A stretch of 39,694 nt of DNA from an uncultured archaeon (GTDB lineage Archaea > Nanobdellota > Nanobdellia > Pacearchaeales > GW2011-AR1): assembly GCA_903873955.1 (NCBI GenBank), contig CAIQQL010000142.1, positions 1 through 39,694 on the forward strand, in the 5' to 3' direction. A model generated the notes under the pieces. The model saw only the letters and a program-made list of their open reading frames with translations, made no database searches and had not been told where the DNA came from. Below, in pieces: positions 1 to 39,694 of the stretch (position 1 is its first letter; each line of letters begins with the position of its first letter). A program made the translations under genes and the position numbers.

Positions 1-313
1 TGACAAAAAAACTTTTATTGAGATAGTAATTAAAAAATAGGGTGAAAATGATCAGGACTAAAGCTACAATAATCAGGGTTCTTCCTCTGCCCGGATGGAA
101 CTTTTCCTCATCTTTTTTCAAGGTAGAGAACACCAGAATCATATAGATGAGGCAGATGCCTGTGAATGAGGTGACAAGAAGATATCCTCCTACAAGATAC
201 AAAAGTATGCTCTCAAGATTGATGAGCCAAAAATAGGCAAAGATGATAAGGCCTGCACCGACAACTCCCCGTAGGAACCTGTCTATCTGTCCCTCATTTT
301 TTATTTTCCACAT
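1..313 (-). CDS. DUF2892-type small inner membrane protein (3' partial)
   Basis: An open frame of 104 codons starts at the ATG at 313 and runs off the window edge without a stop. It begins MWKIKNEGQIDRFLRGVVGA and has two hydrophobic stretches, about residues 17-60, split by a G-G-Y-L-L-V-T-S-F-T-G-I-C turn, plus a third hydrophobic segment near residues 80-95. An N-terminal D-R-x-x-R-x-x-x-G followed by two helices and a T-G-x-C-x-x-Y motif is the pattern of the DUF2892 (YgaP transmembrane) family, although the usual C-P is C-L here. GGAG lies 14 nt before the ATG and a TATATA-like box is further upstream. No function can be given beyond a small membrane protein. The third helix after a charged loop is longer than the usual two-helix family member. 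Confidence 0.72.
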   Translation of the reverse strand, partial: MWKIKNEGQIDRFLRGVVGAGLIIFAYFWLINLESILLYLVGGYLLVTSFTGICLIYMILVFSTLKKDEEKFHPGRGRTLIIVALVLIIFTLFFNYYLNKSFFV

Positions 314-348
314 CTTCTTATTTACTCCTTCGGATATATAACTTTTTG

Positions 349-1527
349 CTAGTTGTATAATTTAAAATTAGCCCTTGCCTTTTCATCGCTTCGGTCAAAA
401 ACCTTTTTGATTTTAGATTTATAGGCTGGGAAGGTTCCGTTTTTTATCGCTGCCCTTGCCCCTTCAAGCAGGCGGGTCAGGAAATAGATGTTATGGTAAC
501 TCACCAGGCGGTATCCATTCCCCTCCTCTTGGGTGATCTGGTACCTGAGGTACGCTCTAGAATAATGAGTACACGCAAGACACTTACACCCAGGCTCTAT
601 CGGTCTTTTGTCATTGACAAATTCTGCGTTGGTCAGCCGAACTTTCCCCTTGAAGGTGAACAACGTCCCTCTTCTGGCATTTTGTGTAGGGAACCTGGAA
701 TCAAACATGTCTACCCCTCGTGAAATGGCCTCTAGTATCTCCACAGGATGGCCTGCGCCCATCAGATAGACGATCTTATTTTCAGGGATGATTGATTTTT
801 GAACTTCAATACATCGGTATTCATCTTCCTTGGATTCACCTAATGCCAGACCTCCAAGGGAATATCCGTCAAAACCTATCGAGGTAAGCTCTTGCGCAGA
901 TTGTTTGCGAAGGTCACTATAAATCCCTCCTTGACAGATCCCGAAAAGAAGCTGCCGCTTATGGGGGGGCAACTTTGTTTGGAGTTTGGTATGGTGGATT
1001 CGGCAACGTTTTGCCCAGAGAGCCGTCTTCCGGACTGCTTCTTCAATTTGTGCTTTGCTGTGTTCAAGGAGAGGCATGCTGTCAAGGCACATGGCAATGT
1101 CAGCATCAATCGCGAGCTGATATTCCATATCTTTTTCAGGACTGATGAACACTTCTTCATTATTGAAAGGATTCCTGAATCTTACTCCTTTTTCAGTGGA
1201 CCCGATATAACATTTTTTCGAATACATCTGAAACCCTCCCGAGTCGGTGGCCGTGACGCCTGAATAGTTCATGAATGTCCTTAGTCCGCCCATCTTCTTG
1301 ATCAATTTTGCTCCCGGTTTCATGGAAAGGACAAACATATTTGAAATAGTCGCAGGTACGCCTATCGCCTCTAGATCCTTGGTTGAGAGATACTTTACTG
1401 AGGCCTTAGTGGCCACCGGCATGAAAAAAGGGGTTTCTATTGGGCCATGCTTTGTCTGAAGGATGCCGACCCGTGCTTTGGTTTTCTTGTCCTTATCGGT
1501 AATTTGGAATGCTTCTGTGTCCATCAT
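349..1527 (-). CDS. tgt: tRNA-guanine transglycosylase, bacterial-like
   Basis: This 392-residue protein exchanges guanine in tRNA for a 7-deazaguanine base. Visible family features are T-D-S-G-G-F-Q (residues 94-100, with the general catalytic Asp), G-I-C-Q-G-G, the substrate loop S-L-G-G-L-A-L-G-E, the nucleophile region M-F-D-S-R-F-P-T-Q-N-A-R, and the zinc site C-x-C-x-x-C followed about 25 residues later by His. Length and motifs match the bacterial queuine/preQ1 enzyme. The archaeal ArcTGT that acts on position 15 for archaeosine normally carries extra C-terminal domains including PUA, and these are absent. Whether it modifies position 34 or 15 is therefore open. The gene starts with two ATGs in a row; a TTTTTAAATT box about 20-28 nt upstream suggests a leaderless mRNA. 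It is divergent from the surface-protein gene at 1612. Confidence 0.93.
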   Translation of the reverse strand: MMDTEAFQITDKDKKTKARVGILQTKHGPIETPFFMPVATKASVKYLSTKDLEAIGVPATISNMFVLSMKPGAKLIKKMGGLRTFMNYSGVTATDSGGFQMYSKKCYIGSTEKGVRFRNPFNNEEVFISPEKDMEYQLAIDADIAMCLDSMPLLEHSKAQIEEAVRKTALWAKRCRIHHTKLQTKLPPHKRQLLFGICQGGIYSDLRKQSAQELTSIGFDGYSLGGLALGESKEDEYRCIEVQKSIIPENKIVYLMGAGHPVEILEAISRGVDMFDSRFPTQNARRGTLFTFKGKVRLTNAEFVNDKRPIEPGCKCLACTHYSRAYLRYQITQEEGNGYRLVSYHNIYFLTRLLEGARAAIKNGTFPAYKSKIKKVFDRSDEKARANFKLYN

Positions 1528-1545
1528 CGCTATGCAAGAATTCTT

Positions 1546-1590
1546 AATTTAAAAACTAATCCTTTAAGTAGTCAGGGAAGGTTTTTTAAA
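1546..1590. promoter_or_regulatory. Divergent archaeal promoters (tgt and surface-protein gene)
   Basis: On the minus strand TTTTTAAATT (1546-1555) lies about 20-28 nt before the tgt ATG. On the plus strand TTTTTTAAA (1582-1590) lies 22-30 nt before the ATG at 1612. Both spacings fit a TATA box with a leaderless start. No Shine-Dalgarno site is seen before either gene. Confidence 0.55.
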
Positions 1591-1611
1591 GTGTTAATTC
1601 TTTAAGTTTTC

Positions 1612-2541
1612 ATGTACTTTAAAAAGACTCTGGTATTTCTCGTCGTGGCATCCATGATGCTCCTGGGAATCATGGGAATTGCATCAGCACAATTAGACTT
1701 AGCAAGGACCGACAAGCTGAATTTTAATCATGTTATGGATATTTCTGGAATTTCTACAACTCCTGACTATTTGACCCCTGGTAAACCTGGCACTCTGCAA
1801 TTGACATTGAGGAATACCGGTGGTGAGATGTTAAAGGATGTCATCTTTAGGGTGAACTTTCCGGATAAGATTGCCCCCTCCAAGGGAATAGACTATTGGA
1901 AGACACAGATTATGTCATCAGGTGAAGCAAATACAATAACGCTCTCCTTGATTGTTCAGCCTGATGCAGGCGAGGGCGTATACAAGATTCCTTTCAGCGT
2001 GGATTATCTCAACTCTATTGGTGATGAACGGACTGAAAACGGCACGCTTAGCGTTTCTGTAGGCGGACGTCCAAATATGTTTGTTGAACTGAAAAGTGCA
2101 GATATCTATCAAGGCCATCCTTCAGGAACTGTAACGGTGAGGACGGTCAATAATAATCTGGCAAACGTGAAGTTTTTAACTGTTCAGTTAGGGACTTCTT
2201 CCCAGTATACGCTCTTAAGTTATCCGCGAGAATATGTGGGCGATTTGAAATCAGATGACACCCAAGAGACTGATTTCAAGATCCTGGTGCTCACAAATGA
2301 TCCAAAGGGCACCCTTCCTTCTTCCATCAGCCTTCCTGTGCAACTTGTCTACAAGGACTTTTTCAATCGCGACTTTGCTGATAATGTCACCTTGGTCCTT
2401 CCCATAAGAACGGCCGCTGAAATGGGCATCCAGCCGAGTTATGCAGTCTACTATGTGTTAGGCGTAGTGGTCATCATTCTGCTCTATATGATCTACAGGG
2501 AATACAAGAAGAGAAAAAAGAAACAGGCTCTGTATAAATAA
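1612..2541 (+). CDS. COG1361-type surface protein with C-terminal membrane anchor
   Basis: This 309-residue exported protein has an N-terminal signal peptide (about residues 1-26, ending I-A-S-A-Q), a beta-rich exterior, and one C-terminal transmembrane helix (about residues 277-297, Y-Y-V-L-G-V-V-V-I-I-L-L-Y) followed by a Lys/Arg-rich cytoplasmic tail. The exterior carries CARDB-like patterns such as L-T-P-G-K-P-G-T-L-Q-L-T-L-R-N-T-G-G, seen in the archaeal COG1361 'S-layer domain-like' family. Two more members lie in this window (29779 and 34468), each in a transporter operon. This one has no transporter beside it; it precedes another anchored surface protein by 48 bp. The role is probably adhesion or envelope structure; the exact ligand is unknown. 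Confidence 0.8.
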   Translation: MYFKKTLVFLVVASMMLLGIMGIASAQLDLARTDKLNFNHVMDISGISTTPDYLTPGKPGTLQLTLRNTGGEMLKDVIFRVNFPDKIAPSKGIDYWKTQIMSSGEANTITLSLIVQPDAGEGVYKIPFSVDYLNSIGDERTENGTLSVSVGGRPNMFVELKSADIYQGHPSGTVTVRTVNNNLANVKFLTVQLGTSSQYTLLSYPREYVGDLKSDDTQETDFKILVLTNDPKGTLPSSISLPVQLVYKDFFNRDFADNVTLVLPIRTAAEMGIQPSYAVYYVLGVVVIILLYMIYREYKKRKKKQALYK

Positions 2542-2560
2542 TCGTCAAAACGACCAAATC

Positions 2561-2568
2561 TTTATAAA
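2561..2568 (+). promoter_or_regulatory. TATA box of the 592-aa surface-protein gene
   Basis: TTTATAAA lies 22-29 nt before the ATG at 2590, in the 48 bp between two co-oriented genes. The downstream gene therefore probably has its own promoter and a leaderless or nearly leaderless transcript. Confidence 0.6.
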
Positions 2569-2589
2569 CTTCTAATATTAAGAGAAAAT

Positions 2590-4368
2590 ATGAAAAAAAT
2601 AGGTTTAGGAATTCTTTTCATCCTCACCCTTGCGATTTTTGCAGTCGGAGTTCATGCAGAAGATGCAGTAGTTATCAATTCTAAAAATTGGCAGGATGTC
2701 TACAATGGGCTTGTCTATGCGAATATGCTAAAAAAGTCTGCAAGTTTTATCACTACATATGATCAGGGTATCGATCTGATCAATCTTCTTGATAAATCCA
2801 AGACAAACATCCTGCTCATCGAATCTTCAGACAACAAGGTAATCTATGACTATGGATCCAATCTGCGAAGTAAAGGTTTCACAGTGGAAACCTTGCAAGG
2901 CACAACAACCCAGATAAACCTGCAATTGGCAAAACGTTCGGGTGCGACAAGGTTTTTTGTCCTGGATGACGCGTTTGGCTACAATGCCATTGCAATTGGT
3001 GGATACTGTGTTGCTTCACAAAGCATGCCTATTTTTGCCAATAATAAGAATTATGGGGAAGTGAAATCGTTCTTGCAAACGGTTTCTAATCCAAGGGTGA
3101 CTTCATATGGGCGGGTTGATCGGGAAGTGAAGGCGACGATTGCTCCTTATTTGACAGAAACAATCAACAAAGGGAATAAGTTCTTGAATAACATTGAAGT
3201 TTTCAAAAAGCATCTTTCTCTATCCGGAAGGAACCAGATTGTCATGACTGATGGGGGTGTTATTGAGGCAGAGATCCTCTCAGGCATGGATCCTGTCATG
3301 CTCGTAGGCGAGACCGAAGTTCCTGCCGATGTCATTCAGATGATCAAAGACGCAAATATCAAGGTTGGAGTGGCAATCGGGACAAATATTTTCGGTAATG
3401 CCAAAACAATAAAGGACGCTACAGGCATAAAGACCTTGGTTAAGTTTGGCCAGGGTCGAAATCAGGTCGAGTATCCTCTGGATACCGTCGTGCTTCCTTC
3501 TTTTGAATATCTTTTAGATATCACCCATGTGGAATATAATCTCATCACGCAAAAGCTGACCCTTACTTTCTCTAATCCAAGTACAAGGAATTTCCTTATC
3601 TTCAAAGGAGATTATAACATCCTCTCTCAAGACAAATCTATTGCAACTACCGGCGATAATGACTCAGTCTATGTCTCCCAGGATGGCACTATCACCACGA
3701 CCTATGACAATATCAATCTTGTAGACTATGCCAATAAAGACCTGACCTTGCAGGCACAGGTGCTCATGGGTGAAGACACAGGGGCCCTTGAATATGTCCT
3801 TAAAAAAGATGTGCCAATCACTTTCTCAAAATTTGACGATAGCTCTGACATCCAGATTGTCTCAGCAAAATATAACCAGTATGCAAAACGCTTTGAGATC
3901 CAGATTAAAAATACGGGTTCAGTAGAAGTATATACCCGTGCACAGATAAATGATTTCCTCATTGCTGGAGAAAAAAACACGCTTTCTTCAACGGGCGATC
4001 CAGTCAAGCTCGCTCCTGGAGAAACCAAAGATATCAAGATTGTATCGCCTCAGGGATTGGAACAGTCCGACTTTGACGATAATCCTCTTATCCATGGCAA
4101 ATCCTATTATGGTCAACGTGCCGATGTCCTCATCAAATCTAAACTCTTTGACCTGAAGTATGATGTAGTCTCGGGCAGAGGGCTTTCAACAGGTATCCTT
4201 GGTGCCTTCTTGGGCGTCTTCGGGACTATGCAGTGGTATTATTGGGTGATTGTGTTCATCATCGTGATAGTCCTTATCTGGCTTATCCTCCTTTTATTAA
4301 GAAGACGTAAGAACGAGGGCTCGGGTTCTTCACGAGTTACTGGAAAAGTATCCTCAAATATATCCTAA
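2590..4368 (+). CDS. Anchored surface protein with cell-wall-binding-repeat-like module
   Basis: A 592-residue protein with a signal peptide (residues 1-23, ending V-H-A-E), a long extracytoplasmic part and a C-terminal transmembrane helix (about residues 547-575) followed by L-L-R-R-R-K. Residues about 20-300 hold alpha/beta segments such as D-P-V-M-L-V-G-E-T-E-V-P and V-G-V-A-I-G-T-N-I-F-G-N-A-K-T-I, which resemble the cell wall binding repeat 2 fold used by surface proteins. Residues 330-520 look beta-rich, including K-N-T-G-S-V-E-V and a L-A-P-G-E-T-K-D-I segment typical of CARDB/COG1361 domains. It is probably a structural or adhesive envelope protein acting beside the 1612 product. No catalytic motif is seen. 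Confidence 0.72.
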   Translation: MKKIGLGILFILTLAIFAVGVHAEDAVVINSKNWQDVYNGLVYANMLKKSASFITTYDQGIDLINLLDKSKTNILLIESSDNKVIYDYGSNLRSKGFTVETLQGTTTQINLQLAKRSGATRFFVLDDAFGYNAIAIGGYCVASQSMPIFANNKNYGEVKSFLQTVSNPRVTSYGRVDREVKATIAPYLTETINKGNKFLNNIEVFKKHLSLSGRNQIVMTDGGVIEAEILSGMDPVMLVGETEVPADVIQMIKDANIKVGVAIGTNIFGNAKTIKDATGIKTLVKFGQGRNQVEYPLDTVVLPSFEYLLDITHVEYNLITQKLTLTFSNPSTRNFLIFKGDYNILSQDKSIATTGDNDSVYVSQDGTITTTYDNINLVDYANKDLTLQAQVLMGEDTGALEYVLKKDVPITFSKFDDSSDIQIVSAKYNQYAKRFEIQIKNTGSVEVYTRAQINDFLIAGEKNTLSSTGDPVKLAPGETKDIKIVSPQGLEQSDFDDNPLIHGKSYYGQRADVLIKSKLFDLKYDVVSGRGLSTGILGAFLGVFGTMQWYYWVIVFIIVIVLIWLILLLLRRRKNEGSGSSRVTGKVSSNIS

Positions 4369-4463
4369 ACCTCCTTCTGTCAGTCATAACGGTCCAGGGT
4401 ATCTTTTTCTAAGGAATGAGGTCTGGAATGTTATCACTTTTTATCAGGAAAAAAGTGAAACAC

Positions 4464-4472
4464 TTAAATATA
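4464..4472 (+). promoter_or_regulatory. TATA-like box of the ABC exporter gene
   Basis: TTAAATATA lies 35-43 nt before the ATG at 4507, implying a short leader of about 10-15 nt. The 138-bp gap before the gene otherwise holds only A/T-rich sequence and no gene. Confidence 0.4.
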
Positions 4473-4506
4473 CACTTTTCCAAAAAATATTGCAAGGTTA
4501 TCTGAA

Positions 4507-6297
4507 ATGACTTTTCCAATAATAAACATACTGAAGACTGAATGGGGCTATCTCGGAAAGAGAAAGAAACTCTTTGTTGGTTATATCCTCTTGTTTGTTC
4601 TGGCCGGGCTAGTGGAACTTTCGTTTCCTTATATTATTGGATCAGCTTTTAACTCCATTCAGAACACTATAACCTCTAGAGCTGAGCTTAATCAGCTTCT
4701 GTTTAAGATCGCGCTCTTGTTTTTTGTGATGTTGGTCTTCTGGATCCTGCATGGCACAGCAAGGGTCTTGGAGACGACAACCTCTTTTTATGTGAAAAAG
4801 AACTATATCAATGACAAACTGCGCATCATCTTCAAACTGCCAATCAAATGGCATAAGGATAACCATTCTGGGGATACCATTGACAAGATCAATCGGGCTT
4901 CTGGTGCATTGGAGGACTTCTCAGGTCAGATGACCTATAGGATCGCCTATGCGATTGTCAACTTTTTCGGGTCAATCCTCATTCTTTCTTTGATTGACTG
5001 GAAAATTGGGATCTTCACCTTGGTTTTTGCGATCTTCACCTTGTTTATTGTCTCACGTGTCGATCGGCGTCTTGAAGCGATCTACAAGGACCTAAACAAG
5101 TTCAGTAATGATTTCTCCACAGCATTTTTTGATTATGTCAGCAATGTGACGACCATCATCACACTCAGGCTGAGGAGAACAATCTCAGATGAACTGAACA
5201 GTAAACAAGCAGTCTCTTATAAAGCGTTCAAGAGCAGCACCATTATCAATGAGGCAAAATGGGGATTTGCCAGTCTTGCCATACAACTGATGACGGTGGT
5301 CGCATTGAGCTATCGGGCGTACACGGAATTCGGTCTTACGGGAGGCATCATGATCGGGACATTGTACATGCTTTATGGGTACCTGAAGAACATAGGTGAC
5401 ACTTACTATCAGTTTGCAGATCTTTATGGGCAGATTGTGAGATACAATGCCAGAATTGAGGGAGCATATGCGTTAGATGAAGAATATGCTAAGCTTGGAG
5501 AGGTGGAGACTGGGAATATGCCTCGCAACTGGAAGAGACTTGAGATGAGAAACCTCTCTTTTACATATGACAAGAATGGGAAATTTACGCATATCGATCA
5601 CATCAACTTCTCTTTCAACAAAGGCCAGAAGATAGCTTTGGTAGGGGAGAGCGGAAGCGGCAAGAGCACAATCCTCACCTTGATTAGGGGGTTATATCAA
5701 CCTCGATCAGGAGACATCTATTGTGATGGGAAACTTATGCCGCAAGGGATTGTGGATATCAAGGATAAAGTCACGCTTATCCCCCAAGAGCCCGAGATCT
5801 TCAACAACTCTTTCAAGTATAATATCACGATGAACCTGCGTGTGCATGAGCAGGACTTGAAAAAAGCTATTGAGATGGCCCAATTAAAACCTGTGATGGA
5901 AAAACTGCCCAAGGGACTTGATACGAGTGTCATGGAAAAAGGGGTCTCTCTTTCTGGTGGGGAAAAACAGCGGCTGGCTCTGGCAAGAGGCCTTCTTGCT
6001 GCAAGAAAAAGCGACATCATCCTTTTAGATGAGCCTACGAGCAGTGTAGACAGTTTGAATGAGTTGAAGATTCATGAGAATATCTTCCGGGATTTCAAAA
6101 ATAAGACGATCATCTCTTCTATACATCGTTTGCATCTGCTTGACAAGTTTGACTATATCTACCTGTTTTCACGAGGGAAGATCATCGGCCAAGGTACGTT
6201 TGAGCAGATGAAGAACAACCCTCATTTTAAGAGCATGTGGGTCAGGTATAACCGAGAGAAAAAAGAGGACAGGAAATTAGGGGAAAAAGAAAAATAG
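4507..6297 (+). CDS. ABC exporter, fused membrane and ATPase half-transporter
   Basis: This 596-residue half-transporter has a six-helix exporter domain (about residues 20-320) and an ATPase domain (about 345-580). The ATPase shows Walker A G-E-S-G-S-G-K-S-T (about 381-389), Q-loop I-P-Q-E-P, signature L-S-G-G-E-K-Q-R (about 482), Walker B I-I-L-L-D-E-P with the D-loop, and the H-loop S-S-I-H. All catalytic residues are intact, so it should work as a homodimer or with a partner encoded elsewhere. Family members export lipids, peptides or drugs; the substrate cannot be read from the sequence. It stands alone, and the next genes are on the opposite strand. Confidence 0.93.
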   Translation: MTFPIINILKTEWGYLGKRKKLFVGYILLFVLAGLVELSFPYIIGSAFNSIQNTITSRAELNQLLFKIALLFFVMLVFWILHGTARVLETTTSFYVKKNYINDKLRIIFKLPIKWHKDNHSGDTIDKINRASGALEDFSGQMTYRIAYAIVNFFGSILILSLIDWKIGIFTLVFAIFTLFIVSRVDRRLEAIYKDLNKFSNDFSTAFFDYVSNVTTIITLRLRRTISDELNSKQAVSYKAFKSSTIINEAKWGFASLAIQLMTVVALSYRAYTEFGLTGGIMIGTLYMLYGYLKNIGDTYYQFADLYGQIVRYNARIEGAYALDEEYAKLGEVETGNMPRNWKRLEMRNLSFTYDKNGKFTHIDHINFSFNKGQKIALVGESGSGKSTILTLIRGLYQPRSGDIYCDGKLMPQGIVDIKDKVTLIPQEPEIFNNSFKYNITMNLRVHEQDLKKAIEMAQLKPVMEKLPKGLDTSVMEKGVSLSGGEKQRLALARGLLAARKSDIILLDEPTSSVDSLNELKIHENIFRDFKNKTIISSIHRLHLLDKFDYIYLFSRGKIIGQGTFEQMKNNPHFKSMWVRYNREKKEDRKLGEKEK

Positions 6298-6333
6298 GCA
6301 GTGTTGTTAAATTCTCGGTAATATGTCCTGGGG

Positions 6334-6708
6334 CTAATGAAATGATTGGATTACCCTTTCAATGCCGCTGATAAGTTCCGCGCTGTTCCCATATGGTACC
6401 CATAAGGAAGACACTTTTTTTAATGAATTGGAGGGTTTTGCGTCTGCTTTGTAAAGAAAAGCGATGGGAATGCCCCGTGCATCTGCCCATCCTATCTCAA
6501 CACCCTGTGCAGTGGACTTCAGTGAAACTTCTGCCAACACAAGGTCAATTCTCCTTTCTAAGATGAGCGCTCTTGAATCATAGGGAGCATCGCTATGTTC
6601 ATGGGGAAAAATAAATCGATGTGTATGTGAGAAAGCGCTGGCCTGGATTGGGGCATACAACTCCTCCCGATAGTTCATATCCCTGGAATGGGTCACATAA
6701 ATCTGCAT
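6334..6708 (-). CDS. Nucleoside 2-deoxyribosyltransferase-like protein
   Basis: A 124-residue protein starting MQIYVTHSRDMNYREELY. It has the compact layout of the nucleoside 2-deoxyribosyltransferase fold: a first strand I-Y-V-T-H-S, a middle motif D-L-V-L-A-E-V-S, and Q-G-V-E-I-G-W-A-D-A-R-G-I-P-I, where the Glu sits in the position of the catalytic nucleophile. Relatives move deoxyribose between bases or cleave nucleotides, but many family members are uncharacterised and the true substrate is unknown. It is the last gene of a minus-strand cluster, 34 nt after the nucleotidyltransferase-fold gene, and is convergent with the ABC exporter. Confidence 0.7.
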   Translation of the reverse strand: MQIYVTHSRDMNYREELYAPIQASAFSHTHRFIFPHEHSDAPYDSRALILERRIDLVLAEVSLKSTAQGVEIGWADARGIPIAFLYKADAKPSNSLKKVSSLWVPYGNSAELISGIERVIQSFH

Positions 6709-6742
6709 ATCCCTGCTTTGGGTTGCGCCTTCTTAAGGTTAT

Positions 6743-7255
6743 CTATGGCCTTTTGACTGGTGACAAACTGGCCACATCCTGCTTGTCCACTCTTCTTTGC
6801 AGTTTAGACTTGTAGGAAAGGAGCTTGTCCTTGGAGACTACGTGGAGGTTGACTCTCCCATATACTTTCTTCCTCGGGTTATTGACAAACGTTTTGAAAA
6901 AGATCCATCTGTTTTGGGATTTATCAAATATCCTGGTTTTTTCTATCCCGCACAGGTCTATCTCCTGACCTGAATACTTCAAGGTGATAAGATCCACCTG
7001 CCAGTTATGGTCATCATATCGTTTCAGTTTTGTTTTGGCATGGGCTTTAACTAGTTCTGAGACTCTGTCAAGGTATCTTTCTTCAATGCAGATGTCAATA
7101 TCTGCAAGTTCCCTGGTTGAACCATAGATGTTGGCAGCAAATCCTCCAAAGACGACATACGGAATCTTATGGCTTTTGAGAAGATGGTCAATCCAGACAA
7201 GGGCTTTTTTTGTGTCTCTTCTGGGTCTGTGAAGCGGTCGTTTTGCTTTTTTCAT
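6743..7255 (-). CDS. Nucleotidyltransferase-fold protein (MNT-like)
   Basis: About 170 residues. The core G-G-F-A-A-N-I-Y-G-S-T-R followed by D-I-D-I-C-I (about residues 37-55) matches the pol-beta-type nucleotidyltransferase signature, a Gly-Gly helix then the metal-binding Asp-x-Asp. A later Asp (Q-V-D-L-I-T) could be the third acidic ligand. Such proteins transfer nucleotides to small molecules, RNA or proteins, or act as antitoxins; no HEPN partner is seen here. The reading frame could also start at the GTG at 7258, one codon earlier. The stop of the giant surface gene (TAG) touches this start, so translational coupling is possible although the functions look unrelated. Confidence 0.75.
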   Translation of the reverse strand: MKKAKRPLHRPRRDTKKALVWIDHLLKSHKIPYVVFGGFAANIYGSTRELADIDICIEERYLDRVSELVKAHAKTKLKRYDDHNWQVDLITLKYSGQEIDLCGIEKTRIFDKSQNRWIFFKTFVNNPRKKVYGRVNLHVVSKDKLLSYKSKLQRRVDKQDVASLSPVKRP

Positions 7256-7257
7256 CA

Positions 7258-10200
7258 CTAGATCTCATAATAAATGTTCAGGAGATGGCTTGATCCTTTG
7301 TAGTTCTCCAGGGCGATAGGGACCTTGATCTCATAGTCATAGCTTCCAAATGCCCCCTGCTGTGAGCTATTGATGGCAGCGACAAAGACAAGGTCTTCAT
7401 TTACTGCAGTACTGAACTCTCCAGTCCCGAGGTCCTGGGTAGTGTCCCATAACATTCCCGTCTTGAAGGCCGTGCTGTTGGTGCTTTTGATTGTAGGGAC
7501 ATACTGGAGGGGAGTCCCGTAGATATTATAGGTTGCGCTGGTTCGCGGAGTGCTGCCATCAATACTATAACTGTCATTCACATTGCCGGGGTAAATGGAA
7601 AGATTCAAGACCTGGTCAACTTCATTGAAGTCATTCGAAGCATTGCCATTGGATTTGGTCCTGCCAATCGCTTGTAGGCTGGCCCAACTTATGGATCGGT
7701 CCTTATTAACAAAGTAGATGTTCTTGACAGGGTCAGTACCGAAGTTGAAGAGGATGCTGCTATTGCCTAACAGTTTCATGGCAGTCGAATTGCCATAGAA
7801 GACCTGGTAGAGAAGGCTTGAATCAAAGGCGACCTGGATACTGCGGTTACCGCCGCTCCAATTATAATTTCCTGAGAGGTCATAGGCCAGGCAGTTCCAG
7901 GTATAATTGCCTGTATACAGCTGTACTGTCCAGTTGACCGTGACACTGGAAGTGCCGTTGACGTCCGTGGTCTGGACAAGGGAAAATGACTGGTTCTGGG
8001 AGTTGGTCAGATACAGGCTCAGATTACGTAAGCCAATGCTGTCTGTGGCGTTACAGCTGAACTGTTGTAATAGCGGATAGCTGGTGGTATTGGTGAGACT
8101 AGCATTTGGGATCAGGGCATTTACGATTGGTGGAGTGGTGTCGATAATCAAGGTGTCATTCCAGCCGCTCACTGCCCTGTTTCCCGCAAAATCAAATGCC
8201 TGATAGAACCATTTATAGACTCCTTCGACAAGCTGGACCACGATACCTAAGATAGTGTTTAATACCTTGGGGACAAACGTCACGGTGGTCATGTTGATGA
8301 GGGCTCCCGTCGCATTATCATAGATAAAGATGGTCGCATTTCGAATTCCGCTTCGGTCATCACTGAGATTGACCGTGAAATTGTTCGTAAGCGTATTGCT
8401 ATACTCTGTCTTAGGGCCGCTGCCTCCGCCACCACCACCTCCGCCACCTCCACTGACGGCTGAGATGATAGTCACATTTGGAGCGATGTAATCAAGGGTC
8501 ACATTACGGGTCTCGGTCCAGGCGCAGTTATTTGAGACATCGCAGGAACTGGCATTGAAGTAGTATACTCCCTGGGCAGGCGGATTGAAGCTTAAGAAAA
8601 GGTAATTGGTGCTGACATTGGTGAAATTGAGAAGGCTGCCTGAGGCGTTATAGACGTATAAGGTGACATTCCTGACTCCTGATTGCCCGTCCAATGCACT
8701 GACATTGATGAGGATGCTCGAGTTCGTGGATGAGCTGGAGTTGTCAGTAGGGTTGGCAAAGACGATGGTTGGAGCAAGAGTGTCACTCGCAGAACCATTG
8801 ATCAGCACACTGTCCATGGTCGTTAGGGTGTCAGACCCTGATTTTGCACAGTTCACCGTCCAGTTGAAGGTGCCATTTGAAATAAAGCTTCTAGTGTATT
8901 GATACAGATTGACGGTGGTGTTTTCAATCATGACATTTCCTTTAGAGTCTGAGAAATTAATGATACAAATGGAGCCACTGATGAAATTGTTGTTGCTGAT
9001 GCGTGTATAATTTGCAAAGAACGTCACTGGTTGGCCTGGGAACTTGGTTTGTCCTCCCCTGAAAACTCCCGAGTCAGTCTCATCCCAGATGGTCAGTCTA
9101 GATTTCGACCCTGTAGTGTATGAAGTAAAGTGAGTTACAGTAAACGATGCGATTCCAGTGAGATTACTATAGCTCACATTTGTACAAATGGACGTATTGC
9201 AGATAACTCCATTCATATAGACATCAGGCGTTTCGGTCCAGGGAAGATTCTTGATAAATATGGTTGCTGTGGAATTGAAACTCATGTCAACACCAAAGGT
9301 CACCGTGACATTGTTATAAGTCAGGTTGGTGTATGCGTCAAAACTTTGGTAGGTGACATTGACGCATCCGGGCCAGATGACCTTGTCATAGTCAGTTTCA
9401 AGGATAGCGGTACCATTACACACTCTTGTCAGGTCAGGCAGGCTTGACCAGTTGGTGGTGTTGCCATTAAACAGGGTTGGATCAGTAAGGGGAAGAGATT
9501 CAATAATATACCTGATGACGCGGGTTTCCGAATCATTGAAGTTCCCGCCTACATCATACGTTCGTACTCTCCAGGTGTAGGTGCCATTACCCAGGGTGTA
9601 ATTGAACGATGCATTGACTGAAGGGCTGAGCAGTGATACACCCTGAACCACGGCGCCATTGATATACAGCTCTATTCTGGTGATGTTCTTATTATCACTT
9701 GCAGAATAAGATAATGTCACAAAACCATCTCCATCAATGGAATTATTTGCCGGACTGATGAGGGTCAGGGAAGGAGGGATGATATCTATGGCCAAGGTGA
9801 TGTTTCTTTTTTCAGTGTTATTGCAATTGCCAGAGGTATCACAGGAACTTGCATTGAAAAAATAAGTCCCATTGACCAGGCCAGTCCTGTTGAGGTAGTA
9901 ATAACCTCCGTTCGCTGATGAAACGTTGATGAGTGCTCCACTGGCATTATAGACATAGATCGTGATATTGCTCACAACACCATTGTCTACTGCCATGGTA
10001 TTAATAGGAATATAAGGGGTGTATACTATTGACCCAGAATCAGGTGTGGGGGAGAGAAAAGTGATTACTGGAGGTTTTACATCGACAATGATTGTGCCAT
10101 TTGCGTTGAGATTGAAATAAGGGGTATAGGTAAGCGACCCGCTGTCAATCGCTCTGCATCTGAAGTCAACCCCTGTCTGAGGTTGTTCATTGAAGATGTT

Positions 10201-13200
10201 CCAGAGAAGGGTAGAATTGGCCCAATGAATACCAATCTCTTGCCATTGCTTTGCAGTATATGATGTGTTCACTGCTTTAACCTGGACATCATCAATCCAG
10301 CATCCTCCATAATCCGAGGTAGAATCTACCGGAGAGAGCTTGCAACCAATATCAAACGAATAATTTCCCCCATAGGTGGGAACCATGCGATAGGTTGCAT
10401 TGCCTTGAAGATACTGGTCGACATATTGGTTTCCCCATGCGCCAAGGAGTGCAGGACCCGCAATGACGGTACCATCGGTTATGTTCTTGAGCATCAGGGT
10501 GACATTCTCATAAGGTTCAGTGGAATCTGAGATCCTGAGGCGATAATGGAAGGAGACCTCTACGGAGGTAGGTGAGTCTGTGACATTCAAGGAGACATTC
10601 CACCCTCCTGAAATAGACGTGTTGGTGAGCGGTGTGTTTACGTTGAGCTCGGTGCCAAGACAATATCCGCTAACGCAGCTTTCATTGATAGTTCTTCTGC
10701 CAATTGCCTGGGGGGTAGCCGAGGTACCATAGAGATTAGGGTAGAACGTGAAACTCTGGTTGCCTGTCTCAAAGCTGGCATTGATGAGGGTAGAATTCCC
10801 TCTCTGCGGTGCAAAGAAAGCTTCAACGTGATAGGTGAGGGTGTTATTGTCCGCGTCTGTACTGCCGCTGCAGTTTAGAGAGAGAGTCGTATTGAAATAA
10901 CCGCTGCAGCTTCCCCCATTACAGGTTATGTTTGTTGGAATGGTTGGAGGGCTATTGATGATATAGAACCAAGAGGAGGAAGTGGTGTTACGGTTTCCGG
11001 TGGTATCATTGGCAAAGATGGTAATATTGAAACCCCCTAAGATTGAGGTATTCAAGCCAGTGAATTCATAGAATCTGGTTATGGCATTGTACGTGAGGGG
11101 GATGGTTTGTATGGACCCATTAGGATAGGTCAGATTCATAATGACTTTGTTGACCAGAGCATTGTCTGTGACGTTGATCTGGATGGTATAAGGCAGGCTT
11201 TGATTGATTAATGTCCCTGAAGTAGGCGCGATTATTTGTACAAGTGGTGCAAGGGTATCGATGATGGTCGTGCTTGCATTGAGGTAATAGGTTCCGATGA
11301 GTCTGCTCAGGGAGTCAAAATAGCTGATATTGGCAAAATTGGTGATGGATGTGCTATTGGAGAGGGACTCATTGATACGGACCGTGATTTTAAACGCGTT
11401 TGTTTGCCCGGAGTAGATGACAGGGTAGACCCATCTTACGGTATTTCCTTGGATGCTTCCTCCTTCACTGAGATTGATGATATCCACTCCTGCAGGCAAC
11501 GTGTCGGCAATAGTGACATTGATCGCGTCGCTTGGCGCATAATCTCTTTGTCCAAAAGCGACCGCCATATTGCCATTGGCAGGGTCTGCAATCATGGCTG
11601 TGATATAGTATACCCCATCCTTTCCTCCCTGCACAATACTGGGATAGCCATCTGAGCGATTGTTGGTGGTAAGACGTTTTATGTCCCAGGTTATGCCATT
11701 ATTGTAGGAGACTGCCATGAAGAGCTCTCTGCTGGTCGCATTGATTTGCGAGTCATATGCCCAGTTATTATCTGAGACATTGGTGGTTGAAGACCAGCCA
11801 ATATAGAGATTGCCTGCCGCATCATGGGTGATAGAAGATTCATAGGTTCTGAATACATTATTGGTGATTCCTTTGCGGTTGTTATCTAATGCATTAAACA
11901 CCAAAGGATTAGTGGTGTTGGCAAAGAAGATGTTTTGTAAGGTGTTGTTGACAGGATCAAAAGGGGACCAGGCAAAATAGAACATGCCTTCTTTGAAGTC
12001 TGCTGAGATATCCACATCTCCATAGCTATTATTGGTAAGTTGTACTCTCGAAGAAAAACCTCCAAGGGGACTGGTGGAGTTTTGGATATAAAGCTCCCCA
12101 TCTCCTGCCTCATAAGCGATATAATACATCCCTGAGTCATCTTGGAGCATAAGAGGTTGGCGCTCAGTAAATCCGGGAGTATAGGTGAGTGCATAAGGTT
12201 CGCTCCACGTAAGCCCATCATCAAATGACTGGATAAGCCAGACATCTCCGTCAGCCCAGATACTCCCATTTGAATCCATATGGGTATACACAATAAAGAG
12301 TGAACCATTTTTATCTTCAAACGCATAAGGGAAGGCATCGTGCCCGACTTCATTGGTGGCCTGTATCGGGCTTGACCAGTTGACCCCTGCATTGGTTGAA
12401 CGCACTACATAGAGGTCCTGATTTCCATTATCCACTGTTTTGAGGGTGTTTTGGTTGTAAGGGATTATCAGGGTTCCTGCTTTTGTCTTGATGATACGAG
12501 GGGCATCCTTGAAATAAGCATTGCTGACAATCGTGTGGAGATCATTGAATGCGAGAGGGACAATTCCTGGAAGGATAATCGCAGAGGTGTTGATGGTGTA
12601 GTTCAGGAATGTTCCTATCTGGACGGGGTCTGGAAAGTCTTCCTTGCTTGCGGTAAGGTTTGGTTGTACCACTTGGAACGTGGTTGTTTGGGTGTTGTTA
12701 AGGTTGCCTGCGTAGTCTTTTGCAAGTATTGTTACATTATACATCCCCAATAAGGAGGTCTTGCTGAAATATCCCTCATATCTGAGGAGGATAGGATTGT
12801 AACTGAGGTTAAAGATCTGCATTGAGCTGTCAGGAAGGGTCACATTTCCCTGTACGCTTGCAATAGGGGAGCTGTCATTGACCACGGCATAGATGAATGC
12901 GCTGCTATTGATCCCATAAAGGGTCATCTCGACAGAGACCAAAGGTACCAATGGTGGCGTCGTGTCTTGAAAGGCGAGGATTACGGTTCTGTTAGCACTT
13001 CCCCATCCAACGTTCCGGGCATAATCGAAACATTGGACGTTCCAAAGAAAACTGGTATATCCTATATTTCTTACGGTGAAGTTAGTGGTGTTCTGGAAAC
13101 CAGTCAGGTTCACAGTTTGGTTTTTGAGCCAGGTTCCCGAAGCATTGAGCCAAAGCGAGCAATTCGCAAGATTTCCATTATCGCTGATGTTTGCGACAAA

Positions 13201-16200
13201 GGTGATGTTGACGCCAAGGCTGCTGTTGTAATAATTGTCTGCAGGGCTGATCAGTGCGACGAGGGGTGGTACTGCAACGGTGGTATTTCTCGTTTCAGTG
13301 ATGTTACAGTGGTTGACAATATCACAAGCAGTCGCATTGAAGAAATACAGCCCATCCGCTAGGTTAGTGAGATTTACGTAAAGAGGAGAACTCGAACTGT
13401 TGGTCGTATTGACGAGCGCCCGGCTTGCATTATAGAGAAAGATGCTGATATTGGCAAGATTGGTGTCATTGGCGCTTATATTTGCCAGAATATAACTCCT
13501 GTTTATCGTGCTTCCGGAAAGATCGGTAGGGGTGGTGAAGTTGATGCTCGGAGTAAGTGTGTCGATGGTCACATTACGTGTCTCCGTATTATTGGTGAAC
13601 CTGCTCGTGTCATTGGCGCTCGCATTGAAGAAATACAATCCATCAGCAAGCCCTGTGAAGTTGAACAAGAAGGGAGAAGAACCAGAACTGGTGGTATTGA
13701 TCAGGGATTGACTCGAGTTATATAAATAAATCGTGATCCTGGCAAGGTTGCTATCGGTTGCCGTTACATTAATACGTAGGATGTTCCTGTTGAGGAAGGT
13801 ACTTGAGTTTTCCGTAGGGGGGGCAAATTGTACCTGTGGAGGGTAACAATCGGTCACGTTGATGAAATCATTGAGGGTGATAGTGGTTAACCCAGCACGC
13901 GTGCAACGTATATTATACGTTCGTACTCCTGTGACATTGAATGTGCGATTGAACTCATAATATGCAGATGTGGCGTTATACGCCATTGCGTTACCAGTGG
14001 AATCTGTGAAATTGACAACACACGTGGCTCCAGTAATAGTAGTACCATTCGAGTTACGGGTATAGTTTGCATAAAATCTCTCGGGATTTCCGGAACAGGC
14101 CATTCTTCCTCCCCCCGTGATGCTTGAGTCATTCTGATCCCAGATAGTAAGTCGTGCGCTTCCTGTAGCACTATAATTCGTGAAGTGCGTTACGCTAAAT
14201 GTCAAGCTTCCTGAATTGATATCATATATTGGATTGAGGCAGTCTGCTGAATCACAAATCTGGTCATTCATAAGGATATCAGGCGTTGCATCCCATCCGG
14301 TGAGGTTATAGAGTGCGATGTTGGCGCTGGAATTAAAGGTTGGATTTAGGCTTACCTCAACTGATGTGAGGTTAGTACTTATCTTAATGAAAGAGGTTAA
14401 GTTTTGATACGCGACATCAACACAGTCATTCCATTGAATCATGCCTCCTGTAACATTTTCAACCACAGCAAGTCCATCACAGACATTATGGAGGTCCGAG
14501 ACATTGCTCCAGTTAGTAGTCCTGCCTCCAAACTTGGAAGAGTCAGGTATGGCGCTGCTGTTGATGGTAAGGGTATAATTTACGGAGTAGTTGCTGTTGC
14601 TCATTAAGTCTTGGGCCCTGCAGGACCAGAGATATCTGCCATTACTTAATAGGACTCCAAAAGTTGAGGTGTTCGTTATACCCGAAACTGCTCTTGTTTG
14701 ATTCAGGTTATTATTGATGAACAGCGAGATGTTGGATAATCCCAGATTATCGGTTGCGTTGCAATTAAAACTGACATTGGCAGGGGTCCTTAAGGTGTTG
14801 TTGTCTGGGAAGAGGGGGTCTGCTGTTGGAGGAAGGGTGTCTTTTCTGGTAAATGTACGGAATTCGCTTGAGTTAGAAAGGACACCATTAAAACAAGTCA
14901 CACTCCAATTATGCGTCCCATATGTGATAGAATCAATTGAAAAATTGGTGGTCGTTCCATTGAGGGTTGTACTATTTGTAAAATTGAGGACGTTATCGAG
15001 ATAGATTGAACAACTAAATGAGGCATTGATCGTATCAGAAGCAACAAAACTGAAATTGACCTGGTCAGAATCATTGATCGTTGTTGTGTTGAGAGGGGCG
15101 AGAAGATTGATGGTGGGAGGAGTGTATGAGGTGAATGTGATATTTCTCACTTCTGTGCAGTTGGTGGATCCATACCGTTCAAGAGCACAGGCATAATAGG
15201 TCTTCGTTGTTTGTGATGAATCATCATAACTCTGGTTGATCTCTAGTTGCCAGCTGGAATTGGAAGCCGTCTGGTAAAGGGTCGAGACATACCTTAGGGC
15301 AATATCTCTCTGCGGTAAAGACCGATTATAGATAATGAGGTCATCAAGATACCCTGTATAGTTCCTGCCTGCAACTTTTCCTGAAGCGCCAACATAAAGG
15401 AGGGACGATCCTCCCCTGATTCTTCCTCCGGCACTGACTGCCCCTGCAAGGGCACCATTACTATAGATCCCAAGACCCGTATCATTATAGGTACAGAAAA
15501 TTTGAGACCAGCTGCCTCGAGGTATAGAGGTGTTGATGCTGTAAAAAGCAGTCGTAGTGTTTATGGTACATCCAATAACTGAACTGTTCAGCATCCACAT
15601 TCTGTAGCCTGCGCCAGCTACTAGGCTGTTTTCAAGAATAGTATCAAGAGGTTGATTGGCGTTTGGGTTGAGCCAAAGTCCGAATGAGAGGTTTCCACTT
15701 ATATTTAGATTAGATGATCCTCTCACATACATGATATCGTTTGCTCCATCAAAAGAAAGTGCACTACCATATCTTCCATTGGTTAAGGGTGCTGTACCGT
15801 TATATAACGTACCGCTATTGTTTGTCGCAAGATCATCAACAAAGGTGGTGTTCTCTTTTAATGCAGAGACATTGTTGAATGGCATAAGAAGCATAACCGA
15901 AGGGTCAAAAACAGAGTAATTGGTCCCGTTCCAGTTCCAGATCAGCTGGGTGAGACCAGTCTCATTTATGCTTATATTTGCAATAAAACTCTTGTTGTTG
16001 GATGAGGCTTCATCAAATGGGGTAGGATCAGTGAATTGAATGAGGGAAGGAATAACAAAGTAAATATTCAGTTCAGGCACTGCACTGGTATTTGTGTTTT
16101 CCTTTGAGGCAAAAGTGTGGGTGTAGATTGTTGTCGTTCCGGATTCCACAGCATCCTGGATTTCCCATCCATAATTTGGATACGTCCCATTGAGGAAATT

Positions 16201-18621
16201 AAGGATATCTTTGGTGACATCAAAGGTGACCCATCCTATGGCCGCCTGGGCATTGATCACATCCGTATAAGAAGCATTGGCGGGCTGCGTGGTCCAGGTA
16301 AGCCCTGTTTCAGTCCAACTGCTGTTTGATACCCTGTTAATCAGCAAGGTTCGATTAGCTGTAGATGCAACAGTCTGAAACAAGGAAAGATTTGCATAAA
16401 TGACTTGTGCATTTGCAGGTATGCCCGTGGTATTGAAAAAAAGATAAGCGTGACCTGCCTGATTTGTTCTTGCACGTACAATAAGTGTTGTTCCGGTTCC
16501 ATAATTGGTTCCTGCATTATTTTGAAGCACATACGTATCATTCATACTGGGTTGCAGCTGTTCAAGAAAACCAGGGTCTTCAGGAGTCAAAGTGAATGCA
16601 TACCTCTCTCCAGGAGAGAGTTCCATGACAAAGTCCCAGTCTCCTTCACAGATACCTGCGCTAAAATTCCAGGTTCTGCATTTGTACAGTGCATTGCCTT
16701 TTGCTACTGCTTCAACAAGGGCTGAGCTGAAATTGAGATTTGTTGGATCGATGGCATAGGTCTGTGTTGTCGCATAATCATCTAGAGTTATATTCGGTAA
16801 ATCTATGCCTAACACGACTTGTGTTGTATTCTTTTGCGTGAGATTATAAAAGGTGATATGGGTGAGATGAGAGTCTTTCTCAGAGAAGTCAACAGAAAGT
16901 GTCGCCTTTGTAGTGGAAAAAAGTGCATAGGTTTTTTGTGGGGAGGCAGGAGTAGTGCTCATGACGCCGCGCATGGTCCTGGTCACTTGTGCTGAAGGCT
17001 GGTCATCAATCTCAGGGATACTGCGGTTATTGTCATCAACCAAAGTCAGGTTTGCATCAACATAATTTCCATTCTTATCCTGTAAGACTAAAGTAAAGTT
17101 GATAAGTGCTCCAACCTCGATAGTTATATTGTTGCTTAGAAGGTTGATCCCATTTTGAATGGCGGTGAAGGATACCTGATCAACTCCCGTAAACTCAGGG
17201 GCTGCCGAGAAAGTAGCAATGGTCCCTTCTAGATCGATATGGATATGCTCTGAACCATGGGCTATAAACAAAGGTGAAGAGGTGTTATCGGTGAGATAAT
17301 CACTGAGATTAAGCGTATAATTTTCTCCAGAAGCAAAAGAAAAGTCGGGTATTTGGAAGGAGGTCAAATTACCTTCCTCATTTGAAAGATTGGAGGGTTC
17401 AGCGATACCCTTTGTGTTATTGCTTGCGTTTTGATTTCCAGGGATGAATATTGTGCTATAAGCTTCTTTTAGGGTGAGGTTATCAGAGACTAGGAGTATG
17501 CTTGCTTCATAAGCCTGACCTGGCTGTAGACTAAATTCCTCAGGGTTGAATGGCAATATCAATCGTCGTTCATTGCCCAGATAATCCTGACCGAATCCAA
17601 AAGTCGATACGTTATAGGTTGTGCTGACAATGAAGGAATTTCCTGTCACTTGCAGAGAAAGATCGCTTTCATTGAGCAATTGTGCGTCCGTATGCACAGA
17701 GTTGGGGACCAGGCTGATATTTTGTCCGTCAATGGGATAACTTGCCCGTGTGGTGATGTCTACAAACCCTGAAAGGGTCTTGATTGTAAATTGTGACGCT
17801 TCCTGGGCTGAGGCGAGGACAAACATGCTGCTCTGCAAAATTGATAGGGCTGCTTTAATGATCTTGTCCTTGAACAGAGGATACGCCAGGCTCGAAATCA
17901 TAGTGAATCTTGGCTGAGCAAGCACAAAGGAATAGAAAGGAAGGGCAAGGCCCTCCGTGATCGGAGGGACACTTGGCGATTCCTTTTGGGGTTGCTCTGC
18001 CTGCAGAGTCTCTGAGGCGGAGAATGTGAGGTCATTTGAAGGTTGATCTGTGCTTGTAGGATTTGAAGGTGGTGATGTGATAGGAGAGGTTTCAGTCGGG
18101 GTGCTTGTGTCGAGGGTATTTTGATTTGATGGGGTGCTTGACGTACTGGTATCAGAGGTATTATCCACAGGAATATAGACTCCTTTTCCTCCATCGGCAG
18201 GAGTGGAATTATCTGCAGATGGCCTGCTAAAGGTAAGGTTAAAATACACTTTGGGGTAGAGATCATCTTTTCCTAAAAACCCGAAACCCTCTCCAGACCC
18301 GGTAAGATTTTTCCCTAGAATGAAATAGCTTGCATTCATGAATGAGATATTCTCGTTATATTCCCGTAGTTCGGTCAATGGGATGGTCTTGGTGAGGTTA
18401 TTTACCGTGAGTAGGACCATAGCCTGAGAGGGGATGAACTCACCTTCGTGCAAGGAAAAGGCAAGGTAAATGGGCTCTGGGCCGCTTGTTGCAATACTTA
18501 CCTTGGGGAGAAGGAGGAATAAGCAGATAAAACTAAAAAATACGATTAACCCTAAGCGCAGTTTGGCTTCATCCCCTTTTAGACATTTAGGAAAATATAC
18601 TCCTTCTTTCAAATAATTCAT
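7258..18621 (-). CDS. Giant secreted mosaic surface protein (adhesin/fibre), 3787 aa
   Basis: A single uninterrupted frame of 3787 codons. After a 20-residue charged start there is one hydrophobic segment (about 21-45), a signal peptide or signal anchor. Order of parts: Ser/Thr/Pro-rich linker (about 133-225); beta-rich region with a cadherin-like piece (about 425-500); DNRLRE domain (about 687-850); LamG/concanavalin-like domain (about 925-1110); a long array of Ig-like domains; DUF11 halves at about 1988-2010 and 2359-2440 with an Asp-box propeller between them; more Ig-like domains; a ten-glycine linker (about 3390-3400); and a C-terminal domain (about 3600-3787) shared with the small secreted proteins at 20-22.5 kb. 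N-x-S/T sequons are very dense, suggesting N-glycosylation. No C-terminal anchor is seen. It is probably an extended adhesin or appendage; the ligand is unknown. Confidence 0.9.
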   Translation of the reverse strand: MNYLKEGVYFPKCLKGDEAKLRLGLIVFFSFICLFLLLPKVSIATSGPEPIYLAFSLHEGEFIPSQAMVLLTVNNLTKTIPLTELREYNENISFMNASYFILGKNLTGSGEGFGFLGKDDLYPKVYFNLTFSRPSADNSTPADGGKGVYIPVDNTSDTSTSSTPSNQNTLDTSTPTETSPITSPPSNPTSTDQPSNDLTFSASETLQAEQPQKESPSVPPITEGLALPFYSFVLAQPRFTMISSLAYPLFKDKIIKAALSILQSSMFVLASAQEASQFTIKTLSGFVDITTRASYPIDGQNISLVPNSVHTDAQLLNESDLSLQVTGNSFIVSTTYNVSTFGFGQDYLGNERRLILPFNPEEFSLQPGQAYEASILLVSDNLTLKEAYSTIFIPGNQNASNNTKGIAEPSNLSNEEGNLTSFQIPDFSFASGENYTLNLSDYLTDNTSSPLFIAHGSEHIHIDLEGTIATFSAAPEFTGVDQVSFTAIQNGINLLSNNITIEVGALINFTLVLQDKNGNYVDANLTLVDDNNRSIPEIDDQPSAQVTRTMRGVMSTTPASPQKTYALFSTTKATLSVDFSEKDSHLTHITFYNLTQKNTTQVVLGIDLPNITLDDYATTQTYAIDPTNLNFSSALVEAVAKGNALYKCRTWNFSAGICEGDWDFVMELSPGERYAFTLTPEDPGFLEQLQPSMNDTYVLQNNAGTNYGTGTTLIVRARTNQAGHAYLFFNTTGIPANAQVIYANLSLFQTVASTANRTLLINRVSNSSWTETGLTWTTQPANASYTDVINAQAAIGWVTFDVTKDILNFLNGTYPNYGWEIQDAVESGTTTIYTHTFASKENTNTSAVPELNIYFVIPSLIQFTDPTPFDEASSNNKSFIANISINETGLTQLIWNWNGTNYSVFDPSVMLLMPFNNVSALKENTTFVDDLATNNSGTLYNGTAPLTNGRYGSALSFDGANDIMYVRGSSNLNISGNLSFGLWLNPNANQPLDTILENSLVAGAGYRMWMLNSSVIGCTINTTTAFYSINTSIPRGSWSQIFCTYNDTGLGIYSNGALAGAVSAGGRIRGGSSLLYVGASGKVAGRNYTGYLDDLIIYNRSLPQRDIALRYVSTLYQTASNSSWQLEINQSYDDSSQTTKTYYACALERYGSTNCTEVRNITFTSYTPPTINLLAPLNTTTINDSDQVNFSFVASDTINASFSCSIYLDNVLNFTNSTTLNGTTTNFSIDSITYGTHNWSVTCFNGVLSNSSEFRTFTRKDTLPPTADPLFPDNNTLRTPANVSFNCNATDNLGLSNISLFINNNLNQTRAVSGITNTSTFGVLLSNGRYLWSCRAQDLMSNSNYSVNYTLTINSSAIPDSSKFGGRTTNWSNVSDLHNVCDGLAVVENVTGGMIQWNDCVDVAYQNLTSFIKISTNLTSVEVSLNPTFNSSANIALYNLTGWDATPDILMNDQICDSADCLNPIYDINSGSLTFSVTHFTNYSATGSARLTIWDQNDSSITGGGRMACSGNPERFYANYTRNSNGTTITGATCVVNFTDSTGNAMAYNATSAYYEFNRTFNVTGVRTYNIRCTRAGLTTITLNDFINVTDCYPPQVQFAPPTENSSTFLNRNILRINVTATDSNLARITIYLYNSSQSLINTTSSGSSPFLFNFTGLADGLYFFNASANDTSRFTNNTETRNVTIDTLTPSINFTTPTDLSGSTINRSYILANISANDTNLANISIFLYNASRALVNTTNSSSSPLYVNLTNLADGLYFFNATACDIVNHCNITETRNTTVAVPPLVALISPADNYYNSSLGVNITFVANISDNGNLANCSLWLNASGTWLKNQTVNLTGFQNTTNFTVRNIGYTSFLWNVQCFDYARNVGWGSANRTVILAFQDTTPPLVPLVSVEMTLYGINSSAFIYAVVNDSSPIASVQGNVTLPDSSMQIFNLSYNPILLRYEGYFSKTSLLGMYNVTILAKDYAGNLNNTQTTTFQVVQPNLTASKEDFPDPVQIGTFLNYTINTSAIILPGIVPLAFNDLHTIVSNAYFKDAPRIIKTKAGTLIIPYNQNTLKTVDNGNQDLYVVRSTNAGVNWSSPIQATNEVGHDAFPYAFEDKNGSLFIVYTHMDSNGSIWADGDVWLIQSFDDGLTWSEPYALTYTPGFTERQPLMLQDDSGMYYIAYEAGDGELYIQNSTSPLGGFSSRVQLTNNSYGDVDISADFKEGMFYFAWSPFDPVNNTLQNIFFANTTNPLVFNALDNNRKGITNNVFRTYESSITHDAAGNLYIGWSSTTNVSDNNWAYDSQINATSRELFMAVSYNNGITWDIKRLTTNNRSDGYPSIVQGGKDGVYYITAMIADPANGNMAVAFGQRDYAPSDAINVTIADTLPAGVDIINLSEGGSIQGNTVRWVYPVIYSGQTNAFKITVRINESLSNSTSITNFANISYFDSLSRLIGTYYLNASTTIIDTLAPLVQIIAPTSGTLINQSLPYTIQINVTDNALVNKVIMNLTYPNGSIQTIPLTYNAITRFYEFTGLNTSILGGFNITIFANDTTGNRNTTSSSWFYIINSPPTIPTNITCNGGSCSGYFNTTLSLNCSGSTDADNNTLTYHVEAFFAPQRGNSTLINASFETGNQSFTFYPNLYGTSATPQAIGRRTINESCVSGYCLGTELNVNTPLTNTSISGGWNVSLNVTDSPTSVEVSFHYRLRISDSTEPYENVTLMLKNITDGTVIAGPALLGAWGNQYVDQYLQGNATYRMVPTYGGNYSFDIGCKLSPVDSTSDYGGCWIDDVQVKAVNTSYTAKQWQEIGIHWANSTLLWNIFNEQPQTGVDFRCRAIDSGSLTYTPYFNLNANGTIIVDVKPPVITFLSPTPDSGSIVYTPYIPINTMAVDNGVVSNITIYVYNASGALINVSSANGGYYYLNRTGLVNGTYFFNASSCDTSGNCNNTEKRNITLAIDIIPPSLTLISPANNSIDGDGFVTLSYSASDNKNITRIELYINGAVVQGVSLLSPSVNASFNYTLGNGTYTWRVRTYDVGGNFNDSETRVIRYIIESLPLTDPTLFNGNTTNWSSLPDLTRVCNGTAILETDYDKVIWPGCVNVTYQSFDAYTNLTYNNVTVTFGVDMSFNSTATIFIKNLPWTETPDVYMNGVICNTSICTNVSYSNLTGIASFTVTHFTSYTTGSKSRLTIWDETDSGVFRGGQTKFPGQPVTFFANYTRISNNNFISGSICIINFSDSKGNVMIENTTVNLYQYTRSFISNGTFNWTVNCAKSGSDTLTTMDSVLINGSASDTLAPTIVFANPTDNSSSSTNSSILINVSALDGQSGVRNVTLYVYNASGSLLNFTNVSTNYLFLSFNPPAQGVYYFNASSCDVSNNCAWTETRNVTLDYIAPNVTIISAVSGGGGGGGGGGSGPKTEYSNTLTNNFTVNLSDDRSGIRNATIFIYDNATGALINMTTVTFVPKVLNTILGIVVQLVEGVYKWFYQAFDFAGNRAVSGWNDTLIIDTTPPIVNALIPNASLTNTTSYPLLQQFSCNATDSIGLRNLSLYLTNSQNQSFSLVQTTDVNGTSSVTVNWTVQLYTGNYTWNCLAYDLSGNYNWSGGNRSIQVAFDSSLLYQVFYGNSTAMKLLGNSSILFNFGTDPVKNIYFVNKDRSISWASLQAIGRTKSNGNASNDFNEVDQVLNLSIYPGNVNDSYSIDGSTPRTSATYNIYGTPLQYVPTIKSTNSTAFKTGMLWDTTQDLGTGEFSTAVNEDLVFVAAINSSQQGAFGSYDYEIKVPIALENYKGSSHLLNIYYEI
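7261..7822 (-). other. C-terminal domain of the giant protein, shared with the small surface proteins
   Basis: Residues about 3600-3787 align by eye, end to end, with the mature small proteins encoded at 20224, 21031 and 21835. Matching points are F-Y-G-N-S-T-A (Y-F-G-N-I-T-A), G-N-S-S-I-L-F-N-F-G (G-N-G-S-A-V-F-Y-D-F-G), a central W, and the ending S-Y-D-Y-E-I-K-V-P with a final aromatic Y-Y. This is homology by pattern reading, not by a profile search. Confidence 0.7.
8790..9485 (-). repeat. Duplicated ~233-aa cassette in the giant gene, copy 2
   Basis: It encodes residues about 3046-3278. It shares with copy 1 the landmarks T-T-N-W-S, V-C-N-G, C-V-N-V-T-Y-Q, P-D-V-Y-M-N-G, F-T-V-T-H-F-T-S-Y, S-R-L-T-I-W-D-E, F-F-A-N-Y-T-R and C-I-I-N-F-S-D-S. 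The protein similarity is much clearer than the DNA similarity, so the duplication is old. Confidence 0.8.
11550..12505 (-). other. Asp-box (sialidase-like) beta-propeller insert of the giant protein
   Basis: Residues about 2040-2357 contain three Asp-box motifs: S-T-N-A-G-V-N-W, S-F-D-D-G-L-T-W and S-Y-N-N-G-I-T-W. They are spaced as in BNR/sialidase-type propellers and preceded by strands such as G-T-L-I-I-P-Y and G-S-L-F-I-V-Y-T. The catalytic Arg triad of true sialidases cannot be confirmed, so I call it a binding or structural propeller. Confidence 0.72.
13846..14546 (-). repeat. Duplicated ~233-aa cassette in the giant gene, copy 1
   Basis: It encodes residues about 1359-1592. Landmarks in the same order as copy 2: T-T-N-W-S, V-C-D-G, C-V-D-V-A-Y-Q, P-D-I-L-M-N-D, F-S-V-T-H-F-T-N-Y, S-A-R-L-T-I-W-D-Q, F-Y-A-N-Y-T-R and C-V-V-N-F-T-D-S. 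Both copies follow an Ig-like domain and are followed by one, so the duplicated unit may be larger. Confidence 0.8.
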
Positions 18622-18670
18622 AGTGCTTTAAGCAAAAGCAACCCCTTGCCAGATTAGGGATATATTTGTT

Positions 18671-18676
18671 TTTATA
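18671..18676 (-). promoter_or_regulatory. TATA box of the giant surface-protein gene
   Basis: TATAAA on the minus strand within GGTATAAAAACA lies about 50 nt before the ATG at 18621, implying a leader of about 25 nt. It sits in the 113 bp between the 449-aa gene and the giant gene, so the giant gene probably has its own promoter. Confidence 0.5.
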
Positions 18677-18734
18677 CCTTTGTGTATGTAGTGTAAAGAG
18701 GCCCAGATAAACAGAATTGAGGTAGTGTAAACGC

Positions 18735-20084
18735 TTAATGCCTAAGCTTCCTATCCCATTGATTGTGGTTGTTGTGATGGTGTCTTTGGCTGGCTGTCGC
18801 ATTTAAGGTACGCTTCTTTTTGGCAGGCAGGCCATAGATTGGCTTTTCCACAATGATGATTTCATCACGGGTATCTTTCTTCTCTTTATCGCAGCAACAG
18901 CAGCAAAGGATCAGGAGAAGGATCATGAGCAGGATAGGCAAGAGGATACAGATCAAGGAGGAGACATTGAGCACTTCCCTATTCACGGTCGTTGGGGCGG
19001 GAGTTTGGATCTCACTGATATAATAGGGTGAGGCCCTTATGCCCAAGTCCACCTTGTCTCCATGGATGCGATCGAACCAGAAGATGATGTCCTCTAACCC
19101 ATCTCCATTGAGATCGATGCCTTTGCGTTCTCCAATCCTCAAGGTAAGGGGCATACCTATAGGGAGGATGGAAAGCAGGATGGTCTCGTTCCCCATGCCT
19201 TCAACTCGGGCATAGTAAGTCCCATTCTTGAATTCGAACATGAACCTGTCCATTTCACGCATGGCATGGGTGTACCCATCAATGAGCTGTTGATCAGAGA
19301 CGGGATAGGTTATCCTGACATTTTCACATATTCCATTTTGCTGACAATCTAAAGGAATCGTTTGATTCACAGGGAAAGTTTCATTGGATGATCCTCCCGG
19401 ACTTGGGCCGGTCGGATACGTGGGATTGGTTGGGGGCTGAGTGCAAGGATTTTTTGGATCAAGATAGAAGAAATAGGTGAGGTTATGGGTTGGAGGAGAG
19501 GGGAGCACCATCTGATAATCAACGGTAGTATTGGTAAAGGATATCCCTCGAATGATAGGTGTGACATAGATTGGAGTGGCCCCTTGTTGGAGCAATCCTA
19601 CAAAGTAGGTGCCTGATAGAGCGTGCATTTTAGCGGCAGATAGGAGCAGGGTATTGCCATTCACCAGAAAAGTCGCATTGTCATAAAAGACATATTTGGC
19701 AGAAACAGGGCTCCCGTCTGATATCCCTATGAATGTGTTAACTGTGGTGTAATTCCCGGCAGTGACCAGGTTCCAATTGATGACGGATAGAGTGGAGGCA
19801 TATAACGGGCTCTGGTAGCATTGGTCTAACTTCAGGTCCTTCCCTTCAACCGTAGCTTCTGCACCATTGAAGGTAAGATTATCATATAATCCGTTAGCTC
19901 CCACTAAGCCATAATATCCGTGCCAGATAGAAGGTGTTAAGTGGAGACTGAGGGTATATGCCTGTCCACCATGACCAGTCGATACTACATGCCCGCTTAG
20001 TTGGGGGAAAAGCATTAGGAAAATGAGGATAACGCTTAGAAACGAAAGAAGGATGAGGACAGCTACCACAATCTTTTTTTGCAT
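18735..20084 (-). CDS. Membrane-anchored protein carrying the shared surface-subunit domain
   Basis: A 449-residue protein with an N-terminal hydrophobic segment (about 5-27) and a C-terminal transmembrane helix (about 378-395). Residues about 45-215 match the small secreted proteins: I-W-H-G-Y-Y-G near the start and V-D-Y-Q-M-V-L-P with an ending Y-F-F-Y-L. A Pro/Thr/Ser linker follows, then a domain (about 240-360) with D-L-N-G-D-G-L-E-D, a calcium-loop-like motif. After the helix come five cysteines in a row, a charged stretch and a His/Asn-rich tail (Q-R-H-H-H-N-N-H-N-Q). I infer that it tethers the surface assembly to the cell membrane. A GTTTATATAATC box about 20-30 nt before the ATG suggests a leaderless mRNA. 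It lies directly upstream of the giant gene. Confidence 0.82.
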   Translation of the reverse strand: MQKKIVVAVLILLSFLSVILIFLMLFPQLSGHVVSTGHGGQAYTLSLHLTPSIWHGYYGLVGANGLYDNLTFNGAEATVEGKDLKLDQCYQSPLYASTLSVINWNLVTAGNYTTVNTFIGISDGSPVSAKYVFYDNATFLVNGNTLLLSAAKMHALSGTYFVGLLQQGATPIYVTPIIRGISFTNTTVDYQMVLPSPPTHNLTYFFYLDPKNPCTQPPTNPTYPTGPSPGGSSNETFPVNQTIPLDCQQNGICENVRITYPVSDQQLIDGYTHAMREMDRFMFEFKNGTYYARVEGMGNETILLSILPIGMPLTLRIGERKGIDLNGDGLEDIIFWFDRIHGDKVDLGIRASPYYISEIQTPAPTTVNREVLNVSSLICILLPILLMILLLILCCCCCDKEKKDTRDEIIIVEKPIYGLPAKKKRTLNATASQRHHHNNHNQWDRKLRH

Positions 20085-20104
20085 GGGTTTGGTAAGAATT
20101 AAGA

Positions 20105-20171
20105 TTATATAAACTTAATTTAGGGATCTGTCTTTTGTTCTTACAGTATTTTTCAGAGAAATATTTATAAA
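20105..20171. promoter_or_regulatory. Divergent promoters of the 449-aa gene and the first small surface gene
   Basis: The minus-strand box GTTTATATAATC (about 20105-20116) serves the gene starting at 20084. The plus-strand box ATTTATAAAG (about 20162-20171) lies about 60 nt before the ATG at 20224, the same distance as in the two paralogues downstream. The two promoters are about 50 bp apart, so a shared regulator is possible. Confidence 0.5.
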
Positions 20172-20223
20172 GAATAGCCGTGTTATTGGAATATCTTATC
20201 AAAAGAATGAAAGGAGGTTAATG

Positions 20224-20907
20224 ATGATATCTAAAACATATACAGCTATTTTCGGGTTATTGGGGGTTCTGATCGTTTCGTTAGCAGTCTTTGGCAGTTT
20301 TGCCTTGGCTTCAACTCCTACTCCAGCCGGCGCAGTTAATATCTCTGTGATCGACTATGGAAGTGCGACTGAAACTACAGCCACAACCGTGAATGCTTCA
20401 TATGGTAATATTAGCAGACTAGACCTTACGGCCAATGCTTCCACTAAGAGGTGGCATGGATATTTTGGTAACATAACTGCCTCCCTTAAATTGGGGAATG
20501 GTTCCGCGGTCTTTTATGACTTTGGAGGCGCCCAGATAAACACGGTTTTTGCCACATCGACAAATTCCTTTGCCTGGGGTCAGTTAGTTGCTGCAACAGC
20601 CTCTAATGTTGATACTGCCTGGGGTTATACGACCAATGCAGCTGATAATGCTTCTAAAGTGTTCAGTGGATCAGGTACAGTAGAAAACATCGCTTCAGTC
20701 CCAACTGTTACTACAGTCGGGTCTTTTGTGACCGGCGCTTTTGCAGATAGTACTCCAACAACGAGAGGTGACTTTGCCTTCGGCGCAGTCGTCTACAATC
20801 CAGCAAAAACTGGTTTTGATAGTAGTGCAACGTACAGTTATCAATTGATGGTTCCAACCGGAGTCCAAAACAGTCAGCAATATTATCTCTACATGAGCCT
20901 CAAGTAA
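20224..20907 (+). CDS. Small secreted surface protein, paralogue 1
   Basis: The mature protein is about 195 residues, after a signal peptide ending S-F-A-L-A-S-T-P. Two in-frame ATGs are present, at 20221 and 20224. The second is chosen because GGAGG then lies 6 nt upstream, close to the 7-8 nt in the two paralogues. Family landmarks are K-R-W-H-G-Y-F-G-N-I-T, L-G-N-G-S-A-V-F-Y-D-F-G, F-A-F-G-A-V-V-Y-N-P-A-K and Y-S-Y-Q-L-M-V-P. Seven N-x-S/T sequons and no cysteine appear in the mature part. There is no membrane anchor. I infer a structural subunit of a surface layer or appendage. It is the most divergent of the three paralogues. Confidence 0.85.
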   Translation: MISKTYTAIFGLLGVLIVSLAVFGSFALASTPTPAGAVNISVIDYGSATETTATTVNASYGNISRLDLTANASTKRWHGYFGNITASLKLGNGSAVFYDFGGAQINTVFATSTNSFAWGQLVAATASNVDTAWGYTTNAADNASKVFSGSGTVENIASVPTVTTVGSFVTGAFADSTPTTRGDFAFGAVVYNPAKTGFDSSATYSYQLMVPTGVQNSQQYYLYMSLK

Positions 20908-20950
20908 AAATTTTTATTTTTATTTTTATTTTTTCCTTTCTTTTATCTTT
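20908..20950 (+). terminator. T-rich terminator after small surface gene 1
   Basis: Directly after the stop there are repeated TTTTTA runs ending in TTTTTTCC and further T-rich sequence. Archaeal RNA polymerase stops at such T-tracts without a hairpin. Confidence 0.6.
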
Positions 20951-20953
20951 CCC

Positions 20954-20977
20954 CGTCATAGTAATGTTTATAAATCT
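20954..20977 (+). promoter_or_regulatory. Promoter of small surface gene 2 with conserved upstream element
   Basis: CGTCATAG (20954-20961), four variable bases, then GTTTATAAATCT (20966-20977). The same arrangement stands before the third paralogue. The box starts 65 nt before the ATG, giving a leader of about 30-35 nt. Confidence 0.65.
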
Positions 20978-21015
20978 GGGACCCTCCGTATAACCAGTAT
21001 CATACTAAAAAGGTG

Positions 21016-21025
21016 AAAGGAGGTT
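21016..21025 (+). promoter_or_regulatory. Strong Shine-Dalgarno of small surface gene 2
   Basis: AAAGGAGGTT is an almost perfect complement of the 16S rRNA 3' end. GGAGG ends 7 nt before the ATG at 21031, which decides that start over the in-frame GTG at 21013. Confidence 0.75.
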
Positions 21026-21030
21026 CAAAC

Positions 21031-21708
21031 ATGAAAAAACAATTTCTATTATATGCTATAGCCCTATCAGTTTTGGCTATTGCGTTCGCACTCTGTGCTT
21101 CATTCACACTTGCTATCCCAACACCATCTGGTGCTAATGGGACTGCAACGTATATGGGAAGATATACACAGACAGACTCTGGAACCGCTGTTGCTGAAGG
21201 AGGAAATGTCAGCCTTCTCAATCTCAGTGCTAGCCTTACGACGCATAGATGGCAGGGTTTCTTAGGTTCAGTCTCAAGCAATCTTGCTTTAGGAAACGGA
21301 TCAAGTGTCCTTTACAACTTTGGAAAGGCTCGACTTGACACAGTTTTTGCCACGACTAACAGTGGAGCGTATAGTTGGTTAACCTTACAAGCTGGTGCAG
21401 ATACCGATGTCAATGACCTCTGGGCTTTTGATGGTACGGGTGGTGCAGACAATGCAACAACCGCTTTCAATGCAACTTCCACAGTAAAGGGTATTTCTGT
21501 TCCTGCAGCTAAGACTACGGGTGGATTTATTACCGGTCTCTTCAATGATGGAACTAACGCTGGCAAGGATAATATTGCCTTCGGCGCAGTCGTCTACAAT
21601 CCAGCAAAGCCAGGATTAGATGGAGTCAACTATGAGTATCAACTTATGGTTCCAACCAACACTGCCTCAACTGAAACCTATTACTTCTACGTAAGTCTCG
21701 CAGAGTAA
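21031..21708 (+). CDS. Small secreted surface protein, paralogue 2
   Basis: A 225-residue precursor. The signal peptide ends about T-L-A-I-P (residue 29). The mature protein shows H-R-W-Q-G-F-L-G-S-V, L-G-N-G-S-S-V-L-Y-N-F-G, V-F-A-T-T-N-S-G-A, I-A-F-G-A-V-V-Y-N-P-A-K and Y-E-Y-Q-L-M-V-P, then ends Y-Y-F-Y-V-S-L-A-E. Paralogue 3 has the same landmarks at nearly the same spacing. Six N-x-S/T sequons, no transmembrane helix in the mature part and no catalytic motif are seen. The strong ribosome site, own promoter and T-rich terminator suggest high, separate expression. I infer a major surface-layer or appendage subunit. Confidence 0.88.
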   Translation: MKKQFLLYAIALSVLAIAFALCASFTLAIPTPSGANGTATYMGRYTQTDSGTAVAEGGNVSLLNLSASLTTHRWQGFLGSVSSNLALGNGSSVLYNFGKARLDTVFATTNSGAYSWLTLQAGADTDVNDLWAFDGTGGADNATTAFNATSTVKGISVPAAKTTGGFITGLFNDGTNAGKDNIAFGAVVYNPAKPGLDGVNYEYQLMVPTNTASTETYYFYVSLAE

Positions 21709-21752
21709 TCCGACTTTATTTTTTATTTTTTATTCTTTTTCTTCCTTTTTTC
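21709..21752 (+). terminator. T-rich terminator after small surface gene 2
   Basis: Just after the stop, repeated TTTTTTA runs lead into TTCTTTTTCTTCCTTTTTTCCC. No hairpin is needed for an archaeal T-tract terminator. Confidence 0.6.
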
Positions 21753-21756
21753 CCAT

Positions 21757-21780
21757 CGTCATAGAAACGTTTATAAATCT
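21757..21780 (+). promoter_or_regulatory. Promoter of small surface gene 3 with conserved upstream element
   Basis: CGTCATAG (21757-21764), four bases, then GTTTATAAATCT (21769-21780), the same as before gene 2. The box starts 66 nt before the ATG at 21835; the match at gene 2 is 65 nt. Confidence 0.65.
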
Positions 21781-21817
21781 CAGCCTCTAAATAGAGACAG
21801 TATTATATAAAAAAGGT

Positions 21818-21827
21818 GAAAGGAGGT
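21818..21827 (+). promoter_or_regulatory. Strong Shine-Dalgarno of small surface gene 3
   Basis: AAAGGAGGTT is preceded by AAAAAGGTG exactly as in gene 2. GGAGG ends 8 nt before the ATG at 21835. Confidence 0.72.
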
Positions 21828-21834
21828 TAATAAC

Positions 21835-22494
21835 ATGAAAAACTATTTTCTAGTAATCATTGCAAGTATCGTAGCTGTAATGGCTATGGCTGCTTTCACA
21901 CTCGCTATCCCTGATCCTTCAGGTGCAGTTGGAACAGCTGAATGGGTCGGTAACTTTACTCAATCTACTGCAAGCAGTACTACTGCTCATGGTGGGCAGG
22001 TTAGCCAGTTCTATTTAGCTGCTAATTCAACCACTCATAGATGGCAAGGTTATCTTGGTAATGTCACAGGCGTTCTCGCCTTAGGTAATGGTTCTGATAT
22101 CCTCCTCAATTTTGGAGCTCCAGAATTTGACACTGTTTTTGCAACAACAAATTCAGGTGCAGTCCCATGGACTACATTACAAGCTGGTGCAGCTGCTGAT
22201 GTTGATACCCAATGGGGTTTCTCCACTGGTAAAGACACTGCTGTTACTGCATTCAACACTACTGCTACTCTAGCCGGGATTTCTGTCCCTGTTGCTACTG
22301 CTACTGGAGACTTCCTTACGGGAGTTTTCAATGACGGTTCAAGTGCAGCAAAGGACAATCATGTCTTCGGTGCTGAAGTATACAGTACTGCAAAGGCAGG
22401 CTTAGGTGGTAATGAATACCAATACGAACTTGTAGTTCCTACTCCTACTGATGGAGATGAGACTTACTACTTCTACGTACGCCTCGCTGAGTAA
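21835..22494 (+). CDS. Small secreted surface protein, paralogue 3
   Basis: A 219-residue precursor with a signal peptide ending F-T-L-A-I-P (about residue 25). Landmarks: H-R-W-Q-G-Y-L-G-N-V-T, L-G-N-G-S-D-I-L-L-N-F-G, V-F-A-T-T-N-S-G-A, H-V-F-G-A-E-V-Y and Y-Q-Y-E-L-V-V-P, ending Y-Y-F-Y-V-R-L-A-E. Five N-x-S/T sequons and no anchor or cysteine are seen in the mature protein. It is acidic and rich in Ala, Thr and Gly. Its codon choice looks narrower than that of its neighbours (many GCT, ACT and GGT), which fits high expression; this is an impression and was not counted. The inferred role is the same as paralogue 2. Confidence 0.88.
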   Translation: MKNYFLVIIASIVAVMAMAAFTLAIPDPSGAVGTAEWVGNFTQSTASSTTAHGGQVSQFYLAANSTTHRWQGYLGNVTGVLALGNGSDILLNFGAPEFDTVFATTNSGAVPWTTLQAGAAADVDTQWGFSTGKDTAVTAFNTTATLAGISVPVATATGDFLTGVFNDGSSAAKDNHVFGAEVYSTAKAGLGGNEYQYELVVPTPTDGDETYYFYVRLAE

Positions 22495-22532
22495 TTAGAC
22501 TTAATTTTTTTCTTTTTATTTTTTCTTATTTT

Positions 22533-22566
22533 TTCTTTTTCCTTGATTGTTTTCAAGGAAAAAGAA
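22533..22566. terminator. Bidirectional hairpin terminator between convergent genes
   Basis: The arms TTCTTTTTCCTTGA (22533-22546) and TCAAGGAAAAAGAA (22553-22566) form a perfect 14-bp stem with a 6-nt loop. A long T-rich stretch precedes the stem. It lies between the stop of small surface gene 3 (22494) and the stop of the AMMECR1 gene (22578), and can serve both strands. Confidence 0.75.
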
Positions 22567-22577
22567 TTATTTTTTGG

Positions 22578-23108
22578 TCAGAATGATTCTTCTTCGACAT
22601 CAACTGTATAGTAGGACACCTCTGCATTCTTCCATCCATCCTTGGGAAGACCTGCTTTGATAGAAAGATGTTCAAAAAAATCGACTTTCGCTGGCAACTC
22701 TTCCCATACCTGTGGCAGGAAGGTTGCTGAAGCCGGACCTTTCCTAAGGATGATGCCCATGGTCGGGTTTACCTTCGAGAGAAGGTCTTGGGGGCTTCGA
22801 AAGCTGATCTTCTTGGGTTCGGAGAGGATGGAGACCTCGATATGGATGTCGCCAAGTTCTGCTTCTCTCACTGGTGGGAAACGGGGGTCTTCAAAGGCGG
22901 CGTTACATGCATTTTGGGATACATCATCGATAAGGCTCTGATGGGCAAGAAGTGACCCTATACACCCTCTCAATTCTCCACGTTTTGTAAGGGTCACAAA
23001 TGAGGCTCCCGGTTTGTCGTACTGTTCCCGATCCTCAGGGGAGGGAGTGAAGTGTTTACCCTTCAATGCGCCTTCAATGGATGCCCGGGCAATTTGAGGA
23101 AGGTTCAT
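22578..23108 (-). CDS. amrA: AMMECR1-domain protein (AmmA)
   Basis: 176 residues spanning the AMMECR1 fold. The signature E-L-R-G-C-I-G-S (with its cysteine), the following D-P-R-F-P-P-V and I-H-I-E-V-S-I-L-S, and the late F-L-P-Q-V-W are all present. The start at 23108 is chosen over the ATG at 23147 because AGGAG lies upstream and it overlaps the AmrS stop as ATGA. It belongs to the AmmeMemoRadiSam set with the radical SAM and Memo genes next door. The set has been linked to protein or small-molecule modification chemistry, but its reaction is not settled. The gene is translationally coupled to amrS. Confidence 0.9.
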   Translation of the reverse strand: MNLPQIARASIEGALKGKHFTPSPEDREQYDKPGASFVTLTKRGELRGCIGSLLAHQSLIDDVSQNACNAAFEDPRFPPVREAELGDIHIEVSILSEPKKISFRSPQDLLSKVNPTMGIILRKGPASATFLPQVWEELPAKVDFFEHLSIKAGLPKDGWKNAEVSYYTVDVEEESF

Positions 23109-24094
23109 TTCCAGACTCCTGTTATTTTTGTATGGCAGGAAGGACATTTTCCGGATTTTAGGAAGCTGTCAGTCTGATATCCTGTTCGGTGGATGATCTC
23201 GTGATGGCAGGCCGGACAAAAGGAGTTATGTTCCCCGCTAAGATTGCCGGTGTACACATAACGTAGGACCTTCTCTCCCAATGCTTGCGCATGCAAGAGG
23301 TGTTTTTCTTCAGTGGGATACCTGTCAGTCATCTTGAACATGGGGAAAAACCGTGAGACATGCCAGGGGATGTTGGGATCAATGCCTGAGATGAATGAGG
23401 CGATTTTCGAGAGCTCCAGATCACTGTCATTTTCGTGGGGGATGAGCAGGGTCGTTACTTCAAGCCAGATCTTCTTCTTATGGGCAAGCTGGATGCTTTG
23501 GAGCACAGGTGCTAAATTTGCTTTGCAGTGTTTCAGATAAAATGCTTCTTGCATGGACTTGAGGTCAATGTTCATCGCATCGATGAAGGGTGTAAACGCG
23601 GAAAAACACTCTTTTGTCATATAGCCATTGGTGACCAGGATGTTCTTCAGGCCTGCTTTTTTTGCTTCCTTGGCGACAGCGATTGCAAACTCGATGAAGA
23701 TCGTTGGCTCATTGTAGGTGTAGGCGATGCTCTGGCAGTTTAATTTTTTAGCCTGTCTTACGACAGTCAGGGGCGAGACTGTCTCTCCATAGGCTTCTTC
23801 AAGCTGGGAGATATCGTAATTCTGGCAGAAAGAACAGGCGAAGTTGCATCCCACCGTCCCGATTGAATATGCTTTGGTCCCGGGTAAGAAATGATACAGT
23901 GGCTTTTTTTCAACAGGGTCATCATTTTTAGCGACCACTTTTCCAAAAACTGTAAGGAAAAGCTTTCCATTCATGTTTCTTCGCACTCCGCAAATGCCTG
24001 ATTTTCCAGGGGCGATCAGACAGCGATGTGCACATGCCTGGCACTGTACCTGCTGGTCCTTCAAAGATGAATAGAGTGTGCATTCTTTCGTCAT
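23105..24094 (-). CDS. amrS: AmmeMemoRadiSam system radical SAM enzyme (AmrS)
   Basis: 329 residues. The 4Fe-4S site is C-N-F-A-C-S-F-C (Cys83, Cys87, Cys90), inside a TIM-barrel-like region with Y-T-Y-N-E-P-T and L-V-T-N-G-Y-M-T. An N-terminal Cys cluster (C18-x2-C21-x3-C25 and C35) and a C-terminal pair of C-P-x-C-H motifs probably bind metal, as is usual for this family. The enzyme starts radical chemistry from S-adenosylmethionine; its target is unknown. It is divergent from the Memo gene by 33 bp and overlaps the AMMECR1 gene by 4 bp. Confidence 0.92.
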   Translation of the reverse strand: MTKECTLYSSLKDQQVQCQACAHRCLIAPGKSGICGVRRNMNGKLFLTVFGKVVAKNDDPVEKKPLYHFLPGTKAYSIGTVGCNFACSFCQNYDISQLEEAYGETVSPLTVVRQAKKLNCQSIAYTYNEPTIFIEFAIAVAKEAKKAGLKNILVTNGYMTKECFSAFTPFIDAMNIDLKSMQEAFYLKHCKANLAPVLQSIQLAHKKKIWLEVTTLLIPHENDSDLELSKIASFISGIDPNIPWHVSRFFPMFKMTDRYPTEEKHLLHAQALGEKVLRYVYTGNLSGEHNSFCPACHHEIIHRTGYQTDSFLKSGKCPSCHTKITGVWK

Positions 24095-24127
24095 AATATT
24101 AATAAGCTGAGGATGTTTAATTAGCTT
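24095..24127. promoter_or_regulatory. Short divergent promoter between amrS and the Memo gene
   Basis: Only 33 bp separate the two start codons. A/T-rich TATA-like sequences (TAATTAAAC on the minus strand, AATATTAATAAG on the plus strand) fall near the expected -25 positions and overlap or enter the opposite gene's start. Both transcripts would be leaderless, and the promoters must be used with mutual constraint. Confidence 0.4.
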
Positions 24128-24832
24128 ATGGGGCGTGTTGATTGGTTTCCATCGGATAAAAACGAGTTGAACGCACTTCTAGACCGATTATTGTCCGATG
24201 TCGTCCCCAGCAAGCAGGAGATTCATGGTCTTGTTGTACCCCACGCAGGTTATACCTATTCTGGAGAGGTTGCTGCGAAGGCGTATGGGCTTCTCAAAGG
24301 AAGGAGAATACGAAAGGCCATTGTGTTTGGACCCTCCCACTACGCATCGATAAACGGTCTGGCGACGCTCAAAGAGGCAAGGACGCCTCTCGGGCCATTG
24401 AAGATCACGGCAAATGCCCTTCCAAAATTGGATTATGAGCATGCTATACAAAATCAATTGCCATTTTTGCAAAGACTGGGCTGCGAAGAAGTGCTTCCTG
24501 TGGTTGTGGGAGAGATTACGATGAAGACGGCACAAGAGCTTGCGAAGGGATATATGCAGGAGAAAGCGCTTTTGGTCTTCTCGACAGATCTCAGTCACTT
24601 TTTGCCCTCCCGCCTGGCGGTAAGTTCTGACAAGCGCACACTTGAGATCCTAGAACAGCTTGAGGTTGAGCAGGGAGAGGACCTTGATGCCTGTGGACGT
24701 TATCCTCTCTTTATCATGATGGCACTTTGCAGGTTGATGAATTATAGGCCTTCTCTAGTTGAATACAAAAACTCAGGGGATATCACAGGGGATATTTCTT
24801 CTGTTGTGGGATATGCTTCACTTACATTTTAA
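24128..24832 (+). CDS. amrB: Memo-family protein (AmrB)
   Basis: 234 residues. The metal-site residues of the Memo family are visible: V-P-H-A-G-Y (about residue 38), G-P-S-H-Y, S-T-D-L-S-H-F and the late D-A-C-G-R. Memo proteins are non-haem iron proteins related to extradiol dioxygenases. In prokaryotes they occur with AMMECR1 and a radical SAM enzyme, as here. The protein is slightly shorter than the usual ~260-290 residues, mainly at the N-terminus. It completes the three-part system. Confidence 0.9.
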   Translation: MGRVDWFPSDKNELNALLDRLLSDVVPSKQEIHGLVVPHAGYTYSGEVAAKAYGLLKGRRIRKAIVFGPSHYASINGLATLKEARTPLGPLKITANALPKLDYEHAIQNQLPFLQRLGCEEVLPVVVGEITMKTAQELAKGYMQEKALLVFSTDLSHFLPSRLAVSSDKRTLEILEQLEVEQGEDLDACGRYPLFIMMALCRLMNYRPSLVEYKNSGDITGDISSVVGYASLTF

Positions 24833-24937
24833 GAACGTTTATTGCCCGCCTCGTAATCTGGACCCTTGACAATCTGTCTCTATCGCGTAGTTGGGAGAGG
24901 TGCAATCTTTTTTAAACCTTGATTTCTGCCTATTTAT

Positions 24938-25690
24938 ATGGAAGTTTCTTATGAATTTGGCCAACATCTCCTGGTCAATGGGGAGATGCTGAAGCGAGCA
25001 GTCGCTGCTGCGCATATCACAAAAGAGGATGCGGTTATTGATGTTGGTGCAGGAGAAGGGGCGATAACCAGAGAGCTCCTGAAGGTTGCAGGAAAGGTGA
25101 CTGCCTTCGAGATTGACAAGCGATTCGAGGCCACGCTCAAGGGCCTAAGTGAGCATGATGACAATCTGACAGTCATCATGGATGATGCACTTGCCTATAA
25201 CTGGAAAGATTACACCAAGATAGTCGCGAATCTTCCGTTCTTTCTTGCAGAAGAGGTGATCATGAAGGCTATCCGCGCACAGATCAAGGAATTATCTCTT
25301 TTTGTCGGAGGGCGTTTTAAGGAGTTATTGCTTTCAGATGAGCGTATCGGGCTGATGGCAAGGAAGTTCTATACTCTCGACGTGATTTGTGAAGTCGATG
25401 CTACCTCTTTCCAGCCTGCTCCTAAGACCACCGTGTGGCTGGTGCACCTGGCCAGCAAGGAACAGATCACGGACCTTGACACTCTCTTGTTTTCAATCCT
25501 GACAAGACGAGGTAAGCTCAAGAACGCTCTGCAGGCTGCATTGGTAGATACAGGAAAGACCAAGCGTCAGGCAAAGGCTTTGGTGACTCAGATGGATATT
25601 GATAAGGTCATTCTTGAAAAACCTGCAAAGAAAGTGACTTCGGCCTTGCTTATTCGTCTGGAGCAAGAACTCGCTAAAGTCCTCAAATAG
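24938..25690 (+). CDS. rRNA adenine N6-dimethyltransferase family (KsgA/Dim1/Erm)
   Basis: 250 residues. F-G-Q-H-L-L near the start matches the G-Q-H-F-L motif of KsgA/Dim1. SAM motif I is V-I-D-V-G-A-G-E-G-A-I-T, followed by F-E-I-D and the catalytic motif N-L-P-F. The enzyme should dimethylate adenines in rRNA: the small-subunit helix 45 pair if it is Dim1/KsgA, or a 23S site if Erm-like. D-V-G-A-G and N-L-P-F are somewhat closer to Erm than to the usual E-I-G-P-G and N-L-P-Y, so the target is uncertain. A TTTTAAA box about 25 nt before the ATG fits a leaderless mRNA. Confidence 0.83.
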   Translation: MEVSYEFGQHLLVNGEMLKRAVAAAHITKEDAVIDVGAGEGAITRELLKVAGKVTAFEIDKRFEATLKGLSEHDDNLTVIMDDALAYNWKDYTKIVANLPFFLAEEVIMKAIRAQIKELSLFVGGRFKELLLSDERIGLMARKFYTLDVICEVDATSFQPAPKTTVWLVHLASKEQITDLDTLLFSILTRRGKLKNALQAALVDTGKTKRQAKALVTQMDIDKVILEKPAKKVTSALLIRLEQELAKVLK

Positions 25691-25762
25691 GTTCCAGGAG
25701 TTTTTTGGTCAGTTTTTACTGATGTCTAAAAAGTTGAACCTCTTCTGGGTCCATGTTTTCCT

Positions 25763-26812
25763 TCACGGCTTATTATGATTGAGCACTTGCTCAGAACTGC
25801 TTCCTTTGGGATAATAAAACAATTGCGGAGCATCTTTTGAGGACTCTATGATTTTCCAGGCAAGGATTGCATGCTCAATAGACGGGAAGCCTTCTTTGTC
25901 TCCGCGCAGAAAACGTTCGAACAGGGCGATATAAGGATTGTCGCCTCCTTCAAGGTCGATGCGCAATCCATCAATCTCAAGATAACTCTCCTTTTCTGCA
26001 AAGCCTTTTCCCGTGATGAACTCAAATGACCTGCCTTTGGATTGCAGGCTGTGGTGCACAAATGTCTCCGTGTCGGATGGTTTTCCGAGGTCTTTCACAT
26101 ATCCTTCCTCTTTCCCATCACCATACTGTCCTCGGCGATGATGGGTTATTTCAAACTCTGAAAAATGCTCCTGGGGTTCCTCAAGGATCTTGAAGGCAAT
26201 CTGCAGGAAATGGCTCTGTACCATGTCCTTGAGGGCTCCGATACCTTCATAATAGCCTGCCCTTCCCTCCAGCCCTACTTTCTCGAGGGCCACTATCTTC
26301 ATGTTCTTGAAATCTTTCTTTTTGAGGGAGAGGATATTTTTTTTGAAAAGATAATGGTCAGAAAGCCAGATATGGTCGATGATCTGGTGTTCTTTGAGCA
26401 GGTCTTTAAGTTTTTGTGCACTGCTTTGGCTGTCTCCAAAGGGCTTTTCGACCAACGCCTTGAAGGGATACCCCTCTTTGTTGAGCCTGCCTAGAGCACG
26501 GAAAATCTTGTCGAACATGTTAGGTGGGAGAGAGACATAAAAATAATTTACCTCTTTTTCATCCAGCAGGTTTGTGCAGGCAAGACAGATGTCATCCGTC
26601 TCAAAATCGAGCTGGTGATAATGGAGATGCTTCCGGAAGTAAGGGGAGCAGACCTCTTCATCGCTGCAGACAAAATCACGATAGACCTCATCGGTAAAAT
26701 CCTTTCTGCCGAAGGCGTAGACCTCCAGGTTCTTTTCTCGCATCATGTTCAGGGCAGGGAGGACCTTTCGTTTCACCAGGTCTCCTGTGGACCCAAAGAT
26801 AAACAGTTTCAT
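25763..26812 (-). CDS. zwf: Glucose-6-phosphate dehydrogenase, compact form
   Basis: 349 residues from the ATG at 26812. An upstream in-frame start at 26863 would overlap the regulator gene and precede the Rossmann strand with unrelated residues. Motifs: F-G-S-T-G-D-L-V-K-R-K (NADP binding), V-E-K-P-F-G, the substrate loop D-H-Y-L-F-K-K, Y-Y-E-x-x-G-A-L-K-D-M-V-Q-S-H with the catalytic His, and a G-Q-Y-G-x-G segment. It oxidises glucose-6-phosphate and makes NADPH, entering the oxidative pentose phosphate route. It is about 140 residues shorter than the common ~490. Few archaea have this bacterial family, so transfer is likely. It is the last gene of the thioredoxin operon. Confidence 0.88.
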   Translation of the reverse strand: MKLFIFGSTGDLVKRKVLPALNMMREKNLEVYAFGRKDFTDEVYRDFVCSDEEVCSPYFRKHLHYHQLDFETDDICLACTNLLDEKEVNYFYVSLPPNMFDKIFRALGRLNKEGYPFKALVEKPFGDSQSSAQKLKDLLKEHQIIDHIWLSDHYLFKKNILSLKKKDFKNMKIVALEKVGLEGRAGYYEGIGALKDMVQSHFLQIAFKILEEPQEHFSEFEITHHRRGQYGDGKEEGYVKDLGKPSDTETFVHHSLQSKGRSFEFITGKGFAEKESYLEIDGLRIDLEGGDNPYIALFERFLRGDKEGFPSIEHAILAWKIIESSKDAPQLFYYPKGSSSEQVLNHNKP

Positions 26813-26813
26813 C

Positions 26814-27161
26814 TTACCAGTGCTCAAACTCGTCCTCGACACGGCTTGCCCAACGATGGACAATGCCCATGACTAGGGCCTTGACCTCCCTTTTCGGTTT
26901 TATAGTGTATTCAAATTGATAACCTCCGCCTGCAAGGTTGGTCTGCATCCTGCTGAGGACGCCGAGGGCATAAAGCTTTTTTACTCCCCGCTGGACTGTG
27001 GAAACATCGAGCCTGATAGCTCTTCCGAGTTTCTCTGTGCTGAATTTTGTCTTTTCGTTTTTGATAAAATAAGAAAATAAAGAGAACTCTGCCTTCGAAA
27101 GTCCAAGTCCGCACCGGATTACTTCTTCCAGACTGAATTTTTTACAGGCAAAATCTATCAT
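26814..27161 (-). CDS. Winged-helix transcription regulator (MarR/TrmB-like)
   Basis: 115 residues. L-S-K-A-E-F-S-L-F-S-Y-F (about 21-32), then a helix-turn-helix near L-G-R-A-I-R-L-D-V-S-T-V-Q-R-G-V-K-K-L, and a wing of the form R-M-Q-T-N-L-A-G-G-G-Y-Q-F-E-Y. This layout fits archaeal MarR- or TrmB-type regulators. It overlaps the thioredoxin stop as ATGA and ends 2 nt before the G6PDH start. It is a good candidate for binding the inverted repeat in the operon promoter, giving autoregulation. No cysteine-based redox switch is obvious beyond Cys6 and Cys17. Confidence 0.78.
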   Translation of the reverse strand: MIDFACKKFSLEEVIRCGLGLSKAEFSLFSYFIKNEKTKFSTEKLGRAIRLDVSTVQRGVKKLYALGVLSRMQTNLAGGGYQFEYTIKPKREVKALVMGIVHRWASRVEDEFEHW

Positions 27162-27490
27162 TGTTTTTGTGAAAGGACGCCGTCTATCCTCTGTTTGAGG
27201 ACGGGTTTTGGGGCAAAGCCTATAAGACGCCCTATTTCCTGGCCTTTCTTCAAGACAAGGAGCATAGGGATGCCCTGCACTTCAAATTTTTCGGCTAAAG
27301 CTGTTTCTTTCTCAGTATCGAGCTTGAGAAAAGTAAGTTTTCCAGCATAATCCTTGCTCAGATCTTCAAAGATGGGACCCATCATTTTACAGGGCATGCA
27401 CCAATCTGCATAGAAGTCTACGATGACTGGTGTTGTTGACTTTTCAACCAGCCGGGTGTAGTTTTCCGAGGTGAGATAATTTAAGGTCAT
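27158..27490 (-). CDS. trxA: Thioredoxin
   Basis: 110 residues from the ATG at 27490, chosen because GGAG lies 6 nt upstream; the in-frame TTG at 27502 is less likely. The redox motif is W-C-M-P-C (Cys31, Cys34), with V-D-F-Y-A before it and the cis-proline loop Q-G-I-P-M after it. The usual motif is W-C-G-P-C; Met in place of Gly may change the redox potential. It reduces disulfides in the cytoplasm. It is the first gene of an operon with a regulator and G6PDH, suggesting NADPH supply for thiol reduction. No thioredoxin reductase is in the window. Confidence 0.92.
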   Translation of the reverse strand: MTLNYLTSENYTRLVEKSTTPVIVDFYADWCMPCKMMGPIFEDLSKDYAGKLTFLKLDTEKETALAEKFEVQGIPMLLVLKKGQEIGRLIGFAPKPVLKQRIDGVLSQKQ

Positions 27491-27539
27491 GTGTTTCTCC
27501 AATTACGATTTAGTTGCTCATAAGAGTACTGCTGAAAAA

Positions 27540-27574
27540 CTACAGTTCTTTATAAACATGCCGAAGAACTGCAG
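27540..27574 (-). promoter_or_regulatory. Operator-like inverted repeat around the thioredoxin-operon TATA box
   Basis: Plus-strand CTACAGTTCTT (27540-27550) and AAGAACTGCAG (27564-27574) are inverted copies with one mismatch in 11 and a 13-bp gap. The minus-strand TATA box GTTTATAAAG (27548-27557) lies in the gap and just enters one arm. A bound repressor would block TBP/TFB. The predicted start near 27527 leaves a leader of about 37 nt. Confidence 0.65.
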
Positions 27575-27598
27575 AATCCTGTGCCTTTTCCACCGTAC

Positions 27599-27871
27599 TT
27601 AAAGCTCAAATTCATCGATGAAGTCCACAATGGTCCTATATCGTTCAAGGAACCTGAATCCTTTGTCGGTGACCATCAGAAATCGGTCCTGATGTTCATC
27701 GGTGACTTCCTTAAGAAGACCCCTGAGGGTGAGCTCGGAGTAATACTCCTTGAAGCGCGCAGTGGTCATCTTGGACTTCCGTAAAAGAGGGGTCGGGCGC
27801 ATATAATTCCTATTTGATTGGACCATCGTGAGGATATCTCGCATTATCTCTAATTTTCCTCTTTTTGCCAT
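27599..27871 (-). CDS. Small winged-helix regulator (HTH_45-like)
   Basis: 90 residues. It has the pattern of archaeal HTH_45 single-domain regulators: a first helix R-G-K-L-E-I-M-R-D-I-L, a recognition region T-T-A-R-F-K-E-Y-Y-S-E-L, then G-L-L-K-E and a wing ending M-V-T-D-K-G-F-R-F-L-E-R-Y. It starts 2 nt after the stop of a seven-helix membrane protein, so the two are surely co-translated. Such pairs suggest a membrane sensor and its DNA-binding partner. The palindrome at 28601, between this operon and the MacB-type cassette, is a plausible site. Confidence 0.8.
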   Translation of the reverse strand: MAKRGKLEIMRDILTMVQSNRNYMRPTPLLRKSKMTTARFKEYYSELTLRGLLKEVTDEHQDRFLMVTDKGFRFLERYRTIVDFIDEFEL

Positions 27872-27873
27872 GC

Positions 27874-28557
27874 TTAGTTACCTGATCGTTTAAGGACCTT
27901 GTAAAGAATGGCCATAAACAAGAACGTCGATACCAGATAGATTCCTATCTGGTAAATATGCAGGAATCTTGGGAGTAAGATATCGATGATATTGAGGATC
28001 CAGAAGAGCACAAGAAGAAAATAGATGAAATACAGACCCTTCCCTTTTTCTTTGTTATGGGACTCATGATATGCTTTGGAAAACACAAAGGAGATTGCCA
28101 CCAAGAGTGCTGCATTCAGGAAAATACTCATCTCCTGGCTATGGCTGATGACCCCTAGAAATGCAAGCAGTAACGCAGCTGAGTTGATCAGCAGGACTTT
28201 TATCGGGGTATGGCTCCATTTTTTCCACATGACACTGTAGAGGAGATAGAACATGGCCATGAAACTGGAATACAGGAAGATAAAGAGAGAAAGGTTGCCA
28301 ATCGCATGAGGGTTCAGTTCAATGATCTCCTGGAGATTAAAAAAGAAGATGAGGTATTTAATTGAGTATCGGAAGAAATAGGCGATTGCGAAGAAAAGGA
28401 AGGCCCTCCTGAAATATTGGATTCCTTTGTAGGAACTCAGCTCATACATTTCGCGTGTGGCACGATATATCATGAGGCTGCATATCACGATTACAAATGA
28501 ATAGAGTAGTTCAATTCCTAACTCAGGAGGTAGCAGGAATTCTATTGGAGGTCTCAT
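27874..28557 (-). CDS. Seven-helix membrane protein, possible sensor
   Basis: 227 residues with about seven hydrophobic segments (near 13-33, 47-70, 84-110, 117-135, 142-160, 175-195 and 202-222). The first loop has a charged T-R-E-M-Y-E-L-S-S-Y segment. The layout resembles the sensing membrane domains (7TM or MASE-like) found in archaeal and bacterial signalling proteins, but no kinase or other output domain is attached. It is followed at once by a winged-helix regulator gene, which may be its output. The predicted start is leaderless, with TTTAAATA about 25 nt upstream. Confidence 0.75.
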   Translation of the reverse strand: MRPPIEFLLPPELGIELLYSFVIVICSLMIYRATREMYELSSYKGIQYFRRAFLFFAIAYFFRYSIKYLIFFFNLQEIIELNPHAIGNLSLFIFLYSSFMAMFYLLYSVMWKKWSHTPIKVLLINSAALLLAFLGVISHSQEMSIFLNAALLVAISFVFSKAYHESHNKEKGKGLYFIYFLLVLFWILNIIDILLPRFLHIYQIGIYLVSTFLFMAILYKVLKRSGN

Positions 28558-28600
28558 GATAGTGATATCCTATCCCGATATTTAAAGTTTATATCCTCAG

Positions 28601-28615
28601 TGGACTTAATGTCCA
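28601..28615. promoter_or_regulatory. Palindromic operator candidate between divergent operons
   Basis: TGGAC-TTAAT-GTCCA is a perfect 5-bp inverted repeat with a 5-bp centre. It ends 5 bp before the plus-strand TATA box TTTATAAAC (28621-28629), over the BRE position, and lies about 15 bp upstream of the minus-strand TTTAAATA. It is well placed to control both the sensor/regulator pair and the ABC cassette. Confidence 0.55.
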
Positions 28616-28649
28616 TTTCATTTATAAACGCTCTTTGAGAAATACCCTT

Positions 28650-29078
28650 ATGAAAAAAACAAATTTGGTGATGAAAAAATCAACACAGACACTTTTGGTC
28701 TGTCTTGCAGTCATCATTATCATCGTCGCATTGGCAGGATATCTTATATTTGCAAAAAGTCCTTCTGCTGCAGGTCAGCAAGGGCAGGATTCTCAGAAAC
28801 AACAAGGGAAGAATTTTCCTTATAGGCAGGGTGGCTTTAATCAGACAAGGAATTTTAGGTTTAATGAGACACAGATCAGTGAGCTAAATGATTTTTTTAG
28901 TTCAACAACAGACATCTCTGCATTGCAATCCTACTGCCAGACAAACAGGATAGGTTGTTTTTATTATTGTAGGGTCGAGAATATGACCTCGCCTATTTGC
29001 AGTCAATTAAATACCACGATGATGCGCGGGCCACGAAATATGGCTGGAGCGCCCATCGGGCAGGCCCCTGCACAATGA
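28650..29078 (+). CDS. Small anchored extracytoplasmic protein of the MacB-type cassette
   Basis: 142 residues from the ATG at 28650; a TATA box starts 29 nt upstream, and the in-frame TTG at 28635 is unlikely. One N-terminal transmembrane helix (about 14-36) is followed by a Gln/Gly/Asn-rich stretch (Q-G-K-N-F-P-Y-R-Q-G-G-F-N), a short domain with four cysteines (Y-C-x7-C-x3-C-x8-C) and a Gly/Pro/Ala-rich end. The four cysteines could form two disulfides outside the cell. No known family is recognised. Its stop overlaps the ATPase start as ATGA, so it is probably an accessory part of the exporter. Confidence 0.78.
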   Translation: MKKTNLVMKKSTQTLLVCLAVIIIIVALAGYLIFAKSPSAAGQQGQDSQKQQGKNFPYRQGGFNQTRNFRFNETQISELNDFFSSTTDISALQSYCQTNRIGCFYYCRVENMTSPICSQLNTTMMRGPRNMAGAPIGQAPAQ

Positions 29079-29782
29079 ACAGCGTTATTCATCTGCAGGA
29101 TGTCTGGAAGAGATATGACATGGGTAAGGCGGGAGGGCTATCGGTGTTGAAGGAGGTCAATCTTGACATAAAACAAGGCGATTTCATCGCAATCACCGGG
29201 CCGAGCGGAAGCGGAAAGAGCACTATCATGCATATCATTGGTGCTCTGGATGTACCTACCCATGGTGAAGTATTTCTCCAGGGAAATAGCGTCAGACTTA
29301 TGGGACAGAACACACTTGCGACCCTCAGGTCAAAGACTATTGGATTTATTTTTCAGCAATTTAATCTTCTGCCTACCTTCAGTGCATTGGAAAACGTCAT
29401 GATCCCTCTTGAGCTTATCGATACGCCTGATGCAGAGGCAAAAGAACGTGCAGAGGCCCTTCTCAAGATGATGGGTCTTGGAGAAAGGTTGCATCACAAG
29501 CCTACAGAGCTTAGTGGCGGTCAGCAGCAGAGAGTTGCCATCGCTCGGGCTCTCGCAAATAATCCTGATGTCATCTTGGCAGATGAACCGACAGGAAATC
29601 TTGATAGCACCACCGGAAGGTTCGTCATGGATTTTCTTTCCCGTCTTAATGAACAGGGCAAGACGGTCATTTTGGTCACGCATGAACTTTCTTTGGTATC
29701 CTACGCCCAGAGGGTTATATATATCCGGGACGGTAGGATTGAAAAAGAAATAACAAATAAACGCCCAAAAAAACTCTCATGA
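29075..29782 (+). CDS. ABC transporter ATPase, MacB/LolD type
   Basis: 235 residues from the ATG at 29075, which overlaps the previous stop. It has G-P-S-G-S-G-K-S-T (Walker A, about 42), Q-loop F-I-F-Q-Q-F-N-L-L-P, L-S-G-G-Q-Q-Q-R (about 146), V-I-L-A-D-E-P-T-G-N-L-D-S (Walker B and D-loop) and V-T-H-E (H-loop). The sequence is typical of MacB/LolD/FtsE ATPases that drive extracytoplasmic conformational work rather than classical transport. It pairs with the permease at 30925. The next gene overlaps it by 4 bp. Confidence 0.95.
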   Translation: MNSVIHLQDVWKRYDMGKAGGLSVLKEVNLDIKQGDFIAITGPSGSGKSTIMHIIGALDVPTHGEVFLQGNSVRLMGQNTLATLRSKTIGFIFQQFNLLPTFSALENVMIPLELIDTPDAEAKERAEALLKMMGLGERLHHKPTELSGGQQQRVAIARALANNPDVILADEPTGNLDSTTGRFVMDFLSRLNEQGKTVILVTHELSLVSYAQRVIYIRDGRIEKEITNKRPKKLS

Positions 29783-30909
29783 TAAATCGGCTCTTTCTGT
29801 TAACCTCTGCACTTTTTCTCGTTATGGGATTTTTCATCAGTGCTCAGAGCGTATCTGCTTTGGGTACCTGTTATCCCCAGATTAACTTAGTGAACCAGGA
29901 TCCAAATCCGGCTGTGCCTGGCAGTTATGTCAAGGTTCTCTTGGAAGTCTCAGGCGTTGATAATCCCGATTGTAAAGGGTTTGCTGTGCAGATAAGTCCA
30001 CAGTATCCTTTTTCATTAGACCCTGGGGTTAGTCCAATTCAGGTCTTAAATGACAGCACTTATACTCCAGACTTCAAGACATCATGGACCGTTCCATTCA
30101 AGTTAAGGGTGGCAGACGATGCTATACAAGGAGAGTATACTCTTCCTATCAAGTCGCATACTGGTACCAGCAGGGATTTCTTGACAAACCCTCCTATGCA
30201 GCTTAGTTATGACAATGAAGTGAACATCACTTTGACTGACGCCCTGACAAGTTTTGCCACGGTAGTGCAGGATTCTTCAGGTTCTCAGGTTTCAATTGGT
30301 GTAGTGAACACGGGAACCAATACGGCAAATTCTATGATTGTAAGCATCCCTGTCCAAGATGGTTACAGGGCTACGGGGTCTTCACAGCAGATTGTTGGCA
30401 ATCTGATTGCCGGTGATTATACCATTGTCAGCTTCAATGTCGCTTCAACGGGAACATCAACAGGCGGTGTGGCAGGTGCAGGAAGAAACTTCACACGAGC
30501 AGGTAACTTCACAAGGCCTGCAGGCAATGGATCCAGGCAAGGCTTTGCCGGAGGAGGATTTGGACAAGCCAATCAGACTTCAGGTAATGCTCCATTATTG
30601 ATACAGCTAGACTATACTGACGGGATTGGAAAGAGAAGGACCGTCACAAACTCTGTGCAGTTAAGCAATACTCTTTCTGGAAACAGTTCCAGGACAAGCT
30701 TTGGTTCCGCTCGGACCTCTGCGAGCAGCACTTCTTATTCTGCCTGGGCTTATGGGCTAGGGGGAGCAATTATCGGGGCACTTCTCCTCTTTTTTATCAT
30801 GAGGTATCAGGATAAAAAGAAAAATGTTCCAATAAAATCAGGGCATGACAAAGGTACCCTGAGCGATCCCGATTGGGTCGCTGCTGAAAGATTGTCTCGA
30901 AAAAAATAA
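29779..30909 (+). CDS. COG1361-type exported protein of the MacB-type cassette
   Basis: 376 residues with a signal peptide (about 1-27), two CARDB/COG1361-like beta domains (about 30-220; V-P-G-S-Y-V-K-V and V-V-N-T-G-T-N-T are typical), a Gly/Asn/Phe/Arg-rich stretch (about 232-270), another beta segment, a C-terminal transmembrane helix (about 315-338) and a basic, charged tail. It sits between ATPase and permease and overlaps the ATPase gene. In single-membrane archaea such proteins may replace the periplasmic adaptor (MacA) of bacterial pumps; this is inference. It closely resembles the protein at 34468 in layout and position. Confidence 0.83.
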   Translation: MINRLFLLTSALFLVMGFFISAQSVSALGTCYPQINLVNQDPNPAVPGSYVKVLLEVSGVDNPDCKGFAVQISPQYPFSLDPGVSPIQVLNDSTYTPDFKTSWTVPFKLRVADDAIQGEYTLPIKSHTGTSRDFLTNPPMQLSYDNEVNITLTDALTSFATVVQDSSGSQVSIGVVNTGTNTANSMIVSIPVQDGYRATGSSQQIVGNLIAGDYTIVSFNVASTGTSTGGVAGAGRNFTRAGNFTRPAGNGSRQGFAGGGFGQANQTSGNAPLLIQLDYTDGIGKRRTVTNSVQLSNTLSGNSSRTSFGSARTSASSTSYSAWAYGLGGAIIGALLLFFIMRYQDKKKNVPIKSGHDKGTLSDPDWVAAERLSRKK

Positions 30910-30924
30910 CGGAGCAATAAAAAG

Positions 30925-32211
30925 ATGAAATTCAAGAGATCTTTTAAAATTGCTCTAAACATAATCTTCCACAGCAAAGTCAGGAGTTGGCTTACTATCC
31001 TTGGAATTGTCATAGGTATTGCGGCAATTGTCGCGATTGTCTCCATCGGGCAAGGTGCCCAGCAAGCTCTTGCACAAAGCCTCAATTCTCTTAATGCCAA
31101 CATTATCACGGTTTCTCCTGGATTTTCACGTGCAGCAGGCGCTGGCGCGGGATTTAGGGGAGGGTTTGGAGGAGGTCAAGACTTCGGGGGATTTGGAAAT
31201 GCAAGATCAGGATCTTCACAGAAAAATCTTACCGCTCGGGATGTTTTGCTGCTCAACAGCATTTCAAATGTAGAGGTTGCCACAGGGTATATCTCCGGGG
31301 GTGTGGACAAGGTGACTTATCTAGGTAAGACGGCGAGGGTCAATATAGAGGGGATAGACCCTGCAGTCATGAAGGATATTGTTACCACTGATTTGAGTAC
31401 CGGGAGATATCTTGTCAAAGGAGACTCAGGATCGGTGGTCATCGGTGGGAGAATCGCCAATTCTACTTTCTCTAATATCGACATCAATCGTATGATTGTC
31501 ATAGGGGGAAAGAACTTCAGGATTGTGGGCATCTTGCAGCAGAGCGGAGGCAACGACGATGCTAAGATCTACATGCCCATTGAGAGTGCGGTCACGATAA
31601 TCGATGGGAAAGTCAAAGATAATTATGATTCGGTGCTGGTAAAAATAAAGGACATTACCCTAACTGATGACACGGTTACCAAGATTACGAACACCTTGAT
31701 GGCCTCCCACACCATTCTCGCAAATAAAAATCCTGATTTCACTGTGACCTCGCTTAAGTCGGTCCAGCAAAGGGTCACTTCTACCTTAAGTTCGCAGTCT
31801 TTGTTCTTAAGTGCCATTGCAGCAATTTCATTAATTGTAGGGGCAATAGGCATCATGAATACGATGTTTACCTCTGTCCTTGAGAAGACACGCGAAATAG
31901 GTGTTCTCAAGGCGTTAGGTGCAAAGAATACGGATATTCTTACGATATTCCTGCTTAACTCAGGAATCATCGGTTTTATCGGAGGGGTCTTTGGAGTGCT
32001 CTTAGGTGTCCTCAGTTCAGGATATGTGGCGTCAATTAGCGGTGTTTCATTAGGTGGGGGAGGGAGAATGGGTTTAGCGACGGCATATGTAAGCCCTCAG
32101 CTAATCATAGGAGTGTTTACAATTTCTATTCTTGTTGGTCTTATTTCTGGTGCAATTCCTGCTTATCGCGCTTCAAGGCTCAGGCCTATTGAAGCACTAC
32201 GTTCAGAGTAA
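30925..32211 (+). CDS. MacB/FtsX-type ABC permease
   Basis: 428 residues: an N-terminal transmembrane helix (about 20-42, with I-L-G-I-V-I-G-I-A-A), a large extracytoplasmic MacB-type domain (about 45-285), then three C-terminal helices with the FtsX pattern (A-A-I-S-L-I-V-G-A-I-G-I-M-N, E-K-T-R-E-I-G-V-L-K-A-L-G-A). The external domain starts with an unusual Gly/Phe-rich insert (about 68-95) after N-I-I-T-V-S-P-G. GGAG lies 9 nt before the ATG. Such permeases form mechanotransmission pumps for peptides, lipoproteins or toxins; the substrate is unknown. Confidence 0.94.
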   Translation: MKFKRSFKIALNIIFHSKVRSWLTILGIVIGIAAIVAIVSIGQGAQQALAQSLNSLNANIITVSPGFSRAAGAGAGFRGGFGGGQDFGGFGNARSGSSQKNLTARDVLLLNSISNVEVATGYISGGVDKVTYLGKTARVNIEGIDPAVMKDIVTTDLSTGRYLVKGDSGSVVIGGRIANSTFSNIDINRMIVIGGKNFRIVGILQQSGGNDDAKIYMPIESAVTIIDGKVKDNYDSVLVKIKDITLTDDTVTKITNTLMASHTILANKNPDFTVTSLKSVQQRVTSTLSSQSLFLSAIAAISLIVGAIGIMNTMFTSVLEKTREIGVLKALGAKNTDILTIFLLNSGIIGFIGGVFGVLLGVLSSGYVASISGVSLGGGGRMGLATAYVSPQLIIGVFTISILVGLISGAIPAYRASRLRPIEALRSE

Positions 32212-32283
32212 CAAACGAAGACCGTAGATAGTCTTTAAATAATAGATTTAGGATAAGAAGAACCTTGGAAATATTTTCTTTGA

Positions 32284-33765
32284 CTATTCCATAGGGGTCT
32301 TGATCTCTACATCATCCTCTTTTTTTGTCTTTACCAAGAGCGCAATAAACGCTCCGACAAGCACGACTGCTGCAGAAACGAGGAACACTGTCGAGTATGC
32401 ATTGATCTGTGCTTTCAAGATGAGCAGGGGCACTACTTGCGAATAAACGAGTGGTGTGTGGACATTGATGATGGTGCCTTGCGAAAGGGAGATGACATGG
32501 CTTTCAATGGAGTTGTTCAGGATTGTTGCAAACACGGCAATACCAAATGCTCCTGCAATGTTCCTGACAAGTGCAAGCACTGATGAAGCGATTCCTATCT
32601 CTTTTTCAGGCACTGCGCTCGCGATTGCACTGGTACGCTGGGCCATCCCGAATCCAAGTCCGAATGCCATGATGGTCAATGGATAGATGATGTCCCAGGC
32701 AGTTGACCTGGCATCAATGCCTGCAAACAGGTACAATCCTAGGGCAGCAATCAGGGTGCTTGCAAAGATGACATATCTGCTTTCTACTTTGCCAACAAGA
32801 CGCGAGCCAAACTGCGCGGCTATGACCATCGCAAATGCCAGGGGCATGAACAAGTAGCCTGTCTCTGTCGCACTGTATCCTAAGAACGTTTGTGCAAAGA
32901 CAGGGATAAGGAACACGCTGCCCATGAAACCCATGAACACAATAAAATTATTGACTAATGTCCAGACAAAGACGGGGATCTTGAAGAACTTGAGGTCAAC
33001 AATCGGCTCTGGATGGTTCTTTTCGATGATGTAGAAAATCACTCCAAAAACAATGACTGTAGCATAGGCAAGGATACTGTTCAAAGACCACCAACCCCAG
33101 TCAACTCCTTGGTCAAGTACTAAAACCAGTGCTGCAAGTGAAATTCCTAAAGTTACTGCCCCAAACCAATCAAACTTGACTGTCTTTTTTTCCGCTACTG
33201 ACTCATTGACGTATTTGATTGCCATATAGATTCCTAAAGCTCCGATTGGGAGATTGATCAAGAAGATGGATCTCCAGCCAAAGATATCGATAAGTGGACC
33301 TCCTAGGAGTGGACCGAAAACTGATGCTGCTGCAAATGATGCTGACCAGATTCCCAGGGCCTGTGCACGCTCTTTGCCTGCCCTAAAAGTGACCGTGATG
33401 ATTGCCATGGCAGTAGGATAGTCTGCAGACCCGGCAATCGCCTGTATGATACGGAAAACAATCATCGAAGATAGATTCCAGGAAAATCCGGCAAGGATCG
33501 AGCCAACAATAAAGATGCTAAAACCCAAGATATAAACTTTCTTTCGGCCTATCGTATCTCCTAATTTTCCCCAGACGGGAACAAAGACAGCATTTGCGAG
33601 AATGTATGCAGTCGCAATCCATCCGGCAGAAGAGATGGTTATCCTGAAATCATCAATAATCTTTGGCAGAGCGAGATTTACAATGGTCTGGTCAAGACGG
33701 CCTAAAAAAGTACCGACAATAACAGTAATGAGCACTAACCATTGCGTTTTCTTTGAAGATTCCAT
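32284..33765 (-). CDS. MFS multidrug efflux permease, DHA2/EmrB type
   Basis: 493 residues from the ATG at 33765; a TTG at 33783 is possible. About 14 transmembrane helices are predicted, as in the DHA2 family. The motif L-D-Q-T-I-V-N-L-A-L-P in helix 1 and the motif A G-K-L-G-D-T-I-G-R-K-K are intact. It exports drugs or other hydrophobic compounds using the proton gradient. It is preceded in the same operon by a HlyD-like adaptor and a COG1361 protein, forming a three-gene pump unit. It is convergent with the ABC permease; a weak AAGAC/GTCTT hairpin lies in the gap. Confidence 0.93.
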   Translation of the reverse strand: MESSKKTQWLVLITVIVGTFLGRLDQTIVNLALPKIIDDFRITISSAGWIATAYILANAVFVPVWGKLGDTIGRKKVYILGFSIFIVGSILAGFSWNLSSMIVFRIIQAIAGSADYPTAMAIITVTFRAGKERAQALGIWSASFAAASVFGPLLGGPLIDIFGWRSIFLINLPIGALGIYMAIKYVNESVAEKKTVKFDWFGAVTLGISLAALVLVLDQGVDWGWWSLNSILAYATVIVFGVIFYIIEKNHPEPIVDLKFFKIPVFVWTLVNNFIVFMGFMGSVFLIPVFAQTFLGYSATETGYLFMPLAFAMVIAAQFGSRLVGKVESRYVIFASTLIAALGLYLFAGIDARSTAWDIIYPLTIMAFGLGFGMAQRTSAIASAVPEKEIGIASSVLALVRNIAGAFGIAVFATILNNSIESHVISLSQGTIINVHTPLVYSQVVPLLILKAQINAYSTVFLVSAAVVLVGAFIALLVKTKKEDDVEIKTPME

Positions 33766-33791
33766 GTGAAGATTAGAACTCAATCAAGGAG

Positions 33792-34475
33792 TTATTTATA
33801 GATCCACAGCTTTGCGGACATGCCATTCTTAAGTTCAGGGTAAGCGTTGATGTCATATTTGACCTTTACGTCATAAGACTGGAGAGCCCGTTTATCTGAG
33901 ATGCTAAAGACAATATCTGTCTGATGGGCTGTTTCGCTGATGGAGTCCACGACTCCTGAATATTGCTTTGAACCATATGCGTCGGCCGTGAAGACCACCC
34001 GTTGCCCGAGTTTGATATCTCTCAATCCTTTGTCTTCCTCGACTTGGCCGACCACTCGAAGTTCAAGAGGGTCGATCATCTGCACGATGGCCTGCTGGGA
34101 AGTGACGACTGCTCCGGGTGTGTTGAGGACATTGATGACCACGCCGCTTGTTTTTGCACGTATAGGCATGTCGCCTACCTGTGCCACGATCATGTTCTCA
34201 GAAACAACATCTCCTTCATGGACAAACACTTTGTCTAATATTCCTGGTGTTGAAGAGGTTAATGCGATGACTGGGGCATTGACTGCCGCTTTTTCCACAT
34301 AGACCCGGCTTTGTGCAATGGTCCAATAGGTCATTCCAATCGCAATGGCTGCAAGAATGAATAGGATAAAAGCCACCTTGAACTTGCTGCTTCTTGTCAA
34401 GTTAAGGATTGCCTTTTCTTCTTTTTTCTCAAATTCCTGGGCTTTTTTAAAAATGTCTTGTTTTTTTTCACTCAT
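33792..34475 (-). CDS. HlyD/EmrA-type membrane fusion protein without coiled-coil hairpin
   Basis: 227 residues: a cytoplasmic charged start, one transmembrane helix (about 32-53), a continuous lipoyl domain (about 62-135; P-G-I-L-D-K-V-F-V-H-E-G-D-V-V and T-S-G-V-V-I-N-V-L-N-T-P-G) and a beta-barrel domain (about 138-225). Classical EmrA has a long alpha-hairpin inserted in the lipoyl domain to reach an outer-membrane channel. Here the two halves run directly into each other, which fits a single-membrane cell. It overlaps the COG1361 gene by 8 bp and is followed by the MFS permease. Confidence 0.88.
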   Translation of the reverse strand: MSEKKQDIFKKAQEFEKKEEKAILNLTRSSKFKVAFILFILAAIAIGMTYWTIAQSRVYVEKAAVNAPVIALTSSTPGILDKVFVHEGDVVSENMIVAQVGDMPIRAKTSGVVINVLNTPGAVVTSQQAIVQMIDPLELRVVGQVEEDKGLRDIKLGQRVVFTADAYGSKQYSGVVDSISETAHQTDIVFSISDKRALQSYDVKVKYDINAYPELKNGMSAKLWIYK

Positions 34476-35427
34476 GGGCTTTCACTTTCTTCGCCTTTCG
34501 GGAATCTAATATCATGATAATGATTACAAGGATGATACCAATGAATGCCCCTCCTGCGCCGTAGACCCATTTAAGATAATCGGAATTGGTGTTTGTTTTG
34601 CAGATAGTCTCAAGTTTCTGTGGCATGTTTACCGTCACGTTCTTTTCGATAGTGCTTCGTACACCTGAAATATCAGTATAGGAAATATCAAGGGTGAGCT
34701 GTTTGGTTGTGTCTTTTGGCAATACTTTGATATGGGAAATGATAAAATCTCCTTTATCCAGGTCACCGATGACTGCAGATGGGGGACCTAAGGTGGTAAT
34801 ATCGGACTGCTGCTTGATGGTTAATAAGACTGAATGGGCAAGATTTTGTCCAGTATTGGTCACGACAAAGGAGGTTCCTTGTGGAGTAATCTCCTGCATC
34901 ATTACATCAAAATCTGTCTGGGTCTTTCCTATCATGATAGGAATCTCTTCTTGAATACTTGTGCCTTTGGAGGCGTCAGCGGTCTTTCTGAACTTGAGTT
35001 TTGAGATTCCTTCTGGAGCATTGTCGGCAACCTTAATCCTATACTTGAGGACAACTTGGTTTGCGTCTTTATCCATGCCCATCTTATAGGCATTGACTGT
35101 TCCTGGAAGGGCTCCGATATCTTTGACTAATGACTCATTTGAAGTGAACGGATAGTCTGAGACAATCTGGAAGATGGCATGAGGGGCATCAGCTTCACCC
35201 ATGTTCTGGACTTTTATCCAGAGGTCAAACCATTCACCAGGGCTTACTGGGTAAGGTTCATATTTGAGTGTATTGACATCGAGACTCGATTCACTCGTGG
35301 TCGCAGTAGCGCTTAGGGTGTTATTTATTTGGTAGCTATTGGCTGCGCTGGAAAATGCAGAAAAGGAAAGAAGGGTAAAAACTAATGCTGCAATCAAGGA
35401 TAAACTGAGCACAGGTCTATTTTTCAT
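34468..35427 (-). CDS. COG1361-type exported protein heading the EmrAB-like operon
   Basis: 319 residues with a signal peptide (about 1-28), two beta-rich COG1361/CARDB domains (Y-E-P-Y-P-V-S-P-G-E-W-F-D-L-W near residue 55; V-V-T-N-T-G-Q-N-L-A-H-S-V), a C-terminal transmembrane helix (about 285-308) and a short basic tail. It resembles the protein at 29779 in order and motifs but lacks the Gly-rich stretch. As first gene of an operon with a fusion protein and an MFS pump, it may act as an external partner of that pump. A TTTTTAAAG box 22-30 nt before the ATG suggests a leaderless start. Confidence 0.83.
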   Translation of the reverse strand: MKNRPVLSLSLIAALVFTLLSFSAFSSAANSYQINNTLSATATTSESSLDVNTLKYEPYPVSPGEWFDLWIKVQNMGEADAPHAIFQIVSDYPFTSNESLVKDIGALPGTVNAYKMGMDKDANQVVLKYRIKVADNAPEGISKLKFRKTADASKGTSIQEEIPIMIGKTQTDFDVMMQEITPQGTSFVVTNTGQNLAHSVLLTIKQQSDITTLGPPSAVIGDLDKGDFIISHIKVLPKDTTKQLTLDISYTDISGVRSTIEKNVTVNMPQKLETICKTNTNSDYLKWVYGAGGAFIGIILVIIIMILDSRKAKKVKAHE

Positions 35428-35702
35428 AGCAACCCATACCTAAGTCCCTTTAAAAATCTTTTGATAGTAAACTCCTCTTTTTTCTCAAAAAGTGTCAATT
35501 AATCGTCGGTAAATTAACAGAATATATCACTTAGTGAATATATCACTTTGTGAGGTATTTTTCATCTAGCCCGATCTTTTTAATTAGAAATACTCTTCTA
35601 GGGGCTTTTGTTATGAGGTTTCTTGAGCGGTAATCTGGACTATTCAAGTAAGAAGGAATTTAAACAGCCGGTGATTAAGAGATTCAGTATCTGGGGAAAA
35701 AC
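35428..35702. promoter_or_regulatory. Divergent intergenic region between EmrAB-like operon and NAD kinase
   Basis: 275 bp without a convincing gene. It holds the minus TATA box near 35449-35457, the tandem palindromes at 35527-35553 and, for the plus gene, a TTTAAA box near 35661-35668 about 40 nt before the ATG. I see no hairpin RNA or tRNA. Confidence 0.45.
35527..35553. promoter_or_regulatory. Tandem palindromic operator TCACTTAGTGA / TCACTTTGTGA
   Basis: Two 11-bp palindromes, TCAC-TTA-GTGA (35527-35537) and TCAC-TTT-GTGA (35543-35553), lie inside two direct repeats of GAATATATCACTTwGT with a 16-bp period. The repeat is typical of a dimeric helix-turn-helix regulator binding two adjacent sites. 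It lies about 70-80 bp upstream of the EmrAB-like TATA box. Confidence 0.6.
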
Positions 35703-36485
35703 ATGTTTCATCATATCCTATTGGTCCATAGTGAGAAGCTATCCAAAAAGCACCTGTCTACCGTCGAGAAAGTGAAAATGATGGTCCAGGACAGGTTATT
35801 GAGGTCAATAAGCTTGCGTGAGGTTTCAAAAGAACATTTGCGCGGGGCGGATTTGATAATCACTCTGGGAGGAGATGGGACTTTCATAAAATCATCCAGT
35901 TTGATAACTGATAACACCCCAATTCTGGGAATCAACTCTGAGCCGGAGACCAGTGAAGGTATGCTTACCAGCATCCTTGATCATGAGTTGGAAACTCTTG
36001 GATTGATTTTGAGAGGAAAATATACTCCTTTGGAGCGGGAGCGTGCTCGCATAAAATATAATGGCACTTTCCTTCCTGAACTTGCTTTAAATGAGGTGTA
36101 TATAGGTACGGATAGTCAATTCCATACTTCAAGGTATAGCCTTACCTGGAAAGGAAAGAAGGAAGAACAAAGAAGTTCAGGCGTGCTTGTGGTTACTTGT
36201 TCTGGATCGCATGCCTGGTACAAATCTGCAGGAGGCATTCCTTTTTCAGCAACCAACAAACTTTCTTTTCTTGTTCGAGAGCCCTACAGCGGTAAAAGGG
36301 TCTTTCGACCTAACCTCTTGCAAGGGGAGATCCACGGGGAGGAAGTTATTTCGATAGAATCTCGTAGACTTGATGGAGGTATTTTGGCTATTGATGCCCT
36401 GAAGACTTATCCTTTTAATATTGGCGATCATGTAGAAGTATCTTTGTCAAATAACCCTCTTAAAGTGCTTACGCGGGCTGTATAG
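35703..36485 (+). CDS. nadK: NAD kinase
   Basis: 260 residues. The family motif G-G-D-G-T lies at residues 56-60, followed by L-G-I-N-S-E-P (usual G-V-N), then A-L-N-E-V-Y-I-G and the glycine-rich S-S-G-V-L-V-V-T-C-S-G-S-H-A-W (usual D-G-x-x-x-S-T-P-x-G-S). It phosphorylates NAD to NADP with ATP or polyphosphate. The diverged ligand loops place it in the less common branch of the family, and some residues of the NAD site differ from the usual form. It supplies NADP for the G6PDH encoded 9 kb away. Confidence 0.83.
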   Translation: MFHHILLVHSEKLSKKHLSTVEKVKMMVQDRLLRSISLREVSKEHLRGADLIITLGGDGTFIKSSSLITDNTPILGINSEPETSEGMLTSILDHELETLGLILRGKYTPLERERARIKYNGTFLPELALNEVYIGTDSQFHTSRYSLTWKGKKEEQRSSGVLVVTCSGSHAWYKSAGGIPFSATNKLSFLVREPYSGKRVFRPNLLQGEIHGEEVISIESRRLDGGILAIDALKTYPFNIGDHVEVSLSNNPLKVLTRAV

Positions 36486-36549
36486 TCTGTTTTAGAATCT
36501 CTCCGATATAGCTGCGCATTTAAGGTACGCGAGATGAGGAATCCAAAGG

Positions 36550-36556
36550 TTTAAAT
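36550..36556 (+). promoter_or_regulatory. TATA box candidate for a short RNA
   Basis: TTTAAAT in GGTTTAAATG lies about 25-28 bp before the hairpin arm at 36578, so a transcript would begin almost exactly at the hairpin. A short inverted repeat ATGAGG (36534-36539) / CCTCAT (36559-36564) surrounds it and could instead end the NAD kinase mRNA. Confidence 0.35.
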
Positions 36557-36577
36557 GCCCTCATTTTGTTCTTTAAT

Positions 36578-36633
36578 AAAGCATTGGAGAGACGATCCAA
36601 GTTCACAAACCCACTTTCCAATGCTTTTCTTTT
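36578..36633 (+). ncRNA. Candidate short RNA or strong terminator
   Basis: Perfect 11-bp inverted arms AAAGCATTGGA (36578-36588) and TCCAATGCTTT (36617-36627) enclose a 28-nt loop and are followed at once by T-rich TTTTCTTTTT. With the TATA-like box 25 bp upstream this could be a ~56-nt stable RNA. Alternatively it is a terminator for NAD kinase, whose stop lies about 95 bp upstream. No C/D or H/ACA boxes are recognised. Confidence 0.35.
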
Positions 36634-36652
36634 TACCTCATTTTCCCAAAGT

Positions 36653-36890
36653 TTAGGAGTTGGTTTTAATAATCTCCTTCAAGGCGCTGAACGCTTTCGG
36701 AACATCCGATTCCTTGATTATGATATCAAGCTCATTGAGTGTGGATACAATTTATGTGATGGGTATCTGTTCCCGGGTGAAGCCGCGGGTAATGATAAAA
36801 AAATATCCTGCATCTTCAATCGCTCCAGCAGGAATCGTCGTGCTGATTGCAGCAATGTTATCGATAAGAAAATCTATATAAAGCTGGCAT
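36653..36890 (-). pseudogene. Decayed ORF, possibly ACT-like
   Basis: On the minus strand one frame reads as protein on both sides of an in-frame TAA (36752-36754). Before it: I-A-A-I-S-T-T-I-P-A-G-A-I-E-D-A-G. After it: L-N-E-L-D-I-I-I-K-E-S-D-V-P-K-A-F and a final TAA at 36653-36655. The second half resembles the last helix and strand of ACT domains, with low certainty. No good start codon or ribosome site precedes it, and its upstream end runs into the promoter of the methyltransferase gene. It is probably a gene remnant. The 422-bp region 36486-36907 otherwise holds only this and the candidate RNA. Confidence 0.35.
36872..36882 (+). promoter_or_regulatory. TATA box of the methyltransferase gene
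   Basis: TCTATATAAAG lies 26-36 nt before the ATG at 36908. AGGAG ends only 1 nt before the ATG, too close for normal use, so a short-leader or leaderless start is more likely. Confidence 0.5.
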
Positions 36891-36907
36891 TTTTTTAACC
36901 TAGGAGT

Positions 36908-37537
36908 ATGGTTTCTCAAGAAGAGCTTTGGAATGAAGAATATGCTCATGCAAAGATTAAATGGAACAAGGAGACTAAAAACCTCCCTCCAAAACTTAAA
37001 GACAAAGTCGTACTGGAACTGGGAGTAGGTAATGGAAAAACTTTGCTTTCAATCCTCAAGCAAAAACCTAAACGTGTCATTGCTGTAGATTTTTCTCAAG
37101 ATGCGATAAACTCTTGCAAGGACCTCTTTGAGAAGCATACGAATGTATTTCTCATCAAAGCAGATGCGCTCAATTTGCCTTTGGGCGAACAAGAGTTTGA
37201 TGTGGTCGTATGCTATTATCTTCTGAATAACCTGCTTTTTGCTGAGCGCGACCGCGCGGTCAATGAAATTTTTAGTGTGCTAAAACCAAAAGGGATGGTG
37301 CTTTTTGAAGATTTTGCAGTAGGGGATATGAGGGAGACAGGTCAGCAGCCTTTTTCAAAGGAAAAGCATACAACCGTGAAGACAAATGGGTTTTTGTGCC
37401 ATTATTTTGATCAAGAAGAGGTCAAGGGTCTGTTCAAAGGGTTTACTCCTCTGGAACTAGAACTTAAAGTTACAACCCCTATTCATAACAAACCTCAGCT
37501 CACCCGCAAAGTCATTTGTGCCGTCTTTGAAAAATAG
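36908..37537 (+). CDS. Class I SAM-dependent methyltransferase
   Basis: 209 residues. Motif I is V-L-E-L-G-V-G-N-G-K-T (about 36-46), then I-A-V-D-F-S (motif II), A-D-A-L-N-L-P (motif III) and F-D-V-V-V-C-Y-Y-L-L (motif IV). The second half (F-E-D-F-A-V-G-D, then H-Y-F-D-Q-E-E-V-K-G-L-F) has the order seen in the METTL2/6/8 family, which makes 3-methylcytidine in tRNA; that assignment is tentative. The gene is convergent with the hypothetical gene at 37512 and the two coding ends overlap by 26 bp. Confidence 0.85.
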   Translation: MVSQEELWNEEYAHAKIKWNKETKNLPPKLKDKVVLELGVGNGKTLLSILKQKPKRVIAVDFSQDAINSCKDLFEKHTNVFLIKADALNLPLGEQEFDVVVCYYLLNNLLFAERDRAVNEIFSVLKPKGMVLFEDFAVGDMRETGQQPFSKEKHTTVKTNGFLCHYFDQEEVKGLFKGFTPLELELKVTTPIHNKPQLTRKVICAVFEK

Positions 37538-37976
37538 TAAGTGGTCGAAGCTTATGGTGCTTTAAATCAAAATACCATCGTTGAGCCTGGGAAGAGAAGC
37601 CGCTCTCTAAGCGAGTAGGTTTTGCTTCGCATTCAAAAAAGTAAAGAAGGTCATAAAATTCGGGTTTTCCTTCGTCATCCAGCCCTCTGTTTCTTTGCTC
37701 TTCCAGACATCTTGGACTTTGATCAAAAGTATATGGTCGACAGGTGATGGCCTTGCTCAGTTCCCCGCGATGGATGGTGTAAACCTTGCCTTCCAGCTCC
37801 ACTTGTGAACCATAAGGGATCCAGACAATCCCTCTGGTTTCTGGATTAAGAAAAGCAGCAAAAATATCAATACTTTTTGGAGATAATCGAGAATGGACCC
37901 GAGTGATGGTATAGTTGGTGCCTATCTTACCTGCTTCAGTACAGTCCCTGTGTTCATATTGTCTATACTCATTCAT
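37512..37976 (-). CDS. Hypothetical protein, 154 aa
   Basis: No known family is recognised. The protein starts MNEYRQYEHRDCTEAGKIGT and is soluble, with no signal or transmembrane segment. Segments such as I-V-W-I-P-Y-G-S-Q-V-E-L-E-G-K-V-Y-T-I-H look like beta strands, and there are three dispersed cysteines. GGAAG lies about 9 nt before the ATG. The overlap with the convergent methyltransferase end is small, and the opposite strand holds no better gene, so I accept it as real with moderate certainty. Confidence 0.6.
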   Translation of the reverse strand: MNEYRQYEHRDCTEAGKIGTNYTITRVHSRLSPKSIDIFAAFLNPETRGIVWIPYGSQVELEGKVYTIHRGELSKAITCRPYTFDQSPRCLEEQRNRGLDDEGKPEFYDLLYFFECEAKPTRLESGFSSQAQRWYFDLKHHKLRPLTIFQRRHK

Positions 37977-38119
37977 GGAATTTGCTTCCTTTTTTTAGAT
38001 CAGGATATGGTTCTGGCAAGAGAGAATTTAGGACAGTGCAATGTGAAAAGAATAAACGAGCTAAAAAAGATTTTGTATCGCGCATAATAATAAAAACTTC
38101 GTTCATTTATAAAATTTTC
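37977..38119. other. Intergenic region without recognised features
   Basis: 143 bp between two co-oriented minus-strand genes, A/T-rich. Short plus-strand frames here look like chance. No hairpin or clear TATA box could be assigned to the downstream gene. Confidence 0.4.
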
Positions 38120-38779
38120 TTAAGTGCAATATACTCTTTCTATGTTTTCCTTCATTGGAACGTTCTTCAGATGTGAGCAATCTCCTATTCGGATAACCTT
38201 CCATAGGGGAGGGCCATAGACAATCTCAGTGATCGCGGTATTAGTGATGTCAAGTTCATAAGCTTCTTTCGGGCTAATGTGCAGGAGATTTTTTAGAAGG
38301 CATTTTGTGGCATATGCGTGGGTAAAAGCGATTATCCTATCTGAAGGTCTATGGTTTTTTACGACTTCTTCTAAAAAACGGAGCATCCTACCTTCCACTT
38401 CACAGGGAGATTCTCCTCCTGGTGCTTTGAAATGCCAGAGGTCTGCGTTGATTTGTGCCAAGATTTCCGATGTATACGTATCAACTCTTTTTTCCCCAAT
38501 CCACGCTCCTTGGAAGATCTCCCCTAGCAAGGGAGTGATCTTGATATTTTCAAGGATGGCTGCGGGGAGCACGTGTTGTGCCGTTTGCCAGGTACGCAGT
38601 GCCTGAGAAGAATATGCTGCATCAAATAACCCTTCTTCCTTTTTTAGTCTTTCTTCAAGGAGCTGTGACTGATAATGGCCCAGGTCTGTCAAAGGAGGAG
38701 TGTTATCGCCACCAGAGATGATTTGGGGAGAGAGTTGGGCCCTGCTTTGGGCATGTCTAATGAGCAGAAGCGAGAGCAT
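38120..38779 (-). CDS. Histidine phosphatase superfamily protein
   Basis: 219 residues from the ATG at 38779, which has GGGAG upstream. The ATG at 38818 would lie deep in the previous gene and add residues before the first core strand. The core is L-L-L-I-R-H-A-Q-S with the phospho-accepting His (usual R-H-G), L-T-D-L-G, then the second His in A-F-T-H-A. G-G-E-S-P supplies the conserved Glu. The family includes cofactor-dependent phosphoglycerate mutase and many phosphatases; a broad phosphatase is likelier here. It overlaps the PHP gene by 23 bp, so translation is coupled. Confidence 0.88.
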   Translation of the reverse strand: MLSLLLIRHAQSRAQLSPQIISGGDNTPPLTDLGHYQSQLLEERLKKEEGLFDAAYSSQALRTWQTAQHVLPAAILENIKITPLLGEIFQGAWIGEKRVDTYTSEILAQINADLWHFKAPGGESPCEVEGRMLRFLEEVVKNHRPSDRIIAFTHAYATKCLLKNLLHISPKEAYELDITNTAITEIVYGPPLWKVIRIGDCSHLKNVPMKENIERVYCT

Positions 38780-39623
38780 ACTTCTCCCTCTCTTGAAAAA
38801 AAGATTCCGCGTCTTCAAAGTAGTTTTCTCCTCTCCCTAAAAGTTGTCTGGAGAATGCAGGGCCATGGAAATCAGAGCCGTATGTGACCCTTAGCCCCTT
38901 TTCTCGTGCATAGTCTATGAACGGGATGTTTTTTTCTGCAAAATTAGGCTGGACTTCAAGGCCGTCAAGGCCTTCTTCAAGCAGCATATCTAATGCTTTC
39001 ATGGATTTTACATCCTTGAATGGATGGGCGATGATTGCTCTTCCTCCAGCAGCATGGATCTGTTCTATCGCTTCACTGGCTTCAATGAAATATTTTTCTT
39101 CTACGTTGCCTGCAATGCTTTGCTTTCCGAAGTAGTGAGCAAATAACCCGGTAATCGATTCGTTCTGATGTCGCGATTGTAAGTAGGCAGCACAGGCTTT
39201 GTCCTGCAGCATGGTCATGAAAATATTGTACTTTCCTAGTCTTGATTCAGGAAAAGCATGTTCAAGTTTGGCGAGGTTGATAGGGACCCCTTGGGCTTGT
39301 AAAAGAGTGATGCGCTGTTCGCATACTTTTCTCTGGATATCCTGCACATGCTCAAGAAAATCCTGGAATCCTTGATTATAGGGGTCAACATGCAACCCTA
39401 GGATATGGTAATGGAGAGTGCTTATTTCTACGCCTGGGACAAGTTCAATATTCCATTTCACTGCCTCGTCTTTGGCTGCAAAATATCCTTTCAGGGTGTC
39501 ATGGTCAGTGATGGCCATGGAGTCTATCCCTTTGAGCTTGACCGCTGCTACAAGCGTTCGCGGATCGCTTGTCCCGTCTGAGAAGTTGGTGTGCAGGTGC
39601 CAGTCGATGTATGTTGTGTTCAT
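38757..39623 (-). CDS. PHP-domain metal-dependent phosphoesterase
   Basis: 288 residues. The PHP metal ligands are visible: D-W-H-L-H-T-N-F-S-D-G (7-17), I-T-D-H-D-T (about 38-43), P-G-V-E-I-S (about 63-68), I-I-A-H-P-F and G-S-D-F-H-G near the end. This is the stand-alone YciV/RNase AM-like type, which removes phosphate from 3',5'-bisphosphate nucleotides or trims short RNAs; the precise substrate is open. ATATATAAAG lies upstream at about 39645-39655. The histidine phosphatase follows in the same operon. Confidence 0.9.
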   Translation of the reverse strand: MNTTYIDWHLHTNFSDGTSDPRTLVAAVKLKGIDSMAITDHDTLKGYFAAKDEAVKWNIELVPGVEISTLHYHILGLHVDPYNQGFQDFLEHVQDIQRKVCEQRITLLQAQGVPINLAKLEHAFPESRLGKYNIFMTMLQDKACAAYLQSRHQNESITGLFAHYFGKQSIAGNVEEKYFIEASEAIEQIHAAGGRAIIAHPFKDVKSMKALDMLLEEGLDGLEVQPNFAEKNIPFIDYAREKGLRVTYGSDFHGPAFSRQLLGRGENYFEDAESFFQEREKYALASAH

Positions 39624-39644
39624 CTTAATAATATGGGGCTAAGG

Positions 39645-39680
39645 AAAACTTTATATATTCTCGATATAATTTATATAAAT
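39645..39680. promoter_or_regulatory. Divergent promoters at the right window edge
   Basis: The minus-strand box ATATATAAAG lies about 22-32 nt before the PHP start. The plus-strand box TTTATATAAAT (about 39670-39680) precedes an ATG-AAA at 39689, probably the first two codons of a gene cut by the edge. Nothing more can be said about that gene. Confidence 0.45.
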
Positions 39681-39694
39681 AATATAAAATGAAA

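Follow-up and report, generated by a model that had tools for sequence, protein, structure and literature searches.

The archaeal DNA analysed here (the window, 39,694 nucleotides) encodes a giant protein in which motifs characteristic of a DUF11 domain appear on both sides of an Asp-box beta-propeller, raising the question of whether the propeller lies within a single DUF11 domain and, if so, how the two parts of that domain are held together. The organisation of the region is as follows.

7258..18621, minus strand: giant surface-protein ORF, 3787 aa, with Pfam matches to CBM96, Laminin_G_3 and five copies of Big_7
12673..12966, minus strand: upstream Ig-like domain (aa 1886-1983), separate and complete, homologous in 3/3 nested proteins and with its own strands in the first structural model
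12586..12672, minus strand: DUF11 N-half (aa 1984-2012), strands 1-2, carrying K1993; identified by DUF11 profile and substitution control, with pLDDT 95 at residues 11-30 of the second model
11545..12540, minus strand: inserted six-bladed Asp-box propeller (sialidase-type, BNR_2), strands aa 2028-2359; identified by BNR_2 and GH33 profile matches and Foldseek
11254..11535, minus strand: DUF11 C-half (aa 2363-2456), carrying D2373 and N2428; identified by Pfam, DUF11 profile and substitution control
10951..11253, minus strand: downstream Ig-like domain (aa 2457-2557), separate, homologous in 3/3 nested proteins and with strands in the first model

The N-terminus of the 3787-aa product has a hydrophobic segment resembling a signal sequence. 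Upstream of the region of interest are CBM96/DNRLRE and laminin-G-like carbohydrate-binding modules (aa 693-1108; 15298-16545, minus strand). The protein contains 236 N-x-S/T sequons, whereas its composition predicts approximately 84 and shuffled versions reach at most 105; it is therefore probably very heavily N-glycosylated. A 171-aa ORF with a GTG start (6743-7258, minus strand) has a 1-base overlap with the stop codon of the giant gene, and its sole match is a sub-threshold one to the nucleotidyltransferase family PF14907. A 168-aa ORF in another frame within the propeller region (11886-12392, minus strand) is probably spurious.

A DUF11 domain interrupted by a propeller

The motifs quoted in the initial annotation on either side of the propeller are exact, and lie within aa 1984-2456. 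They include KEDFPDPVQIGTFLNYTI (aa 1993-2010; 12592-12645) on the N-terminal side, and YAPSDAINVTIADTLPAG (aa 2361-2378; 11488-11541), GNTVRW (aa 2392-2397) and FKITVR (aa 2410-2415) on the C-terminal side. The DUF11 domain, the only copy in the protein, is interrupted after strand 2 by about 350 residues of propeller and restarts at aa 2363. Against the Pfam DUF11 model (PF01345, cut-off 24.6 bits) the C-half alone scores 40.8 bits and the joined flanks score 46.8 bits (profile positions 11-101), and a six-frame search of the source genome gives 39.9 bits at the C-half; the N-half alone has no Pfam DUF11 match. DUF11 is not found when the whole 3787-aa protein is scanned with Pfam, so a split domain of this type is easily overlooked, and counts of DUF11 domains miss the N-halves of split copies.

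These Pfam scores, in which only the C-half exceeds the cut-off by itself, could be read as a shortened stand-alone DUF11 domain preceded by a linker or the last part of the upstream Ig domain, with no nesting at all. To this may be added that a structural model built from a poor alignment did not form the DUF11 domain (see below). We consider this reading very unlikely in light of searches with a DUF11 profile of our own, constructed from 68 uninterrupted archaeal copies from other genomes and including no nested sequence. The N-half (aa 1985-2012) matches profile positions 4-31 with 18.6 bits and the C-half (aa 2365-2437) matches positions 38-108 with 36.1 bits; these are the two best matches in the protein, with all others scoring below zero. 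The N-half, as the second-best match, thus fits exactly the columns that the C-half lacks; the two do not overlap, and the uncovered columns correspond to the loop only. The same division is seen in two nested homologues, with scores of 19.5 and 24.6 bits in L015, and 20.1 and 37.1 bits in L051. The loop at the split site is 5-6 residues long in all 68 uninterrupted copies, in agreement with the short loop that had been supposed for ordinary DUF11 domains.

As a control, the N-half was exchanged in turn for each of the other segments of equal length in the protein, and the joined halves were rescored. The real joined halves score 70.8 bits, compared to 44.4 bits for the C-half alone and 54.1 bits for the best substitute, and none of the 3206 substitutes scores as high; in the two homologues the real score is likewise reached by 0 of 1400 and 0 of 1629 substitutes. 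Moreover, the upstream Ig domain does not need the N-half to be complete. An arrangement of two complete domains flanking the propeller, which the initial annotation had named as the outcome contradicting its proposal, was not seen and was dropped. These comparisons, together with the uninterrupted relatives described below, leave little doubt that the propeller is nested within one loop of a single DUF11 domain, as had been proposed.

Structure prediction, suggested previously as a check, gave results that depend on the alignment. A first AlphaFold (AF2) run with a two-row alignment modelled the propeller, mostly at pLDDT 60-89, but resolved neither DUF11 half, for which values were mostly 20-35. 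The alignment for a second model included six rows of intact DUF11 copies, taken from a Methanosarcinales protein and aligned to both halves, and yielded a mean pLDDT of 79.6 and a pTM of 0.71, with six blades and with values around or over 90 across most of the two halves. The strands of an Ig-like CnaA sandwich are confident only with these rows present, and as the second alignment presupposes that the halves are DUF11, the model demonstrates compatibility with nesting and is not independent proof of it. Viral DUF11 sequences were sought for a deeper alignment, yielding one weak locus and pattern matches that reflect chance. In propellers of this fold the strand preceding the first blade usually pairs with the last blade. 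Judging from strand order, aa 2028-2035 probably form this strand and pair with the last blade, which ends at aa 2359. The first and last strands would then close the same blade and the chain would enter and leave the propeller at adjacent points, so that it could sit in a loop.

Conservation and distribution of the nested unit

The search for the same nesting in other archaeal proteins that had been recommended recovered two homologues with the same split. One, in genome G355, was found in a search of the phylum and has 45% identity across the whole 473-residue unit; this genome is recorded as that of an uncultured archaeon sampled from sediment, and shares its class with the source genome of the window. 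The other, in G428, is 50% identical to the window unit. The N-half, propeller and C-half are kept in all three nested proteins, which represent three different archaeal families, and the similarity extends into the neighbouring Ig domains (window aa 1654-2951 against G355, and 1888-2977 against G428). An uninterrupted relative (L016, in genome G106) shares 72% identity over the N-half, with the C-half following directly.

These homologues bear on a more trivial explanation, in which an error of assembly or binning placed a piece of a propeller gene in frame inside a DUF11 gene. The source genome is a fragmented draft of 154 contigs, and a search of 200 genomes of the window's order recovered the unit in none besides the source genome. 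However, the same in-frame arrangement with diverged sequence is present in two independent genomes of other families, and the G+C content is level throughout the giant gene. We regard a chimera as having almost no probability, and the two homologues with the same split rule it out as the source of the architecture.

A search with the DUF11 profile of 241 genomes of the order containing G355 gave about 150 matches in 47 genomes, among which the only split pairs are those of the two nested proteins. The nested unit was not found in the 56 genomes nearest to the source genome, the sampled genomes of the class gave no further case, and no relatives were seen in IMG/VR or in phage or plasmid collections. 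Its distribution is patchy, and fits either transfer or repeated loss.

Several other candidates were set aside. A Methanosarcinales protein from a contig scan is not nested and consists of uninterrupted tandem DUF11 domains, and a match to the N-half in G440 is an ordinary DUF11. L054, L056 and L062 have remote propellers that do not lie within another domain; in L054 and L056, from other archaea, a remote Asp-box propeller is followed by an apparent parallel beta-helix, a different architecture.

The sialidase-type head

The initial annotation had described an Asp-box beta-propeller of about 345 residues, and this was confirmed. Three Asp-box-like motifs lie between the DUF11 halves, at aa 2075, 2132 and 2305, and the region matches BNR_2 (PF13088) with 35.3 bits when excised and 34.2 bits in context, above the Pfam cut-off of 31.4. 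Profile searches and Foldseek group it with GH33 sialidases and GH93 arabinanases; a Pfam match to GH43 (31.4 bits) is below the cut-off of 32.2. The segment thus resembles the sialidase superfamily (BNR_2, GH33, GH93) in its Asp boxes, its six-blade strand pattern and its above-threshold profile match. It differs in sitting inside another domain and in having an aspartate in place of the first arginine of the catalytic triad.

12505..12507, minus strand: Asp 2039, within KD[AS]P, aligned with the (F/Y)RIP arginine of sialidases

All three nested proteins have Asp at this position, which in GH33 sialidases holds the (F/Y)RIP arginine; the first arginine of the GH33 triad is thus absent, and the head is unlikely to be a normal sialidase. 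Acidic residues conserved in all three proteins open five of the six blades (D2039, D2095, D2204, E2261 and D2324), suggesting that there is a conserved pocket. Most likely, the head is a module that binds or processes glycans and not a true sialidase. A binding role is plausible, and the head may, as the initial annotation supposed, be held out from a rod.

An active exo-glycosidase displayed at the surface would be compatible with nesting, and is favoured both by the acids at the blade starts and by the resemblance, in profile and in fold, to GH33 sialidases and GH93 arabinanases. The absence of the (F/Y)RIP arginine from every nested protein argues against it, as do the sub-threshold GH43 score and the restriction of sequence likeness to sialidases mostly to blades 1-2. 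We therefore think it unlikely that the propeller is an enzyme of this kind and not a binding head.

A predicted isopeptide triad and a probable locked collar

The structure of DUF11 has been solved and the domain renamed CLIPPER, and it contains an intramolecular isopeptide bond between Lys715 and Asn806, with Asp748 participating, that confers resistance to heat and protease (PMC12617251). The equivalent residues in the window protein are predicted to be the following.

12643..12645, minus strand: Lys 1993, predicted isopeptide lysine; K in 68/68 uninterrupted copies and 3/3 nested proteins, with its role inferred from PMC12617251
11503..11505, minus strand: Asp 2373, predicted to be the acid that catalyses the isopeptide bond; E/D in 68/68 uninterrupted copies and D in 3/3 nested proteins
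11338..11340, minus strand: Asn 2428, predicted isopeptide asparagine; N in 67/68 uninterrupted copies and 3/3 nested proteins

The assignment of Asn2428 is based on conservation together with a weak direct alignment to the solved DUF11 structure 9IFR (E 5e-4, using a typed consensus), which places the Asn column only to within a few residues and puts the Asp one residue off its published number. Along the chain, K1993 of the N-half is followed by the propeller and then by D2373 and N2428, both in the C-half. With the lysine in one half and the aspartate and asparagine in the other, a bond would staple the halves together across the propeller, enclosing 435 residues. We consider a covalent K1993-N2428 lock to be likely. 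The triad common to the two halves did not feature in the initial annotation, and is most likely what makes the design work.

Some DUF11 domains are without the isopeptide bond (PMC12617251), and the two halves here could similarly fold together non-covalently, with the triad residues retained for packing only. This seems doubtful, as all three residues are conserved in each of the nested proteins at 45-50% identity, and N2428 lies outside any glycosylation sequon.

Taking these observations together, the explanation that we prefer, and consider likely overall, is that this archaeon, which has a small genome, makes a giant adhesin-like surface protein with a split DUF11 domain closed, and probably isopeptide-locked, around a propeller head. 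The DUF11/CLIPPER loop between strands 2 and 3 is replaced by a whole six-bladed propeller of sialidase fold, and the two DUF11 halves would close into a single sandwich locked by spontaneous formation of the K1993-N2428 bond with the assistance of D2373. The bond would make aa 1993-2428 a covalently closed loop and would therefore place the propeller outside the load path, with tension along the protein running through the DUF11 collar and bypassing the head.

The nested-head architecture is not new in principle, and the same logic is known in bacterial tip adhesins. In RrgA, domain D2 is in two halves around the head domain D3, locked by Lys191-Asn695 (PMC5333627); in Mfa5, a CnaA-like domain with a Lys111-Asn518 bond accommodates a vWF domain between its strands B and C (PMC7835359); and in GBS104 the split domain comprises residues 137-211 and 587-717 (PMC12617251). 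As in these three proteins, the head of the window protein lies between a Lys-bearing strand pair and the Asp/Asn-bearing remainder of the domain. In contrast, their heads are von Willebrand A domains, their collars are CnaA-like and their carriers are fimbrial tip pilins, whereas the window protein has a sialidase-type propeller, a DUF11 collar and a giant archaeal carrier; no VWA domain was found in it by Pfam, BNR_2 being found instead. The likeness is likely one of convergence. That an isopeptide-locked DUF11 collar carries the propeller as a closed loop off the load path, and arose independently of the bacterial pilus adhesins, is a composite proposal that we favour with some reserve.

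No published case of a propeller as the head in a split isopeptide domain was found in the open-access literature, and if correct, this proposal would add both a new type of head and a new collar family to the RrgA-style design. Should the bond form, a locked head-in-collar would be a general solution, used also with a propeller in archaea and not only with the integrin-like heads of bacterial pilus tips, and would offer a direct and testable way into the question of how uncultured archaea with small genomes may adhere to partners or surfaces. In SpyRing and Jo-In, a protein placed between two parts of an isopeptide domain is thereby closed into a loop (PMC4748275, PMC5333627). Those systems are engineered, whereas the window protein would, if the bond forms, be their natural counterpart, with a propeller.

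In relation to other DUF11/CLIPPER domains (PF01345), both halves match the profile and the K, D and N residues of the triad are present, but DUF11 is usually uninterrupted and often tandem, whereas the window copy is single and interrupted. The source genome has a second gene with a DUF11-family match (L002, G000:C139:6665-6988; 31.8 bits), whose product lacks a PDPV motif and has a hydrophobic C-terminal segment. In a related archaeon, two giant ORFs of 4884 and 6115 aa (L022 and G129:C19) have DUF11 matches, the first containing at least 15 copies in tandem.
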